A stretch of 64,000 nt of DNA, taken from Sphingobacterium psychroaquaticum (lineage in GTDB: Bacteria; Bacteroidota; Bacteroidia; Sphingobacteriales; Sphingobacteriaceae). Below are positions 1-64,000 of this stretch, in pieces. Location: contig NZ_FXAU01000001.1 in the NCBI RefSeq assembly GCF_900177625.1, positions 436,475 through 500,474 on the forward strand, read 5' to 3'. Position 1 is the stretch's first letter; every line of letters begins with the position of its first letter. A model generated the notes under the pieces. That model was given only the letters and a program-made list of their open reading frames with translations, was not told the origin of the DNA and did no database searches. The position numbers and the translations under genes are program-made.

Positions 1-2742
1 CTCGTTCCCCCATGCTGCTTTCCAAGGTGCGGTGGAGCGACCTAGATATACCAAGTCTGTCGTTAGTTCAGGGAAACCATCCTTGTAAATAATTTCACCT
101 GCCGTGTTCCGTTTGTAGCCATAGCCATACATTGCGCCATAATTTCCACCCACACGCGCTTCAATAGTACCTCGAGAACCGTAGATAGTCGACAAGATAA
201 TCGCATTCTCTTCTGAAGATTCAGGCAGTGATATGATAATACCATCATTGTAAGAAAAGTTACCAAACATTTTCCAGTTTAGTTTATCCTTAGCTTTCAG
301 GATTTGGTACGATGTTGCAAATTCAGCTCCTCTGTTACGGACTTCACCAGCATTAATAACCATTCGAGTGTATCCACTTGATGGATCGATTGGCACCGGG
401 AGAATTTGGTCAAAGGTATTGTTCTGATAAACCGCAATGTCAAATGTTAAACGATTTTTGAACATACGAAGGTCGGTACCAAACTCGATGGAACGAGTCG
501 ATTCGTATTTTAGTCCTTCATTTGGAATTTGTACTGGATTGGTCAAACCATCACCATAGCTCGGTACCAGTGGATACGTATAAGCCGTTAGGTATGGGTT
601 TGTTCCGCCACTACCCACATTAGCCAAGGAAGCACGTACTTTGAAGAAGTTGATTGCTTTAGGTAATGTTAGTAATTGTGAAAGGATTAAACTTCCGTTG
701 TACGAGTTGTACATAAAGCCTTTTCCGGCGCCAAATGTAGGCGAAGCCAACGTGCTGGACCAATCGACGCGACTGGTAACATCCAAAAATAAATAGTCTT
801 TAAACTCAAGGTTGGCCATACCATAAATAGAGTTTACGGCGTATTGGCTACGGTACGGTCGCGATACGATCGGCTCTGCTGTGTTTCCTAGGTTATAAAC
901 TCCCGGAACCAAAAGCTTGCTGGTTGCCTTATCATATTTACGATATGTATTAGACATCCGTGCTCCCCCAAAGTTAGCACCCCATTTTATATCCTTGTTG
1001 CGTTCATTACGGTAGCGCGCTAAGAAGTCCACATTGGTCTCTTTTGCAAAAACATTCGTTGTACGGTAATAACCGTTTGCGAACTTGTTAGAATCAAAAG
1101 GCCTTCTGGAGCTTCGTCCATCATAGCTTACATCCATGGAAGCACGTCCCATCAAACTAAATTCTTTGGTGAACTTATAGTCTAGCTGGAAATTTCCCAA
1201 GAAACCGTTTCTATTCTGGTCGTTCAACATTTCATACGCCTGTAAGTATGGGTTATCAAGCAACGTAGACATCGGTGTGTTTTGTTCTACATTTTCTTCA
1301 ATCCACGGATTCTTGAACCAATCCAAATTCATGTTTGGTGTTAGTCCGCGAATAAAGTACATGACGGTACCGTTGTTGTATCCAGTCGTTGGTAGGTTGT
1401 CTGAGTTTTTGTTCGTCAAGGTTACCTTACCCTGCATGCTCAACTTATCTGTTGGTCTGTAGCCGAGTTGTAGATCAAGATTGCTTCTGTTGAATCCCGT
1501 ATTTGGGACCATCCATCGGTTGACGGTATTTCCCAAACTAATTCTAGTCGTCGTTTTGTCCGTTGCCGTAGAGTAAGAAATATTGTTCGAACTGTTTACT
1601 GTCGTTTCGAAGAAATCCTTTTTATTGTTTTCATATGCCACCCATGGGGTACGCTCAGGCGCTGTCAGACGGTAGTATTCCGGGTTAAACTGGTAATACA
1701 TCTGTCCGTTAAATTTAGGTCCCCATGCAGAGGAAGTAGAGTAGGTGCTGGCACCATCTTCGGATCCCCCGTATGAATAGTAAAAATCACCTCCCGCAAC
1801 ACCGGCACCATATTGATTTTGGTAATCAGGCCAGCGGTTGATCGTACCGATTGATGTATTGGAGTTTACACTAATACCCAATCCTGCACTTTTTTTACTT
1901 CCTTTTTTTGTGGTGATAATAATCGCACCATTGGCGCCACGAGCACCGTATAGGGCGGTTGCTCCCGGACCTTTAAGCACCGATATATTCTCGATATCTT
2001 CTGGGTTGATATCGGCCAATCCAGTTCCAAAATCGACAGGTGAATCATCGGATAGGTAGTTTCCATTTCCGTTGGTCGTCATACGGCCTGAGCTGGAACT
2101 GGTAATCACCCCATCAACCACGATTAAAGCCGAGTTGTCGCCCGATAAAGAATTCTCACCACGAAGAATGATTTGGTTGGTTCCTGCAGGACCACCGCCT
2201 GATTTCACGAGATTAAGACCCGCAACCTTACCACTTAATGCATCCGTCCAGTTTGCCGATTGTGCGTCGGTTAATTCTTCTCCGGATACACTTGTAACAG
2301 CGTATCCCAATGATTTTTGTTCCCGTTTAATGCCTAACGCCGTTACCACAACCTCTTCGATCCCTTGCGAGTTTTCTTTTAGATTGATAACCACGCGATC
2401 ATTACTGTTGCTTGCTTGGTATGTTGAAGCATCATAACCAATTAGGTGAAAGGTTAATGTTGCGCCACTATTTACTTCTATTTCAAAAGTTCCATCATTC
2501 TGACTAGAGCCTAAGTTCACGCCATTCGAACGTATGGAAACACCACTCAATCCTGTTTTAGTTGCCTGATCTACAATCCGGCCTTTGATTTTTACTTTTT
2601 GTTGTGGATGAGCCTTCGTGATCGGCTGAGAAACGTGTGCATACACATGACTGCCAGAGTAACAAGCTGTAGCTAAGGCTAGCCAAAAGGCGCTAGAGAT
2701 AGCGCGACCTGGCTTTACTTTTTTAAGCTTTTTTGTTAACAT
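1..2742 (-). CDS. SusC/RagA-type TonB-linked outer membrane receptor, 5' part (3' end outside window)
   Basis: The gene reads leftward from ATG at 2740-2742 and stays open for 914 codons to the window edge. The N-terminus has a basic start and a hydrophobic stretch ending near VYAHV, which looks like a signal peptide. A carboxypeptidase-regulatory-like domain follows (KIKGRIVDQATKTGLSGV, about residues 53-130), then the SusC signature EEVVVTALGIKREQ and a plug domain with LRGENSLSGDNSALIVVDGV and LYGARGANGAIIITTKKG. SusC proteins import oligosaccharides with a SusD partner; no SusD is visible, but it would lie past the left edge. The start is 74 bases after the glpF stop in the same direction, so read-through from the glp genes is possible. 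The substrate cannot be told. Confidence 0.95.
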   Translation of the reverse strand, partial: MLTKKLKKVKPGRAISSAFWLALATACYSGSHVYAHVSQPITKAHPQQKVKIKGRIVDQATKTGLSGVSIRSNGVNLGSSQNDGTFEIEVNSGATLTFHLIGYDASTYQASNSNDRVVINLKENSQGIEEVVVTALGIKREQKSLGYAVTSVSGEELTDAQSANWTDALSGKVAGLNLVKSGGGPAGTNQIILRGENSLSGDNSALIVVDGVITSSSSGRMTTNGNGNYLSDDSPVDFGTGLADINPEDIENISVLKGPGATALYGARGANGAIIITTKKGSKKSAGLGISVNSNTSIGTINRWPDYQNQYGAGVAGGDFYYSYGGSEDGASTYSTSSAWGPKFNGQMYYQFNPEYYRLTAPERTPWVAYENNKKDFFETTVNSSNNISYSTATDKTTTRISLGNTVNRWMVPNTGFNRSNLDLQLGYRPTDKLSMQGKVTLTNKNSDNLPTTGYNNGTVMYFIRGLTPNMNLDWFKNPWIEENVEQNTPMSTLLDNPYLQAYEMLNDQNRNGFLGNFQLDYKFTKEFSLMGRASMDVSYDGRSSRRPFDSNKFANGYYRTTNVFAKETNVDFLARYRNERNKDIKWGANFGGARMSNTYRKYDKATSKLLVPGVYNLGNTAEPIVSRPYRSQYAVNSIYGMANLEFKDYLFLDVTSRVDWSSTLASPTFGAGKGFMYNSYNGSLILSQLLTLPKAINFFKVRASLANVGSGGTNPYLTAYTYPLVPSYGDGLTNPVQIPNEGLKYESTRSIEFGTDLRMFKNRLTFDIAVYQNNTFDQILPVPIDPSSGYTRMVINAGEVRNRGAEFATSYQILKAKDKLNWKMFGNFSYNDGIIISLPESSEENAIILSTIYGSRGTIEARVGGNYGAMYGYGYKRNTAGEIIYKDGFPELTTDLVYLGRSTAPWKAAWGNE

Positions 2743-2816
2743 AGGGTTATTTTATAATTAAATATTGGTTTCAAAAATTGTTAATTCACATTAACTTAAT
2801 GTTAAGAATACATGAA

Positions 2817-3542
2817 TTAATAAATTGTTAAGTACAAAGCGCTCGCTATCAGCGCACCTAGTATGGGGCCGACAATAGGAACCCATGCATATGTAACATC
2901 AAATGCAGCTTTTTTCTTGATTGGAAGTAAGGCGTGCATTATCCGAGGGCCTAAATCGCGTGCAGGATTTATAGCATAGCCCGTTGTTCCACCCAAGGAT
3001 AAACCGATTACCCAAACTAGAAAAGCGACGGGGATTGCCCCGATAGACCCTAGGCCTATAGTTGTCGTATTGTCAATCTTTGCATCGGTGAAATGCAGAA
3101 TAGTAAAGATCAAAAGGAACGTTCCGATTATTTCGCTCAACAAGTTAATAGGAAGATTGCGGATGGCTGGAGAAGTGCAGAAAACCGCATGTTTGGCTCC
3201 CGCATCATCGGTTCGGTCAAAATGGTCTTTGTAGATTGCCCATACGAGGAAGGCTCCAATCATGGCGCCTAAAATTTGAGCCGTCATATATTGCATAGCA
3301 GTTGCTGCATCCAATTTACCCAAGGCGAGGTTCGCCAGGGTTACGGCGCAATTTAAGTGTGCTCCGCTATAGGGGCCCGCAATGGTTACGCCGACAAAGA
3401 CAGCGAGTGCCCAAGCGGTGCAGATTACAATCCAACCGCCGTTGTTTCCTTTCGTATCTTTTAGAACAACATTGGCGACAACGCCTCCGCCCAGAAGTAT
3501 CATGGCGGCTGTACCAATAAGTTCAGCTAAAAATGGTGTCAT
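2817..3542 (-). CDS. glpF: glycerol facilitator (aquaglyceroporin), unusual first NPA box
   Basis: A 241-residue MIP-family channel with six hydrophobic helices. It should let glycerol diffuse through the inner membrane for capture by the kinase encoded just upstream. The second pore motif is canonical (INPARDLGPR, Asn192-Pro-Ala with filter Arg195). The first, normally HLNPAVT, reads HLNCAVT: Asn64-Cys65-Ala66, codons AAT TGC GCC, so Pro is replaced by Cys. The pore Asn and the Asp of NPARD, typical of glycerol channels, are kept, so the pore may still work. It is the last of three glp genes, 22 bases after glpK. Confidence 0.95.
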   Translation of the reverse strand: MTPFLAELIGTAAMILLGGGVVANVVLKDTKGNNGGWIVICTAWALAVFVGVTIAGPYSGAHLNCAVTLANLALGKLDAATAMQYMTAQILGAMIGAFLVWAIYKDHFDRTDDAGAKHAVFCTSPAIRNLPINLLSEIIGTFLLIFTILHFTDAKIDNTTTIGLGSIGAIPVAFLVWVIGLSLGGTTGYAINPARDLGPRIMHALLPIKKKAAFDVTYAWVPIVGPILGALIASALYLTIY

Positions 3543-3564
3543 AATAACAAGGTTTATGTTTTGG

Positions 3565-5058
3565 TTATTTGTAGTCAGCCCAGAATTTTACGGTATCTGT
3601 TGCCCGTTTCCATTCACGAAGCTGTACATCATAGTTTTTTTCTGTGGTATGTGTAAATGTTTTGTCTTCCTTCCATAGTGCTTTAAGCTCCTCAATATCC
3701 TTCCAAAAGCCGACAGCCAGACCTGCTAAGAAGGCGGCACCCAACGCAGTTGTCTCGGTTACGGCTGGTCTGATGACCTTCGTTTGGAGTATTTCTGCCT
3801 GGAATTGCATCAAGAAATTATTCTGTGTTGCACCACCGTCAACGCGCAGTTCCTTGATCGGTGCTTTGGCATCCATTTCCATCGCCTTTAAGATGTCGTG
3901 TGTTTGGTAAGCAATACTTTCCAAAGCTGCCCGTGCAATATGTGCATCATTAGATCCACGAGATAAGCCCACAATTGTGCCGCGCGCTTCTGGGTTCCAA
4001 TGCGGAGCGCCTAAGCCCGAGAAAGCAGGGACAACATACACGCCATTGGTGTCGCTCACGCGCATAGCCAGTGGTTCAATGTCTTCGGATTTTTTAATAA
4101 TGCCAAGTTCATCACGTAACCATTGTACCACTGCTCCACCAATAAAAATGCTTCCCTCCAGCGCATAACTTACTTCGTTGCCTATTTTCCAGGCAACGGT
4201 AGTTACTAATTTATTGGTCGATATAACGGGTTTTTGGCCGATATTCATTAATAAGAAACAACCGGTACCGTAGGTGTTTTTGACCATACCTTCCTGTGTA
4301 CATAACTGTCCGAAAAGAGCAGCTTGCTGATCGCCCGCAATACCTGCAATTGGAATGGCCTTGCTGCTAAGCTCCGTGCTGGTTTCCCCATAGATTTCGG
4401 AACTTGCGCAAACAGTAGGTAGCATAGAGGCTGGAATTTCGAAGATATCCAGTAATTCCTGGTCCCACGTCAACGTATTGATGTTAAATAGGAGTGTGCG
4501 CGATGCATTAGAAACATCGGTAATATGTTTCGCTCCATTTGTCAGGTTATAAACTAACCAAGAGTCTACAGTACCAAAAGCAAGATCCCCTTGTTCGGCG
4601 AGCTGTCTTGCATCAGGTACATGATTCAGGATCCAGTTAATTTTTGAGGCAGAGAAATATGCATCGATAAGTAATCCTGTTTTCTCCTGTATTAAGCGTT
4701 CTAATCCACGTTCGGCGATGGCTTTACAATAATCTGCGGTACGGCGATCTTGCCATACGATTGCGTTGTATATAGGTAAGCCTGTCTTTCTATTCCAAAC
4801 AATAGTTGTTTCGCGTTGGTTGGTAATACCAATGGCCTTGATCGCTTCCAGCTTAATATTTGCTTTCGCAATAACCTCTGTCAAGACCGCCAATTGGGTG
4901 GACCAGATTTCTTGTGCATCATGCTCTACCCATCCCGATTGCGGGAAGAATTGTGTGAATTCTTTTTGCGCAACATTTTCGATACCCCCTTGCTTATCAA
5001 ACAAAATGGCCCGTGAACTGGTCGTTCCTTGGTCTAGTGCTAAAATAAACTCCTTCAT
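3565..5058 (-). CDS. glpK: glycerol kinase
   Basis: A protein of 497 residues, the usual length for GlpK. It phosphorylates glycerol to sn-glycerol 3-phosphate with ATP in the cytoplasm. FGGY-family features are clear: the N-terminal phosphate-binding [13 protein letters not shown], the substrate region [35 protein letters not shown] and the C-terminal [17 protein letters not shown]. It sits between glpD (33-base gap upstream) and glpF (22-base gap downstream) and is probably co-transcribed with both. Nothing in it looks damaged. Confidence 0.98.
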
Positions 5059-5091
5059 TATATCATATATGGTTTAAATGGTTATTTGTTT

Positions 5092-6657
5092 TTATAAGGT
5101 ATATTTTTTTACGAGACTATGGTAGTCTTCCAGCTCTTGGATAACCCAGTCTTCATTTTTATTTAGTTGTTCAGCCATTAGTTTAGCAACTTTTGGAGCG
5201 GCCTCCAGTGAAGCTTGCGCATCCAATAGTAAGAAACGAATACGACGTGCCAAGAAATCTTCTAGTTTGACAACCATTTCATGCTCACAGGCCCATACTA
5301 CTTCTGCCATTCTAAAGTCGTATTTTTCGTGTATTTTTTCGGCAAGCGTTGGTGTATCGGTCATTAATTTCGTGATCGCATCCATATCGCTGCCATACAC
5401 CTGCCAGTGACCAGACTGTTTGTTCGTTGTTGATCCATGAATCGGTAGATGTAGGGTCTTACAGGCTTTATTTTCCAGTCCGGTTGTGGCAATGGCAAAA
5501 TCAACGGTTTCTTCACCCATTTTACGGTAAGTTGTCCATTTACCACCTGTTATGGTTACTAAGTTGGACGGACTTTTAATGAGCTTATGGTCACGCGATA
5601 TTTCTTTTGTACTGTTACTATCGCTGTTTGTAGGCGCTGCAAGCGGTCTAAGTCCCGCAAAGATGCTCAACACATCCTGACGTGTTGGTGCATGCTCTAA
5701 ATATGCATTTGCGGTGTTCAAAATAAAGGTAATTTCCTCCTCCAAAGGACGCGGCTCGATTTGATGCTCATTGAGCGGGGTGTCGGTTGTTCCAAGCAAT
5801 ACTTTATCATGCCATGGCACACCAAAAAGTACGCGACCATCGCTTGTCTCTGGAATCATAAGGGCATCAATATTTCCGAGGAATTTTTTATCTACGACAA
5901 TGTGCGCCCCTTGGCTCGGTCGTACTAGGTTTTTATGTGTTGCGGTATCGAGCTTCAGAATGTCATCTACAAATATTCCGGTCGCGTTGATAACAGCTTT
6001 CGATTTAATGGTGTACACTTCCTGGGTCTGTTGGTCTGTAAATACTAAACCATTCACCTTTCCTGCATCATCTTTTGTGATGGCGGTAACATCCGTATAG
6101 TTCAGGACCGTTGCACCATGTTCTGCCGCTGTTTGCGCCAGGTTGATAGCCAATCTAGCGTCATCAAACTGACCGTCGAAATATTGAATCCCGCCAATTA
6201 AGCCTTTCGTTTTTATCTTGGGAAGTTTTTCAATTACTTCTCTTTTATTAAGGAGCGAAGATTTACCGATCCGTAGACTGCCGGCCATCCAATCGTACAT
6301 CTTTAAACCGATAAGGAATTTCATCTTTCCGAAAAAAGAATAGGAGGGAATGACAAAGCTCTGTACGAAAGAAACATGCGGGGCGTTTTTAAATAACAAG
6401 CCGCGCTCTTTTAGTGCAGAATAAACAAGTTTTACATCGCCATTAGCCAAGTAGCGGACACCACCATGTACGAGTTTTGTGCTCTTGCTGGAGGTTCCCT
6501 TTGCAAAGTCATATTTTTCGATCAGCAATGTTTTGTATCCTCTAGACGCTGCATCAACCGCAATCCCTAGTCCGGTAGCGCCGCCACCAATAATTGCGAT
6601 ATCCCATTGGTCAGCTGTTTTGACCTGTTTTAATGCTTCGGTTCTTTTGAAATTCAT
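5092..6657 (-). CDS. glpD: glycerol-3-phosphate dehydrogenase, FAD-dependent aerobic type
   Basis: A protein of 521 residues. It oxidises sn-glycerol 3-phosphate to dihydroxyacetone phosphate at the inner membrane and passes electrons to quinone. Visible features: the dinucleotide-binding IIGGGATGLGIAVDAASRG at the N-terminus, KSTKLVHGGVRYL, FDGQFDDARLAINLAQ, and the C-terminal GGKWTTYRKMGEE, followed by the extra helical domain of GlpD proteins. It is the first gene of the glpD-glpK-glpF unit and is divergent from glpR. On the minus strand a TATCTTTA box (6693-6700) resembles the Bacteroidota -7 element, so the operon promoter is probably in the 124-base gap to glpR. Confidence 0.97.
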   Translation of the reverse strand: MNFKRTEALKQVKTADQWDIAIIGGGATGLGIAVDAASRGYKTLLIEKYDFAKGTSSKSTKLVHGGVRYLANGDVKLVYSALKERGLLFKNAPHVSFVQSFVIPSYSFFGKMKFLIGLKMYDWMAGSLRIGKSSLLNKREVIEKLPKIKTKGLIGGIQYFDGQFDDARLAINLAQTAAEHGATVLNYTDVTAITKDDAGKVNGLVFTDQQTQEVYTIKSKAVINATGIFVDDILKLDTATHKNLVRPSQGAHIVVDKKFLGNIDALMIPETSDGRVLFGVPWHDKVLLGTTDTPLNEHQIEPRPLEEEITFILNTANAYLEHAPTRQDVLSIFAGLRPLAAPTNSDSNSTKEISRDHKLIKSPSNLVTITGGKWTTYRKMGEETVDFAIATTGLENKACKTLHLPIHGSTTNKQSGHWQVYGSDMDAITKLMTDTPTLAEKIHEKYDFRMAEVVWACEHEMVVKLEDFLARRIRFLLLDAQASLEAAPKVAKLMAEQLNKNEDWVIQELEDYHSLVKKYTL

Positions 6658-6781
6658 TTCCGTTTCTTTCGTTTTATGGTGATTATATGGTAAAGATAAT
6701 AAAAAGCGTAAATAAACGAAGATTTGTGAAATTTTTTAACTTTTGGATTTGCAAGTGCTTACGATTTCCTATCTTGGACAT
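6658..6781. promoter_or_regulatory. divergent glpD/glpR promoter region
   Basis: This 124-base, AT-rich gap separates glpD (minus) from glpR (plus). On the minus strand TATCTTTA at 6693-6700 differs by one base from TAnnTTTG and lies about 36 bases from the glpD ATG. A T/A-rich stretch with CGTTTATTTACGCTTTTTAT (minus strand) precedes it. A GlpR operator is expected here from the gene layout, but I could not define a clear repeat. Confidence 0.5.
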
Positions 6782-7540
6782 ATGAATAATGTTGAAAGGC
6801 ACCAATACATCATTAAGGAGATTGAAAAAAATTGTCATGTTTCCGTGGTTGATCTTTGTGAAACTCTAAAGGTTTCGTCGGTTACGATACGAAAGGACTT
6901 ACAGTTTTTGGAAGATGCAGGCATTGTGTTTCGTACGCACGGTGGTGCAACCAATGTTAATCCGTATCAGAAGGATCGTTCGATTAACGAAAAGGCGAGT
7001 TTGTTTGCCGATTTAAAACGAAAGATAGGGGCAGAGGCCGCAAAGTTGGTGGAGCCCAATGACTCTATTATTATTGCATCGGGAACAACGATGCAGTATT
7101 TTGCACAGGAAATTGCTCCTCAGGATCGGTTGACGGTAATTACCTCGGCTATTAATGTAACGCTAGAACTGATAAAGCATGATAATGTAGATATCATCCA
7201 GTTGGGTGGGCCGGTGCGGAAAACATCGTCTTCCATAACCGGCCGATACGCAGAAGATCTATTAGGTGATTTTTTTTGTTCGAAACTTTTTTTAGGGGTG
7301 GATGGCATTGATCTGGACTTCGGCATTACGACGACTAATGTACACGAAGCGCTGCTCAACCGACGGATGATGGAGTCGGCACATAAGGTTATTGTGTTGG
7401 CAGACTCTTCTAAGTTTGATCGGAAGAGTCTGGGTAAGATTGCCGGCCTTGCTAAGATAGATATGATCATTAGTGATAGTATCCCACTTAAATACCAACA
7501 GTTGTTTGATTCATTGGGGATTGAATATCGGATTTGCTAA
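6782..7540 (+). CDS. glpR: DeoR-family transcriptional regulator, probable glycerol repressor
   Basis: The chosen start is ATG at 6782 (MNNVERHQYIIKEIEK), giving 252 residues. A TTG 39 bases earlier would add 13 residues that DeoR proteins do not have. The N-terminus (about 1-57) is a DeoR winged helix-turn-helix (VVDLCETLKVSSVTIRKDLQ, then THGGA). The rest is the DeoRC sugar-phosphate sensor domain with IIASGTTMQYFAQEI, VITSAINV, LGGPVRKTSSSITG and VLADSSKF. Divergent placement next to glpD points to control of the glp genes by glycerol 3-phosphate. The family also regulates other sugar phosphates, so the role rests on context. Confidence 0.9.
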   Translation: MNNVERHQYIIKEIEKNCHVSVVDLCETLKVSSVTIRKDLQFLEDAGIVFRTHGGATNVNPYQKDRSINEKASLFADLKRKIGAEAAKLVEPNDSIIIASGTTMQYFAQEIAPQDRLTVITSAINVTLELIKHDNVDIIQLGGPVRKTSSSITGRYAEDLLGDFFCSKLFLGVDGIDLDFGITTTNVHEALLNRRMMESAHKVIVLADSSKFDRKSLGKIAGLAKIDMIISDSIPLKYQQLFDSLGIEYRIC

Positions 7541-7549
7541 TTCAGGTAT

Positions 7550-8791
7550 CTATTTTTCCATTTTAACGATTAGGCTGTCTAAGTATCGGGTGATCGAGTA
7601 GAGCACGATACCATTGACTGGACCATTTTCACCCAACGTTGATACCCGGAGCTCACAACTATTTTTTAGTGCGTTCATCGTATAGGTTTGAATACCTAAT
7701 TGAATAGGAAGAGTGATAAATGTACCTGCATCTGCAAATTTGCCACTCATAACAATCATTTGTGGATTGAATAGTTGGATGAGATGAGAAATTGCCTTGC
7801 CTAGATTTTTGCCCAGTATGTTAAGTAGATCAATGGCGTATTGATCCCCCAGATTTGCCGCTTCAATTATGTCTTTCGGGAGGAGGGCCTCTTTTTCTGG
7901 TAATTGTGTTAGTGTCGTCGGTATTTTTTCAGCAATATCTTCTTTTGCTCTGTTTACTAAAGCCACTCCTGAAGCCACAGTCTCCAGACACCCTCGTTTG
8001 CCGCAGTAGCAGAGCTGGCCATCTTCTACAAAAACCATGTGCCCCACTTCGCCAGAGAAACCGTCGTTCCCCATATACACTTCTCCATTAATAATAATAC
8101 CGAGACCAATACCCCAATCCATTTGAATGATCAGTACATTTTTCTTGCCAATGGCGGCACCGTAATTTAGTTCACTTATTGCGGCCGCTTTTACATCATT
8201 TAGAATATAGACATCCTTTTGAAAGGTTTCTTTTATGTGTTGGCGTAAGTTAAAGTTTGGGGCGTAATAAAAGGTGAGGTTCTCGCCCGTTTCGGTATTG
8301 ATAAGTCCAGGCATTAAAATTCCGATCCCCATAATAGTAAACCAATCTAGTTTGCTTTCTACGGCATACTGACGAATGATCTCGATTAGGTTATCTATCT
8401 TGTCTGCATCTTTCGCGAGATTATTGGTGTATGTTTTTCCTTCGTGAACGATCTCATTATTATTATCCAATACGATGAGACGAACTGTGAAGCGTTCAAT
8501 TTCTATGCTGAGGATATTCAGTATCCTGTTTTTTATTTGGTACAGGTTAGGTTTACGGCCACCGATTGATTCACCTTTGCTCTTTTGCTCTAGTAGTCCT
8601 TCTTGGATGAGCTCCGACATAATCAGATTAAGTGTAGGTAAGCTTAAGTTTACTTTCGTAGCAACTTCATTTATCGTTATCGCATAATTTTCGAAAATAG
8701 TCTTCAGAACCTTTAGTTTAACTAAGGCATTTTTTCTTTGCTTGGACGTAAATGATGGATTCTCCGAAAAAATCTGGCTGATTAATGTCAT
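7550..8791 (-). CDS. ROK-family transcriptional regulator (NagC/XylR type)
   Basis: A protein of 413 residues. Residues about 22-75 form a winged helix-turn-helix (TINEVATKVNLSLPTLNLIMSE is the core); residues about 90-400 form a ROK sugar-binding fold. The ROK zinc motif is intact (GEVGHM about 248-253, then CYCGKRGCLETVASG from 261), as is ND at 198-199, the catalytic Asp site in ROK kinases. The N-terminal HTH argues for a repressor rather than a kinase. It is convergent with glpR (9-base gap) and divergent from the Gfo/Idh-DUF1080 pair, which makes that pair its likeliest target. A TATCTTAG box at 8828-8821 (minus strand) may be its -7 element. Confidence 0.9.
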   Translation of the reverse strand: MTLISQIFSENPSFTSKQRKNALVKLKVLKTIFENYAITINEVATKVNLSLPTLNLIMSELIQEGLLEQKSKGESIGGRKPNLYQIKNRILNILSIEIERFTVRLIVLDNNNEIVHEGKTYTNNLAKDADKIDNLIEIIRQYAVESKLDWFTIMGIGILMPGLINTETGENLTFYYAPNFNLRQHIKETFQKDVYILNDVKAAAISELNYGAAIGKKNVLIIQMDWGIGLGIIINGEVYMGNDGFSGEVGHMVFVEDGQLCYCGKRGCLETVASGVALVNRAKEDIAEKIPTTLTQLPEKEALLPKDIIEAANLGDQYAIDLLNILGKNLGKAISHLIQLFNPQMIVMSGKFADAGTFITLPIQLGIQTYTMNALKNSCELRVSTLGENGPVNGIVLYSITRYLDSLIVKMEK

Positions 8792-9050
8792 AAAATGATT
8801 AGTGTGGTTTTAACAACGTCCTAAGATAGGGAAAATAATAAATTACTTTTATGAAATTTTTGCTAAAGTTTTTTTATTTCTTAAAAACTTATTCTAACTT
8901 TAGTTCGATTTTGAAAGGAATATAGCATTCAAGATCTAGGTTATGATACGACTGTCGGCAGGGTGTTCTTCGCAACAATTATCTGACAGTATAGACATTC
9001 AATATAATTTATATTAAATTAGAAACTTCAACTAAACTAACTAATCCATA
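8792..9050. promoter_or_regulatory. divergent promoter region between the ROK regulator and Gfo/Idh gene
   Basis: This 259-base gap has a near-consensus -7 box TAACTTTA at 8895-8902 for the rightward genes. An inverted repeat CTAAAGTT (8863-8870) and AACTTTAG (8896-8903) brackets the -33 to -7 interval, a plausible repressor site. The expected leader is about 140 bases and contains a CTGTC/GACAG pair. No reading frame was seen. Confidence 0.45.
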
Positions 9051-10319
9051 ATGAAAGAAAAAAACACTTCAAGACGTGATTTTATCAAAAAGTCATTGAT
9101 TGGTGCTGCAGCTTTTACGATTGTTCCAAGACATGTCTTGGGCGGGCAAGGCTTTTTGGCGCCAAGTGACCATTTAACCAAAGGGGTGATTGGTGTAGGC
9201 TCTATGGGACGTGGTCATTTTGGCTATGCTGGAACTAAAACCGTTGCCATCTGTGATGTGGATACCCGACACTTAGCGCTTGCTCAAAAAGCCCTGGGTG
9301 GTGGCGTGAAAGAACATCACGATTTCCGTGAGTTGATTCAAAACCCAGAAGTCGATATTGTGCATATCGCGACACCTCCACACTGGCATGGACTTATGGC
9401 TGTTGAAGCAGCCCGTTCAGGTAAGGATATTTGGTGTGAGAAACCGATGACCCGAACTATTGGAGAGGGTAAGAAAGTGAAAGAAGCAGTTGCTCAGCAT
9501 GGCAATATCTTCCGCTTGAATACGTGGTTTCGTTTCGATGCAAACTTCTACGGTTTGAATGTACCTGTGAAGAAGGTGAAAAAATTAGTCGATACAGGTA
9601 TGTTAGGTTGGCCGTTAAAAGTTACCATCAGTAAGCATACGGGTTTTGACTGGAAATTCTATTGGGTTGGTAAAGAAAATTTACCTACAGAGCAAGTGCC
9701 TAAAGAGTTGGATTACGATATGTGGTTAGGTCCGGCGCAATATAAACCGTATAGCACACACCGTGTTCACACGACTTTTAGAGGATATTGGGATTATGAT
9801 GGTGGTGGTTTAGGGGATATGGGACAACATTATTTGGATCCCGTTCAGTATTTCTTAGGTAAGGATGAAGAGAGTCCGATCAAGATTGAGGTCGATGCAC
9901 CACAGCAGCATTCCGATGCGGTTGGCACCTGGCGTAAAATTACATATACGTATGCCGATGGTTGTCAGATTATTCTTGATGGAGCAGGAACCGAAGAAGG
10001 TCAAGCGTATATTGAAGGGCCAAAAGGTAAACTGTATAAAGGCTTTGTTTGTGATATCCCAGACATGGAACGCAAATTAGCGCAGTATCCAGATCCAGCA
10101 CCACAGATGACTGATTTTGTGGAGGCCTGTAGAACGCGTCAAAAGTTTGCGCTTAATGAGCAGAATGGTTACTATTCAGCAACCTTAGTCAACTTAGGAT
10201 TGGCGGCTCTTCGTTTGAACCGAACGTTGCATTTTGATTCGCAAAAGCAAGAGTTTGTGAACGATGAAGGAGCAAACCGCTTGATTAATCAACCGATGCG
10301 TGGACCTTGGACTATTTAA
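9051..10319 (+). CDS. Gfo/Idh/MocA-family oxidoreductase, Tat-exported
   Basis: A protein of 422 residues. It opens with a twin-arginine signal (SRRDFIKKSLIGAAAFTIV), so the folded protein with its bound nucleotide should be exported to the periplasm. The Rossmann motif is GVIGVGSMGRGHFGY, followed by HIATPPHWHG and the family EKP motif WCEKPMTRTIGEG near residue 145. The C-terminal half is the Gfo/Idh alpha/beta domain (GYWDYDGGGLGDMGQHYLDP). The neighbouring gene starts 18 bases later and encodes two DUF1080 domains, a family now described as 3-keto-glycoside hydrolases. This enzyme probably oxidises a sugar at C3 so that its partner can cleave the bond. The exact substrate is unknown. Confidence 0.93.
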   Translation: MKEKNTSRRDFIKKSLIGAAAFTIVPRHVLGGQGFLAPSDHLTKGVIGVGSMGRGHFGYAGTKTVAICDVDTRHLALAQKALGGGVKEHHDFRELIQNPEVDIVHIATPPHWHGLMAVEAARSGKDIWCEKPMTRTIGEGKKVKEAVAQHGNIFRLNTWFRFDANFYGLNVPVKKVKKLVDTGMLGWPLKVTISKHTGFDWKFYWVGKENLPTEQVPKELDYDMWLGPAQYKPYSTHRVHTTFRGYWDYDGGGLGDMGQHYLDPVQYFLGKDEESPIKIEVDAPQQHSDAVGTWRKITYTYADGCQIILDGAGTEEGQAYIEGPKGKLYKGFVCDIPDMERKLAQYPDPAPQMTDFVEACRTRQKFALNEQNGYYSATLVNLGLAALRLNRTLHFDSQKQEFVNDEGANRLINQPMRGPWTI

Positions 10320-10337
10320 CCGACCTACCTGAACGAA

Positions 10338-13300
10338 ATGAAAAAAGTATTTAATACCTTATCAGCCTTATTGATAATACAGGTTGCGGCGTATGCCCAA
10401 CAACCTGCAAACAGAACATCGGCAACAAAGATTGCGGACGTTTTGGCCCAACAACCGGCCGAAGAACAGACGAAATTCTTATCGGCCATGCGGGAGTTGG
10501 AAAATTTTACAGCCGACGATATTACCAATCTTTTGCTTGGATTGAAGCCGCAAGGTGGAAATAATGCGGGCATCGAGTATGCTGCAAATTCGTATTCTTT
10601 TTACGTGATGCAACCGGGAATGGATGCGAAACGTACCGTATTTTCTCAAGGATTAGTAAAAGCGCTAAATAACCTTACCGATAAAGATAATAAAGGCTTT
10701 GTTTTGGCGCTTATGAAACAAGCGTCTAAGAACGAGGCGATAGAAGCTATCGTTCCTTACCTACAGGATGAGTATCTGGTTGATAAAGCGGCTCTTGCGC
10801 TAAATGGTATTCGTACCGAGCAATCGGCGGCGGCTTTGTCAAAGGCGTTGGCAGGTTCTACTTCAGAAAAAACCACAACAGCTATTGTTGCGGCCTTAGG
10901 GGACTTAAAATCGAAGTCCGATGAGGAAGCAATTATTGCGACATTGGCTAAGTACACATCTGAAAACTACCAGCGTAATGCCTATACGGCTTTAAGTAAG
11001 ATTGCAGGTGCAAAATCGGCCCCTGTGTTGTTGGCAAAGTTGAAGTCGGTTAATTACCAATTCGATAAAACGAATATTGGTGGGTTAACGCTGGACTATG
11101 CGAACAACCTAGTTGGCAATGGTCAACAGGCTCTTGCAGTTTCGGTCGCAAATACCATATCTGCGGAAGCGGAGAAAGCAGGATCGGCTACGTTACAAGC
11201 GGGCGCTTTGCAGTTGTTGACGAAGATAAACCCGAATGCGACACGTAAGCAGCTGATGAAGGCGGCAACAAGTAGTAATGCATTGTACAGAACGACAGCC
11301 TTAGAATTGTTGGGTAAATATGGTACAGCGGCAGATACTAAAAAACTTATTGCTTTAATAGGTTCTTCTGCACCGGATGTACAAGAAGGGATTTTGAACT
11401 TTATTGCACAGAAAGGTGTTGCGGGCGATATTTCTGGTATTGAAAAGGGGCTAGGGAAGATTAAAGGTACGCAGGCAAAAATTGCTGCCTTGAATACGTT
11501 GTCAAGTCTCTCACAAGGTACAAACGCTAAAAGTTTGATTAAGCAAATTGCGGGTGCTGATGAGTTAACGGCAAAGGCGATTGAATCGTTGTTGTTGTCT
11601 TCGAAGGGAGCAAACACCGTAGAGGAGATCAATCAAGCTTTACCAGGTGCTGATGCAAAAACGCAATTGACTTTGTTAAATGTCTTAGCAAAACGTACAA
11701 ATGCTAATTCGGCAAAAGCAGTTTTACCTTTGTTGAGCGCGACCGATAATACGATTAAAACGGCAGCATTAAAAGCATTGCCGAATGTTGTGAACGTAGA
11801 TGACTTTGAAGCTATTGCTGCGTTGGTACCTAATGCCCCAGAAGCGGATGCTAAATATTTACAGAGCGCAATGGTTATTGCATTGAATGCGAGTGCTGAT
11901 AAAGATGCTAAAATCAAGCGCTTGGCGGCTAATATCTCTCGTTCGGCAGCGCCTAGCGTAGGTAAATATTTTCCTGTGTTTGCTGGTGTAGGTGGTGCGG
12001 AATCACTAACGGCGGTGAAGAATTACCTGAATAACGAAGGTCTTAAGAATCAGGCTATTTCTGCTTTGTCAAATTGGTCGAATCCAGAGGTGTTGTCTAC
12101 CTTGATCGCGTTGTCCAGAACAGAAAAAGATCCGCAAAATTTTGATACGATCTTCAAAGGGTTGATCAGCAAGATCAATGCAAGTAACGATACGCCAACG
12201 CAAAAAACATTGTTGTTGAAAGATGCATTTCATCTGGCACAAAATGTAAACCAAAAGCGTAGTGCTTTGGGGAGCTTGCAAGCGACAGGTACGTACCAAG
12301 CGATGATATTTGCGGCACAATTTTTAGATGACGCAGAGCTTAAAGGTGCCGCCACAAATACGGCGATGAATATTGCGATGGATGATAAGTCTTTCGTTGG
12401 GCCTGATGTGCGCAATATCTTGGAGCGTGCAAATGCGAATCTTTCGGGAAGTGAAAGCTCGTATTTAAGGGAAGCTATTGTCCGCCATTTAGCAGAAATG
12501 CCACAAGGAGCGGGTTATGTTTCGATTTTCAACGGTAAGGATCTTACGGGATGGAAAGGCTTGGTGGAAAATCCAATCAAGCGGGCGAAGATGACAGCAA
12601 AAGAGCTGGCAGACAAGCAAGCTATTGCGGATCAAAAGATGCGCGAAAACTGGCGTGCTAGCAATGGTGAACTTGTATTTAGCGGACACGGTGATAATAT
12701 AGCGACAGTAAAGCAATACGGTGATTTTGAGATGTTGGTAGACTGGAAGTTAGATCCAAATGGTAAAGAGCCTGATGCCGGCGTTTATTTACGAGGAACA
12801 CCTCAAGTTCAAATGTGGGATATCTCTCGTACGAATGTAGGTGCTCAGGTTGGTTCTGGTGGTTTATACAATAACCAGAAAAATCCAAAAGATCCATTGA
12901 AAGTAGCTGATAATGCTTTGGGCGAATGGAATACCTTGAAAATCCGTATGGTGGGTGAGAAGGTATGGGTATGGTTGAACGGTGAGTTGGTTGTCGATAA
13001 TGTGACTTTGGAGAATTACTGGGATCGAAATCAGTCGATCTTCCCGGTGGAGCAGATTGAGCTTCAGGCGCATGGTTCGCAGGTATGGTACCGTGATATC
13101 TTTATCAAAGAATTGGCCAGAAAAGAGGTTTATACATTAAGCGATGCGGAACGTAATGAAGGTTTCGAAATGTTGTTTGATGGTACCAACCTTGATAAAT
13201 GGACGGAAACTCCTGCTTATGAACTAACGCCGGAGGGGTATGTTCGGGCTAATCCAAACGCTAAATTCGGCAAGAATTTATACACGAAGAAGGAGTATGC

Positions 13301-13733
13301 AGACTTTGTGTACCGCTTTGAGTTTAAGCTCACGCCGGGCGCAAACAATGGTGTCGGTATTCGTACACCGTTGGAAGGGGATGCCGCCTATGTTGGTACA
13401 GAAATCCAGATTTTGGATAATGATGCTGATATCTACAAAAACCTGAAAGAGTATCAATACCACGGTTCTGCATACGGTATTTTACCTGCAAAACGTATCG
13501 GTATGAAGCCTATCGGCGAATGGAATACAGAGGAAATTCGTGTGCAAGGTGATAAGATTAAGGTGACGCTAAACGGTGTTGTTATTTTGGACGGTGATTT
13601 CTCGCAAGCCAAAAAGAATGGCACTTTAGATAATAAGCAACACCCTGGATTGGCAAATAAGTCGGGACACATTGGCTTCTTGGGTCATGGTTCTGAAGTG
13701 TTTTTCCGAAATATCCGCGTGAAAAGCTTATAA
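10338..13733 (+). CDS. HEAT-repeat protein with two DUF1080 (3-keto-glycoside hydrolase type) domains
   Basis: A protein of 1131 residues with a signal peptide (LSALLIIQVAAYAQQ, cut after AYA), so exported. Residues about 30-715 are alpha-helical HEAT-like repeats rich in Ala, Leu and Lys. Two DUF1080 domains follow: about 727-925 (SIFNGKDLTGWKG, GVYLRGTPQVQMWD, GEWNTLKIRMVGEKVWVWLN) and about 942-1131 (MLFDGTNLDKWTE, GVGIRTPLEGDAAYVGTEIQ, GEWNTEEIRVQGDKIKVTLN). PF06439 is known as the 3-keto-disaccharide hydrolase family, with a concanavalin-like fold. The gene is paired with the upstream oxidoreductase, and a strong terminator follows. The HEAT part may hold partners or substrate; that is inference. 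Confidence 0.9.
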   Translation: MKKVFNTLSALLIIQVAAYAQQPANRTSATKIADVLAQQPAEEQTKFLSAMRELENFTADDITNLLLGLKPQGGNNAGIEYAANSYSFYVMQPGMDAKRTVFSQGLVKALNNLTDKDNKGFVLALMKQASKNEAIEAIVPYLQDEYLVDKAALALNGIRTEQSAAALSKALAGSTSEKTTTAIVAALGDLKSKSDEEAIIATLAKYTSENYQRNAYTALSKIAGAKSAPVLLAKLKSVNYQFDKTNIGGLTLDYANNLVGNGQQALAVSVANTISAEAEKAGSATLQAGALQLLTKINPNATRKQLMKAATSSNALYRTTALELLGKYGTAADTKKLIALIGSSAPDVQEGILNFIAQKGVAGDISGIEKGLGKIKGTQAKIAALNTLSSLSQGTNAKSLIKQIAGADELTAKAIESLLLSSKGANTVEEINQALPGADAKTQLTLLNVLAKRTNANSAKAVLPLLSATDNTIKTAALKALPNVVNVDDFEAIAALVPNAPEADAKYLQSAMVIALNASADKDAKIKRLAANISRSAAPSVGKYFPVFAGVGGAESLTAVKNYLNNEGLKNQAISALSNWSNPEVLSTLIALSRTEKDPQNFDTIFKGLISKINASNDTPTQKTLLLKDAFHLAQNVNQKRSALGSLQATGTYQAMIFAAQFLDDAELKGAATNTAMNIAMDDKSFVGPDVRNILERANANLSGSESSYLREAIVRHLAEMPQGAGYVSIFNGKDLTGWKGLVENPIKRAKMTAKELADKQAIADQKMRENWRASNGELVFSGHGDNIATVKQYGDFEMLVDWKLDPNGKEPDAGVYLRGTPQVQMWDISRTNVGAQVGSGGLYNNQKNPKDPLKVADNALGEWNTLKIRMVGEKVWVWLNGELVVDNVTLENYWDRNQSIFPVEQIELQAHGSQVWYRDIFIKELARKEVYTLSDAERNEGFEMLFDGTNLDKWTETPAYELTPEGYVRANPNAKFGKNLYTKKEYADFVYRFEFKLTPGANNGVGIRTPLEGDAAYVGTEIQILDNDADIYKNLKEYQYHGSAYGILPAKRIGMKPIGEWNTEEIRVQGDKIKVTLNGVVILDGDFSQAKKNGTLDNKQHPGLANKSGHIGFLGHGSEVFFRNIRVKSL

Positions 13734-13740
13734 GCTAGAT

Positions 13741-13778
13741 AAAAAAAAGCTCTCGAGATCCTCGAGAGCTTTTTTTTA
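13741..13778. terminator. bidirectional intrinsic terminator
   Basis: AGCTCTCGAG (13748-13757) and CTCGAGAGCT (13761-13770) form a perfect 10-bp stem with a 3-base loop, with A8 before and T8 after. It ends the DUF1080 operon on the plus strand and can also stop leftward transcripts from the porin gene. Confidence 0.93.
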
Positions 13779-13815
13779 GTTCATGGTTTGTGGTTTTTTG
13801 TTCATAGGACATAGT

Positions 13816-13879
13816 CTACTATCTACCAACTACCAACTACCAACCACCAACCACCAAACTACAATCTACCAACTACTAA
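13816..13879. repeat. heptad array, 9 units of CTACNNN type (site A)
   Basis: Units of seven bases run almost without a break: CTACTAT, three CTACCAA, two CCACCAA, one extra A, CTACAAT, CTACCAA, CTACTAA. In the sense of the leftward porin gene this reads NNNGTAG. The array begins at that gene's stop codon (13876-13878 lies in the last unit). The same heptad occurs at 18309, 18397, 27200 and 39340. Confidence 0.9.
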
Positions 13880-15429
13880 AACTTAGCCCCTAAAGTCAGC
13901 ACGACGTTCGTACGTTGATGCTTGATGTCAGCCACTGGGTTTTTAGTATTCCAGAATGTTTCATCGACTTCGTAGGGTGTTACTTTATAGTCGTTTACTA
14001 AATGTACAACCGCTAAGTCTAGGTATAGAGACTGCGTAATTTTAGCCCCTAAGCCTAAGCTACCGCTGTATTGTTTGTTATCTGCTCCTTTATAGGGGTT
14101 ACCGAAATAATTGAAACCAGCACGTCCACTTAGGGCATTGGTAAATAAGACCTCACCACCGACACGTACATTTACTGCTGATTGGTAAGCTGCTTTCATA
14201 TCGGCGTCCCATTCTCTTTCGCGAGAAGGATTAGCGCCACCAATAGTTCTCAGTTTCATGGTACTGTAGTCTACATACTCTATATCGGCAGACAGTAAAC
14301 CACGGCTGAAGAATTTCGAAAGACCCACGCTGAATTTCCATGGAGTAATCAAATTATATGAATCTTCGGTTGGATCAGAAAGTACTTCTTTCGTGCTAAA
14401 TGCCGAAGATGCAGTTTCATTGTCGTAATAATCTACTTTAATATAGCTATCTGTATAATCATCTATCGTATACCAAGTAGGTGAGGAGATGGTTGCTCCG
14501 ATATTCCAATCGACCGCAGGTTTATAGATCGCGCCGATTTTGAAATCAACCCCTGAACCTTCTGTGCGTTGGTAATAATCATCCAACAATTCATAGTTTG
14601 CCTCAACGAAATCAAATAGGGGACTCGTTGGGTCTGCAATTTCTGAATTTGGGTTGTTTGCTAGGATTTGCGCTCTGTTTTTGGTCCATCCACCTTCTGA
14701 AAATTGGGAGGAGTGATCGTAGCGGAATGATGTGAATCCCAAATTGGCACCAATGTAAAATACATTATTGTAGTTTGCGCCAAAAGCTAAAGCCGTTCTC
14801 GAGTTGTAACCTTTATCTAAGACATCCGCAATTTGTGTTTTATTTGCGCGGTCTCCAACAACAGGGAAATAACCTTTGGTCGGGTCGCTATGTTCTTCGA
14901 TTAAGATCGACTTATACATCTGATCGATCCAATTTGTATTGGTGCTTGTGCTTGCCATATCGCTATAGCGGTTTACCAACGAGTTATCCGGGTTTGTTCC
15001 TTCATAACGTACATTATTGGTAAACGTATTCGTGTTCTCGTAGCTAATACCTACGTTGAAATTTTGCCATCCATGGTATCCCTCATTCGTTGGGAAGTGA
15101 AAAACTACCCCGGCATGGTCGATCCCAAAGCGCCCTTTATTTTTGGATGTATTTTGTCCAAAATAGGTACCCTTGTTGTTTGCATTATTGTAGTTTACGG
15201 AAACCGAAATATCAGACTGCTTAAAAAAGCCTAATCCTGCCGGGTTGCCTGTTACGGAGCTAATATCTCCACCAAGAGCCGTCTTTGCATTTCCTAAACC
15301 TTTGAAACGCGCTGTTCCGCCATTGTTTTCTTGGCCGAAGATAATGGCATCACCCACAAACTGCGCCTGCGCAGAATACATTAGACCGGATACCAATAAA
15401 GACGTAAAAAGTATATTTTTTAACTTCAT
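13876..15429 (-). CDS. outer membrane transport protein, FadL/TodX/OmpP1-like
   Basis: A protein of 517 residues. A signal peptide (FTSLLVSGLMYSAQAQ) is followed by FGQENNGGTARFKGLGNAKT and SVTGNPAGLGFF, the N-terminal plug pattern of FadL-like proteins, whose NPA-type segment lies inside the barrel. The rest alternates polar and aromatic residues and ends in VVLTLGAKF, a typical final beta strand with C-terminal Phe. It probably forms a pore for hydrophobic compounds; the ligand cannot be read. It lies 75 bases after the Trp/Gly-rich lipoprotein gene in the same direction, with a 13-bp hairpin in the gap. Its stop codon lies in a heptad array. Confidence 0.85.
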   Translation of the reverse strand: MKLKNILFTSLLVSGLMYSAQAQFVGDAIIFGQENNGGTARFKGLGNAKTALGGDISSVTGNPAGLGFFKQSDISVSVNYNNANNKGTYFGQNTSKNKGRFGIDHAGVVFHFPTNEGYHGWQNFNVGISYENTNTFTNNVRYEGTNPDNSLVNRYSDMASTSTNTNWIDQMYKSILIEEHSDPTKGYFPVVGDRANKTQIADVLDKGYNSRTALAFGANYNNVFYIGANLGFTSFRYDHSSQFSEGGWTKNRAQILANNPNSEIADPTSPLFDFVEANYELLDDYYQRTEGSGVDFKIGAIYKPAVDWNIGATISSPTWYTIDDYTDSYIKVDYYDNETASSAFSTKEVLSDPTEDSYNLITPWKFSVGLSKFFSRGLLSADIEYVDYSTMKLRTIGGANPSREREWDADMKAAYQSAVNVRVGGEVLFTNALSGRAGFNYFGNPYKGADNKQYSGSLGLGAKITQSLYLDLAVVHLVNDYKVTPYEVDETFWNTKNPVADIKHQRTNVVLTLGAKF

Positions 15430-15460
15430 AATATGTTGTGAAATGTAATAGGAGATATAG

Positions 15461-15490
15461 AATAGCCAATATCCGTAGATATTGGCTATT
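15461..15490. other. perfect 13-bp hairpin between two leftward genes
   Basis: AATAGCCAATATC (15461-15473), loop CGTA, GATATTGGCTATT (15478-15490). No T-run follows on either strand, so it is a poor intrinsic terminator. It may be an mRNA processing or stability element between the lipoprotein gene and the porin gene. Confidence 0.75.
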
Positions 15491-15504
15491 TAAGGTATAT
15501 TTTC

Positions 15505-16662
15505 TTAACGAGTTCTACCGCCACCCGATCTAGAGCTGCCAGAAGAGCTGCTTGATCCAGAGCTTCTTGACGCACCGCCACCGCTAGACATCGAGCTGCC
15601 AGAGCTACGTGATGGTGTGTACGATGATCCAGAACTTCTTGTTGAAGAAGGCTGACTAGAGCGGGTTTCTGATCCCGAGCTTCTTGTTGTGCTACGCGAT
15701 GGAGCGGTTGATGTAGGGCGTGTTGTTTGTCTACTTGTTCCCACACCGCTACCTTCTCTTGTCGAACCACCTACACGTGAACCAGAGGTTTGTCTTGTTC
15801 CTACAGGTGTTCTTGAACCATCTCTCGATATTGTTCCGGATTCTCTCGTGCGGCTGCCTGTTGTTGAGCGATCACCTACACGTGTACCTGATCCATTTCT
15901 TGACACGGTTCCTTCTCTTGTTCCGACACGGCTACCGGTAACGATTCTACCATTTGCATCACGGCTAACACCGGTACGGCTTGATGTTCCTGTGCGTGTT
16001 GTTGTGCCAACTCTAGAGTTATAACGATCTCTTGAGCCCGAGCGAACAGAAGAGTTTGCCGGTCTTATACTGTAGCGGTTACCACCGTAATAGTTTCCGT
16101 AATAGTTGTTATATCCATAATATGGATGTCCCCAAGAGTTGTAGCCCCAGCCGCCCCAGCCTCCGCCGTAGCCCCAGCCAAAACCACCACCGTATCCCCA
16201 GCCATTATAGTATGGAGAACCCCAGCCCCAACGGCCGCCCATTCCCCAGCCCATGCCGATTGACCAACCAGAGTTCCATCCCCAGTTGTTCCATCCAAAG
16301 CCAAGTCCGAAACCGGAATAGCCATACCAAGGGTCAAACCATGGGTCATAGTAACCCATACCTGGTGTAGCATAGTGGAATCTGTTGATACGATTGGCAT
16401 ACTCCAAATCGGTATCATATTCATATCCTTCTATGTAATCCTCATCGGCGTACTCGTCGGCATAATACTCATTTTGTGAATACTGCTCTGGTTGTCCGTT
16501 TGTATAATAATAATCCGGACTCTGGTAATCTTGAGGAGTTTTGGATTGATTATTATAAACGTCGTCTTTGTAAGCAACCTGCTTACTTGTTGAACACGAT
16601 GACAGGGCAAAAACCGCTGCTAGTGTCAAACTTCCGAATAATAATCTATTTGTTTTCATCAT
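15505..16662 (-). CDS. Trp/Gly-rich and Arg/Ser/Thr-rich lipoprotein of unknown function
   Basis: The start is one of two adjacent ATGs (16660-16662 or 16657-16659); an in-frame TTG two codons earlier is less likely. The protein has about 385 residues. The N-terminus ends in the lipobox FALSSC, so it should be lipid-anchored. Residues about 35-85 are acidic and Tyr-rich (YADEYADEDYIEGYEYD). Residues about 95-200 are built from Gly, Trp, Tyr and Asn (GFGWGYGGGWGGWGY). The C-terminal 180 residues are almost all Ser, Arg, Thr and Gly with loose repeats such as SRVGTREGTVSRNGSGTR. No enzyme motif is seen. Such basic tails could bind polyanions at the cell surface, but this is a guess. Confidence 0.8.
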   Translation of the reverse strand: MMKTNRLLFGSLTLAAVFALSSCSTSKQVAYKDDVYNNQSKTPQDYQSPDYYYTNGQPEQYSQNEYYADEYADEDYIEGYEYDTDLEYANRINRFHYATPGMGYYDPWFDPWYGYSGFGLGFGWNNWGWNSGWSIGMGWGMGGRWGWGSPYYNGWGYGGGFGWGYGGGWGGWGYNSWGHPYYGYNNYYGNYYGGNRYSIRPANSSVRSGSRDRYNSRVGTTTRTGTSSRTGVSRDANGRIVTGSRVGTREGTVSRNGSGTRVGDRSTTGSRTRESGTISRDGSRTPVGTRQTSGSRVGGSTREGSGVGTSRQTTRPTSTAPSRSTTRSSGSETRSSQPSSTRSSGSSYTPSRSSGSSMSSGGGASRSSGSSSSSGSSRSGGGRTR

Positions 16663-16744
16663 TTCCAATACAGTTAAACTTCGATAATGTAAGTCTTTAT
16701 TACTATCTTAGACCCGTATTTTCTGAAGTGGTTTAATGCTATCT

Positions 16745-16781
16745 CAAAAATATATATAAAACTTTAGTTGAGGCTAAAGTT
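16745..16781 (-). promoter_or_regulatory. promoter of the Trp/Gly-rich lipoprotein gene with an adjacent palindrome
   Basis: On the minus strand TATTTTTG (16752-16745) matches TAnnTTTG. Directly upstream, AACTTTAG (16760-16767) and CTAAAGTT (16774-16781) form an inverted repeat with a 6-base spacer over the -33 area. It could be an operator, or a hairpin for the plus strand, where a few T follow. Confidence 0.5.
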
Positions 16782-16836
16782 TTTCTGATTAAGACGATAA
16801 TATTACAGATTGTTACAGTAAAAAATAAGGTAAATA

Positions 16837-18309
16837 ATGGGAAAAGGAATCACAAGTCGTAGTGAAGATTATTCACAATGGTACAATGACCTCGTAATTA
16901 AGGCTGATTTAGCGGAGTATTCTGCTGTAAGAGGATGTATGGTCATTAAACCCTATGGCTATGCTATTTGGGAGCGCATGCAAGCGATCCTTGATAAAGA
17001 GTTTAAAGAGACAGGACATAGCAACGCGTACTTCCCCTTATTTATCCCCAAATCTTTTTTCTCGAAAGAAGCTTCACATGTTGAAGGTTTTGCGACCGAG
17101 TGTGCCGTAGTTACCCATTACCGATTGAAGAATGATGGTAACGGTAACATCGTTGTTGATGAAGAAGCCAAGTTAGAGGAAGAGTTGATTGTTCGTCCGA
17201 CTTCGGAGACTATTATATGGAATACATACCGCGGTTGGATCGAATCCTACCGGGATCTTCCAATCTTGGTGAACCAGTGGGCGAATGTGGTGCGTTGGGA
17301 GATGCGTACACGTTTATTTTTGCGTACCGCTGAGTTTTTGTGGCAAGAAGGACATACCGCACACGCGACGGAACAGGAGGCGATCGAGGAAGCAGAAAAA
17401 ATGCAAGGCGTGTATGCTGATTTCGCTGAAAAAGTAATGGGCGTACCTGTTGTGCGTGGACGGAAGACAGAGAATGAGCGCTTCGCAGGAGCGGTAGATA
17501 CTTATACGATTGAAGCATTGATGCAAGATGGTAAAGCACTACAAGCAGGAACTTCTCATTTCCTGGGACAAAATTTTGCCAAGGCTTTTGATGTGAAGTT
17601 CACATCCAAGGAAGGAAAGCAGGAATATGTGTGGGCGACATCATGGGGTGTATCGACACGTTTGATGGGCGCTTTGGTAATGGCACATTCGGACGATCAA
17701 GGTTTGGTGATTCCACCAAAGTTGGCACCGATCCAGGTTGTTATTGTACCTATTTATAGAACCGAGGAAGAAAAGGCAGCGGTAGATGGTTTTGTAGATA
17801 GCCTGCGAGCCGAATTAAAAGCAAAAGGTATTTCTGTAAAATACGATGATCGTGATACGCAGCGCCCGGGCTTTAAGTTTGCAGAATGGGAGCTTAAAGG
17901 GGTGCCATTGCGCGTAACAGTAGGGGCGCGTGATTTACAGAATGGAACCGTAGAGCTGGCACGTCGTGATATCCAATCGAAAGAGACGGTGTCACAAGAA
18001 GGATTGGCTGTTCGTATTGAGAATTTGCTGGACGTTATTCAAGAGAATATTTATCAGAAAGCATTAGACTATCGCGATGCGCATATTACCGAAGTGAATT
18101 CGTATGATGAGTTTAAAGAAGTGCTTGAAGGTAAAGGTGGTTTCATTTCATGCCACTGGGACGGAACGGTAGAAACAGAGAAGCGGGTGAAAGAAGAGAC
18201 CAAAGCAACAATTCGTTGTATTCCTTTGGATGCAAAAGAAGAGGCTGGTGTATGTATTTTCACGGGTAAGCCTTCCACGAAGAGAGTTTTATTTGCGAAA
18301 GCATATTAG
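16837..18309 (+). CDS. proS: prolyl-tRNA synthetase
   Basis: A protein of 490 residues, the short type without an editing insertion (archaeal/eukaryotic-like), common in Bacteroidota. It charges tRNA-Pro. Class II motifs are visible: [19 protein letters not shown] (motif 1 region), [40 protein letters not shown] (motif 2) and [20 protein letters not shown] (motif 3). The anticodon-binding domain (about 285-390) and the C-terminal zinc-like domain follow. Its stop codon TAG (18307-18309) touches the first GTAG of a heptad array. Confidence 0.97.
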
Positions 18310-18338
18310 TAGGGTAGTTGGTAGCTCGTGGTTTGTAG
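18309..18338. repeat. short heptad array in GTAG sense (site B)
   Basis: GTAG at 18309, 18314, 18321 and 18335, with GTGG at 18328; after the first step the spacing is exactly 7. It starts on the last base of the proS stop codon and is inverted relative to the array at 18397-18466. Confidence 0.8.
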
Positions 18339-18368
18339 CCGGAGCAAAGTATTGATTACAAAGTAAAT

Positions 18369-18403
18369 GTTGGTCGAGCCGCAAGATGTTGTGGCTCGAC
18401 CAA
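18369..18403. terminator. hairpin downstream of proS
   Basis: GTTGGTCGAGCC and GGCTCGACCAAC form a perfect 12-bp stem with a 12-base loop. The heptad arrays on both sides are mutually complementary (TAGTTGGTAG against CTACCAACTA), so the transcript could fold into a larger hairpin. There is no T-run, so the terminator call is tentative. Confidence 0.5.
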
Positions 18404-18466
18404 CTACTATCTACCAACTACTATCTACCAACTACCAACTACTATCTACGAACTACTATCTAGACA
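18397..18466. repeat. heptad array, 10 units of CTACNNN type (site B')
   Basis: Ten heptads in perfect phase: CGACCAA, CTACTAT, CTACCAA, CTACTAT, CTACCAA, CTACCAA, CTACTAT, CTACGAA, CTACTAT, CTAGACA. CTACCAA and CTACTAT mostly alternate. It ends 10 bases before the ATG of the next gene. Confidence 0.92.
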
Positions 18467-18476
18467 CTATTAAAAA

Positions 18477-19253
18477 ATGACATTCCTTATATTAGGTTGC
18501 GGTTGGGTAGGAGAGGCGTTTGCTCACGCGGTGAAAGCCTGTGGTCATACGGTTATCTTGACGACTACAAATCCGGCTAAGCAGGAGCGATTTATTGCAG
18601 CAGGTTTTACGGTCTTGTGTGTGGATTTTGACACGAGCATCGACATCTCAGTTTTTCCGGAACAGGTCGACTATATATTAAATAGCATCCCAGCGACCAA
18701 GCAACTGGGGCAGGAAGTTCTATCGCATCGTCTTAACCAGGTCGTTCGCGTCCTGGAAAAAGTAACCTATAAACAACAGATTTTCTTGAGCTCTGTGGGC
18801 GTGTACCCCGATGAAACCGGCCTGTATACAGAGGAATCCGCAGTGGATGAAACAAGCAATCTCTGTTATGCAGAACAACGGATGCAGGTCTGTCCGCGTA
18901 CCATTGTGTATCGATTGGGGGGACTTTTTGGGCAGGAACGTATTTTTGCTAAATATTTTCAAAACCGTGTTTGTGTTACGGGTGGACAGCCGGCCAATTT
19001 CGTGCACCAGGAAGATGTCGTAGCCCTCTTGCAGCTTGGTTTTCAGGCACAACTCCAATATTCGGTCTATAATATCACCGCGCCCGAACACCCGCTGAAA
19101 AAAGAGGTGATTCTGAAGTCGGCACGACGGTACGGTTTTTCGTTACCCTCGTCTTTTACTGATGAAGCGAGTTTTCAGAAAGTTGTGTCAGGTGAACGTA
19201 TTATTTCTGAATTGAAATATACGTTTATATATAAGTCACCGTTAGATTTTTAA
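18477..19253 (+). CDS. NAD(P)-binding epimerase/reductase-like protein (atypical extended SDR)
   Basis: A protein of 258 residues. It begins with a Rossmann motif (FLILGCGWVGEAFAHAVKA), and the middle has FLSSVGVYPDETGLYTEES followed by VYRLGGLFGQER, the pattern of extended SDR proteins of the YeeZ type. The usual YxxxK pair is not clear: Tyr is present in SVGVYPD, but a Lys four residues after a Tyr is not. It may therefore bind a nucleotide sugar without classical catalysis. The next gene's ATG follows 26 bases after its stop. Confidence 0.75.
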   Translation: MTFLILGCGWVGEAFAHAVKACGHTVILTTTNPAKQERFIAAGFTVLCVDFDTSIDISVFPEQVDYILNSIPATKQLGQEVLSHRLNQVVRVLEKVTYKQQIFLSSVGVYPDETGLYTEESAVDETSNLCYAEQRMQVCPRTIVYRLGGLFGQERIFAKYFQNRVCVTGGQPANFVHQEDVVALLQLGFQAQLQYSVYNITAPEHPLKKEVILKSARRYGFSLPSSFTDEASFQKVVSGERIISELKYTFIYKSPLDF

Positions 19254-19279
19254 TATATTTGATTTTTATACATTGTTTT

Positions 19280-20425
19280 ATGGCCTATAAATTTGCAACT
19301 AAAGCTATTCATGCCGGACAGGAGGCTGATCCGACAACAGGAGCGGTAATGACTCCAATATATCAAACCTCGACTTATAAACAAGCTTCTCCAGGAGAAC
19401 ATAAAGGATATGAGTATTCACGCGGTACAAACCCAACGCGTAAAGCATTGGAGGACTGTTTGGCTGCTTTAGAAAATGGTCGTTTCGGACTAGCTTTTTC
19501 TAGCGGCATGGCAGCAACAGACACGGTATTACGCGTATTGAAACCGGGGGATGAAGTGGTGACAGGAGATGATCTTTATGGTGGCTCGTACCGTATCTTC
19601 ACAAAGGTATACGAACCGTATGGTATTACGTTTAAGTTTGTCAACACGTCTGATGTATCGGTAGTCGAAGAAGCCATAACGGAGAAGACGAAACTTATAT
19701 GGGTGGAGACACCTACAAACCCAACACTGAAGCTGGCTGATATTGAAGCGATAGGCAAGGTGGCTAAGGCGCATAAGGTGCTTTATGTGGTGGACAATAC
19801 TTTTGCTTCACCGTATTTACAAAACCCATTGGATCTAGGAGCAGATATCGTGATGCATTCAGCAACCAAGTACTTGAATGGACACTCTGATGTCGTGATG
19901 GGTGCTTTGGTGCTTAACGACGAAGAGTTGTACAAGCAGTTGTGGTTTTATTATAATGCAGTGGGGGGCACACCAGGTCCACAGGATGCATTCTTGGCTT
20001 TACGCGGTATTAAGACTTTGCATGTGCGCATGAGAGCACATTGCGAAAACGGCCGTCGGGTTGCTGAATTTCTGAAAGATCATCCTAAGGTCGAAACGAT
20101 ATACTGGCCAGGTTTCACCGATCACCCCGGACATGAAATTGCGAAGAAGCAAATGCGTGATTTTGGGGGTATGATATCCATTGTACTGAAAGACGCCGAT
20201 CTACAAGAGACATTTCGTATAGCATCACGCTTTAAGGTGTTTACGCTAGCAGAGTCTTTGGGAGGTGTAGAGTCATTGGTTAACCATCCCGCAACGATGA
20301 CACATGGTTCTATTCCAAAAGAAGCACGTGAAAAAGTAGGAGTCGTGGATAATCTATTGCGTTTGTCTGTGGGGATCGAAGATGCAGACGATCTAATTGC
20401 TGATTTACAACAGGTATTGGGTTAA
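19280..20425 (+). CDS. metB: cystathionine gamma-synthase (PLP-dependent trans-sulfuration enzyme)
   Basis: The start is ATG at 19280 (MAYKFATKAIHAGQ), giving 381 residues; a TTG 21 bases earlier is unlikely. It is a Cys/Met-metabolism PLP enzyme: YEYSRGTNPTRKALE, SGMAATDTVL, WVETPTNPTLKLADI, the Schiff-base lysine in MHSATKYLNGHSDVVMG, and near the C-terminus SLGGVESLVNHPATMTHGS. The family joins O-acyl-homoserine and cysteine in methionine synthesis. Close relatives (cystathionine gamma-lyase, O-acetylhomoserine sulfhydrylase) share these motifs, so the specific reaction is less sure than the family. Confidence 0.85.
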   Translation: MAYKFATKAIHAGQEADPTTGAVMTPIYQTSTYKQASPGEHKGYEYSRGTNPTRKALEDCLAALENGRFGLAFSSGMAATDTVLRVLKPGDEVVTGDDLYGGSYRIFTKVYEPYGITFKFVNTSDVSVVEEAITEKTKLIWVETPTNPTLKLADIEAIGKVAKAHKVLYVVDNTFASPYLQNPLDLGADIVMHSATKYLNGHSDVVMGALVLNDEELYKQLWFYYNAVGGTPGPQDAFLALRGIKTLHVRMRAHCENGRRVAEFLKDHPKVETIYWPGFTDHPGHEIAKKQMRDFGGMISIVLKDADLQETFRIASRFKVFTLAESLGGVESLVNHPATMTHGSIPKEAREKVGVVDNLLRLSVGIEDADDLIADLQQVLG

Positions 20426-20448
20426 GTGTTTAAGATCAGTTCAATTAA

Positions 20449-21504
20449 ATGAATCCTACAATAAAGTTTAATAACGTTAATACCGTATTTTCAAAAGCGT
20501 TAAAGGAAAAAGCAAATGCCTATTTTAAAAGTACATTAAAAGATAAAACCGGCGATAAGCGGATTTTTACCAAAGCGGCAATCCTGCTGACGGTGTTTTT
20601 TCTGATTTACGGAATTCTGGTTTTTGTGCAACCACACTGGATCATCAGTGTCCTTTTGTGCGTTGTTTTTGGAATTAATTTCGCTGCTATTGGTTTTAAT
20701 ATCATGCACGATGCAGGGCACAATTCTTTTTCAAGCAATAAAAAACTGAATACGGTCCTTTCTTATAGCCTTAACCTTTTGGGAGGAAATATATATTTCT
20801 GGAAGTTAAAGCATAACATTGCGCACCATACCTATACCAATATCGAGGGAGAGGATCATGATATCAAGGTGAAGTTTATGCGTTTGCACAGTGATCAAAA
20901 GGCGAAAAAGTATCATCGTTTTCAGAAGTACTATTTTCCATTGCTGTATAGTATCTCGTATCTGACATGGATATACTACCAGGATTACGAAAAGTATTTT
21001 AAACAGGTTGCAGGTATTGAAACGTTTCATTTTCCATTAAAAGAGAAGGTTATTTTTTGGATGACGAAAGTTATACATCATTCCATATTTATTATTTTTC
21101 CGGTAATTTATGTTGGGTGGCTACCTACGTTGATTGGATTGTTGATCTCGGGGGTCGTGTGCGGTTTATTTTTAGCTGTGATTTTTCAGTTGGCTCATGT
21201 TGTAGAAGAAACAGAGTTTAAGGTGGTCGATACGGATCGCGTTGAAAATGAATGGATGATCCACCAGCTGAAGTCAACAGCCAACTTCTCAACAGAGAAT
21301 AAAGTGTTAACTTGGTTATTAGGTGGTTTGAATTTTCAAATTGAACATCATCTTTTCCCTAAAATCAGTCATGTGCATTATCCTGCACTAAACAAAATTG
21401 TTAGGCAGACCTGTCAAGAATTCAATATAAACTATATTGAATTTAAGAGCTTTAGATCTGCTTTTTTATCACATGTGCAGGTTATTCATGCCATGTCAAA
21501 GTAA
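20449..21504 (+). CDS. membrane fatty acid desaturase
   Basis: A protein of 351 residues with several hydrophobic segments and the three histidine boxes of membrane di-iron desaturases: HDAGH (His87-His91), HNIAHH (His122-His127) and QIEHH (Gln297-His301). The Gln in the third box is typical of front-end (delta-5/6-type) acyl desaturases. There is no cytochrome b5 domain, so electrons must come from a separate ferredoxin or cytochrome. It introduces a double bond into membrane acyl chains; the position is not certain. A strong terminator begins at its stop codon. Confidence 0.9.
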   Translation: MNPTIKFNNVNTVFSKALKEKANAYFKSTLKDKTGDKRIFTKAAILLTVFFLIYGILVFVQPHWIISVLLCVVFGINFAAIGFNIMHDAGHNSFSSNKKLNTVLSYSLNLLGGNIYFWKLKHNIAHHTYTNIEGEDHDIKVKFMRLHSDQKAKKYHRFQKYYFPLLYSISYLTWIYYQDYEKYFKQVAGIETFHFPLKEKVIFWMTKVIHHSIFIIFPVIYVGWLPTLIGLLISGVVCGLFLAVIFQLAHVVEETEFKVVDTDRVENEWMIHQLKSTANFSTENKVLTWLLGGLNFQIEHHLFPKISHVHYPALNKIVRQTCQEFNINYIEFKSFRSAFLSHVQVIHAMSK

Positions 21505-21545
21505 AGATGAAGGGAGTTTGCCACAGCAAGCTCCCTTCATCTTTT
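21504..21545 (+). terminator. intrinsic terminator after the desaturase gene
   Basis: AAGATGAAGGGAG (21504-21516) pairs with CTCCCTTCATCTT (21531-21543), and inner TGC/GCA pairs extend it. A short T-run follows. Confidence 0.88.
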
Positions 21546-21553
21546 AGTTGCAC

Positions 21554-21581
21554 TTGTTTTTAAATATTTTTTTTAACTTTG
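21554..21581 (+). promoter_or_regulatory. promoter of the purF gene
   Basis: TTG (21554-21556), 17-base spacer, TAACTTTG (21574-21581), a full match to TAnnTTTG. It places the transcript start about 11 bases before the ATG at 21599 and rules out the upstream in-frame start at 21548. Confidence 0.8.
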
Positions 21582-21598
21582 CACCATCAATTCAAGCT

Positions 21599-23509
21599 AT
21601 GAGTGACGCTATAAAACATGAGTGCGGCATTGCACTTATTCGACTTCTAAAACCCCTATCTTATTATCAGGAAAAGTATGGCACGCCCTACTATGGAATC
21701 AACAAGTTGTATCTTCTTATGGAGAAGCAACATAACCGAGGCCAAGATGGTGCTGGTATTGCAACGATTAAGTTCGATGTGAAGCCTGGAAACCGCTATA
21801 TTTCACGATACCGAGCGATGGGCTCTTCTGCGGTGGCAGATATTTTTGAATATGTGCAGAAGAAGTTTGCTGCAGTAGGGAAGGCTTATCCCGCAGAATC
21901 TAAAGATACGCAGTGGTTGAAAGATCATGTTAGCTTTACAGGAGAGGTGTTGTTAGGGCATTTGCGCTATGGTACCCATGGAAAGAATAGCATTGAAAGC
22001 TGTCACCCATTTTTACGCCAGAACAACTGGATGAGCCGTAACTTGGTTGTTGCAGGGAATTTTAATATGACGAACGTTGACGAGTTGTTGCAACAACTGT
22101 ATGAACTAGGTCAGCACCCGAAAGAGCAAGCCGATACCGTTACGGTTTTAGAAAAAATTGGGCACTTCTTGGATGATGAAAATCAAGAGTTGTTTGACAA
22201 GTTTAAAAAGGAAAATTACTCCAATGTTGAGATCAGTGCACTGATTGCAAAAAACATTGACGTAACGAAGATATTAACGCGTTCTGCTAAAACGTGGGAC
22301 GGTGGTTATACCATTGCTGGTATATTTGGTCATGGGGATGCTTTTGTTATGCGTGACCCTGCAGGAATCCGTCCGGCATTCTATTACCAGGATGATGAAG
22401 TTCTTGTGGTAGCATCGGAGCGTCCGGTTATTCAAACTGCATTTAACATTCCTTTGCAGGCGGTTAAGGAAATTAAACCGGGGCATGCGCTTATTGCGAA
22501 GAAAGATGGTACGGTAACGGAGGAAATGTTCCGTCAGCCAGTCGAGCAGAAATCATGTTCTTTTGAACGTATCTATTTCTCTAGAGGTTCAGACGCTGAT
22601 ATTTATAAAGAACGTAAAGAGTTAGGCCGATTGTTGTGCCCTCAGGTATTGAAGTCGGTTAACAGCGATATTAAAAATACCGTATTCTCGTTTATTCCAA
22701 ATACCGCCGAAGTTTCTTATTACGGGATGATGGAAGGGATTAATAGTTATGTGCGGAACTTCCAGAAAGAAGCGTTATTAAATCGTTCCGATAAGATATC
22801 GGATGAGGAGTTAGAGGATGTAATCAGTATCACACCACGTTTTGAAAAGCTGAATGTAAAGGATGCAAAGCTGCGTACCTTTATTACCCAGGATGCTGAT
22901 CGTACAGATATGGTGCAACATGTTTACGATACGACGTATGGTATTGTGCGTAATCATGAAGATACTATTGTTGCTATTGACGACTCTATTGTTCGTGGAA
23001 CAACATTGAAACAGAGTATTTTAACAATCTTGGATCGATTGCATCCGAAAAAGATTGTTATTGTTTCTTCCGCACCGCAGATTCGTTACCCAGATTGTTA
23101 TGGTATCGATATGTCACGGATGGGAGAGTTTGTTGCTTTTGAGGCTGCGATCAACTTGTTAAAACGTAATGGTTTAGCGCACATCATTGACGAGGTATAC
23201 CAGAAGTGTGTAGTCGCTATGACACAACCGATCGAGGAGATCGAAAATTACGTCAAAGCTATTTACGAGCCATTCACAGATGAAGAGATTTCGGAAGAGA
23301 TTGCGAATATCGTTCGTCCGCATAACTTGGAGGCAGAATTTGAAGTGATTTACCAAACTTTGGATAACTTGCATAAAGCTTGTCCTAACCATAAAGGAGA
23401 TTGGTATTTCTCTGGAGATTATCCAACTCCTGGTGGAAATAGAGTCGTGAACAAAGCATTTATGAACTGGGTAGAAGGAAAGAACGTTAGAGCATACTTT
23501 AGTTCATAA
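21599..23509 (+). CDS. purF: amidophosphoribosyltransferase, long Bacteroidota form
   Basis: The start is ATG at 21599 (MSDAIKHECGIALIRL), chosen because the promoter overlaps the longer frame. The protein has 636 residues, longer than the roughly 500 of typical PurF. It makes 5-phosphoribosylamine from PRPP and glutamine, the first step of purine synthesis. Cys9 after a short propeptide should be the glutaminase nucleophile; HLRYGTHGKNSIESCHPF and DPAGIRPAFYYQ belong to the N-terminal Ntn domain. The PRPP loop is IVAIDDSIVRGTTLKQS near residue 460. The extra length lies in the glutaminase half and the C-terminus. A second, shorter PurF elsewhere in the genome is possible. Confidence 0.87.
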   Translation: MSDAIKHECGIALIRLLKPLSYYQEKYGTPYYGINKLYLLMEKQHNRGQDGAGIATIKFDVKPGNRYISRYRAMGSSAVADIFEYVQKKFAAVGKAYPAESKDTQWLKDHVSFTGEVLLGHLRYGTHGKNSIESCHPFLRQNNWMSRNLVVAGNFNMTNVDELLQQLYELGQHPKEQADTVTVLEKIGHFLDDENQELFDKFKKENYSNVEISALIAKNIDVTKILTRSAKTWDGGYTIAGIFGHGDAFVMRDPAGIRPAFYYQDDEVLVVASERPVIQTAFNIPLQAVKEIKPGHALIAKKDGTVTEEMFRQPVEQKSCSFERIYFSRGSDADIYKERKELGRLLCPQVLKSVNSDIKNTVFSFIPNTAEVSYYGMMEGINSYVRNFQKEALLNRSDKISDEELEDVISITPRFEKLNVKDAKLRTFITQDADRTDMVQHVYDTTYGIVRNHEDTIVAIDDSIVRGTTLKQSILTILDRLHPKKIVIVSSAPQIRYPDCYGIDMSRMGEFVAFEAAINLLKRNGLAHIIDEVYQKCVVAMTQPIEEIENYVKAIYEPFTDEEISEEIANIVRPHNLEAEFEVIYQTLDNLHKACPNHKGDWYFSGDYPTPGGNRVVNKAFMNWVEGKNVRAYFSS

Positions 23510-23522
23510 AAAAACAAAGAAA

Positions 23523-23558
23523 CTATTTTGGTTTTATTGATCAAAATAGATATCTTTG
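23523..23558 (+). promoter_or_regulatory. rplU-rpmA promoter with an inverted repeat
   Basis: TTTG (23527-23530), 20-base spacer, TATCTTTG (23551-23558): an ideal Bacteroidota promoter 37 bases before rplU. CTATTTTG (23523-23530) and CAAAATAG (23542-23549) form a perfect 8-bp inverted repeat inside it. Confidence 0.85.
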
Positions 23559-23595
23559 CAGCTCATTAAAATATTAACAATTTTATTTTATAACA

Positions 23596-23907
23596 ATGTA
23601 CGCAATAGTAAATATAGCAGGACAGCAATTCAAGGTTGCTAAAGACCAGTTTCTTTTTGTGCACCGTTTGCAAGGAGACGAAGGCGCTAGTATTGAATTT
23701 GACAATGTATTGTTAGCCGAGGACGGTGGTAAATTTTCTGTAGGTACGCCAAGTATCGCAGGTGCTAAAGTTTCAGCTAAGATTTTGTCTCATTTGAAAG
23801 GTGATAAAGTGATCGTTTTCAAGAAAAAACGCCGTAAAGGTTACAAAAAGAAAAACGGACACCGTCAACAGTTCACGAAAATCCAGATCACTGGTATCAG
23901 TTTATAA
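23596..23907 (+). CDS. rplU: 50S ribosomal protein L21
   Basis: A protein of 103 residues, the usual L21 length. It starts [14 protein letters not shown] and has the basic C-terminal stretch [20 protein letters not shown] with the L21 signature, followed by KIQITGI. It binds 23S rRNA in the large subunit. It is the first gene of the conserved rplU-rpmA pair. Confidence 0.99.
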
Positions 23908-23953
23908 TTGAATTTTTAATCTGACTTTTTAAGTCATAAATTAAGATAAAGAA

Positions 23954-24217
23954 ATGGCACACAAAAAAGGTGCGGGTAGTTCCAAGAACGGCCGTGAGTC
24001 ACATAGTAAGAGATTAGGTATCAAGATTTTCGGTGGTCAGCAAGCTATTGCTGGAAACATCATCGTTCGTCAGCGTGGTACCGTGCACAACCCAGATGCA
24101 AACGTAGGTGTTGGTAAAGACCACACATTATATGCATTGGTTGATGGTACTGTAGTTTTCCGTAAGAAAGCTAACAACAAATCTTATGTATCTGTAGTTC
24201 CTGCTGAGCAGAACTAA
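23954..24217 (+). CDS. rpmA: 50S ribosomal protein L27
   Basis: A protein of 87 residues starting [16 protein letters not shown], followed by LGIKIFGGQ and IIVRQRGT, all standard L27. The N-terminal tail reaches the peptidyl transferase centre. It follows rplU by 46 bases and is closed by a strong terminator. Confidence 0.99.
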
Positions 24218-24234
24218 TTTTACGTAGGTTTTCC

Positions 24235-24283
24235 ATAACATAAAAAAGACCGTTGAACAATCAACGGTCTTTTTTATGTTATA
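24235..24283. terminator. bidirectional intrinsic terminator after rpmA
   Basis: GACCGTTGA and TCAACGGTC flank a 4-base loop; the stem continues through A6/T6 into ATAACAT/ATGTTAT. The same outer arms occur at the terminator at 27274. Confidence 0.94.
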
Positions 24284-24306
24284 GGGTTAAGAAGTTATGA
24301 TGGTGT

Positions 24307-24353
24307 TTACTTCTTTACTTTTGACTTACCCTTTTACTTCTTTACTCCTTACT
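24307..24353. repeat. short-period TTAC (GTAA sense) array at a gene end
   Basis: TTAC recurs at 24307, 24315, 24326, 24334, 24342 and 24349, mostly 7-8 bases apart. Read in the sense of the leftward 65-residue gene it is GTAA plus 3-4 bases. The stop codon of that gene (24326-24328) is one of the repeats. It resembles the GTAG heptad arrays in design but not in sequence. Confidence 0.7.
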
Positions 24354-24523
24354 TTTCCTTTAAAGTAAATTAAAAGACCCGTAAGAAATACCGGTAGGGT
24401 ACTATAAAGGCATATTTTTCCCAAATCAGTATAGCCGGGTTGGGCTATTTGATTGAATTGTGACAACCAGGTAAAGTACAATACAATGCCTGCTGCCATG
24501 ACTATTTTTCCAATTGTGCTCAT
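24326..24523 (-). CDS. small two-helix membrane protein of unknown function
   Basis: A protein of 65 residues with two hydrophobic segments (about 7-24, IVMAAGIVLYFTWL, and about 36-53, LYSTLPVFLTGLLIYF) and a basic tail. The minus-strand promoter TTG-N18-TATCTTTA (24580-24552) lies just upstream, which supports a real gene. The last residues (KVRSKEVKG) are encoded by the GTAA repeat array that continues past the stop. I do not recognise the family. Confidence 0.6.
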   Translation of the reverse strand: MSTIGKIVMAAGIVLYFTWLSQFNQIAQPGYTDLGKICLYSTLPVFLTGLLIYFKGKVRSKEVKG

Positions 24524-24551
24524 TTTTAGGGTTATACGTGTTACGTAAATA

Positions 24552-24580
24552 TAAAGATATTTTTAAGAAAATACAGTCAA
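24552..24580 (-). promoter_or_regulatory. promoter of the small membrane protein gene
   Basis: Minus strand: TTG (24580-24578), 18-base spacer, TATCTTTA (24559-24552), one base off TAnnTTTG. The ATG lies about 29 bases downstream. Confidence 0.55.
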
Positions 24581-24593
24581 TCGAAAAAAAGAT

Positions 24594-24636
24594 ATAAAAA
24601 AAAGCGTTCTGCCTTAGACAGAACGCTTTTTTTTAT
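24594..24636. terminator. bidirectional intrinsic terminator, end of queA
   Basis: GCGTTCTG (24604-24611) and CAGAACGC (24619-24626), loop CCTTAGA, with A8 and T8 on the two sides. It lies 14 bases beyond the queA stop codon. Confidence 0.93.
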
Positions 24637-24649
24637 AGGGGTAGAAATG

Positions 24650-25699
24650 TTAGATAATTAACATCGCATCTCCGTATGAGTAGAATCTGTACTTTTCTTT
24701 TACAGCCACTTCGTATGCATTCATGGTGTTTTCGTATCCAGCGAAAGCCGCAATCATGACCAATAAGGTTGATTCTGGCGTATGGAAGTTGGTGATCATT
24801 GAATTCGCGATACTGAAATCGTATGGCGGATAGATAAACTTACTTGTCCAGTCGCTCGAAGCTTTTAAATGTCTGTCTGCGGATACTGCTGATTCAATAG
24901 CACGCATAGAGGTTGTACCTACGGCACAAACACGACGTTTGCTGTCAATACCTTTGTTAACGATTTTTGCTGCTTCATCGGTAATGATAAACTGTTCAGA
25001 GTCCATCTTGTGTTTCGTCAAGTCTTCCACTTCAACGGTACGGAAAGTACCCAATCCAACGTGTAAAGTTACCTCTGCGAAGTTGATTCCTTTTAACTCT
25101 AAACGCTTCATTAACTCGCGAGAGAAGTGAAGACCTGCCGTAGGTGCAGCAACAGCTCCTTCGTTCTTAGCGTAGATTGTTTGGTAACGGAATTTATCTT
25201 CAGGTGTAGCCTTACGTTTGATGTATTTAGGAAGAGGTGTTTCGCCTAAGATTTCAATGTTACGACGGAATTCTTCGTCTGTACCATCGAATAAAAAGCG
25301 AATAGTACGTCCGCGTGATGTTGTATTGTCTACCACCTCAGCGACCAATAAATCGTCGTCACCAAAATATAACTTATTACCTACGCGGATTTTACGTGCC
25401 GGATCAACAAGAACATCCCAAAGACGCAATTCTTTGTTTAATTCTCTTAATAGGAACACCTCAATTGTAGCACCGGTTTTCTCTTTGTTACCATACATAC
25501 GTGCAGGGAAAACTTTGGTGTTGTTCAAAATCATGACATCTTGATCATCAAAGTAATCAAGTACGTCCTTGAATATTTTATGTTCTATTTTTCCTGAATC
25601 GCGGTGCAAAACCATTAGGCGTGCCTCATCACGTTGCTCCGAAGGTTCTGATGCTAACAAAGACTCAGGTAAGTTGAATTTAAACTGTGATAATTTCAT
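24650..25699 (-). CDS. queA: S-adenosylmethionine:tRNA ribosyltransferase-isomerase
   Basis: A protein of 349 residues, normal for QueA. It transfers the ribosyl part of SAM to preQ1 at the wobble base of tRNAs to give epoxyqueuosine. Conserved pieces: [62 protein letters not shown] and [21 protein letters not shown]. It is transcribed alone from a consensus promoter at 25774-25781. A 10-bp hairpin lies in its leader. Confidence 0.98.
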
Positions 25700-25727
25700 C
25701 TCTTATTATATCGATATGTTTAATGTA

Positions 25728-25781
25728 TTGAAACCTTAACAATCAGCCTGATTAAAGGTTTCAAAAAGGCTTACAAAGATA
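25728..25781 (-). promoter_or_regulatory. queA promoter and leader hairpin
   Basis: Minus strand: TATCTTTG (25781-25774) is a full -7 match. Downstream in the leader, TTGAAACCTT (25728-25737) and AAGGTTTCAA (25755-25764) form a 10-bp stem with a 17-base loop, starting a few bases after the expected transcript start. Confidence 0.65.
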
Positions 25782-25940
25782 CGAAAATAAAACATAAAAG
25801 TCGTATTTTCACTGGATTATTAGTGTGTTTGCGGAATTCGATGCCTTGTCTACACCTTTACCTTGATGGATGCCGAAGGTTCGTTTTTTTTACGTCTGAA
25901 AAGACGTGGAAATGTTTTGTAAATAAACAGTAATTTAATT

Positions 25941-27203
25941 ATGTTTATACGAAATATGCTATTAGTCTTTCGATTATTAAAGGAGAGTTTTTTATTTGCG
26001 TTGTCTGCGTTGAAGGATAATCGTACGCGTACCTTGTTGTCACTATTAGGTGTTACGATTGGTATTATGACGATTATCGGTGTTTTTTCTGCCGTGGACA
26101 CCCTTCGTAATAATTTGGAAGAATCGGTACGTAAAATTGGTAGCCGCACGCTATACGTAGAGAAATGGCCCTGGGATGGAGGACCTGACTTCCCCTGGTG
26201 GAAATATGTAAATAGACCGGAACCTAAGTATAAAGATTACGAATCTGTTAGAGATCGTATGACCACGGCAAGTGATGTCGCGTACTCCATTTACATTGGA
26301 GGGAGTACCATAAAGTATCAAAATAACTCGGCCTCGAATGTCAGTATTGCTGCGGGAACACATAATATCTATGATGTTCGGAAACTGGATATTGTAGAAG
26401 GGCGTTATTTTACAGAGCAGGAGTCGCGTGCTGGTACCAGTGTTACGGTGCTTGGGGCCACGGTGGCGGAAGGGCTTTTTCCACATGGAAGCGCTATTGG
26501 CCGCTATGTGACGGCGAGAGGACGGAAGCTTCAAGTGGTAGGCGTGCTTAAGAAGGAGGGCTCAGGCATGTTGATTAATGTGTCTAATGACGACGCCATG
26601 TATATTCCCTTTGCGTTGGGACGTAATATTGTAAACTATGAAAACTATTCACCCAGTATTGCAATCGAGGTGAAGCCTCAATTCAGCCTGGAAGAAGCAG
26701 AAAGTGAGTTGATCGGTATTATGCGATCTACGCATCGGTTGGCGCCACAGCGCGAAGATGATTTTTCGGTTAATAAAACCACGCTTATTACTGCACAGTT
26801 GGATCAAATGTTCGTGATTATTAATCTAGCGGGTTTTTGTATTGGTGTGTTCTCTATTTTGGTGGGGGGATTTGGAATCGCTAATATTATGTTTGTGAGT
26901 GTAAAAGAACGAACAAATTTAATAGGTATCCAGAAGGCACTTGGGGCGAAGAATTTCTTTATACTATCCCAATTCCTGATTGAAAGTATCTTGCTTTGCT
27001 TAATTGGTGGTGCAATAGGGTTGGGCTTCGTCTATGGCTTAGCTGCACTCGCCAAGCTTTTATTTGACTTTACGGTTGTCGTTAGCTTGAAGATGGTTGT
27101 GATTACCTCCTTGCTATCGACTATTATTGGACTTATCGCTGGAATCGTACCTGCGATCAATGCTGCGAAGTTAGACCCTGTCGAAGCGATTCGAAGTAAG
27201 TAG
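25941..27203 (+). CDS. ABC transporter permease, MacB/FtsX type
   Basis: A protein of 420 residues. One membrane helix lies near the N-terminus (TLLSLLGVTIGIMTIIGVFS), then a large periplasmic MacB-PCD domain (about 55-270) and three C-terminal helices (about 285-310, 340-370, 385-410). The end PAINAAKLDPVEAIRS is the FtsX/MacB signature. Such permeases work with a LolD/MacB ATPase in lipoprotein, peptide or drug export; none is encoded nearby, so the ATPase must come from elsewhere. Its stop codon (27201-27203) is part of a heptad array. The start could also be the Met at residue 6. Confidence 0.9.
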   Translation: MFIRNMLLVFRLLKESFLFALSALKDNRTRTLLSLLGVTIGIMTIIGVFSAVDTLRNNLEESVRKIGSRTLYVEKWPWDGGPDFPWWKYVNRPEPKYKDYESVRDRMTTASDVAYSIYIGGSTIKYQNNSASNVSIAAGTHNIYDVRKLDIVEGRYFTEQESRAGTSVTVLGATVAEGLFPHGSAIGRYVTARGRKLQVVGVLKKEGSGMLINVSNDDAMYIPFALGRNIVNYENYSPSIAIEVKPQFSLEEAESELIGIMRSTHRLAPQREDDFSVNKTTLITAQLDQMFVIINLAGFCIGVFSILVGGFGIANIMFVSVKERTNLIGIQKALGAKNFFILSQFLIESILLCLIGGAIGLGFVYGLAALAKLLFDFTVVVSLKMVVITSLLSTIIGLIAGIVPAINAAKLDPVEAIRSK

Positions 27204-27245
27204 TTTGTAGGGAGTAGTTGGTGGCAGGTAGATTGTCGTTTGTGA
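27200..27245. repeat. heptad array in GTAG sense (site C)
   Basis: Four-base cores at exact 7-base steps: GTAG 27200, 27207, 27214; GTGG 27221; GTAG 27228; GTCG 27235; GTGA 27242. The stop codon TAG of the permease gene is the first core. Confidence 0.85.
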
Positions 27246-27273
27246 TGTATACTTGATCCTTCGTATTAAAATA

Positions 27274-27324
27274 CTATAACATAAAAAAAGCTAGACCTGA
27301 GGTCCAGCTTTTTTTATGTTATAG
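27274..27324. terminator. bidirectional intrinsic terminator between the permease and aminotransferase genes
   Basis: GACC and GGTC at the tip, AGCT pairs, A7/T7, and outer arms CTATAACAT/ATGTTATAG make a stem of more than 20 bp with one mismatch (A/C). It serves both convergent genes. Confidence 0.93.
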
Positions 27325-27334
27325 CAGCTTCTAT

Positions 27335-28540
27335 TTATACTAGTTTTGCTAGTGCTTCTTTCATTCGACGAAGGGCTTCAATTAGGCTTTCGTCAGATGC
27401 TGCATAAGATAATCTGATGTAATTGTCGTTACCGAAAGAATCTCCACCTACAGTTGCAATATGGCCTTCATTTAAAAGGTATAATGCTAAGTCTGCTGAT
27501 CCCTTGATTACGTTTCCATTTAAATCTTTCTTTCCAAAGAAAGAGCTGATTTGCGGGAAGAAGTAAAAAGCACCTTCTGGAAGGTTTGTTTTTACGCCAG
27601 GAATTTCATTGAGTAAGTTGTATACCAGTTCACGACGGCGTAAGAATGCTTCTTTCATGACTTTAACACTCTCTAGTCCGTCATTGTAAGCAGCAATACC
27701 AGCGCGCTGTGCAATAGAGCAGGTACCTGAGGTTGTTTGTCCTTGCAGCTTATCGTTTGCTGCTGCGATTTCTTTACTTGCAGCAATATAACCTAAGCGC
27801 CAGCCTGTCATCGCATACGCTTTTGAGAAACCGTTAACAACGATTACGCGGTCTTTGATGCTAGGGAACTGTGCAATAGATTCATGCTTGTCAATAAAAT
27901 TGATATGCTCATAGATCTCATCCGAAAGGATAAAGATATTTGGATACTTTTCAAATACTTTTGCCAAGGCTTCCAATTCTGCTTTACTGTAAACCGAACC
28001 TGTAGGGTTACATGGTGAAGAGAACATGAAGAGTTTAGTCTTCGGCGTAATTGCCGCCTCTAACTGCGCTGGCGTAATTTTGAAATCAGAATCGATGTCT
28101 GTGTTGATGAAAACCGATTTTCCTTCTGCTAAAACAACCATTTCTGAGTAGGATACCCAGTATGGCGTAGGGATGATTACTTCATCACCCGGGTTTATAA
28201 GCGTTAGGATAACATTGGAAAGCGATTGTTTCGCGCCAGTAGACACTACGATCTGCGAAGGATCATAGTCTAAACCGTTTTCATTTTTGAGCTTGTTAAC
28301 GATTGCTTGACGCAATTCTGGGTATCCCGGTACCGGCGAATAGCGCGTGAAGTTGTCGTCTAAGGCCTGCTTTGCTGCGTTCTTTACATTGTCAGGTGTA
28401 TTGAAGTCTGGCTCACCAACACTTAAGCTGATGACATTAACGCCTTTAGCGGCTAATTCGCGACCTAATTTGGTCATTTTTAAAGTTGCGGATTCGGACA
28501 AATTGTTGATCCGATCAGATAAATACGGTGTCGTGCTCAT
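27335..28540 (-). CDS. PLP-dependent aminotransferase, aspartate aminotransferase type (class I)
   Basis: A protein of 401 residues. Typical class I features: VISLSVGEPDFNTPDNV, YSPVPGYPELRQAI, VSTGAKQSLSNVI, PTPYWVSYSEM, SPCNPTGSVYS, ILSDEIYEHI, and the PLP lysine in VNGFSKAYAMTGWRLGY. The overall pattern matches the AspC group that interconverts aspartate and glutamate with their keto acids; close enzymes act on aromatic or prephenate-like substrates. A promoter (28548-28578) puts the transcript start only a few bases before the ATG. Confidence 0.9.
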   Translation of the reverse strand: MSTTPYLSDRINNLSESATLKMTKLGRELAAKGVNVISLSVGEPDFNTPDNVKNAAKQALDDNFTRYSPVPGYPELRQAIVNKLKNENGLDYDPSQIVVSTGAKQSLSNVILTLINPGDEVIIPTPYWVSYSEMVVLAEGKSVFINTDIDSDFKITPAQLEAAITPKTKLFMFSSPCNPTGSVYSKAELEALAKVFEKYPNIFILSDEIYEHINFIDKHESIAQFPSIKDRVIVVNGFSKAYAMTGWRLGYIAASKEIAAANDKLQGQTTSGTCSIAQRAGIAAYNDGLESVKVMKEAFLRRRELVYNLLNEIPGVKTNLPEGAFYFFPQISSFFGKKDLNGNVIKGSADLALYLLNEGHIATVGGDSFGNDNYIRLSYAASDESLIEALRRMKEALAKLV

Positions 28541-28547
28541 GATGGTA

Positions 28548-28578
28548 CAAACTTATAGAAATTTGCTTTTATAAACAA
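28548..28578 (-). promoter_or_regulatory. aminotransferase promoter, nearly leaderless
   Basis: Minus strand: TTG (28578-28576), 20-base spacer, TAAGTTTG (28555-28548). The ATG at 28540 is only 7 bases beyond the -7 box, so the mRNA leader should be nearly absent. Confidence 0.65.
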
Positions 28579-28747
28579 TAATATTCATGGCTATATTTCA
28601 TATGGTTTATCGGTATTTTAGGAGAAATGTTGTTCCTTCTCTATGAATTCCCTGTATGCTTTGTGGAAAATTGATTTTTATGGCACTTCTGTTGTTAAAA
28701 TGTTAATTTGCCGCTTCGCGCTGTGTCTTTCAATTGTTACAGCTTAT

Positions 28748-28781
28748 TTTGCACGAGTGCATGATGGAAGTTTTACATTTG
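28748..28781 (+). promoter_or_regulatory. promoter of the SBF-type transporter gene
   Basis: TTTG (28748-28751), 22-base spacer, TACATTTG (28774-28781), a full match to TAnnTTTG, 15 bases before the ATG. Confidence 0.65.
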
Positions 28782-28796
28782 GCTCTACTTTGAGAT

Positions 28797-29762
28797 ATGA
28801 AAAAATTTAAGATTGATACCTTTATAATAGCGTTGCTTTGTTGCATTGTATTAGCTTATTTCTTTCCACAGCTTTACGAATGGCGAGCAGGAAAGGGGCT
28901 GGAGATGATTACAACTATAGGCGTTTCGCTTATTTTCTTCTTTTATGGTTTAAAACTCAGTTTTAAGCAGATTAAGGATGGCTTGAGTAATTGGAAGCTT
29001 CATGTGTTGGTTCAGTTTTCGACATTTCTGTTGTTCCCTTTGGTATTGCTACCCTTTTATCCCTTTATTAAAACATCCATTCAACACGATTTTTGGCTAT
29101 CATTTTTCTTTTTAGCTGCGCTGCCATCCACGGTCTCATCCTCTGTGGTAATGGTTTCCATTGCACGCGGAAATATGGCAGCCGCTATTTTTAATGCCAG
29201 TATCTCAGGCTTGATCGGTGTGGTTGTTACCCCTTTATGGATGGAGTTGTTTATGGACTTTGGAGACGTGGATATCTTAGGGCACGTATACTGGGGGCTG
29301 ACGAAAGAAATAATTATTCCGGTGTTATTGGGGCAGTTTTTGCAACCTTATCTTGGGAAATGGGCGTCGGCATATAGCAAGCAATTGAGTCGGTTTGACA
29401 AGTCTGTTATTCTGCTTATTGTCTATGCCAGTTTTGCCGAATCTTTTGTAAGTGGTGTATTTGATTCCATCGGACGAACGTATCTGGTCTGGGTATTTGT
29501 AGGGGTGGTTGTACTTTTCTGCCTCGTGTATGGATTAATTTATGCTTTGAGCAGGTATGTGTTAAAATTTTCACGGGAAGATCAGATTACGGCACTGTTT
29601 TGTGGTTCCAAGAAATCTTTGACCCATGGTTCTGTATTTGGAAAGTTTCTATTTGTTCATACCGCTGGTGCTGGTTTATACTTTTTACCTTTGATGATTT
29701 TTCACGCTTTTCAAATTTTTGTAGTGACAATCATTGCCCAGCGCTATCATAATAAGGGGTAA
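28797..29762 (+). CDS. bile acid:sodium symporter-like membrane protein (SBF-like family)
   Basis: A protein of 321 residues with about nine or ten membrane helices. GVSLIFFFYGLKLSFKQIKD near residue 45, LAALPSTVSSSVVMVSIARG and ALFCGSKKSLTHG are typical of the SBF-like (YfeH/RCH1-type) group, distant relatives of bile-acid and arsenite carriers. The transported ion or solute is not known. It is a single gene with its own promoter and no clear operon partner. Confidence 0.87.
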   Translation: MKKFKIDTFIIALLCCIVLAYFFPQLYEWRAGKGLEMITTIGVSLIFFFYGLKLSFKQIKDGLSNWKLHVLVQFSTFLLFPLVLLPFYPFIKTSIQHDFWLSFFFLAALPSTVSSSVVMVSIARGNMAAAIFNASISGLIGVVVTPLWMELFMDFGDVDILGHVYWGLTKEIIIPVLLGQFLQPYLGKWASAYSKQLSRFDKSVILLIVYASFAESFVSGVFDSIGRTYLVWVFVGVVVLFCLVYGLIYALSRYVLKFSREDQITALFCGSKKSLTHGSVFGKFLFVHTAGAGLYFLPLMIFHAFQIFVVTIIAQRYHNKG

Positions 29763-29852
29763 TAATCAGGGTGTGACAGGCAGCGAAAAATGCTGGAAAG
29801 AAGCCGACAAAACATATGTTTTTTTGATGAAAGAGGAAGGTTTCCCGGTAAT

Positions 29853-29923
29853 CTAAAAAAGAAAGGTTTCCAAACGGGGAGAATGGAAACCTTTACTAAC
29901 CAATTATAAACCTAAATTATGAT
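29853..29923 (-). ncRNA. candidate small RNA of about 70 nt, antisense to a TonB-receptor-type leader motif
   Basis: On the minus strand a full promoter (TTTG 29960-29957, 21-base spacer, TATCTTTG 29935-29928) is followed, after about 29 unpaired bases (29923-29895), by an intrinsic terminator: AAAGGTTTCC, 13-base loop, GGAAACCTTT (arms 29894-29885 and 29871-29862), then C and T6 (29860-29855). No reading frame fits. The unpaired 5' part contains TAATTTAGG and ATTGGTTAGT and is complementary to ACTAACCAA-type leaders before susC (47909-47917) and the GH43 gene (59956-59969). Promoter and terminator are seen in the sequence; the RNA and its targets are inferred. Confidence 0.65.
29855..29894 (-). 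terminator. intrinsic terminator of the candidate small RNA
   Basis: A perfect 10-bp stem (29862-29871 with 29885-29894), loop of 13, then C and T6 on the minus strand. On the plus strand only TTTAC follows, so it works best leftward. Confidence 0.8.
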
Positions 29924-29927
29924 ACCA

Positions 29928-29960
29928 CAAAGATAGTGTATTTTAAACACTAAGTCCAAA
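29928..29960 (-). promoter_or_regulatory. promoter of the candidate small RNA
   Basis: Minus strand TTTG (29960-29957), 21 bases, TATCTTTG (29935-29928). Both boxes match the Bacteroidota consensus exactly. There is no coding start downstream. Confidence 0.75.
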
Positions 29961-30111
29961 TTTATTTTACTTTTTTTTTCGGAAAGCTTCAAATACGGAA
30001 ATTAGTTGTAATTAATGACGAAAATCACCTTTATAAAGATCATTTTGTACACCTCTTGCAATTAATTAATTGTATTTTCGCAAACAAAACGTAATTAAAG
30101 CCAAATGCTAT

Positions 30112-31602
30112 ATGATTGAATCTTTTGATGTTTTTATAAAACAATTCAAAGCAGGGTTAGTGGAATTGTTTCACAACACATCTGATATTAATGAACTTAG
30201 TTTGGAGCGCGGTCTTCCTAAAGAGATCTGGGAAGGCATTATGGCATTCAATCCGTTGTCGGTAGCCGTACCGGAAGAATTTGCCGGCCGGGGAGTTAAA
30301 GTAAAGGAATGTCTCGGATTATTATCTGCGGCATCTTATGAATCTCTTCCGCTTTCACTAACTTTTGGAATCAATATAGCACTCTTTTTGGAGCCTCTAG
30401 CGAAATACGGCCATGCCGATATCAAAGGAGATATCTTTAAGCGTTTTATCGAGAATCAAGCGATGGGCGGATTAATGATCACTGAGCCAGATTATGGGAG
30501 TGATGCATTAAGCATGCGTACCCAACATACCTTTACCGATGATAACTATCAGCTCAAAGGGCAAAAACACTGGCAAGGACTTACTGGGATGGCCGATTTT
30601 TGGATTGTAGCTGCTCGTAAGGCCATGGATAATGGTGAATTAGCGCGTGATATCGATTTTTTTGTAACGGACAATAGTCGTTCTGAACAACATATTCCAG
30701 TAGAGAAGTATTTCAACAACCTAGGACTTTACATGATTCCTTACGGTTTAAATACTATTGACCTCACTGTTCCAGCCAATCAAAAACTACAACAAACAAG
30801 TACAGGCATCAAGATGATGCTGGATATTTTGCACCGTAGCCGTTTGCAGTTCCCAGGTATGGGAATGGGATTCTTACAACGTATGCTGGACGAAGCAATC
30901 GGACACTGTACCAATCGTAAGGTGGGCGGACAACCGTTGTTAGCGTTAGATTCGGTACAATATCAAATTTCGCGTATTCAATCGTCGTTTACGCTGTGCT
31001 CGGGGATGTGTGCACATAGTTCGGGCATGAGTTCGATAGCGCATGACGTTTCTGGAAATGGGGTAGAGGCAAATAGTATGAAAGCCTTGGTAACAGACTT
31101 GATGCAGGAAGCCGCACATATCTGTGTGCAACTATCGGGTTCAAGTGGTTACAAATTGGATCATATTGCTGGCCGAGGTATCGTAGATTCCAGACCGTTC
31201 CAGATCTTTGAAGGTTCCAACGAAATGTTGTACAGTCAGATTGCAGAAGCAATCGTTAAACAAATGAAGAAAAGTAAAGAGCTTCATTTTGGACGTTTCC
31301 TTACTAGCCTTGATACAACAGCGCGCGTGGCGCCTCGTTTTAAAGCGTTGTTAGATTTTTCTATAAGCGATAATTTGGCACAGCGACAAACGGTGGTATT
31401 GGGTAAAGTGATTGCGCGTTTAGTTTGTTTGCAATACGTAGACGAGTTAGTGGAAAAAGGATTCCGTCAGGATCTATACGAAAACACGACGAAACATATT
31501 AAAATGGATATCCAGGAACTGTTAGCAACGTTCTTGAACCCTAATGATGCGACACCTATTGTGGAATACCAAGAGGGTGGTGATTGGTTGTCGTTTGTGT
31601 AA
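30112..31602 (+). CDS. acyl-CoA dehydrogenase family protein
   Basis: The start is ATG at 30112 (MIESFDVFIKQFKAG), giving 496 residues; the longer TTG frame overlaps a likely -7 box (TATTTTCG, 30073-30080). The fold order is that of acyl-CoA dehydrogenases: N-terminal helical domain, middle beta domain (GGLMITEPDYGSDALSMRTQ, GQKHWQGLTGMADFWIVAAR) and C-terminal helical domain (LDILHRSRLQFPGMGMGFLQ, IFEGSNEMLYSQIAEAIVKQ). It should oxidise an acyl thioester using FAD. The 110 residues after the usual end are not typical. The substrate is unknown and no beta-oxidation genes lie nearby. Confidence 0.87.
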   Translation: MIESFDVFIKQFKAGLVELFHNTSDINELSLERGLPKEIWEGIMAFNPLSVAVPEEFAGRGVKVKECLGLLSAASYESLPLSLTFGINIALFLEPLAKYGHADIKGDIFKRFIENQAMGGLMITEPDYGSDALSMRTQHTFTDDNYQLKGQKHWQGLTGMADFWIVAARKAMDNGELARDIDFFVTDNSRSEQHIPVEKYFNNLGLYMIPYGLNTIDLTVPANQKLQQTSTGIKMMLDILHRSRLQFPGMGMGFLQRMLDEAIGHCTNRKVGGQPLLALDSVQYQISRIQSSFTLCSGMCAHSSGMSSIAHDVSGNGVEANSMKALVTDLMQEAAHICVQLSGSSGYKLDHIAGRGIVDSRPFQIFEGSNEMLYSQIAEAIVKQMKKSKELHFGRFLTSLDTTARVAPRFKALLDFSISDNLAQRQTVVLGKVIARLVCLQYVDELVEKGFRQDLYENTTKHIKMDIQELLATFLNPNDATPIVEYQEGGDWLSFV

Positions 31603-31654
31603 ATAATACTGCTTGTCCGGAGAGATATATTATATCTTGCCAGCTAAAGACGAA

Positions 31655-31690
31655 TAAAAAAAGGAGACCTATGAGAGTCTCCTTTTTTTT
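31655..31690. terminator. bidirectional intrinsic terminator between convergent genes
   Basis: AGGAGAC and GTCTCCT around an 8-base loop, with A7 before and T8 after. It serves the acyl-CoA dehydrogenase gene and the leftward barrel protein gene. Confidence 0.92.
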
Positions 31691-31708
31691 GCTGTGGTCT
31701 AAGATAGG

Positions 31709-32281
31709 TTAGAATGTATATCCTACAGAAAGAGCTATTGACTTGTTTTTTGCACCCAACTCCTTGCTGATCTTGTTTAGACCATGATTATAGCGCAAAT
31801 CAATTCCAAAACGATTAATATCTAACCCAACATTCGCCAAAGCATCGTAACTAAAAGACTTGTAGTTTGCTGTGCTTGTTGCCTTTGCTTTGTTCAATTG
31901 ATAATTTAACTGCGGTCCAACAGAAGCCCGTATTCCCATCTTTTCAGATTCATAAAATTTATACCCCGCTTGTATTGGAAGGTGGAGCTGATAAAAATTT
32001 GGGTTGTGTTTTTTACCCTCAAAATTATAGGTTGTCGAAGTAAAGGAAAGCGTCAACTCCGGTTGTACAAAAAATCGATCTGTAGTGCGAGCGAATATAC
32101 CTACCTGTGCGCCAAATTCAGATTTTTTATCACTTACACTCTTATTTGAATAGCTAGGCATCGTGTAAACGCTTCCTGCTTTTACGCCAAAGTCCACTTC
32201 TTGTGCACGTGCTACTTGGTTTACTAATAAACCCATTACCATAACGAGCATTCCTTGCTTAATCTGGTTTTTCATTTTCAT
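31709..32281 (-). CDS. outer membrane beta-barrel protein (porin-family small barrel)
   Basis: A protein of 190 residues with a signal peptide (VMVMGLLVNQVARAQ, cut after ARA). The mature part starts VDFGVKAGSVYTMP and shows alternating strands (FFVQPELTLSFTSTTYNF, MGIRASVGPQLNYQL, FGIDLRYNHGLNKIS) ending in SIALSVGYTF with a C-terminal Phe. This is the eight-strand barrel pattern of Bacteroidota outer membrane proteins (PF13568-like). The role is unknown. It follows the acyltransferase gene by 71 bases on the same strand. Confidence 0.85.
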   Translation of the reverse strand: MKMKNQIKQGMLVMVMGLLVNQVARAQEVDFGVKAGSVYTMPSYSNKSVSDKKSEFGAQVGIFARTTDRFFVQPELTLSFTSTTYNFEGKKHNPNFYQLHLPIQAGYKFYESEKMGIRASVGPQLNYQLNKAKATSTANYKSFSYDALANVGLDINRFGIDLRYNHGLNKISKELGAKNKSIALSVGYTF

Positions 32282-32352
32282 GTTCTTTTTTATTAATTGT
32301 TATTTAATGATGAGACAATCTTTGCGGGCTATACCCTTGCTTTCATTTATTT

Positions 32353-33120
32353 TTATTTCCATCGACGATGTGTCCAAAGCCACCACGTTGGATTTCGTCG
32401 GATACTATTCTCAAGTTTTCGGGTATATTGTGTGGTGATAAATCCTGGGGCAGTCAATTGTGCGCTATCGCAAATTGGCTCTAAACGAATTTTCCAACCA
32501 TAGTTTCCAACCGGTACAAGTTCAAGGTACAGCACAGAAGCGTTGGTTTTTCGGGCCAATTGCTCCGCTCCGGTAAACATCTGCGTAGGCTGCGACAGAA
32601 AATCGATGGAGAGACCATTTTCTTTTCCTGGAAATTGATCCGCGATAAAAAGAGTAATGCTGCTTTCGTGTTCCTCCCGGAGTAATATGCGCAATGCTTG
32701 TGATGCCGTCAAAAGCCGGATACCATGTATGCTACGGAACTTCGTGAAAAGTTTATCCCAGAATTTGCTTCTCAGGGGCTTGTACAGAGCTTGTACGGGT
32801 ATGCTCGTATGCTTTGGTAGTTTATTTAAGACTTCCCAATTACCATAATGTCCTGTCAAAAGAATAATACGCTTCCTTTTTGTCTCGAGCATGGATAACA
32901 TGTGCTGTTCCGCCTTGGGAACGTGTAGCTGCTGCATCGATGGAACGACTGTTTCAATTAAGATCCGCGCCGCATTTTTATAAAAATGCAGGTGGTGCTG
33001 TTTCACCTCGCTATAGGAAGCCGATGGTAGGGCACGTGATAAATTCTGTAGGGACACGGCATATCGATACCGACATATGTGACGAAGGATAAAACCTACG
33101 GTGCTGTATATATGCTCCAT
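32353..33120 (-). CDS. lysophospholipid/lipid A acyltransferase, LpxL/HtrB-like
   Basis: The start is ATG at 33118-33120 (MEHIYSTVGFILRH), giving 255 residues. The TTG three codons earlier is less likely. The catalytic H-x4-E motif is present in LLTGHYGNWEVLN, and IPVQALYKPLRSKFWDKLF and FIADQFPGKENGLSIDFL match later family blocks. The family adds a secondary acyl chain to lipid A on the inner membrane. It is shorter than the usual 290-310 residues, mostly at the N-terminus, where the membrane helix is reduced. Some relatives make ornithine or other lipids. Confidence 0.83.
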   Translation of the reverse strand: MEHIYSTVGFILRHICRYRYAVSLQNLSRALPSASYSEVKQHHLHFYKNAARILIETVVPSMQQLHVPKAEQHMLSMLETKRKRIILLTGHYGNWEVLNKLPKHTSIPVQALYKPLRSKFWDKLFTKFRSIHGIRLLTASQALRILLREEHESSITLFIADQFPGKENGLSIDFLSQPTQMFTGAEQLARKTNASVLYLELVPVGNYGWKIRLEPICDSAQLTAPGFITTQYTRKLENSIRRNPTWWLWTHRRWK

Positions 33121-33125
33121 CGTGA

Positions 33126-33233
33126 TCAATCAGCTGTTTCGTGTATACTGTTTATCAAGTTGTACAGCATATATCCAGTGAAACCAATAAAGAGAGTCAC
33201 AAGGATTACCGTACTATATATTATACTTTCCAT
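33126..33233 (-). CDS. possible tiny membrane protein upstream of the acyltransferase gene
   Basis: This frame starts at an ATG (33231-33233), encodes 35 residues with one hydrophobic segment (STVILVTLFIGFTGYMLYN) and stops at 33126-33128, five bases before the acyltransferase ATG. A longer upstream start would give 60 residues. Tight spacing suggests translational coupling, but a chance frame cannot be excluded. Confidence 0.25.
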   Translation of the reverse strand: MESIIYSTVILVTLFIGFTGYMLYNLINSIHETAD

Positions 33234-33424
33234 AAGCGTGCTTTTTATACCTTTGACAACGAACTTGGTATATACCCTCGGTAGAAGTTGATTTTTTTTG
33301 ATCGACAAGCAGCGATACGTAAGCGTTTTTTTTCAAATATTGTTAAGGGTATAGCTTATGTAAGTTGTCTTATCTTTAAAGCGAGCCGAAAACAGGCTTG
33401 TTGGGAAGTACTATTTAATACGAT

Positions 33425-33958
33425 ATGTCAACGGAAAAGGAAAAAAAATTTGAGGAAGTCTTCCGGGCACACTTTAAAGAGTTGCATGCTTATGTGTATC
33501 GCATTCTGGAGGATAGTGCACTTTCAGAAGAGGTTGTTCAGCAAGTGTTTCTACGGTTATGGGAGAAAGACTGGGAGTCGGATATTCACACCTCACTGCG
33601 TGCGTATCTCTACAAGTCGGTATACCATGAAAGCTTAAACATCGTGAAGCGTAATCGGGTAAAGCAGCGATACACAGATCATCAAGTACACCATGGTATC
33701 CAAACCGTGTATGCAGATCAGAGTGATGCGGAGCTGAAAAAATTACTGCATAGCGCTTTGGATTCGCTGCCTGAGAAAAGTAGAGTGGTGTTTGAGATGA
33801 GCAGATTTCAAGAACTGAAATACCAGGAAATTGCGGTTTCATTGAATTTATCGTTAAAAACCGTCGAAGGACATATGACCAAAGCGTTGCGGCATTTACG
33901 GATACATTTGGTCGATTATTTAACAGTTTTATTGTTAACCTTAATTTCAGGATTATGA
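33425..33958 (+). CDS. ECF RNA polymerase sigma factor (sigma-70 family)
   Basis: A protein of 177 residues. Region 2 includes AHFKELHAYVYRILED and EEVVQQVFLRLWEKDW. Region 4 includes LDSLPEKSRVVFEMSRFQEL and KYQEIAVSLNLSLKTVEGHM, the helix-turn-helix for the -35 element. It matches the Bacteroidota-specific ECF group paired with FecR anti-sigma factors. Its last four bases (ATGA, 33955-33958) overlap the fecR start, so translation is coupled. It heads a three-gene operon. Confidence 0.95.
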   Translation: MSTEKEKKFEEVFRAHFKELHAYVYRILEDSALSEEVVQQVFLRLWEKDWESDIHTSLRAYLYKSVYHESLNIVKRNRVKQRYTDHQVHHGIQTVYADQSDAELKKLLHSALDSLPEKSRVVFEMSRFQELKYQEIAVSLNLSLKTVEGHMTKALRHLRIHLVDYLTVLLLTLISGL

Positions 33959-34926
33959 ACAAGGAATGGATTACAAAATATATTGTGGGGGAGATGAATG
34001 CTGCAGAACGAGCAACGATGGAAGCATGGATTGAAGCGGATCCCGTACATAAAGAAGAATATATCGCGATGAAAAAGGTATGGGAGCTCAGTGCACAAAA
34101 AGGAGATGCGCCTGAGATTGATATTGATCGGGCTTGGAACACCTTTACGCAGCTTCGCACGGAAAGGGCTCAGTCAAAGGACGAAGTTGTCGTCAAGATA
34201 AGGACGAGTAGGTCTCCATTTCGTTGGATCGGAGCAGCAGCCGCAATACTTTTGATTTTAGGCTTATCTTATTGGGGATTAAATGATAAGCTATCTCAGG
34301 AGACAGATCTACGTACATTAACGCAAACATTGCGTGCGCCATTGCCTGATGGAAGTATGGTGAGTCTAAACAAAGATACAGAGTTACATTACCATAAAAG
34401 TTGGTTTGGAAAAAAACGTGCGGTAAGCTTAGTGGAGGGGGAGGCTTTCTTTGAGGTCAAAAAAGATAAGGCACATCCTTTTGTGATCGAAGCGGGGCAG
34501 CATCGGATTACGGTTGTTGGCACGAGTTTCCATGTACGAAGGACGCCGGGTGAAACGGAAGTTATCGTCGCGACAGGCAAGGTGCGTGTGAATTATGGCG
34601 ATCAAGAAGTCTTTTTACTACCTGAACAGCGTATCGTGATCGCTGATACAAGCAAGCAAACGGTAAAAGTGGATTCAGTGAAGGATAATCTATATCGTTA
34701 TTACGTACATCAGGTGTTTGAGTTTGACAACACGCCGTTATCGCGGGTATTCGAGGCCTTAGGTAAAGCCTATGAGAAAGAATTTGTCTTGGAAAATCCA
34801 GCGCATCGAAAGTTGTTGTACTCTGCTAAGTTCGAACAACAGGGCTTAAGCGAGATGATTGATGTGATTCTGAAGACCTTTGATCTGAAGATGAAAAAAA
34901 GAGGAAACAAGTATTATATTAATTAA
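33955..34926 (+). CDS. FecR-type anti-sigma factor
   Basis: A protein of 323 residues. The N-terminal cytoplasmic part (about 1-80) should bind the sigma factor. One membrane helix (WIGAAAAILLILGLSYWGL, about 87-105) leads to the periplasmic FecR domain (LPDGSMVSLNKDTELHYHKS, VEGEAFFEVKKDKAHPFVIE, VVGTSFHVRRTPGETEVIVA). A C-terminal DUF4974 domain follows (FEFDNTPLSRVFEALGKAYE). It normally receives a signal from the STN domain of an outer-membrane protein, here encoded next. Confidence 0.95.
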   Translation: MNKEWITKYIVGEMNAAERATMEAWIEADPVHKEEYIAMKKVWELSAQKGDAPEIDIDRAWNTFTQLRTERAQSKDEVVVKIRTSRSPFRWIGAAAAILLILGLSYWGLNDKLSQETDLRTLTQTLRAPLPDGSMVSLNKDTELHYHKSWFGKKRAVSLVEGEAFFEVKKDKAHPFVIEAGQHRITVVGTSFHVRRTPGETEVIVATGKVRVNYGDQEVFLLPEQRIVIADTSKQTVKVDSVKDNLYRYYVHQVFEFDNTPLSRVFEALGKAYEKEFVLENPAHRKLLYSAKFEQQGLSEMIDVILKTFDLKMKKRGNKYYIN

Positions 34927-34932
34927 GCTGGG

Positions 34933-36747
34933 ATGTTCAAAAGTCAGTTTATTAGCAGTTTGAAAATTATTTTATATATCGTGCGCAAGTCTAAATTATT
35001 TATAGCGTTAATCTGTTTTTGTTTTTTTTGCAGTGCGGCAACAGCCCAAGGAAGCTTATCTAAAAAGATTAAGGTACCGGGGTTTGAGAAAACGATGCTC
35101 CGAACCATCTTTAACCACTTGGAGAGAACAGAATCTTTTTACTTTTCATACAACAGTAATTTGTTGGATACCGAGAAAATAGTAGATACAAAACCTTTTG
35201 ATGGCCTTTTGATTGACTATTTGGAGAAATTATTAGGGGAGAAGTTTAGCTTCAAGGAAACCGAATCGCATGTTATTATTACCTATGCACCACAACGGAT
35301 GGATGTATCTGTAGAAGTGGAACCCACATCAAATAGAGCGATGGTGATGGGGTATGTCCGTGATATCCGAACAAAAGAGGGTATTCCGCATGCCAGTATT
35401 TACGATCGCGTTGCCTTTCAGACTTCCACGTTATCGGATAAAAACGGGTATTTCGTTTTAGACTTAAAGAAAGCGGATCATATCCTTGCAATCGGTTTAA
35501 GTAAGGAAAATTATAGGGACACCTCCATTATGCTGTTGTTGCCAATTGATGCGGTAAAGAATTTGAAGGGCCGTAAGTTAGGCTATTATGCACGACAGGA
35601 TAGCAGCCGAACCGTTTATGATAGCTATTTTGGTCATTTTTTTACGAGCTCCGCGCAACGGTTGCAGAGTTTGAATTTGGGTGGTGTTTTTGCCTATAGC
35701 CCTTTTCAAATGTCGCTGACACCGGGACTTAGCACGCATGGCTTTTTCAATTCACAAATTGTGAACACCTTTTCATTGAATTTAATTGGTGGTGCCACGG
35801 CTGGGGTCGATGGTACAGAGTTGGCAGGCGGCTTTAATGTGAACCAATATGATATGCGTGGTGCTCAATTTGCGGGTGTCATCAATGTGGTTGGGGGGAA
35901 TGTGAAAGGATTTCAGCTGGCTGGCGGTGGCAATGTGGTGATGAATGATGTGGAAGGCGTACAAATAGGGGGAGTATGGAATTTAGCCGATACCGTTCAT
36001 CACGGTATCCAGCTCTCAGGTGGTTTTAACGGCGCAAAAACATCCTATGGAAGCCAAATAGCTGGTGTTCATAATTTAAGCCGAAATGAGGTGGCCGTGC
36101 AGATTACTGGAGGAGTGAACATAGCCAAGGTGGTTAAAGGTGTTCAGCTTGCTGGGGTTCTCAATGTGAGTCGTAAAGAGGTGGTAAGTCAGCTTGCGGG
36201 TGGTATCAACATAGCAAAGAAAGTAAAAGGTGTACAGCTTGCAGGCGTATTGAATATCGCAGATAGTAGCGACTACCCGATTGCCTTATTGAGTTTAGTG
36301 AAAAATGGAACAAAGCAGTTGTCGGTTCATATTGATGACAGCAAGCTGGTGGCACTAAATTTCCGTTCTGGGGGACGTGTCCTGTACAGCGTACTTGGTT
36401 TTGGTTTATATGTAGATGATCCGATAATGAAGTATGCGGCGGAATTTGGGTTGGGCGCACGCCTTGTACATACATCGAAATTTTCTTTTTCGACCGAACT
36501 TGTACAACGAACAAATTTTGCGGATAACTTTCGTACGACTGATAATAATCGTGTTTCCCTACGTTTTATGCCAGCGATGTACCTGAGCAAGCATTTACAG
36601 GTTTTTGCGGCTCCTTCCTTTAACTACGCCCAAGCGCTGGAGCAAGAAAGTGGGGCGGGTACTGCATGGCGTTTCTGGGGGGCAAGCCGTACTAGAAATA
36701 GCTTCCACGGAGGAGGAACGGTCGGGATAAATTATGTGTTTAATTAG
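34933..36747 (+). CDS. STN-domain surface protein with ten 15-16-residue repeats (LA_2272-like), no TonB barrel
   Basis: A protein of 604 residues with a signal peptide ending FCSAATAQ. Residues about 45-120 form a secretin/TonB N-terminal (STN) domain (TMLRTIFNHLERTESFYFSY). Residues about 135-210 form a carboxypeptidase-regulatory-like domain (VMGYVRDIRTKEGIPHASIY). From about 296 to 445 come ten units with consensus G-x-Q-L-A-G-x-x-N, each 15-16 residues (for example QLAGVLNVSRKEVVS and QLAGGINIAKKVKGV). A C-terminal beta-rich part follows. In normal ECF/FecR systems the third gene is a TonB receptor; here STN is joined to surface repeats, like the Leptospira LA_2272 type. The gene starts 6 bases after fecR. 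Confidence 0.8.
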   Translation: MFKSQFISSLKIILYIVRKSKLFIALICFCFFCSAATAQGSLSKKIKVPGFEKTMLRTIFNHLERTESFYFSYNSNLLDTEKIVDTKPFDGLLIDYLEKLLGEKFSFKETESHVIITYAPQRMDVSVEVEPTSNRAMVMGYVRDIRTKEGIPHASIYDRVAFQTSTLSDKNGYFVLDLKKADHILAIGLSKENYRDTSIMLLLPIDAVKNLKGRKLGYYARQDSSRTVYDSYFGHFFTSSAQRLQSLNLGGVFAYSPFQMSLTPGLSTHGFFNSQIVNTFSLNLIGGATAGVDGTELAGGFNVNQYDMRGAQFAGVINVVGGNVKGFQLAGGGNVVMNDVEGVQIGGVWNLADTVHHGIQLSGGFNGAKTSYGSQIAGVHNLSRNEVAVQITGGVNIAKVVKGVQLAGVLNVSRKEVVSQLAGGINIAKKVKGVQLAGVLNIADSSDYPIALLSLVKNGTKQLSVHIDDSKLVALNFRSGGRVLYSVLGFGLYVDDPIMKYAAEFGLGARLVHTSKFSFSTELVQRTNFADNFRTTDNNRVSLRFMPAMYLSKHLQVFAAPSFNYAQALEQESGAGTAWRFWGASRTRNSFHGGGTVGINYVFN

Positions 36748-36891
36748 GGTTAGGGAGTTGAGGTGGTGCAAAGGCAAGTTTCTACAGATCGCCATAATTC
36801 CTCAGGCGACATTTGGTGGTTAAGAAAGCTAGAAGCGTTGCTAATGCAGGCAATATAGTAAAGTGTGAACTATCTTCTCCAGATAAAATTT

Positions 36892-36944
36892 AAAAAGACT
36901 ACCACATCCCCGCAAGAAGCGGGGCTACGTGGTAGTCTTTTTTT
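36892..36944. terminator. long bidirectional intrinsic terminator
   Basis: An outer stem AAAAAGACTACCAC with GTGGTAGTCTTTTT and an inner stem CCCCGC (36908-36913) with GCGGGG (36919-36924). It lies between the STN operon and the convergent DUF937 gene. Confidence 0.93.
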
Positions 36945-36949
36945 GTATT

Positions 36950-37621
36950 TTACTTTCCAAACATGCCAGCTAAAGAATCCAAAATGCCGCCTTTATCCTG
37001 TTGGCTTTTGTTTTGATTGAAAAAGTCGCCCGCCAGGTTGCCAATCATATCGGTAATACCGTTAGATTGTGTCGCCGCTTGTGTGTTGCCTCCGCCGCCA
37101 AAAATATTGCCGATTAGATCTCCAATACCACCTCCTGTGGAAGCTTGTTGCGCACCGCCACCGCCTAATACCGAGCCGATGAGGTCGCCAATGCCACCCC
37201 CACTGTTGGCACTTTGTTTTTGTTGGCCGAGATATCCCATAACCATGGGCGCTAAACTAGCGAGTACTCCACCTACTTGTGCACTGCTCAAGCCTAGCTT
37301 ATCTGCAAAATTTTGTGTTACAGATTCTGTGTTTTTGCCAAACATATGGTTGACAATCTTTCCGCCATCATCGTTGTTGTTGCTGCCAAAAACGTCACTT
37401 ATCTTATCCAGAATACCGCTACTGCTGTGTTGGTCAAGCGCTTTGTCGATATTTTCTGCTTGTCCTTTGTTTTTGGAGTTGTAGTTCAACGCAGCAATCA
37501 TCAGCGGAACGGCGGCTGCAACGATCCACTTTGCTTTCGTCTCGCTAACACCCAACGTACTGGAAATGGCTGATATCGCTTTCGAACCGATACCACCTGT
37601 AATTAAATCTGTAATACCCAT
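36950..37621 (-). CDS. DUF937 domain protein (YidB-like)
   Basis: A protein of 223 residues. The N-terminal two thirds are helical (TLGVSETKAKWIVAAAVPLM, IVNHMFGKNTESVTQNFADK, LGLSSAQVGGVLASLAPMVM), as in DUF937. The C-terminal part is low complexity with three similar glycine-rich segments (GGGIGDLIGSVLGGGGAQQA, GGGIGDLIGNIFGGGGNTQA, NGITDMIGNLAGDFF). No signal peptide is seen. The function is unknown. Confidence 0.85.
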   Translation of the reverse strand: MGITDLITGGIGSKAISAISSTLGVSETKAKWIVAAAVPLMIAALNYNSKNKGQAENIDKALDQHSSSGILDKISDVFGSNNNDDGGKIVNHMFGKNTESVTQNFADKLGLSSAQVGGVLASLAPMVMGYLGQQKQSANSGGGIGDLIGSVLGGGGAQQASTGGGIGDLIGNIFGGGGNTQAATQSNGITDMIGNLAGDFFNQNKSQQDKGGILDSLAGMFGK

Positions 37622-37703
37622 GATTTTTATTTGTTAAGTAACAATATGTATTTTTTTATGCCTATTCTTGTTCTTATAAACTTACAGAAAAAAAAAATGT
37701 TTT

Positions 37704-38810
37704 ATGAAGTACCTAGGATTTGTTGTATCGTTGTGTTTTTTAGCTGTTTTAAGTGGTTGTCAACAGCAACGAAATACAGCAACAGAGAATGAAGCGAAAG
37801 TAGATAAGCTGACATTGGATTCCGAAATGGCAGCCCTGATTTTCGCACTCCCTACACATTGTTTAACGATTGAATACCCGAATAAAATGGGACAGGTCTT
37901 GGGGAGCGTTCAAGATCTAAAAGGGCCTAAGGCACTGCGTCCGATTTTTTATGGATGTTTTGATTGGCACTCTTCCGTGCACGGTTACTGGTCCATTGTG
38001 CACTTGTTACGCCTTCATCCCGATTTAGATTCCGACGGCAAAATCCGACAGATATTGAACGCTCATATCACGAAGGAAAATCTCGCGGTGGAGCTTGCTT
38101 TTTTTCAAGATAAAAATAATTTGAGCTTCGAGCGGACCTACGGCTGGGCCTGGTTGTTCAAGTTGCAGCAAGAGCTGTTGGCATGGGAAGATAAGGATGC
38201 ACAGAAGTGGGCATCCGTATTACAACCTTTGGTCGATTTGCTTTCGGAACGGACACAAGTTTATTTAACAAAATTAGTTTACCCGATTCGAACAGGGCAA
38301 CACGATAATACAGCTTTTAGTCTTGCTTTGATGTTTGATTATGCCAAACAAGTTGGAGATCATAACCTATTGAATGCTATAAAGACCAATACTACACGTT
38401 TTTTTGAAAAGGATAAAAACTGTGATTTAGCGTACGAACCGAGTGGATATGATTTTCTGTCACCGTGTTTGGAGGAAGCCTATCTCATGAGTAAGGTGTT
38501 ACCACATGATGAGTATAAAGTGTGGCTTTTGAATTTTATGCCAGGTTTGTTTGAAAAGGAAGTAAAGTTATTGCAGCCTGCTATTGTGAGCGATCGTACG
38601 GATGGAAAATTGGTTCACTTGGATGGGTTGAACTTTAGTCGTGCCCATTGCCTGTACGGTATTGCACAAGTGCTTCCGGAACTTCATGATGTTTTGGTGC
38701 AGCTCGGGAATAATCACATTGAATTTTCTTTGAAAAATATCAGCAACGACGACTATATGGGAAGCCACTGGTTAGGATCATTTGCCTTGTTGGCGCTGTC
38801 TAACCAGTAG
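37704..38810 (+). CDS. DUF2891 family lipoprotein
   Basis: A protein of 368 residues. The signal ends in the lipobox AVLSGC (Cys about 19), so it is lipid-anchored. The mature part matches DUF2891: PIFYGCFDWHSSVHGYWSIV, SFERTYGWAWLFKLQQEL, RTGQHDNTAFSLALMFDYA and YEPSGYDFLSPCLEEAYLM. Conserved His, Trp and Asp residues suggest an (alpha/alpha) toroid enzyme, but no activity is established to my knowledge. Confidence 0.88.
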   Translation: MKYLGFVVSLCFLAVLSGCQQQRNTATENEAKVDKLTLDSEMAALIFALPTHCLTIEYPNKMGQVLGSVQDLKGPKALRPIFYGCFDWHSSVHGYWSIVHLLRLHPDLDSDGKIRQILNAHITKENLAVELAFFQDKNNLSFERTYGWAWLFKLQQELLAWEDKDAQKWASVLQPLVDLLSERTQVYLTKLVYPIRTGQHDNTAFSLALMFDYAKQVGDHNLLNAIKTNTTRFFEKDKNCDLAYEPSGYDFLSPCLEEAYLMSKVLPHDEYKVWLLNFMPGLFEKEVKLLQPAIVSDRTDGKLVHLDGLNFSRAHCLYGIAQVLPELHDVLVQLGNNHIEFSLKNISNDDYMGSHWLGSFALLALSNQ

Positions 38811-38839
38811 CTATATGTAAAGGGGGAGATTTGCTTGCT

Positions 38840-39103
38840 TTAACAGACTGGAATGAGGCTATTGTTTTCTAGCTTTACTTTCACAATCTGGATTACGGTA
38901 AAACCGTCCTCTTTGGAAATAATAGGGGATAGGTCGATTCCCTTCTGGGCAAGTGCTTTAAGCACTGCATTCCGGAAGGTAGAGCGTGAGCTTCCCCAAA
39001 CCTTGTTTTCAACAATGTCATTGTTGATGGTGATCAACTCATTCACCGTATAGTGGTGGAACTGCTCTTGTAGATGGCTGGATAGTTGATTTGTTGTTGA
39101 CAT
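38840..39103 (-). CDS. conserved small protein of unknown function, 87 residues
   Basis: The protein is soluble and without a signal peptide. It includes HYTVNELITINNDIVENKVW, GSSRSTFRNAVLKALAQKG and a final strand TVIQIVKVKLENNSLIP. I recall similar short proteins in Sphingobacteriaceae but cannot name the family. Good spacing from a consensus promoter that lies inside a palindrome (39256-39296) supports a real, regulated gene with a leader of about 155 bases. Confidence 0.65.
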   Translation of the reverse strand: MSTTNQLSSHLQEQFHHYTVNELITINNDIVENKVWGSSRSTFRNAVLKALAQKGIDLSPIISKEDGFTVIQIVKVKLENNSLIPVC

Positions 39104-39255
39104 ACAATTTAAAATTAAAAACGTTTAACCATAAATTGTATTCAGAAAATCAAGGGTTTAAAACAATCGTGAAGACACGTTTATTTTGGCGTGATACCCG
39201 TATTATTTTACCACCGCGGTGCCTACACTCGGTTGGTATTGCTTATGCAATTCTG
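39104..39255 (-). other. leader region of the 87-residue protein gene
   Basis: About 150 bases without a reading frame between the promoter and the ATG at 39103. It holds a CACCGCGGTG palindrome and GC-rich patches in an AT-rich setting, so it may fold. No known riboswitch was recognised. Confidence 0.35.
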
Positions 39256-39296
39256 AATACTCTACAAATATAGTAGAGTATTTTTTTATTTCCAAA
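39256..39296 (-). promoter_or_regulatory. promoter overlapped by a perfect palindrome (likely operator)
   Basis: Minus strand: TTTG (39296-39293), 20-base spacer, TATATTTG (39272-39265). AATACTCTAC (39256-39265) and GTAGAGTATT (39273-39282) form a 10-bp inverted repeat centred on the -7 box. On the plus strand the same hairpin is followed by T6 and could terminate a rightward transcript, but no rightward gene ends here. Confidence 0.6.
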
Positions 39297-39339
39297 TATT
39301 TTTTTAAATAACGTATATTTAGTAACAACGCTCCACTCC

Positions 39340-39402
39340 CTACCAACTACGCTCTACCAACTACTTCCTACCAACTACGCTCTACGAACTACTCCCTACC
39401 AA
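39340..39402. repeat. heptad array, 9 perfect CTACNNN units, overlapping a gene end (site D)
   Basis: Nine heptads without a break: CTACCAA, CTACGCT, CTACCAA, CTACTTC, CTACCAA, CTACGCT, CTACGAA, CTACTCC, CTACCAA. CTACCAA alternates with other units, a 14-base super-period. The stop codon of the leftward ABC-F gene (39384-39382) lies inside unit 7, so the last codons of that gene are array sequence. Confidence 0.93.
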
Positions 39403-40983
39403 CTCAATCTCCCTTGTAATAGCTATTTGATTCAAGAAATAGGCATCGTGCGAAACGACCAATAATGTTCCTTGATACTGTTGAATAGCTGCGGTTAGAA
39501 TTTCGATATTTTGGATATCTAAGTTATTGGTAGGTTCGTCTAATACGAGAAGCTCTGGTGCATTATTACTTATTGTTAAACAACATAGAGCAAGGCGCAT
39601 TCGTTCTCCGCCGCTTAATGCAGCAACCGATTTGTTCCAGCTTTCTTTGTTAAATAAAAAGCGATCCAACCTAATCTTTATATCGTGTTCTTGGAGTGCT
39701 CCGTCATTAAAATCCTCGGCCTGTTCGTATACGCTAAGTGCATCATTCAAAAGGGAGTAGTCCTGATCAATATAAACGGTTTCAATCGCGGTACGGAAAA
39801 TCGATCCCGTCGCGGGCGTTAACGCACCTAACAAGAGCCGGATGAAGGTCGTTTTTCCGGAGCCGTTCTTTCCTTTTAACGCAATGCGCTCGCCACTTGT
39901 AATTTTTAAATTTAATTTATCCGACCAAACCGCTTGGGCTTCGTATTGATGATTTACATGCGTGAGTTCGAATAACACCTTACCTTGATGAAGGCTTGTT
40001 CTTTCGAAACCAAACTTCATCTTGTCGATATCGGCACGCTGCATGCGCAACGATGATAGTTCTTCACCGATATTATTCGTTTTATTGCTGTGGACTTGCT
40101 TGGATTTAGCACTGCTATTTTCGGCGTTATTGCGGAGCGTATTCATCATAATACGCGCAACGCCGGCTTTTTCTTGCTTCTTTTTACCACGTGCATCCAG
40201 CTTCTGCTGACGCTCGGCTACGGCACGTTCTTTTTCTTTGGCCTTCCGAAGGTCTTTTTCCATTGCCTGGATGTGGTCGCCCAGCGCGTTGCGCTCCGCA
40301 TCTTTCTGCTCCGCGTAGAAATCATAATTCCCGCCGTAAGTCTTTATGCCCTCTTTACTAAGTTCATACATCGTGTCAAGTAAATTGAGCAAGGTACGAT
40401 CGTGGCTCACAATAAGTAAAGTTGCTGCAGTTTGTTCGATGTATGCATAAAGCAATTGCCGGCCCTGATTATCCAAATGATTACTGGGCTCATCCATGAT
40501 GATAAACTTCGCTTGGTGGATGTGTATACCGGCTAAAAAAACACGGCTCTTTTGTCCACCACTAAGTGTCGCCATCTTGTCATTCAGGTTTACTCCCTTC
40601 AAATCCCAACGGGTAAAGGCATCGTGACAGCGTTCTTCGAGGCTCCAATCATCATCGAGCATCAACATATGCTCTTCCGAGGCATTTCCCGCCAAGATTT
40701 CATAAAAAGCATGCAATTTATGGGCTACTTGAAGCGCCTCAGCCACTGTTTTGTCTTGGTATTGATCAAGTATTTGAGGGATGTAATAGGGGGACTCTAC
40801 CGATCTTATTTGACCCGTATTGGGAGTGTGAAGACCTGCAATAAGTTTAAGCAGTGTAGATTTTCCTGCACCATTATTCCCGATAAGCGCAGCTTTAGCA
40901 CCTTGACGAAGGCTAAAATTTAAATGTGTAAACAGGACTTCTTTATCCTGATGTATATAGGAAATATTGTCGATAATAAGCAT
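39382..40983 (-). CDS. ABC-F family ATPase
   Basis: The chosen start is ATG at 40981-40983 (MLIIDNISYIHQDKEVLF), giving 533 residues; an in-frame ATG at 41022 would add 13. It has two ABC domains with no membrane part. Domain 1: Walker A GNNGAGKST, signature LSGGQKSRVFLAGI, Walker B FIIMDEPSNHLD. A charged linker follows (KAKEKERAVAERQQKLDARG). Domain 2: GKNGSGKTT, LSGGERMRLALC, LLVLDEPTNNLD. ABC-F proteins act on the ribosome in translation or antibiotic protection. The last residues (LVGSSS) are encoded by a heptad array. Confidence 0.92.
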   Translation of the reverse strand: MLIIDNISYIHQDKEVLFTHLNFSLRQGAKAALIGNNGAGKSTLLKLIAGLHTPNTGQIRSVESPYYIPQILDQYQDKTVAEALQVAHKLHAFYEILAGNASEEHMLMLDDDWSLEERCHDAFTRWDLKGVNLNDKMATLSGGQKSRVFLAGIHIHQAKFIIMDEPSNHLDNQGRQLLYAYIEQTAATLLIVSHDRTLLNLLDTMYELSKEGIKTYGGNYDFYAEQKDAERNALGDHIQAMEKDLRKAKEKERAVAERQQKLDARGKKKQEKAGVARIMMNTLRNNAENSSAKSKQVHSNKTNNIGEELSSLRMQRADIDKMKFGFERTSLHQGKVLFELTHVNHQYEAQAVWSDKLNLKITSGERIALKGKNGSGKTTFIRLLLGALTPATGSIFRTAIETVYIDQDYSLLNDALSVYEQAEDFNDGALQEHDIKIRLDRFLFNKESWNKSVAALSGGERMRLALCCLTISNNAPELLVLDEPTNNLDIQNIEILTAAIQQYQGTLLVVSHDAYFLNQIAITREIELVGSSS

Positions 40984-41509
40984 GATTTCTTTCGTTGTAG
41001 AAGTTAACAATAGGCAGTTCATCCATTAAGGATAATGCTGAGTATGTTCGGTGGAAAGAAATATTTATTACATGCAGTAAGTGATTTGTTGCTTACAAAG
41101 GTAGCAATTAAAAAGTTAAAATTGAAAAAAAAGTAATCCCGGTGATGGCTGGCTTCTTCATAACGTCTTTAAAAGTCCAAGCGACAAGCCTACCTGTAGT
41201 AGGTTTATCGCTTAGCATATCATATTACTTACTTTAACCTTTAGGAGTTTGATTTGCAAGATCATCTGTGGTAGGCAGGCTCGAACTAGCGTGTTGGTGA
41301 GCGTCGAGTATTTTGAAGACGGTTCGCTAGTTTGCTATCCGCTGGCGCGCGCCTTTGGCTCGTGTCTCCCTTATTTGTCCCTGTCCTCTCAGCCACGTGG
41401 GAGCTTAGAATACAACCTCTTGCTTGTTGTTTTCCAGAGGCAAGAGGTCGATCTATTTTATGAGTATAGTCCAATTCTTAGACTAAAAGGAGCCAGTTAT
41501 AAGATAGCC
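40984..41509. other. 526-base non-coding stretch with several hairpins
   Basis: A minus-strand -7 box TACCTTTG (41103-41096) probably drives the ABC-F gene. Beyond it are three strong inverted repeats: AAGCGACAAGCCTAC with GTAGGTTTATCGCTT (41179-41213), AACTAGCG (41284-41291) with CGCTAGTT (41325-41332), and ACCTCTTGC (41415-41423) with GCAAGAGGT (41440-41448). 41330-41400 is GC-rich compared with its surroundings. On the minus strand a tRNA T-arm-like segment occurs (GCTAG, TTCGAGC, CTGCC), but no complete tRNA. No convincing protein is encoded. Confidence 0.5.
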
Positions 41510-41824
41510 TTACAACAACGGTTCTTCTGGTTCTGTTGCAGCATTTTCTTTCTCCTCTTCCTGAGGAGGTGTTGCTTCATCTTCTTTGTGCTCTTTCTCG
41601 ACTGTAATCTTGCATTCGGTCAGTAAAGCCGCAATGGCGCCAACAGCCGCAAAAATGGGCGCGAATACGACCCCAACGACACCCAACGTTACTGGAAAAC
41701 TCATTATTTCCTTTCCGTTCTTGTCCGAAATGCTGATTTTGGTCACATTACCTTCTGCGATAATTTCCTTTATTTTTTTGAGTAGGTTTTCCCCGTTTAC
41801 GAAGAATGTTTCTTTGATAGACAT
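41510..41824 (-). CDS. DUF4342 family protein
   Basis: A protein of 104 residues. It begins MSIKETFFVNGENLLKKIKE, then GNVTKISISDKNGKEIMSFP, the hydrophobic VTLGVVGVVFAPIFAAVGAI and an acidic tail rich in Glu and Pro. The pattern fits DUF4342, small membrane-associated proteins of unknown role. It is the last of three leftward genes (53 bases after the DUF4407 gene). Confidence 0.85.
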   Translation of the reverse strand: MSIKETFFVNGENLLKKIKEIIAEGNVTKISISDKNGKEIMSFPVTLGVVGVVFAPIFAAVGAIAALLTECKITVEKEHKEDEATPPQEEEKENAATEPEEPLL

Positions 41825-41877
41825 AATTGTATTTGTTTTGAGTTTATAAAAATTAACAGTTATAATAGAGACTTTGT

Positions 41878-42831
41878 TTACGGATTGCGTAGCTTTTCTA
41901 GCATGTGAACGCGAATTTCTGTTTGGTGTTGCAAAAGCTTATCGTAGTCAGATTCTTTGTCCGTTAGTTTCATGACGAGTACAAAAAGTTCAATAGCTAG
42001 AAAGAACAACAGGAAGAGGAGATATACGAAAATACCAATTTGTGAGGATGTAACCACATCATGTAGTAAGGTCAGTTCATCGAGAAATCCTGTACTGGCT
42101 TTCAATTCTTTTTCTTTTCGTTCTTTGATGGTCGTGATCGACTGGGCCAGCTCAAATTTTTTATGTTGCAGCGTTTCTATTTGTTTATGGAGCTGCTCCA
42201 TTTCCAGTTTTTTCGGATTCTCCATCACCGATTTGTTGGTCGATTGGGTACTATTGATCGCTTTTCCTTCTTTATCCTTGGTTACACTACTGTTCGTATA
42301 CGTCGTTATAATGACCGGATTTTTCTTTAGGTCATTACTTACGGCATCATAGCGTAAGTTTGCTTTAGCGATCATGCTGTCCAAACCTGCTATTTGCTTC
42401 TGGATATCCTGCTCAGATTGTTGCACGGCTAGTTTTACACGTTCGTCCATGACCTGCGCTTTACGCAGTTCGATATCGTCCTTGAATGTAATTTGGTCCA
42501 TAATAAAGGCACCTAAAATAGACATCACCAAAGCGAGGAGAATACGGAAGATGCTGGAACCTAAACTAACTTTCGTCGATAGGATAATAATCCGCTCGAT
42601 CTGGATAACGACAAAGCTCATTAAGAGCCCACCGAGAAGCCCTCCCCATTGTTCCAAGTGAAGGTATCGTGTAGCAAAACTGTAGCCAATGAAAAACCAG
42701 ACTAGCGTAATCAACAGCATGGCCGATGTATATTTTTTTACGTTCTTGGCCGATTGCTCACTCGAGTTTTTTACTAGATTATAATTGAACCCTGTTAGAA
42801 AACAACCAAATTTTAACCACCAATCTTTCAT
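41878..42831 (-). CDS. DUF4407 family membrane protein
   Basis: A protein of 317 residues. Three membrane helices lie near the N-terminus (about 35-52, LLITLVWFFIGYSFATRY; about 60-80; about 92-112, IFRILLALVMSILGAFIMD) and one near the C-terminus (IFVYLLFLLFFLAIELFVLV). Between them is a long charged, coiled-coil-like segment (LEMEQLHKQIETLQHKKFEL). This is the DUF4407 layout. It starts 4 bases after the upstream gene, so the two are co-transcribed. The function is unknown. Confidence 0.87.
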   Translation of the reverse strand: MKDWWLKFGCFLTGFNYNLVKNSSEQSAKNVKKYTSAMLLITLVWFFIGYSFATRYLHLEQWGGLLGGLLMSFVVIQIERIIILSTKVSLGSSIFRILLALVMSILGAFIMDQITFKDDIELRKAQVMDERVKLAVQQSEQDIQKQIAGLDSMIAKANLRYDAVSNDLKKNPVIITTYTNSSVTKDKEGKAINSTQSTNKSVMENPKKLEMEQLHKQIETLQHKKFELAQSITTIKERKEKELKASTGFLDELTLLHDVVTSSQIGIFVYLLFLLFFLAIELFVLVMKLTDKESDYDKLLQHQTEIRVHMLEKLRNP

Positions 42832-42835
42832 CGTA

Positions 42836-43366
42836 CTAGAATTTTTTGTTTAATAAATAGGCTTGTGTGATGGATGCCATACCTTTCATGAAACCACGTT
42901 TGTATGCTAAAATCGCACGTTCACATAAACCACTATCGGTGGCTACTGATCGTTCGAATTCTTTTACTTTTTCCATGTGGTCGAGAAGGTCTGTTTGTTT
43001 GATTTTAAGCTCATCGACAAGATCTATCAACCCAGCGCGTCCCCGTGAGTGGATATGAAACTCCATATCTTTCATTAAGGAGTCATGGTACGTTTTTACC
43101 TGATGGATCAGAATCTCAAGATCATAACGAATCAGTCGGATATTATCGTTTTTGTATCCATCATCGGGACTGATGAGGGCGTCATTAAAGCCTTTGGCTT
43201 CAAAATCTTGCTGTAAGTAATTGTAGATGCGGAAAATACCATCTCCGCCAGGTACTGTCGTATGGAGCTCCGTACTTTGCTCGTTTTCAGGAAGTGTAAT
43301 ATCTTCTTGTGGAATAGTTGAAAGTGGCAGCTCCTTTTTCTTTCTTAAAAATGAAAATAATCCCAT
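42836..43366 (-). CDS. helical protein of unknown function, first gene with DUF4407 and DUF4342
   Basis: The start is ATG at 43364-43366 (MGLFSFLRKKKELPLS), giving 176 residues; a longer frame would add 13 residues. A proline- and acid-rich N-terminus is followed by an all-helical part (DNIRLIRYDLEILIHQVKTY, IDLVDELKIKQTDLLDHMEK). There is no signal peptide or membrane helix. It is 4 bases from the DUF4407 gene, so a joint role is likely. I do not recognise the family. Confidence 0.7.
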   Translation of the reverse strand: MGLFSFLRKKKELPLSTIPQEDITLPENEQSTELHTTVPGGDGIFRIYNYLQQDFEAKGFNDALISPDDGYKNDNIRLIRYDLEILIHQVKTYHDSLMKDMEFHIHSRGRAGLIDLVDELKIKQTDLLDHMEKVKEFERSVATDSGLCERAILAYKRGFMKGMASITQAYLLNKKF

Positions 43367-43479
43367 GCTTGTTTCTCTGTTTAATTCTCCAAAGTAAGGG
43401 ATCAATCAGAGGGATTAATACAGTGATTAGGTGAAGGTTTCCATAAATTAGGTGAATGCAGGAAGAATGTCGGTGAAAA

Positions 43480-43514
43480 TATGATCCCGTCAACCAGCGA
43501 AGCTGACGGGACCA
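43480..43514 (-). terminator. probable terminator of the hybrid regulator gene
   Basis: TCCCGTCA (43485-43492) and TGACGGGA (43504-43511) with an inner AGC/GCT pair. On the minus strand the stem is followed by a loose T-rich stretch, a few bases past the stop codon. Confidence 0.65.
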
Positions 43515-43517
43515 TAT

Positions 43518-46500
43518 TTAATTCATGCGTACCTGATATTTGTTTTTAACGTGTCCAAATTTTTTACGATACTCGGATGGCGTACACCCAAATAGTTTTG
43601 TGAATTGAAGCCTAAAGTGTTTGATATCACTAAATCCCGCATCGTAGGCCGCTTCATTTATGTTAGCATTGGTATCAATCAGGGTTCGGGCGACTTTTCT
43701 CAATCGGATATAGCGGATAAATTCGTTTGCCGATTTCCCTGATATAGATTTAATACGTCGATATAGGTTGGAGTGACTCATGCTTAACTTGTCGGCTAAT
43801 GTTTTTACGGAAAAATCGGCCTCCTGCAGGTGCGCTTCTACAATATGCATCGCATCGTGTAGAAAGTCCTTATACTCTTGTGGGATTTTGTTATCCGTTG
43901 CCTGCATCGTAATCTCATTGTGAAAATACTGATGAAGACGTTGTTTGTTTTGTATCAGGTTGCTCACCCGTGCCTGAAGAATTTCTTTATCAAAAGGTTT
44001 GGTGATGTAATCATCCGCCCCCCCCTCAATCCCTTTCAGACGAACATCGGGGGAGGAGCTGGCTGTCAGTAGGATCACCGGAATATGGTTTAGTCGATTG
44101 TTTGCTTTGATATTTTCGCATAGGTCGATACCTGAAATATCTTTCATCACAACATCGCTAATGACAATATCCGGTTCTATTGTTCGCAAAATTTCAAGCG
44201 CTTTTTCTCCGTCCTCCGCTTGTATCACTTCATAATCAGGGGTAAATATCTTCGCTACGTAACTCCGGATTTCGTCATTATCATCTACCACCAGGATAAT
44301 ACGCTGCTCGGTCGTAAGTGTTTGGTGTTTCCTTGTAGGTATCGTGTTGTTAGACTCCAACGGTACTGTATTTTGATCCACCGGGAGATCGCTGTCCATA
44401 AACTCATGGAGAAAGACAGAGTGCTCTGGAACATCCTCGAAGACAAGGCTATCTTTTAGCATCTTTGGTTTGTGTGGTAGGGTCAGCGTAAAGGTAGTTC
44501 CTAGGAGCTCATTGCTTTCAAAATGGATAGTCCCTTCGTGTGCTTCGGCAAATTTCTTGACCAAAAATAAGCCAATGCCAAATCCGGATTGCTGGCTTCC
44601 TTTGCTGGAGTAGTCCCGATGAAATGGTTTAAATATACTGGACGCCAGCGTGTTTATGATGCCCTTTCCGGAGTCGATTACCTCCAATACTAAAGAGTCA
44701 TTGTGAGGCGTGATCTGTATGGTTACCTTCCCATTTTTAGCTGTATACTTAATCGCATTATGAAATAGATTAAAGAGACATATTTCCAGTTTTTCCCGAT
44801 CACCATACATCTCATAGCTATCCGCGTAACTTTCAAACTGGTAATCGATATCCTGCGAATGTGCCAGTTGTTGGAAACAATAATACACTTCTCGACACAG
44901 TTTTATAAAATCAAGCTTTACAATTCGTAGCTCATCAAAGCCGCTGTCAGCTTTTCGAAACAAAAGCAATTTATCCACCAGACTCAACAATCTTTTTGAG
45001 TGATTGTAGACATGATGTAGTTCCTGCTTATTGATATCTTCATGTGCAGCACGGTACAACATATCCTTGAGCGGATTGACCATGAGGGTTAGTGGCGTTC
45101 TAAACTCATGCGCTATATGGGTGAAAAAACTTATTTTTTTCTCACTGAGTTCCTGCTCTTTATTGCGTGCAAACTCTGACGTTTTGAGTTTATATAATAG
45201 TTTTGTTTTGTACTTTATATGATTGATATAAAGATATAAGGAGCCTACTATCAACAAAATATAAGCAGAATAGGCCCATCCGGTTCGCCACCATGGAGGA
45301 AGGATCTCTATCGCTATTATTCTTTCTTTGGGGTTCCAGCTGCCATCGGCGTTGGTCGATTTGATACGTAAGGTATAGGCCCCTTCCTTTAAATGGGTAT
45401 ATTGTGCATTGCGTTGCTCTCCCACATAGTTCCAATCTTTATCCCACCCTTCCAAAAAGTAGGCATATTTGATCTTGTCTGGGAAGGTATATTCCAGGGC
45501 AGCAAATGAAAAAGAAAGCATGGCCTGATGGTAAGGAATGGTCAGTTTGTCTACGGTTCCTAAAGCCTGATCTCGCTGCTGCTCCGCGCTGCCGTATGGC
45601 TTATTGTCAATCTGTAATTGCGTAATAGCCAGTTTCGGAAAGTGCTGTTGTGCCTGTATATCTTTAGGGGTAAAAATATTGAACCCGCGAATACCGCCAA
45701 ATGCCATTTCACCGGAACGTAATTTTAGTGCAGCATTGTATGTAAATTGGTTGCTTTGTAGTCCATCTGTCCGGCTAAAGTTTTGAAAACTCTTGGTCTT
45801 TGGATCAAACTTTGAAAGTCCATTATAGGTTGATATCCACAAATTTCCTTCTTTGTCCTCCAGCGCATTGAGCAAGGTATTGCTGGGGAGACCCTCTTTT
45901 TCGGTATAGCGATCAAATGCCCCGTTTTCTTTATTAAAGAACAGTAAACCACCGCCCTCGGTACCTATCCACAGGTGTTTTTTTCCGGCGGGATGGATAA
46001 AGCGCACTGGGGTACCGATGGTAAATGTGCGCTGTTTTTTTGTGGTTACATCGATGCGAATAAGATCTCTCCAGGAACCCAGCCAAAAGTTGTTTGCACT
46101 TTCTTCTGTAAAGACCAGGATATCTTTCGTTGGGATATCCAAGGGGACAAAACGATCCGCTTTCGTGTCTAATTTATAAATTGATCCGCCGTTTAAGGTT
46201 GCAGCCCAAATTTGGTTATTGCTGTCTTGATGCAAGCGCCAGGTCGTAAGATTAATATAATCGGTATTGGGATAATAGCAATGATACTGTTTAACGTTTC
46301 CCGTTTTGGTATCCAACAGGAAGAGGCCTTGGTCATAGGTACTTACCCATAGCTTATTGTCCGACTGTTGTATTAAATCCGTCACGAAAGCTTTCTGTAA
46401 AGCATGATGTTGGATGGGGAAATCCACAAACGCTTGCTTTTTTCTATTCCATTTCAAAAGACCGGCGCCATCAGTTCCGATCCACAGGTTTTCGTTATCT

Positions 46501-47588
46501 GCCTCGGCCATGGATAGCACAAAATCCTTCTCACTGATAAGCTGGCCGTGCGTTTTATTTTTAATCAACTGAAATTTCCCTTTGCTATAATCGATTTTGT
46601 TTATCCCACCACGTAAGGTTCCGATCCACTGTCTGTTTTGGGAATCTTCATAGATGGCGAAGACAGAGTTACTCGTCAGGACATATTTATTGTGATCGTT
46701 GTGTTGTTCCACTTTGCCGGTCATCATATCAATCTTTTGTATTCCGCCGCCGTCGCTTCCAACCCACATTTTTTTATCCTTACCAAAATATAGGTGCACC
46801 ACGCGGTCAAGACCTAGTCCCGCCGCCGCTGTATAGTGAACAAACGCCTGACGCGATGGATTGTATCGGCTGATGCCCCAGTTTGTAGCAAACCATACAT
46901 CACCATCTGCGGATGCTGCCATGGTGGTCGCATTAAAGGTTCCAGCAGCTTTGACCACCACCGTTCTATGCTGAGGGTCATAATAACAGAGGCCTACGTT
47001 TTGAACAACGAGCCATAAATTTCCTTCTGGTGTTCTGCATAAACCACTAACACTGTATGATGTCGTTTCGTTTTGGGGAAGTTGTAATGGAATGGAAGAG
47101 GCTACATAGCTGCCCTTATGCTGTTGGATGGCTAATAATCCCGCTTGCTCACTGCCGGCATAGATATTTCCCTCTTTATCGTTTCTTAATTGGTGCACGG
47201 AAAAATTGATATCGACCTTTTTTCCATTCTCCGCATAGAGCGGCAGGCGCGAGAAGGTCGTCTCGTCCCGGTTTAACTGGGCGATACCAATCTTGGTTGC
47301 CACCCAAAGATTTCCGTTTTTATCTTCCGCAATATCGGTAATACGGTTGTCGGGGAGTGATTGTGCATCGTGTAGTATATTTTTATATACCTTAAAGCTA
47401 TAGCCATCATAGCGATTTAATCCGCTGTAGGTACCAAACCACATAAAGCCATGTCTATCTTGGAAGATATTTGTTACATAGTCGTTCGATAGTCCTTTTT
47501 CTATGCCGAGATACTCTATTGTACCTTGCCCTTTTGCACTAATAAGTACCAAAAAAAGCTGAAGAAAGGTATAAATACTATACTTCAT
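43518..47588 (-). CDS. hybrid two-component system regulator (sensor kinase, receiver and AraC HTH in one protein)
   Basis: A protein of 1356 residues, the standard HTCS of PULs. Signal peptide 1-20; about 25-690 two-component-regulator propeller repeats (for example DRHGFMWFGTYSGLNRYDG, DKEGNLWISTYNGLSKFDP); about 700-765 a Y_Y_Y domain (AYFLEGWDKDWNYVGEQRNA); one membrane helix about 775-795. The cytoplasmic half has HisKA (IAHEFRTPLTLMVNPLKDML, His about 828), HATPase (DSGKGI, GFGIGLFLVKKFAEAHEG), a receiver (VVDDNDEIRSYVAKIF, IVISDVVMKDISG) and an AraC HTH (about 1255-1345, NEAAYDAGFSDIKHFRLQFT). It is divergent from susC and should activate that operon on binding an oligosaccharide. Confidence 0.97.
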   Translation of the reverse strand: MKYSIYTFLQLFLVLISAKGQGTIEYLGIEKGLSNDYVTNIFQDRHGFMWFGTYSGLNRYDGYSFKVYKNILHDAQSLPDNRITDIAEDKNGNLWVATKIGIAQLNRDETTFSRLPLYAENGKKVDINFSVHQLRNDKEGNIYAGSEQAGLLAIQQHKGSYVASSIPLQLPQNETTSYSVSGLCRTPEGNLWLVVQNVGLCYYDPQHRTVVVKAAGTFNATTMAASADGDVWFATNWGISRYNPSRQAFVHYTAAAGLGLDRVVHLYFGKDKKMWVGSDGGGIQKIDMMTGKVEQHNDHNKYVLTSNSVFAIYEDSQNRQWIGTLRGGINKIDYSKGKFQLIKNKTHGQLISEKDFVLSMAEADNENLWIGTDGAGLLKWNRKKQAFVDFPIQHHALQKAFVTDLIQQSDNKLWVSTYDQGLFLLDTKTGNVKQYHCYYPNTDYINLTTWRLHQDSNNQIWAATLNGGSIYKLDTKADRFVPLDIPTKDILVFTEESANNFWLGSWRDLIRIDVTTKKQRTFTIGTPVRFIHPAGKKHLWIGTEGGGLLFFNKENGAFDRYTEKEGLPSNTLLNALEDKEGNLWISTYNGLSKFDPKTKSFQNFSRTDGLQSNQFTYNAALKLRSGEMAFGGIRGFNIFTPKDIQAQQHFPKLAITQLQIDNKPYGSAEQQRDQALGTVDKLTIPYHQAMLSFSFAALEYTFPDKIKYAYFLEGWDKDWNYVGEQRNAQYTHLKEGAYTLRIKSTNADGSWNPKERIIAIEILPPWWRTGWAYSAYILLIVGSLYLYINHIKYKTKLLYKLKTSEFARNKEQELSEKKISFFTHIAHEFRTPLTLMVNPLKDMLYRAAHEDINKQELHHVYNHSKRLLSLVDKLLLFRKADSGFDELRIVKLDFIKLCREVYYCFQQLAHSQDIDYQFESYADSYEMYGDREKLEICLFNLFHNAIKYTAKNGKVTIQITPHNDSLVLEVIDSGKGIINTLASSIFKPFHRDYSSKGSQQSGFGIGLFLVKKFAEAHEGTIHFESNELLGTTFTLTLPHKPKMLKDSLVFEDVPEHSVFLHEFMDSDLPVDQNTVPLESNNTIPTRKHQTLTTEQRIILVVDDNDEIRSYVAKIFTPDYEVIQAEDGEKALEILRTIEPDIVISDVVMKDISGIDLCENIKANNRLNHIPVILLTASSSPDVRLKGIEGGADDYITKPFDKEILQARVSNLIQNKQRLHQYFHNEITMQATDNKIPQEYKDFLHDAMHIVEAHLQEADFSVKTLADKLSMSHSNLYRRIKSISGKSANEFIRYIRLRKVARTLIDTNANINEAAYDAGFSDIKHFRLQFTKLFGCTPSEYRKKFGHVKNKYQVRMN

Positions 47589-47620
47589 AATTGGGTTGGT
47601 TTCATTAATAGGTTATAAAG

Positions 47621-47651
47621 TAAAGCTAGTTAAAAGCTTTACTAATAACAA
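47621..47651 (-). promoter_or_regulatory. promoter of the hybrid regulator gene
   Basis: Minus strand: TTG (47651-47649), 20-base spacer, TAGCTTTA (47628-47621), one base off TAnnTTTG, 33 bases before the ATG. Confidence 0.55.
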
Positions 47652-47927
47652 GCGTAAGTTTGACATTTATTTTTTTTATCCTTTTCTGCCGTTTTTCTAC
47701 GGTATATGTGCGTCATAATTGCCAGCGGGTAGACCGGTTAATATGTGGTTGTTGGTGGATAAAAAACGGTTGTTTGTTTTCCTGTTTCCTTTTTTTTTAG
47801 CTTGTCCTGCCTAATTACCCCCTTGTTTTTGATGAAATCCCCCCTAAGTAAAGTGTAAGATACTCCCGATAATTGTGCAGGCAGTGTATGAACTGTCGCA
47901 GATTATAAACTAACCAAAATAAATGCA
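47652..47927. promoter_or_regulatory. regulatory gap between the hybrid regulator and susC
   Basis: A 276-base non-coding stretch. TAAGTTTG (47655-47662) matches a -7 box on the plus strand but would give a leader of about 260 bases. The regulator's binding site is expected here; no clear repeat was found. ACTAACCAA (47909-47917) lies 10 bases before the susC ATG and is complementary to the candidate small RNA. Confidence 0.45.
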
Positions 47928-50900
47928 ATGAAAACTTACAAAATGCTTACACAACGTCTGGGCATATTTTTATGTCTCTTTATGATGTATGGTATAGGTG
48001 TTGCGCAAAATGTCAATGTCAAAGGTTTGATAACAAGTGGGGGCGCACCGCTAGGGGGCACCACCATCGGCGTGCTCGGAGGGGAAGCACGTTCACTTAC
48101 GGATGACAAAGGAAATTACGTAATTGCTGTACCTGGGGGATCGACTCTAGTTTTTAGTAATATCGGTTTTATTCGAAAAGAGGTATCTCTTGCCGGAAAG
48201 AAAGCTGACGCCACAGGGTACATTGTGCTGGATATTGTTTTAGAGACAGACGACAGTATGATCGAAGATGTTGTCGTTACCGGTTTCGGGCAACGTGAAA
48301 AACGGGCCAGCTTAGTCGGTTCGGTAACCACCATAGAACCAAAAGAGCTGAAAGGGCCAACGAGCAACCTAACCACGATGATGGCAGGACGTGTTGCTGG
48401 TATGATTGCTTTCCAACGGAGTGGTGAACCGGGAGCTGATAATGCCAATTTCTTTATCCGGGGGCTCGGTACTTTCGGTACCGGGAAACAGGATCCGTTG
48501 ATCTTGATCGATAACGTGGAATCGACACCAACCGATATGGCTCGCCTACAACCCGATGATATTGCATCATTCTCGGTGTTACGGGATGCGAATGCAGCCG
48601 CTATGTATGGCGCTCGCGGTGCAAATGGTGTCGTGCTGATTACCACGAAGCTCGGAAAAGAAGGACGGACCAATTTTGATTTTCGTATGGAAAATTCGCT
48701 ATCGACGAATACGCGTAATTTCCAGTTTGCAGATAATATTACCTACATGGAGTTAGCCAATGAGGCATACCTAACACGCCCTTTGGATGCGAGTACAGGA
48801 CAAGGACTACCGTATTGGCAGAGTAAGATCGATAATACGAAAGCAGGACGGGATCCTTTGTTGTACCCGAATAACAATTGGATCGATCAATTGATTAAGG
48901 ATTATACCTTAAACCAACGTTATAACCTCAGTTTATCGGGTGGAGGGACACGCGCACGTTACTACTTGGCGGGAACCTATAACGTAGACAACGGCTTGTT
49001 GAAAATGAACGGGATAAATAATTTCAACAATAATATCAAGCTTCGTAATTATTCTGTTCGATCAAATGTGGACATCAATTTCACCCCGACAACAACAGGT
49101 ATTGTACGTGTGTATGCACAGTTTGATGACTACACCGGACCTATCGGTTACCGGGATTCGGATGGTGGATGGGTCAATGGGGGGCAAGCTACCTTTAGAA
49201 GAGCAATATGGTCCAACCCGGTGATGTTTCCAGCCGTTTATCCGGCTTCATTCCGACCTTATTTAAATCACCCACTTTTTGGGAATGCAGTCAATCGGAA
49301 TGGCGGACTCTATGTAAATCCATACGCTGAAATGGTACGAGGTTACCAGGAGTATAATACATCGACTATTATGCCGCAGATTGAAATCAGACAAGATTTA
49401 AGTGCGGTTATTCCGGGCTTGAACCTAACGGCTATGGCTTATGTACGTCGCTATGCTTTTTTCGAAGTTAGTCGCCAATATAATCCTTTCTATTATTCCA
49501 GTAATGTAAACCCTGATGGAACGCTGAACCTTCGGGTATTAAACGATGGAGGAATAGGTTCCATCGGGCAAGTAGGACGTGAATACTTAGATTATAGCGA
49601 ATCTGAAAAAAGAGTGTCATCGATGTTTTATGCACACGCTATTGCCAATTATAACAGAAGATTTGGTGTACATAATGTAGGGGGTACATTAATTGGATTG
49701 ATCCAGAATCAGCTAAATGGTAATGCCGGCAGTTTACAACTATCCTTACCCGCTAGAAATATCGGTTTGTCGGGACGCTTTACCTACGGTTATGACGATC
49801 GTTATATGGCGGAATTTAACTTTGGATATAACGGTTCGGAGCGATTTGCCAAAAATCGTCGTATGGGTTTCTTTCCTTCCTTTGGTCTAGCGTATAATAT
49901 TTCGAATGAAGCATTCTTTGAACCGATTAAAAACACAGTAAACAACCTGAAGTTGCGTGCAACATATGGCTTTGTCGGAAATGATCAAATTGGACGTGCA
50001 GAACAGCGTTTTTATTATATGTCTGAGGTTAACATGAATAGCGTAGGGCGTGGGGCAGTATTTGGCGAGCTCGGTATTATTGGGCGTCCAGGTATTGCGA
50101 TTAATCGCTACGCTAATGAAGGTATAACCTGGGAAAAATCAGAACAAACGAATTTAGGACTAGATGCCACGCTTTTCAATGCTTTAGAAATCAACGTGGA
50201 TGTTTACAAGCAAGTACGTAGTAATATCTTAACAGATCGTGCTTTTGTACCGACAACAATGGGATTACAGGTGCCTATTGTTGCCAATACCAACAAGGCT
50301 GAAAGTCGTGGTGTGGACTTGATGTTGAATTATAATAAAACATTGAACAACAGTTGGTGGATGAACTGGAGAAGTACACTGACCTATGCAAAAAGTAAAC
50401 TGCTGATCGTTGATGAGCCTGCGTATGCGGAGAGTTACCGCTATACAGTGAATTACCCGGCGAAGCAATGGTTCGGGTATGTGGCAGAGCGTTTGTTTGT
50501 GGATGATCAAGAGGTTTTAAATTCGCCTACACAGATTGGAACACCGGGAGTTCACTACCTCGGAGGGGATATAAAGTACAAAGACTTAAATGGCGATGGC
50601 CGGATTACCGATCTGGATAAAGTGGCGCTAGGTTACCCGGAAAATCCAGAATTAATTTATGGTTTTGGAGGTTCTTTAGGATACCAGGGTATTGACTTTA
50701 GTTTCTTCTTTCAAGGATCTGCGCGCTCTTCTTTTTTCCTAAACCCGGAAAACATATCTCCTTTCTATCAGAATGGCGGCAATCAGAACGGACTGCTACA
50801 GGCTATTGCCGATAGTCACTGGAGCGAAGACAACAGAGATTTATACGCCTTATGGCCACGTTTGAGCGAAGGTGTCATTGCAAACAACAACCAGGTTTCT

Positions 50901-51134
50901 TCGTGGTGGCTTCGGGATGGCGCATTTCTTCGTCTGAAAAGCGTTGAATTTGGATACACCTTTAAGCAGAGCCTAATGGAACGGATCCGTGCCAAAAATT
51001 TGCGAATCTATGCCAATGGTATGAACCTATTTTCTGTTAGCAAATTTAAGCTATGGGATGTAGAAATGGGCGGTAAGGGTATTGGATACCCGGTACAAGC
51101 CGTATATAATTTAGGCTTACAGTTTACTTTTTAA
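47928..51134 (+). CDS. SusC/RagA-type TonB-linked outer membrane receptor
   Basis: A protein of 1068 residues. Signal peptide (LCLFMMYGIGVAQN), then a carboxypeptidase-regulatory-like domain (about 28-105), the SusC box IEDVVVTGFGQREKRASLVG, and a plug domain with IRGLGTFGTGKQDPLILIDN and MYGARGANGVVLITTKLG. The rest is a 22-strand barrel ending YNLGLQFTF with a terminal Phe. It imports oligosaccharides together with the SusD encoded 10 bases downstream. It is the first gene of the PUL operon, divergent from its regulator. Confidence 0.97.
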   Translation: MKTYKMLTQRLGIFLCLFMMYGIGVAQNVNVKGLITSGGAPLGGTTIGVLGGEARSLTDDKGNYVIAVPGGSTLVFSNIGFIRKEVSLAGKKADATGYIVLDIVLETDDSMIEDVVVTGFGQREKRASLVGSVTTIEPKELKGPTSNLTTMMAGRVAGMIAFQRSGEPGADNANFFIRGLGTFGTGKQDPLILIDNVESTPTDMARLQPDDIASFSVLRDANAAAMYGARGANGVVLITTKLGKEGRTNFDFRMENSLSTNTRNFQFADNITYMELANEAYLTRPLDASTGQGLPYWQSKIDNTKAGRDPLLYPNNNWIDQLIKDYTLNQRYNLSLSGGGTRARYYLAGTYNVDNGLLKMNGINNFNNNIKLRNYSVRSNVDINFTPTTTGIVRVYAQFDDYTGPIGYRDSDGGWVNGGQATFRRAIWSNPVMFPAVYPASFRPYLNHPLFGNAVNRNGGLYVNPYAEMVRGYQEYNTSTIMPQIEIRQDLSAVIPGLNLTAMAYVRRYAFFEVSRQYNPFYYSSNVNPDGTLNLRVLNDGGIGSIGQVGREYLDYSESEKRVSSMFYAHAIANYNRRFGVHNVGGTLIGLIQNQLNGNAGSLQLSLPARNIGLSGRFTYGYDDRYMAEFNFGYNGSERFAKNRRMGFFPSFGLAYNISNEAFFEPIKNTVNNLKLRATYGFVGNDQIGRAEQRFYYMSEVNMNSVGRGAVFGELGIIGRPGIAINRYANEGITWEKSEQTNLGLDATLFNALEINVDVYKQVRSNILTDRAFVPTTMGLQVPIVANTNKAESRGVDLMLNYNKTLNNSWWMNWRSTLTYAKSKLLIVDEPAYAESYRYTVNYPAKQWFGYVAERLFVDDQEVLNSPTQIGTPGVHYLGGDIKYKDLNGDGRITDLDKVALGYPENPELIYGFGGSLGYQGIDFSFFFQGSARSSFFLNPENISPFYQNGGNQNGLLQAIADSHWSEDNRDLYALWPRLSEGVIANNNQVSSWWLRDGAFLRLKSVEFGYTFKQSLMERIRAKNLRIYANGMNLFSVSKFKLWDVEMGGKGIGYPVQAVYNLGLQFTF

Positions 51135-51144
51135 GCGTTAGAAA

Positions 51145-53064
51145 ATGAAAAAGATTAAAAATATAATAACTCGTTTTTCGATGTTGACGGGCATGCTGGT
51201 ACTGGCGAGTAGCTGTCAAGATTATATCGATGTGGTTCCGGATAATGTAGCAACAATCGAACATGCCTTTTCGTTGAGAAATGAGGCAGAGAAATATTTA
51301 TACACCTGTTATTCCTATTTGCCGCGCAACGCTGATCCGCTGCAAAACGACGGTTTTTTGGCCGGGGATGAAGTTTGGTTGCCGGTTGCTCAGCGGGAGA
51401 TATTGGGTAGCAACTGGCAGATTGCACGCGGGGCACAAAATGTAAATAATGTTTTAGTTAATCGTTGGGACGGTGGTTTGTTCCAGGCCATCCGCGATTG
51501 TAATATTTTTCTGGAGAATGTATCTAATCCCAGCAAAGTACCGGATCTAAATGCGGATGATCGTTCGAGATGGTTGGGTGAAGTCATGTTCTTAAAGGCA
51601 TATTACCATTTTTTACTGCTTCGGGCCTATGGACCAATTCCTGTTGTTCGTGAAAATCTTCCCTTGGATGCAACTGCAGAACAGGTTCGGGTGGAACAGC
51701 GTCCTGTAGATGAGGCCGTCGATTATATTGTCAGTTTATTGGATTCAGCGGTTAACACATCTGTACCGTTGTTGATTACCGATCGCGCGCTACAACTTGG
51801 GCGGATCACTAAACCTATTATCCACGCCGTAAAAGCAAATGTATTACTGACAGCGGCCAGTCCTTTATTTAATGGCAATCCAGACTACGCGAGTTTTAAG
51901 AATTCAAAGGGCGAGCAGTTATTTAATCCTGTATACGACGAAACAAAATGGGTACGTGCAGCAGCAGCAGCGGCAGCGGCAGTTCAGTCGTCAGAAACGG
52001 CGGGATTCAAGCTATATAAGTTTAACAAAGCACAGTATGGACAGTTTCGACTATCGGATACGACGGCGAATATGTTGAGCATTGCAAATGGCTTTAATGA
52101 GCGTTGGCAAGAAGAACATATATGGGCAAACTCCAATAGCCAAGCGTCCAACATTCAGCGCGACGCCATGCCTTTACTCACTGCAGAGGCTGTTGTTGGA
52201 ACGGCGCGACAACATTTGAGCGCACCGATAAAAATTGCAGAAATGTTTTATACAAAAAATGGCGTTCCCTTGAACGAGGATAAAACGCTGGATTTTACGA
52301 ACCGATATACCGTTCGTGAAGCTAACCATGCCGAGCGTTTCTATATCAAAGAGGGGTACCGCACGGCGCGTTTGAACTTTGATCGGGAACCACGCTTCTA
52401 CGCGAACCTCGCATTTGATGGCAGTGTATGGTTTAAGTTTGATGAATTGAGCTTAACGGATGAGGATACCTATGTATTAGAGGCCAAATTAAATCAGTCT
52501 GCAGGTGCGAATAACCACGGTTGGATTAATGAAACCGGTTATTTCTTACGTAAGCTGGTTAATTGGGAACAAACATTTGCCTCAAGTGGTGTGAGCTATC
52601 GTTCGTACCCGTGGCCGGAAATCCGCTTAAGCGATGTGTATTTAGCGTATGCCGAGGCATCAAATGAAGCGTTTGGTCCGAGCGAAGAGGTTTATGCCGC
52701 TTTAGATAAAATACGTGCAAGAGCTGGACTAAAAGGTGTGTTGGAGTCTTGGAACAGTTATTCTTCCAATCCCAATAAACCACGCACCAAAGAAGGTCTT
52801 CGCGATATTATCCGACAAGAGCGTATGATTGAGTTGGTGTTTGAGGGCAAGCGCTTTTGGGATCTCCGTCGTTGGAAGTTAGCCGTAAATTATCTGAACC
52901 AAAATATTACGGGCTGGAGCGTTAGCCAAGAGACAACCAATGACTATTACCGCTTACGGACGCTGTTTCCACAAACTTTTATCGCGCCGAGAGATTACTT
53001 CTGGCCTTTAGGCGAATATGCGCTATTGGTGAATCCGAATCTCGTACAAAATGTAGGTTGGTAG
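51145..53064 (+). CDS. SusD/RagB-type glycan-binding lipoprotein
   Basis: A protein of 639 residues. The lipobox is LVLASSCQ (Cys about 24). Typical SusD features: NEAEKYLYTCYSYLPRNADP, LGEVMFLKAYYHFLLLRAYG, PIIHAVKANVLLTAASPLFN, and the C-terminal RQERMIELVFEGKRFWDLRR. SusD caps the SusC channel at the cell surface and captures glycans. A run of Ala codons at 51960-51980 encodes a short poly-Ala. It follows susC with a 10-base gap. Confidence 0.97.
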   Translation: MKKIKNIITRFSMLTGMLVLASSCQDYIDVVPDNVATIEHAFSLRNEAEKYLYTCYSYLPRNADPLQNDGFLAGDEVWLPVAQREILGSNWQIARGAQNVNNVLVNRWDGGLFQAIRDCNIFLENVSNPSKVPDLNADDRSRWLGEVMFLKAYYHFLLLRAYGPIPVVRENLPLDATAEQVRVEQRPVDEAVDYIVSLLDSAVNTSVPLLITDRALQLGRITKPIIHAVKANVLLTAASPLFNGNPDYASFKNSKGEQLFNPVYDETKWVRAAAAAAAAVQSSETAGFKLYKFNKAQYGQFRLSDTTANMLSIANGFNERWQEEHIWANSNSQASNIQRDAMPLLTAEAVVGTARQHLSAPIKIAEMFYTKNGVPLNEDKTLDFTNRYTVREANHAERFYIKEGYRTARLNFDREPRFYANLAFDGSVWFKFDELSLTDEDTYVLEAKLNQSAGANNHGWINETGYFLRKLVNWEQTFASSGVSYRSYPWPEIRLSDVYLAYAEASNEAFGPSEEVYAALDKIRARAGLKGVLESWNSYSSNPNKPRTKEGLRDIIRQERMIELVFEGKRFWDLRRWKLAVNYLNQNITGWSVSQETTNDYYRLRTLFPQTFIAPRDYFWPLGEYALLVNPNLVQNVGW

Positions 53065-53099
53065 AATAAAAACGAAAAGAATTATAAAACGCATATATT

Positions 53100-54293
53100 A
53101 TGAAATCCCTATTATATAGTATTTTTTGTATAGCTCTTGTCGTATCCTTTTGGTCTTGTAAAGAAGAGGTTAAGGATATCTCAGAACAAAATACAACGCC
53201 TCCGGGCATAGTCACTGATGTGCGGGTAGAGAACTTGCCCGGTGCTGCTCGCATAGCGTATCGATTGCCGATGGATCAGGACCTCCTCTACGTGAAAGCA
53301 GTCTATACGTTGTCTTCAGGTCGTAAGATGGAAGTGAAATCCTCTTATTATAATAATTTCCTGATCGTGGAGGGCTTTGCTGACGAGGCTGATTATACCA
53401 TTGACCTATTTGCCGTAAATAGAAGCGAGGTAAACTCGCAACCGGTGCAGGTAACCATTCGCCCGAAAGAGAACCCAATCTGGGATGCATTCCGCAGTTT
53501 GGAGGTTATACCAGCTTTTGGAGGAATCCGCATCACGGGAGAAAATGAAAAACAAAAAGATATCACCATTATGGTGATGGTCGATTCCTTAGGCGAATGG
53601 GTACCATCTGTGGATAATATCTATACGGCTACGAAGCAGATTAATCGGACTATCAGAGGTTTGGATACGGTGGCACAAACTTTCGCTATTACTGTTCGCG
53701 ATAAGTATATGAACTTCACGGATACCATGATTACCACCCTTAAACCATTGTATGAGACAGCTTTGTCTAAGTCTCGATACGCTCCGTTAGTCTTGCCAGG
53801 CGATGCGCAGCAGGAGTATACATCTACTGGGTTGAATAAAATGTGGGATGGGGATAATTTCCACTGGCCTAATATTTCCTTAACCAAACCAGGTATTACG
53901 ACCTCTCAATGGGTGACTTTTGATACCGGGGCTTTATCGAAAATGAGTCGTATCGTTATTTGGGACTACCCCGAATATACCAACAGCGGTCGGATGTATT
54001 TCTTCGGAGGAAACCTTCGTCAGTTCGAAATTTGGGGATCCACAAACCCACCGTCGGATGGTAGCTGGAACAACTGGCACTTGCTCGGAACGTACGTGAG
54101 TGTCAAACCCTCCGGCTTACCTGCTGGACAACAAACGGATGAGGACTATCAATTGGCCAATAGTGGACTGAGCTACGATTTTGATATTGCTGTTCCTAAG
54201 GTTCGGTACCTCCGTATAAAATCAAACAGAAACTGGCAGGGATCTACCTTTATGTCCATCGCAGAGCTTCAAGTTTACGGAGATCCGCGCTAA
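53100..54293 (+). CDS. surface lipoprotein with DUF4959/DUF5126/DUF5000-type domains
   Basis: A protein of 397 residues. The lipobox is VSFWSC (Cys about 20). Three parts: an N-terminal beta domain (PPGIVTDVRVENLPGAARIA), a middle one (FGGIRITGENEKQKDITIMV) and a C-terminal discoidin-like (F5/8 C) domain of the DUF5000 type (MWDGDNFHWPNISLTKPG, FGGNLRQFEIWGSTNPPSDG, VRYLRIKSNRNW). Such proteins usually follow SusCD and act as surface glycan-binding proteins. The gap after susD is 35 bases. Confidence 0.85.
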   Translation: MKSLLYSIFCIALVVSFWSCKEEVKDISEQNTTPPGIVTDVRVENLPGAARIAYRLPMDQDLLYVKAVYTLSSGRKMEVKSSYYNNFLIVEGFADEADYTIDLFAVNRSEVNSQPVQVTIRPKENPIWDAFRSLEVIPAFGGIRITGENEKQKDITIMVMVDSLGEWVPSVDNIYTATKQINRTIRGLDTVAQTFAITVRDKYMNFTDTMITTLKPLYETALSKSRYAPLVLPGDAQQEYTSTGLNKMWDGDNFHWPNISLTKPGITTSQWVTFDTGALSKMSRIVIWDYPEYTNSGRMYFFGGNLRQFEIWGSTNPPSDGSWNNWHLLGTYVSVKPSGLPAGQQTDEDYQLANSGLSYDFDIAVPKVRYLRIKSNRNWQGSTFMSIAELQVYGDPR

Positions 54294-54318
54294 GTATAAA
54301 CGTGTAAAATTTATAGAG

Positions 54319-55554
54319 ATGAAAAGAACATATAATAAAATATTAACCCGTATTTCTTTCCTCCTTGCCCTAGCCGTTTATTTTGGCTCGTGTACCAAAG
54401 GAGATGAGTATAAGAAGTATTTTGAGGGTGGTGAAACGGTATATACTGGTAAAATAGATTCGGTTATCGTATACTCTGGGAAAGAGCGTGTATATGTAAC
54501 CGGACTGTTTATGGCGGATCCAAAAATTGTTAAACTCAAAGCGTTTTGGAATGGACGTAAGGATTCTATTGAGGTTCCTATCCAGCGAACTACGGGGGTT
54601 GATACCTTAAAACTAATGATTCCTGTTGCGGAAGGGGTGCATAATTTTGAGTTTATCACATTCGATGCACAAGGAAATAAGTCTTTACCAGTTTTTAAAA
54701 CCGGAGCATCGTATGGCGCGCGCTATATTTCAGGCTTAATCAATAGACCTGTTGCCAATGCCTTTATATCGGAAACGGAAGAAGGTGTAATCGAGTGGGG
54801 TGGTATGGATTTGACGAGTGGCGTGTTTGGAACACAGGTGAAATATCAAACGATCGATAATAAGGAAAAGTTATTGCTTGTACCTATTGACGAAAGCGAA
54901 AATACGTTGCCGAAAGATTATCGGATCGGAACGGAGGTGAAGTACCGCACTTTGTTCCTGCCGGATACATTGTCTATCGACACCTTTTATACTGAATACG
55001 CGTCCACTAATTTTACGCGTTACGTAACAAGCCAATATCTGAAGAATACGGCGGCACCATTCGCAACATCGGCCTTTAGTGGCAGTCGTTGGGGAATTCC
55101 AGCAAGCTGGGTCACGAACACCGCGGTTAAAAACTTCCTTTTGAACGGTGCTTACTACGGTGGTGTGGATGGTAATCAGAACTATCGCTTAACGATGGAA
55201 GCCGGTTGGAGTAGCAATAACTTAACATCCTTTACAAATGGTAAAATCCACCAAACGACCACCTTACCGGCAGGTAAATATGAATATGTGGTTGATGTCA
55301 ATGGCGCGAGCTCTTCAGGTTCATTCTTCATTGCTATTGCAAAGGGTAAGGATATACCAAATATTGAAAACCTTGCTACACAGGCCAAAGCCTATGTTTC
55401 TTTTGTAAACCGGTCTGGTGTTATTACAGTCCCGTTTGAGCTAACAGAAGAGACGGAACTTTCATTCGGATTCGTGGGTTCACTGACGGGAACAGGAAGC
55501 ACAGGACAATATTGGAAAGTAAGTAGTGTGAAACTTAAATATTTGGCGAAATAG
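54319..55554 (+). CDS. surface lipoprotein with DUF4998 and DUF5013-type domains
   Basis: A protein of 411 residues. The lipobox is AVYFGSC (Cys about 25). The N-terminal part is DUF4998-like (YTGKIDSVIVYSGKERVYVT, DPKIVKLKAFWNGRKDSIEV). The C-terminal part (from about 255) is a jelly-roll-like DUF5013 region (SGSRWGIPASWVTNTAVKNF, GKIHQTTTLPAGKYEYVVDV). It is probably another glycan-binding protein working with SusCD. The gap upstream is 25 bases and the next gene starts at or just after its end. Confidence 0.8.
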   Translation: MKRTYNKILTRISFLLALAVYFGSCTKGDEYKKYFEGGETVYTGKIDSVIVYSGKERVYVTGLFMADPKIVKLKAFWNGRKDSIEVPIQRTTGVDTLKLMIPVAEGVHNFEFITFDAQGNKSLPVFKTGASYGARYISGLINRPVANAFISETEEGVIEWGGMDLTSGVFGTQVKYQTIDNKEKLLLVPIDESENTLPKDYRIGTEVKYRTLFLPDTLSIDTFYTEYASTNFTRYVTSQYLKNTAAPFATSAFSGSRWGIPASWVTNTAVKNFLLNGAYYGGVDGNQNYRLTMEAGWSSNNLTSFTNGKIHQTTTLPAGKYEYVVDVNGASSSGSFFIAIAKGKDIPNIENLATQAKAYVSFVNRSGVITVPFELTEETELSFGFVGSLTGTGSTGQYWKVSSVKLKYLAK

Positions 55555-55555
55555 C

Positions 55556-56803
55556 ATGGGTATACATATGAAAAGATACGGTATTACCTGGTTGACATGT
55601 TTGGCCGTGCTATGTTTGGCCTGCTCTAAGAGTGATTCGATAAGCGATGAAAAAGAAGGAGAGGAGCCGGGTAAAGAGGTTGTTTTGGCGAGCGTGAGCT
55701 CGCCAAAATTTACATCTATTACGACAAATACTGCCTTGGTACAAGCTCAAGTAACGAGCAAAGGAGGCGCTTTGGTGACCAATCGCGGAATCTGTTGGGG
55801 AGAAGCGCCCAAGCCAACTGTTGAGGATAAATATATGGAAGCTAATACGGTGAAGGGAGATGGAACTTTCTCGGTGCAATTGACCGGATTGAAAAGTAAT
55901 ACGTCGTATTATGTGCGTGCTTATGTCCGCAATAAAGGTGGTGTGGCTTATGGTGAAGAGCAAACTTTGAAGACAACGAGTATCCAGTCCGTTACTTTTG
56001 CCAATGGGCCCATGTTTATTATTGGCTCGACGTTGGCCTCATATGATGCGGAGATTACAGGAAATGGAGGCGGGCAAATCACGGAACGAGGAATTTGCTG
56101 GGGAACAGTAGAAAACCCTACGATCGATCAAGGAAAAGTGGTCCACGGAGCCGTGGGGCAGGGGGCGTACCGTTGTAACATTACTGGGTTGAACGAACGT
56201 ACGACCTACCATTTACGTTCGTACGCCATCAATGAGCAAGGGGTTAGTTACGGCGCAAACATTACTTTCAAAACAATAGGTAAAGGAAAAGTAACGTATA
56301 CCTTTAATAAAGAGACGAATCCTACGGCAGAACAACAAGCGGCGTATGCACGGTTGCAGGTGGCTATAGATAGTGCCGTATGGTACGCCAATAACTATAC
56401 CTCGGCGACAAAGCATGTATGGATAAATTATGTACCAGGTGTTCCCACGGCTGATGCTAACAATGAAGGATGGATGCGCTTCGGAACGGAAGCCGGTTTC
56501 CAGAATCTACGTACCATGCTGCATGAGATGAATCATACGTTTGGAACCGGAACCACTAGTTGGTGGCGAGATCAAGCAATTGTGTCTGGTAAATATCAGT
56601 TTAACGGCGTGAACAATTTGCTTAAACTGATTACAAAAAATAAAGAACAAACGTTAAACGGTGATACGCAACACTGGTGGCCCTATGGCCTAAACCAAAA
56701 CTCCGAAGTAACGTCGAGTTGGGACTACGTGTATAATTGCCTCATTATAGAGGCCATGCGAAAAGATGGCATGACCTCACATAGTGGATCTTATATCAAT
56801 TAG
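55556..56803 (+). CDS. lipoprotein with two FN3-like domains and an HExxH domain
   Basis: A protein of up to 415 residues. Two starts are possible: 55556 or, better, the ATG at 55568 (MKRYGITWL), which gives a cleaner signal. The lipobox is LCLACS. Two fibronectin-III-like domains follow (about 45-135 and 140-230), each with a GICWG block and a YYVRAYVRNKGGVAYG- or YHLRSYAINEQGVSYG-type end. The C-terminal part holds a zinc-peptidase-like MLHEMNHTFGTGT (His323-Glu-x-x-His327 by the long start) and QHWWPYGLN. It may be a surface metallopeptidase or a substrate-binding relative. A terminator follows. Confidence 0.75.
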   Translation: MGIHMKRYGITWLTCLAVLCLACSKSDSISDEKEGEEPGKEVVLASVSSPKFTSITTNTALVQAQVTSKGGALVTNRGICWGEAPKPTVEDKYMEANTVKGDGTFSVQLTGLKSNTSYYVRAYVRNKGGVAYGEEQTLKTTSIQSVTFANGPMFIIGSTLASYDAEITGNGGGQITERGICWGTVENPTIDQGKVVHGAVGQGAYRCNITGLNERTTYHLRSYAINEQGVSYGANITFKTIGKGKVTYTFNKETNPTAEQQAAYARLQVAIDSAVWYANNYTSATKHVWINYVPGVPTADANNEGWMRFGTEAGFQNLRTMLHEMNHTFGTGTTSWWRDQAIVSGKYQFNGVNNLLKLITKNKEQTLNGDTQHWWPYGLNQNSEVTSSWDYVYNCLIIEAMRKDGMTSHSGSYIN

Positions 56804-56809
56804 CAATCA

Positions 56810-56848
56810 AGGAACCTCCTTCTCGAGAGAGAACGGAGGCTTCTTTTT
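56810..56848 (+). terminator. intrinsic terminator after the susCD lipoprotein operon
   Basis: GAACCTCC (56812-56819) pairs with GGAGG-C-TTC (56835-56843), loop of 15, then T5. It suggests that the DUF4488 and GH16 genes have their own transcript or come from read-through. Confidence 0.7.
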
Positions 56849-56914
56849 CTGCTGCGATCCCGCAAAGAATACCTATGCATTGCACTTAATTGTAACGGAC
56901 TAAATAGAATTATT

Positions 56915-57373
56915 ATGAAATTGAATCTTTTGAAATTAAAGCGACTGTTGCCCATTGGACTACTTTTTATTACTTGGTTCCTTCTTTCGGCTACGGTACC
57001 GACGTCTTCTTCAACAAAAGAAAATAGAAAACGGTTTGTCGGCATCTGGGAAATGGTTGTTGCCGAAAATGAGAGCGGGATCGAGCTGCGTGTTCCGCCG
57101 GGCTACCTGAAATTCTTCGGCAAAGATGGGAGCTATATGTTTGTGATTGTCACCCCAGAGGGGACCTTTAATTCACAACAGGGATCATTTAAGGTGCTGT
57201 CAGAAGATATTTATAGTGAGAATATCAAATTTTCCATCAATCCGAATCTACGGAATGCAGCCTCAAAAGTTTCGTATAGCTTTTTGAACGAAGACACCTT
57301 ACAAATTAAAGGAACGGTAAATGGCGTTCCATTTGTTGAAAAATGGAAGCGTGTTAAAACCCCAGTAATCTAA
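56915..57373 (+). CDS. DUF4488-like small exported protein
   Basis: A protein of 152 residues. The hydrophobic N-terminus (LLPIGLLFITWFLLSATVP) is a signal or anchor without a lipobox. The mature part is lipocalin-like: KRFVGIWEMVVAENESGIEL, LKFFGKDGSYMFVIV, LQIKGTVNGVPFVEKWKRV. This fits DUF4488, often found in PULs with unknown role. It starts about 110 bases after the previous gene and 6 bases before the GH16 gene, so those two form a pair. Confidence 0.72.
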   Translation: MKLNLLKLKRLLPIGLLFITWFLLSATVPTSSSTKENRKRFVGIWEMVVAENESGIELRVPPGYLKFFGKDGSYMFVIVTPEGTFNSQQGSFKVLSEDIYSENIKFSINPNLRNAASKVSYSFLNEDTLQIKGTVNGVPFVEKWKRVKTPVI

Positions 57374-57379
57374 TTTTTA

Positions 57380-58252
57380 ATGAAAATATATCAGTATAAC
57401 CCCTTTTTATTTATGAATCGTTTTATTTGTTTTATTACGTTATTGACTTTTTCCCAGGTTAACTTTGCGCAGCAAGCCAATTCTTCAGATTATCAATTAG
57501 TCTGGGCCGATGAGTTTAATCAGAATGGACCGCCAAACCCCGATTATTGGACCTTTGAAGAAGGATTTAAGCGCAACAATGAAGATCAATGGTATCAAAA
57601 AGAAAATGCATATTGCAAGGACGGTTTACTGCTTATAAACCTGAAAAAAGAAAAGAAGAAAAACCCAACGTATGTCGCAGGTAGTACGGACTGGGCAAAG
57701 AAGAGAAAGTATATTCAGTATACATCATCGTCTATTAATACACGGGACAAGCAAGCATGGACCTATGGTCGATTTGAGATGAAGGCGAGAATACCGATCG
57801 GATCTGGTTTGTGGCCTGCTTTCTGGACTTTAGGGATAGAAAAAGAATGGCCCTCCAATGGAGAGATAGATATTATGGAGTACTATCGTGGTAATATCTT
57901 AGCAAATATTGCCATAGGGACCAGCGAACAATGGAAAGCGCATTGGCACAGCAGTACGAAATCCGTTGAGGAATTAGGGGGTAAGGATTGGGCCAGTAAA
58001 TTCCATGTATGGCGAATGGATTGGGATGAAAAGGAGATTGCCCTCTATGTAGACGATCTACTGATGATTCGTGTACCAATGGATCAACTCGAAAATAAAG
58101 ATGGAAGTGGCTTTAATCCATTCCGTCAACCACATTACGTTCTTCTTAACTTTGCATTGGGTGGAATGAATGGCGGGAAAATTGATGAATCATTACTCCC
58201 GTCAACGTATGAAATCGACTACGTTCGCGTCTATCAAAAGAAGAACAAGTAA
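57380..58252 (+). CDS. glycoside hydrolase family 16
   Basis: A protein of 290 residues, or 279 if the Met at 57413 (MNRFICFITLL) is the start; the latter gives a more normal signal peptide ending VNFAQQ. GH16 cuts internal beta-1,3 or beta-1,4 bonds of glucans, galactans or related polymers. The catalytic motif is NGEIDIMEY (Glu162, Asp164, Glu167 by the long start), preceded by ARIPIGSGLWPAFWTLG. VWADEF at the N-terminus and YEIDYVRVYQ at the end match the fold. It is exported. The motif fits beta-1,3-glucanases, but the substrate cannot be fixed. Confidence 0.95.
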   Translation: MKIYQYNPFLFMNRFICFITLLTFSQVNFAQQANSSDYQLVWADEFNQNGPPNPDYWTFEEGFKRNNEDQWYQKENAYCKDGLLLINLKKEKKKNPTYVAGSTDWAKKRKYIQYTSSSINTRDKQAWTYGRFEMKARIPIGSGLWPAFWTLGIEKEWPSNGEIDIMEYYRGNILANIAIGTSEQWKAHWHSSTKSVEELGGKDWASKFHVWRMDWDEKEIALYVDDLLMIRVPMDQLENKDGSGFNPFRQPHYVLLNFALGGMNGGKIDESLLPSTYEIDYVRVYQKKNK

Positions 58253-58256
58253 ATGT

Positions 58257-58284
58257 TTTAAAAAGGAGATGTCTTCTTTTTTAG
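58257..58284 (+). terminator. weak intrinsic terminator after the GH16 gene
   Basis: AAAAAGGAGA and TCTTCTTTTTT can pair with one G-T wobble; the loop is tight and a T6 run ends it. The call is weak. Confidence 0.45.
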
Positions 58285-58340
58285 TTAAATATTACGCATA
58301 AGAGGTTAATATCGTGGTGCAAGACGGTTTTCGATTGGTG

Positions 58341-58398
58341 TATCTTTAGTCTTGTCAATGGTTTGTGTTTTAGTTCTCACGAAAACACAAACCATTGA
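58341..58398 (+). promoter_or_regulatory. leader hairpin and putative promoter before the DUF6055 gene
   Basis: A -7-like TATCTTTA (58341-58348) is followed by a perfect 17-bp inverted repeat: 58355-58371 (TCAATGGTTTGTGTTTT) and 58382-58398, loop of 10. The transcript start would lie at the foot of the stem, so the mRNA may begin with this hairpin. The ATG is 20 bases past the stem. Confidence 0.6.
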
Positions 58399-58418
58399 TC
58401 TCTAGAACACCTAAACAT

Positions 58419-59804
58419 ATGATAACAACAAAAATAATACGGTATGTAAGCTCCTTGATTGGATTGCTGTGCATATCGGTATGCAGCATCGCGCAGACCA
58501 CAAAAACACAATCGACCAAAGAAGCGTATATACCTACCTCGATTTGGCGTGTACCCGAAGGAAATGATTACAACAATCCAGAAAGTGAGTATAGCAATGC
58601 AAGACGCTTAGAGTCCGATAACATCGTGTTATTCTGGTCTAAAGAGTATGGTCCGAACCCGATGGACAATCAGGAAGAAACGAAACGTTTTGACCCCAAA
58701 ATGGTGTTGGCCACCTGTGAAGAATTTTATCGTTTCTACGCGAATGATCTGAAGTTCGTTTCCGTTGGAAACTCCTTATCCGATACATATAAGTTGTTGA
58801 TGTTTGTATTTGGAGGAGGCGATGGTACGGCATACGGGGGAGGCGCGGAAGATAAAATTGGGGTGATGTGGACACCTGCTGCCCGTATTCATAAAACGCC
58901 GTATGGGGCGTTGGCACACGAAATGGGGCATAGTTTCCAATATCTCGCCAAATGTGATGGCAATTGGGCATATTCCTCGCCAATCGAAGGAAGCCGTGGA
59001 AACAGTATTTTTGAAATGACATCGCAATATATGTTATGGCAGGTATATCCGGAATGGATTACTTTTGAAAATTATCACCTAAAGGCTTTTCTCGGTAAAA
59101 CACACTACGCTTTTCTACATGAAACCAACCAATATCATGCGCCCTTCGTATTGGAGTATTGGGCAACTAAGCATGGCATAGATTTTATCGGGAAGATGTG
59201 GCGCAATGCCATCAAAGGGGAAGACCCCGTTCGGACGTACCAGCGGTTGAGTAATATCTCACAAACAGCTTTTAATGATGAGCTTTTTGATGCCTATCGT
59301 CGTTTTGTTACGTGGGATATGCCCCGTATAGAAAAGGTCTCTGCTCCGTACGCAAATCAGCATTATACCAATCTCGATTCCATATCCGGACAGAGATGGC
59401 GTATTGCAGCAAGCCATGTTCCTCAGAATTATGGATACAACGCAATCCCCCTAGCGGTTCCTCAAGGAGAAAACAACCTTGTGAAGCTGCAATTTGCAGG
59501 CATGACGACTTATAATAATGTGACCGTACCCCAACCTGAAAATTCCGGATGGCGTTATGGCTTTATTGCGGTATCAAAGGAAGGAAAGCGAACGTATGGC
59601 GAAACATATCATAACCCTCAGGGACAGGCTTCTTTTAACGTACCACAAAATACCGAATTTTTATGGTTGGTCGTAATGGGAGCGCCCCGGGAGCATCACG
59701 TTCATTTAATTGATGGAAAAGAGGAGACCAAAGAAAGATGGCCCTATGAAATTGAATTAATGAATACTAAGGTCCTTGCAAAAACGACCGGAGAAACAAA
59801 ATAA
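58419..59804 (+). CDS. DUF6055-type secreted protein with HExxH motif (putative metallopeptidase)
   Basis: The start is ATG at 58419 (MITTKIIRYVSSLIGLL), giving 461 residues; the TTG eight codons earlier lies in the leader hairpin. A signal peptide ends VCSIAQ. The core has YGALAHEMGHSFQYLAKCDG (His167-Glu168-x-x-His171) and, further on, NSIFEMTSQYM, where Glu198 could be the third zinc ligand of a gluzincin. The C-terminal 120 residues look like a beta-sandwich (YGFIAVSKEGKRTYGETYHN). It is probably an exported zinc peptidase acting on glycoproteins; activity is not proven for the family. Confidence 0.75.
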   Translation: MITTKIIRYVSSLIGLLCISVCSIAQTTKTQSTKEAYIPTSIWRVPEGNDYNNPESEYSNARRLESDNIVLFWSKEYGPNPMDNQEETKRFDPKMVLATCEEFYRFYANDLKFVSVGNSLSDTYKLLMFVFGGGDGTAYGGGAEDKIGVMWTPAARIHKTPYGALAHEMGHSFQYLAKCDGNWAYSSPIEGSRGNSIFEMTSQYMLWQVYPEWITFENYHLKAFLGKTHYAFLHETNQYHAPFVLEYWATKHGIDFIGKMWRNAIKGEDPVRTYQRLSNISQTAFNDELFDAYRRFVTWDMPRIEKVSAPYANQHYTNLDSISGQRWRIAASHVPQNYGYNAIPLAVPQGENNLVKLQFAGMTTYNNVTVPQPENSGWRYGFIAVSKEGKRTYGETYHNPQGQASFNVPQNTEFLWLVVMGAPREHHVHLIDGKEETKERWPYEIELMNTKVLAKTTGETK

Positions 59805-59833
59805 TAGCGAGCGATCTCTTAATTACTTCTGGC

Positions 59834-59857
59834 AAAAGTAACAAAAAGGTTACTTTT
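59834..59857 (+). terminator. hairpin after the DUF6055 gene
   Basis: AAAAGTAAC (59834-59842) and GTTACTTTT (59849-59857), loop of 6, ending in four T. A moderate intrinsic terminator. Confidence 0.6.
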
Positions 59858-59886
59858 AGTTAAAATACAGTTGGAATAGGTGAAAA

Positions 59887-60071
59887 TTTGATTAGCATGG
59901 TATGTTATGTCACTGTAAATTTGGTTTATAAATTAATAAGTGTCAAAATAACGCTTAACCAATATAAACTGATTAACTAATAATTCACTTGTCGGGGGAA
60001 GCCGAAATATCTATGTATTTCGTAAGGGGGACGGTGATGGCTTTCGACTCGTTAAACCAAAATTAAATGAT
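59887..60071 (+). promoter_or_regulatory. promoter and structured leader of the GH43 gene
   Basis: TAAATTTG (59916-59923) is a full -7 match; a TTTG lies 25 bases upstream (59887-59890). The leader contains TTAACCAATATAAAC (59955-59969), complementary to the candidate small RNA. A compact fold follows: GTCG (59991-59994) with CGAC (60045-60048), AAGCC (59999-60003) with GGCTT (60039-60043), and inner hairpin CGAAATA (60003-60009) with TATTTCG (60016-60022). Two GGGGGA runs (from 59994 and 60026) lie in the unpaired parts. The ATG is 23 bases beyond the fold. Confidence 0.5.
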
Positions 60072-63000
60072 ATGAATTGTTTCTCATTCTTTACTCGACT
60101 ATGCTTGATGTGCTTGAAGTTTGGCTTTGTAACTACAGTTGCCGGTCAGACAATCACCTCGTCACAGCATACCGAAAAGGAGATGGGAAACCCTATTATT
60201 CCAGGTTATTTTGCGGATCCGACGATTAAAAAGATTGACGATACCTATTACCTCTATGCAACTACAGATGGCAATGGAGGTGGACTGGGACCATCGCAAG
60301 TTTGGACATCTAAGGATTTTGTCAATTGGACGATTCAGCCCATGAACTGGCCCGATACACATTGGTATTGGGCGCCTGATATGACGCAGGGGTACGATGG
60401 TCGATATTATTTGTACTACAGTCAGCCTGTACAGTTATATGGTGCGGTTTCAGATACACCAGTTGGTCCTTGGACGCCATTACAGCACGAAGGAGAGGCA
60501 TTGGTGCCAAATTATAAAATCCCGGGTGTGATTACCCTGGATGGCCAGACATTTACGGACGACGATGGTAAAATATATATGTATTGGGGAACCTGGGGAA
60601 TTTATCCGGATCATGGATGTGCCGTCGGTCTCTTAAATCCGGATATGAAAACTTTTGCCGAAATTAAGTTGATCCCTAATACCGATGCAAAAGATTTCTT
60701 TGAAGCACCGCTCGTTTTTAAGCGCAATGGTATTTATTATTTTATGTATTCTTCGGGACATTGCGAAGATCATACCTATCGCGTTCAGTACGCGACCAGC
60801 ACGGTAGGTCCTATGGGACCTTTTGAATATAAAGAGGCTTTTAACCCCGTATTATCCACCACGATCGATGGCACCGTTCATGGTCCGGGGCACCATAGTG
60901 TTTTGCAGGAGGGTGATCAGTATTACATCGTGTATCATAGGCATAATAATCCACATTCAGGCGGAGGTTTTCATAGACAGATCGCTGCTGATAAAATGGA
61001 GTTTGATGCCGAAGGGAATATTGTAAAGGTTGTTCCAACGCATACTGGTATCGGTTTATTAGCCAAAAATACGCTCCCTTACACGAATCATGCTTTGCAT
61101 GCTGCGGTAGAAGCGTCTTCAAGTTATAGCGATGATTTCCGTCCAACGTTTGCGATTGATGATAATAATGGGACGCTCTGGAAAGCGAAAGACAATATGA
61201 ATCCAGCTTGGCTAAAGCTAGACTTAGGGGAACAGAAAGTCATCAAGACCATACTGACGCAATTTGAATACCCAACATGGTATTACGGTTATCTTATTGA
61301 ATATTCGAATGACGGGAAGGATTGGCATATTTTTTCTGATCGTCGCGCGAATCAGCAGTGGGGGAGTCCGATGGTTGATAAAGGAAATGTGGAAGCTCGA
61401 TACCTCCGAATAACCATCGATAAAACACAAGTAGAAGGTCTCTTTCGGGCGCTGTGGAATATTAAAGTTTTTAGTGAAGATATAAACCAAAGTACCGTGT
61501 TATCGAGCACGCAGGACGCCGTTATTTCAGATCGCCAAAGTGGGCTGTTGATCGATTTCGAGGCAGATGGACTTTCCCTTGGAAATCTCACCTCTCCCGT
61601 TGCAAATAAAGGAAGCCTGATCGGGCAATGGACAACCGAAGGTAGTCCGTATGTAACCCTGTTAAAAGGTCGACAAGCTGTCATTTTAGACGGACGAAGT
61701 GCGCTTCATTCGACATTTACCGTGCCAACTACACTTGCCGGCAACAGTAGTCATACCGTAGCGATGTGGGTGCTTAATCCAACTATTGAGCGACATGAAC
61801 CACTTTTGACTTGGACGCAAGGAACGCAGGATTTAACACGTGCAGTTTTCGGATACGGTCACGACCGAAATAATGGGGCTATAGTGCGTGGGGCATGGCC
61901 CGATGTTGCTTTTAAGGAATTACCCACAGCGAATATGTGGCATCATATGGTGGTTTCTTTTGATGGGTATATGGAACGCGTATATGTTGATGGGATAGAG
62001 GTTAACGCTGCAAATAAGATGCTGTTTATGCGTATTGCTTCTGCATTTTCTATCGGTAAAGCAGGGAATGACGCGGGATTCTTTTCTGGTGCTATTTCTT
62101 CTTTAAAAGTATATGATAAGGCTTTAAGCCCTGGGGAAATAGAAACACTTTATAAACAAACATCAAACGCTAAAATTGGGCTTTGGCACCGTGCAGATCA
62201 ATTGACACTTGGGGAGATGAAAGAATGGCCAAATGAAGGGGTAAAGCAGGGCAGTTTACTGGTGAAAGAGGGGATGGCGCGAACTAAAGTTGTGGGGCAC
62301 AAAATTGCGGTTGTTGGGGAGCCCAGTGCCAGCTTGGAAACGATCGCTTTAACGTCTATGTTTTCCGAAGAGGAGGATACGCGACTGGACTTGGAGTTTC
62401 AAGCCTTGGATAACAAGTTCGCCTTACTGAATTATCCAGCGATGCGACAAAAAATTAAAGTTGGGGAATGGCATAAACTGACGCTAAGTCGCCGTGCTAA
62501 AGGTGGACAGGTTCTACTTGATGGTGTACCGGTTGCTTTAGATCTGAAGTCGATCGAAAAGGACTTTATCAATATGAGTACGGGTGTGATTAAATTGAAC
62601 CATGTAGCAATAGCTTCTCTTTTTGTGTCGCATAGTGATACGTTCATACCGCTTAATGAACCTTCATCTTGGACAAACGAAAGAACCACATTTTTTGTCC
62701 AGCCTCGTTTTATTAATGCCAATAAAATTTTCATGCAAGCGAAGTCTCATCCCGGAGAAGGCGTGCAGTACCTGTTTATTGCGGATGGCGAAAAGACGGG
62801 GAGCGGTTGGCAGGATTCACCTAATTATCTCGTCAATTGGGATAATGTCTCAGCGCTTCCGCACTTCCGCATATTAGCGAAAGATCGGTATGGAAATGTA
62901 GCAGATATGGCGTCTGCTGTGGCAACCGTAAAAAATTACCGTATCAAAGAGTTGGTCGGGATTGATGAACGGTTTAATCTGCTTACGGAAGATAATGTGG

Positions 63001-63569
63001 GACAGTGGAATCTGTTTTCGGGGGATAGTGCGCGCGTAAAAGAAGCTTTAATTCAGAACGGCGGCATTCGCCTGAGTTCTGCTGATACACGATGGGATGG
63101 ACGCGAGCAAAGTGGGCCGTTTTTATCCAAGGAGGTATCGGGCGATTTTGTATTTGAGGTGGAATTGGCAAACGTTAATGGGCAGACAGAACGTAAGGGG
63201 AGTGCGAATGAGTCAGGCATTCTCGTGCACGTTGGTCCGGAGCAGCGTAAAATAATTGCATTGCAGAACTCCGTTATGACCGGTTGGGGTGTAGGTAACA
63301 TGGCAACGCGAATCGATGGCGGTTATAAAATGCAGCAGAATACGGGGGCAGGATGGAATTTTCATCGCTATTTACAGGTGCAACGAGTAGGAGATCAATT
63401 TTTCTTACGTACCAGCAAAGACGGGAATGTCTGGCAAGAATTGCCAGGAAGTCCGTTTGATATGTCGTTGAACCAGCCTGGAGCGGTTGTGCGTGTCGGG
63501 GTTTATCAATCGACAAATGATAATAAGGACGGTTTTGCAGACTTTAAGCGTATCCGGATTTCACAGTAA
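60072..63569 (+). CDS. multi-domain GH43-type glycosidase with carbohydrate-binding modules
   Basis: A protein of 1165 residues. The signal peptide ends VTTVAGQ. Residues about 40-330 form a five-bladed propeller of GH43: base Asp49 (GYFADPTI), Asp157 (ITLDGQTF), acid Glu211 (FFEAPLVF), and the ion-binding VHGPGHHSV (about 269-277). Then a discoidin-like F5/8 C module (about 345-475, TILTQFEYPTWYYGYLIEYS), a LamG-like module (about 500-695, HHMVVSFDGYMERVYVDGIE), a linker region, and a C-terminal concanavalin-like module (about 975-1165, SGDFVFEVELANVNGQTERK). GH43 enzymes remove arabinofuranose, xylose or galactose units; the exact activity is open. It is an exported enzyme, probably at the cell surface. 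Confidence 0.9.
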   Translation: MNCFSFFTRLCLMCLKFGFVTTVAGQTITSSQHTEKEMGNPIIPGYFADPTIKKIDDTYYLYATTDGNGGGLGPSQVWTSKDFVNWTIQPMNWPDTHWYWAPDMTQGYDGRYYLYYSQPVQLYGAVSDTPVGPWTPLQHEGEALVPNYKIPGVITLDGQTFTDDDGKIYMYWGTWGIYPDHGCAVGLLNPDMKTFAEIKLIPNTDAKDFFEAPLVFKRNGIYYFMYSSGHCEDHTYRVQYATSTVGPMGPFEYKEAFNPVLSTTIDGTVHGPGHHSVLQEGDQYYIVYHRHNNPHSGGGFHRQIAADKMEFDAEGNIVKVVPTHTGIGLLAKNTLPYTNHALHAAVEASSSYSDDFRPTFAIDDNNGTLWKAKDNMNPAWLKLDLGEQKVIKTILTQFEYPTWYYGYLIEYSNDGKDWHIFSDRRANQQWGSPMVDKGNVEARYLRITIDKTQVEGLFRALWNIKVFSEDINQSTVLSSTQDAVISDRQSGLLIDFEADGLSLGNLTSPVANKGSLIGQWTTEGSPYVTLLKGRQAVILDGRSALHSTFTVPTTLAGNSSHTVAMWVLNPTIERHEPLLTWTQGTQDLTRAVFGYGHDRNNGAIVRGAWPDVAFKELPTANMWHHMVVSFDGYMERVYVDGIEVNAANKMLFMRIASAFSIGKAGNDAGFFSGAISSLKVYDKALSPGEIETLYKQTSNAKIGLWHRADQLTLGEMKEWPNEGVKQGSLLVKEGMARTKVVGHKIAVVGEPSASLETIALTSMFSEEEDTRLDLEFQALDNKFALLNYPAMRQKIKVGEWHKLTLSRRAKGGQVLLDGVPVALDLKSIEKDFINMSTGVIKLNHVAIASLFVSHSDTFIPLNEPSSWTNERTTFFVQPRFINANKIFMQAKSHPGEGVQYLFIADGEKTGSGWQDSPNYLVNWDNVSALPHFRILAKDRYGNVADMASAVATVKNYRIKELVGIDERFNLLTEDNVGQWNLFSGDSARVKEALIQNGGIRLSSADTRWDGREQSGPFLSKEVSGDFVFEVELANVNGQTERKGSANESGILVHVGPEQRKIIALQNSVMTGWGVGNMATRIDGGYKMQQNTGAGWNFHRYLQVQRVGDQFFLRTSKDGNVWQELPGSPFDMSLNQPGAVVRVGVYQSTNDNKDGFADFKRIRISQ

Positions 63570-63714
63570 AAGCTTCGGTTTTTCTGAATTGCAGGACGTT
63601 TTTTATTAGTGAAAAGAATAAAAATTGAAAGAAAAGCTTCTGTACGCTTTTCGAATAGAGGCAGCATATGCCTTAAGCGATTATAACATATTTATTAACC
63701 AAATTATTTTACTA

Positions 63715-64000
63715 ATGAAAAGTCTACATTTTTTTAGAGTATGCTGTATACTCTGTATGTCCTTAGTCTTTTCCAAAGTTCATGGACAGGGCTCCCGCAT
63801 ATCAGGAACGGTCAGTGATCGGCATGGTAATCCCATTGCCGGCGTGACGGTAAAAGAGAAGGGTGGACGGAGTACCGCCGCAACGGATGAAAAGGGTCTG
63901 TATGAAATTAAGACCGAAAGCAATGCCAAATACCTGGTGTTTTCTTTTGTGGGGTTTCGACCAAAGGAACATGTTATTGCAAAAGGGGAAACAAAAGTAA
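63715..64000 (+). CDS. SusC/RagA-type receptor, N-terminal fragment (cut by window edge)
   Basis: Starts at ATG 63715-63717 and stays open to the end of the window (95 codons). A signal peptide (CILCMSLVFSKVHGQG) is followed by a carboxypeptidase-regulatory-like domain: SGTVSDRHGNPIAGVTVKEK, TDEKGLYEIK and FSFVGFRPKE. The leader holds TAACCAA (63696-63702), as in the earlier susC gene. It opens a second SusC unit or a continuation of the PUL. Confidence 0.9.
   Translation, partial: MKSLHFFRVCCILCMSLVFSKVHGQGSRISGTVSDRHGNPIAGVTVKEKGGRSTAATDEKGLYEIKTESNAKYLVFSFVGFRPKEHVIAKGETKV

Follow-up and report, generated by a model that had tools for sequence, protein, structure and literature searches.

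OmrA/OmrB and comparable enterobacterial sRNAs repress outer-membrane receptors; they are paralogous, carry a common seed, depend on Hfq and occur in few copies. In Bacteroides thetaiotaomicron, the paralogous FopS family (Rfam RF04319) comprises 14 sRNAs of ~65-70 nt, each with a free 5' seed (R1') and a terminator, and Bacteroides genomes carry 12-15 copies, according to the FopS report, which also names OmrA/OmrB (PMC11697453). The same paper describes that FopS-10 blocks SusC translation in vitro, that susC is raised upon FopS loss in B. thetaiotaomicron, that bile salts induce FopS, and that the RRM protein RbpB binds and antagonises it; GibS, from the same species, has the R1 seed region in common with FopS (PMC11697453). 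Its authors saw little sub-diversification among the many copies, proposed different sigma factors as a possible reason for their number, and noted a FopS in a Caudovirales phage (PMC11697453).

We analysed a 64,000-nucleotide stretch of DNA, hereafter referred to as the window, in which an earlier note had proposed a small RNA able to pair with a leader motif that SusC-type and GH43 mRNAs have in common. This proposal is supported by our computations, in which the gene proved to be conserved and multi-copy and showed a complementarity to 55-56 SusC leaders that neither shuffled seeds nor 87 control genes matched. The conserved gene family is real, and it is very probably an antisense regulator of SusC-type importers. 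The idea that such a regulator would be new was wrong in kind, because FopS is already in print (PMC11697453).

Anatomy of the sRNA gene

Read directly on the minus strand, the promoter consists of a -33 element TTTG (29960-29957), a 21-base spacer and the -7 element TATCTTTG (29935-29928), just as the earlier note had it. These elements fit the Bacteroidota promoter consensus. FopS has the same promoter type, and sigma-ABfr is the sigma factor named for such promoters in PMC11697453. A dyad, TAGTGT-N7-ACACTA (29934-29952, strand unassigned), overlaps the -7 box and is a putative operator. The FopS-like sRNA would span ~71 nt (29856-29926, minus strand), with both ends inferred, as judged from matches to RF04319 and to R1, a covariance model built from 36 diverse copies that scores 74.5 bits at 29855-29927 (the window copy itself is in the model). 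Its seed, CATAATTTAGGTTTATAATTGGTTAGT (29895-29921, minus strand), was defined by retention among paralogues and genera and by duplex tests, and includes the core GGTTTATAATTGGTTAGT (29912-29895, minus strand). The 5' part of the sRNA is the exact complement of ACTAACCAATTATAAACCTAAATTATGATA, which bears out the claimed complementarity to the leader motif; by its letters, ACTAACCAATTATAAACCTAAATTATGATA is an idealised leader with start codon.

Folding of 29926-29856 yielded -15.4 kcal/mol (z -2.1; 6/200 shuffles equally stable) and left 29 nt at the 5' end unpaired, the number that had been estimated, so that the free stretch runs to ~29895. An intrinsic terminator follows (29855-29894, minus strand), with stem arms AAAGGTTTCCA (29894-29884) and TGGAAACCTTT (29872-29862), a loop TTCTCCCCGTT (29873-29883) containing a conserved CCC, and a C plus T6 (29861-29855) directly after the stem. 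The hairpin, the C and the T6 had been recognised correctly, but the stem reads 11 bp rather than 10. No reading frame of 20 aa or more was found inside the transcript, in line with the earlier note; three mechanical frames overlap the place (plus strand, 29734-29856 and 29790-29909; minus strand, 29912-29992), the minus one beginning upstream of the sRNA promoter. The gene is flanked by a convergent SBF-like transporter (28797-29762, plus strand; Pfam PF13593) and a divergent acyl-CoA dehydrogenase family gene (30070-31602, plus strand; PF00441, PF02770). Elsewhere in the window, a SAM-I/IV riboswitch (39171-39265, minus strand) scores above the Rfam cut-off.

Copies, spread and relation to FopS

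The window genome contains 15 such places by DNA similarity and 15 copies by covariance model, while a 22-nt seed with at most 3 mismatches occurs 16 times (reversed pattern, 0). Each of the 16 seed copies is followed by a hairpin of at least 10 bp (0-1 mismatch, G-U allowed) with 4-7 T within the 7 bases behind it, and each has CCC in the loop. In a scan of named genomes, at least 119 stretches matched a 24-nt seed pattern; among the 80 matches listed, 79 belonged to Sphingobacterium, Parapedobacter, Mucilaginibacter or Olivibacter and one to 'bacterium A37T11', and the enolase locus of the window genome showed 79-81% DNA identity to two seed-pattern stretches. In the window's bacterial family, taken on this basis to be Sphingobacteriaceae, R1 found matches in 116 of the 151 genomes searched, which cover 20 of its 25 genera; the 19 listed genomes of the window's genus, its own among them, each carry 6-29 copies. 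Across a phylum sample of 395 genomes, 12 were matched by R1, namely 9 of the 11 from the window's family and, with weak scores, three further genomes. The literature searched (listings and abstract openings) gave no precedent for RNAs of this kind in Sphingobacteriaceae.

Stems, linkers and promoters vary among the copies and the seed is kept. In a set of 145 copies collected by regular expression (copy L020, counted among the 16, is absent from it), a mismatch-free stem of at least 7 bp comes after the conserved stretch in 133 and a T-run (at least 4 of 7) in 135, and CCC lies in or at the loop in 141. An R1 search of 12 genomes from other genera recovered the core GGTTTATAATTGGTTAGT in most printed copies, with CATAAT often lost; copies of genus g2, families f3, f4 and f24 and one copy of genus g175 departed from the core. 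Since R1 leans on the seed, this survey is not an unbiased test of core conservation. Free variation of the unpaired segment would have refuted the earlier proposal; the seed is instead the conserved part among the copies found, subject to the same leaning of the searches on the seed. Among perfect-stem terminators, a CCC loop was present in 54 of 58 that belong to the sRNA and in 3 of 135 others from these loci; some of those others are sRNA hairpins read on the reverse strand. We also observed that the C-rich loop is kept although stems differ, perhaps as a second pairing site or a protein site.

We further compared the family with FopS. RF04319 aligns to the window copy over its full length (model 1-71 of 71, at 29853-29928), but the score of 18.9 bits, like the 25.2 bits of copy L003, does not reach the gathering cut-off of 56 bits; R1, applied to the fetched FopS loci, scored at best 16.9 bits (E 0.14). 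Within the phylum sample, RF04319 matched 6 of 395 genomes, 5 of them above the cut-off and none among the 11 of the window's family. These matches come from families f11 and f12 and, at weak scores, f3; f11 was taken to be Bacteroidaceae from its FopS copies, one example of which is the complement of TTAACCTTAAATCTAATACCATGAAAAACAC. Seed similarity was only moderately beyond chance and the two alignments were not in equal register (window seed against one FopS seed, 108/3000 shuffles as good; class-2 seed against another, 19/3000). In genus g6 of family f3, RF04319 sees a copy in one species and R1 in another. Family f3 is thus a third family with single FopS-like copies, in genomes G095 (L235) and G012 (L268), one detected by RF04319 below the cut-off and the other by R1.

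The two families resemble each other in being multi-copy (15-16 copies in the window genome), in a length of ~65-70 nt with an unpaired 5' seed ahead of the terminator, in CAU followed by the antisense of a susC-type start region, and in having glycoside hydrolases among the targets, which for the window copy are predicted ones. They differ in seed sequence, with a score far below the Rfam threshold, and in the C-rich loops and several promoter types of the window family; by eye, CCC was absent from the loop in 27 printed copies of FopS. The window organism belongs to a bacterial order other than that of Bacteroides. Its genome gave no match to RRM_1, the RbpB-type domain, for which a Bacteroides control genome was positive, and no Hfq above the cut-off was found in the 395 Bacteroidota genomes (two weak, broken matches). 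OmrA/OmrB are similar as paralogous sRNAs with a common seed that lower outer-membrane proteins, but are Hfq-dependent, unrelated in sequence and few in copy number. GibS likewise pairs with start regions and differs in its second seed R2 and non-canonical promoter, according to PMC11697453. The Sphingobacteriaceae family thus appears to be a sister subfamily of FopS, likely homologous on sequence grounds, and not a member by the Rfam criterion.

Predicted pairing with SusC and GH43 start regions

Complementarity was evaluated for the 56 SusC genes of the window genome. Their leaders paired with the 5' end of the window sRNA at a mean duplex energy of -14.45 kcal/mol, compared with -11.90 for dinucleotide-shuffled seeds, none of which (0/200) reached the SusC mean. 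With one start per gene, 55 SusC leaders remained (L174, which has no in-frame ATG, is within the 56 and not within the 55) and 0/60 shuffles were as low, versus 47/60 for 87 control genes (SusC versus control leaders, p 7e-8). The core and the CAU-containing 5' part each added to this signal. Exact 9-mers of the seed complement were found in 8 of the 55 SusC leaders (2.2 expected) and 2 of the 87 control genes (1.6 expected). The signal is statistical in nature: single duplex energies do not separate targets, as a value of -18.9 for a non-SusC gene of the window, at 10338, illustrates. FopS and the window family are alike in having seeds with computed complementarity to SusC starts of their own genome, but the stricter, ungapped in-register test of the 55 leaders against an ideal start region was not significant for the window seed (z 1.1 at offset 0). 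On the same test FopS was significant in f11, with z 3.5 at offset 0 and z 3.9 at offset 1; it gave z 1.2 in f12 and z 2.8 at offset 1 on the leaders of the window genome. The short motif TAACCAA-N0-20-ATG alone was rejected as a marker, with no enrichment in the genome (177+215 versus 237+240 reversed).

Within the window, a pairing site is predicted over the leader and start of the susC-type gene 47928-51134 (site 47908-47940, plus strand; -14.4 kcal/mol), whose product matches TIGR04056 with 863.4 bits (C4:484492-487605); ACTAACCAA is present at 47909-47917 as described earlier. The last susC-type gene, which starts at 63715 (TIGR04056 match, C4:500273-503338), has a predicted site in its leader (63670-63714, plus strand; -17.9) and the previously reported TAACCAA at 63696-63702. 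For the GH43 gene (60072-63569; Pfam PF04616), the match that had been pointed out exists (59952-59976, plus strand; -15.9), but it ends ~95 nt short of the ATG at 60072. A second predicted site, at 60040-60074 (plus strand; -16.1), lies over the start codon with CAU pairing to AUG and is better placed.

We also compared seeds across lineages. On 28 leaders of an f11 genome, the FopS seed reached z -5.7 with 0/100 shuffles as low, and the window seed was not special (26/100); on 26 leaders of an f12 genome, the values were 0/100 for FopS and 12/100 for the window seed. Among the seeds, that of the window was best on the SusC leaders of its own genome (0/100 shuffles as low). FopS was also above chance there, for SusC leaders (0/100) as well as for control genes (2/100), so that the lineage separation is one-sided and some of the signal applies to any AU-rich start region. 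In family f3, none of the three seeds tried gave a signal on 13 leaders, and three SusC-like leaders in other species gave 24/100 shuffles as low, with only these 3 genes available.

Putative regulatory sites, phage-borne copies and competing explanations

Among 124 upstream regions (the 145 minus short and near-identical ones), TA..TTTG was found in 51 (shuffled 9.0), with 14 nt from its start to CATAA in 30 cases, and GTCTTYT stood immediately before CATAA in 28 (shuffled 0.1). A sigma-54-like element, GGYAY-N5-6-TTG, was present in 27 (shuffled 0.7), in 20 of these 27-30 nt before CATAA. Under the usual promoter spacing rules, the TTTG and sigma-54-like types would start transcription at about the same base. 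The window genome has 4 of 15 copies of the TTTG type and 3 of 15 of the sigma-54-like type. With one seed behind different promoters, different signals would converge on one output; the differing promoter types also make the sigma-factor idea of the FopS authors testable. CGTTATA, seen in 14 of the 124 regions (shuffled 1.4; at least 9 at 15-19 nt before CATAA; copies such as L014, L015 and L019), is possibly a further promoter type.

Genome-wide, the dyad TAGTGT/ACACTA with a spacer of 6-8 has four sites, and its reversed pattern has none. Two of the sites are at sRNA copies; a third lies ~30 nt ahead of the ATG of enolase, and the fourth ~80 nt ahead of class II fructose-bisphosphate aldolase (C5:39367, L395, and C6:77505, L396, for the enolase and aldolase loci). 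AGTGT-N7-ACACT was found in 13 of the 124 upstream regions (shuffled mean 0.01, maximum 1). The dyad also precedes enolase in L044 (Sphingobacterium tabacisoli) and L117, and at both loci an sRNA copy lies upstream of enolase on the same strand, L117 having three. To judge from the shared site, a regulator of glycolytic genes probably governs the window copy, which would then act as an RNA arm of carbon catabolite control. The presence of the enolase and aldolase operator at two copies, including that of the window, suggests a coupling to glycolytic state and offers a concrete handle on the signal. Taken by itself, the dyad looks like a small glycolysis operator common to two sRNA copies, whose regulator was not identified.

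Phages carry the family as well. An 18-nt core was found in 61 viral contigs of IMG/VR, and 57 had the CATA 5' end; the four without it (L402, L412, L418, L435) were treated as chance matches. The terminator rule was passed by 42 of the 57, with a CCC loop in 31 of these 42, and several contigs were near-identical around the sRNA. Neighbouring proteins in the scanned contigs were mostly portal, terminase, head and integrase proteins, a few being unmatched; the next larger ORF upstream was the portal gene in 7 contigs (384-1265 nt off) and an integrase in 3. ARAGORN placed a tRNA within 400 nt upstream in 12 of the 42 contigs and within 60 nt in four. Twelve downstream ORFs, chosen by length, were searched with Pfam (9 also with PADLOC): three were defence-like, being AbiH (L407), SspD-like (L414, PADLOC only) and AriA then AriB (L450), 6 were unmatched, and the rest were P63C, Clp-type and prohead proteases. 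Over 3022 bases, which cover AriA and the edge of AriB, L450 shows 100% identity to copy L024 of the window genome, which therefore has a prophage copy beside PARIS-like genes. The PARIS-like AriA/AriB pair (L450:3668-5568; L024) directly adjoins the sRNA copy in this prophage. Neither the plasmid collection nor the INPHARED phages yielded a blastn match.

We consider it likely that a trans-acting antisense sRNA of a multi-copy family, a sister subfamily of FopS that temperate phages carry too, represses SusC-type importers. An RNA of ~71 nt would be transcribed leftward from a sigma-ABfr-type promoter, end at its own terminator, block ribosome access on the SusC-type mRNA and so turn down glycan import. 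Gene anatomy, copy number, conservation, complementarity and operator sites rest on the sequence itself; transcription and repression are inferred by analogy with FopS (PMC11697453), and the signal is likewise an inference. We weighed against this a decoy or sponge that titrates another RNA, or a protein recognising AU-rich start regions, and leaves SusC mRNAs alone. The reverse complement of the seed does resemble an idealised start region, the above-chance pairing of FopS extends to control genes of the window genome, and the C-rich loop, whose role is not assigned, is kept in nearly all copies; we nevertheless judge a decoy improbable, given that seed pairing is specific to SusC leaders relative to the 87 controls and that the related Bacteroides RNA blocks SusC translation in vitro (PMC11697453).

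A selfish or phage-spread repeat of promoter, seed and terminator, persisting with little host effect, would account for the viral contigs with the core and CATA end and for L024 lying in a prophage of the genome itself. However, identity with a viral copy over 60 nt was seen for only 2 of the 142 copies that come from genome records, the seed stays the same where stems, linkers and promoters differ, and it fits the leaders of its own lineage, so we regard this explanation as quite improbable. Hardly credible is a reading in which the plus strand preserves the remnant of a SusC leader with its start codon and there is no minus-strand gene: the plus strand does read ACTAACCAATTATAAACCTAAATTATG followed by 4 codons and a stop, but mismatch-free stems and T-runs are kept on the minus side in 133 and 135 of the 145 copies, and the plus side past the ATG is not conserved, which also disposes of the conserved plus-strand coding frame that the earlier note had named as a refuting case.

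The antisense repressor reading would extend an RNA control layer for glycan importers from gut Bacteroidaceae to a second lineage of the phylum, where the seed is adjusted to local leaders and the window genome lacks the RNA-binding protein type (RRM) known as antagonist. A wider proposal can be offered only tentatively and is doubtful as a whole. SusC can serve as a phage receptor. Temperate phages would carry the anti-SusC seed RNA of their host in a moron site near the portal gene, sometimes beside defence genes (PARIS-like AriA/AriB, AbiH, SspD-like), and silence SusC-type receptors, amounting to superinfection exclusion by a host-mimicking antisense RNA; in the host, the same seed under the enolase/aldolase operator would serve catabolite repression as an RNA arm. 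That phages exclude superinfection by silencing receptors is an inference. Phage-borne copies, some beside defence genes, suggest that receptors of this phylum may be RNA-silenced during lysogeny, and they and the operator link are what a specialist would not expect.

A further observation concerns tRNA-like elements of ~110-117 nt, which closely precede the sRNA in one or two copies in Mucilaginibacter and in genomes of other genera (L025, L060, L067, L072, L080, L087, L263, L299, L304, L310 and others). No tRNA was found in them by ARAGORN (30 loci; 11 pieces) or Rfam (12 loci), and no precedent emerged from the literature searched (listings and abstract openings). The sRNA at these loci would be the 3' trailer of the tRNA-like element. 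In total, 35 distinct elements were collected; they have an acceptor stem of 7 bp, in which two pairs are changed on both sides, a T arm, a D arm and a very long variable arm with the nearly invariant CACCTCCTTGTC.
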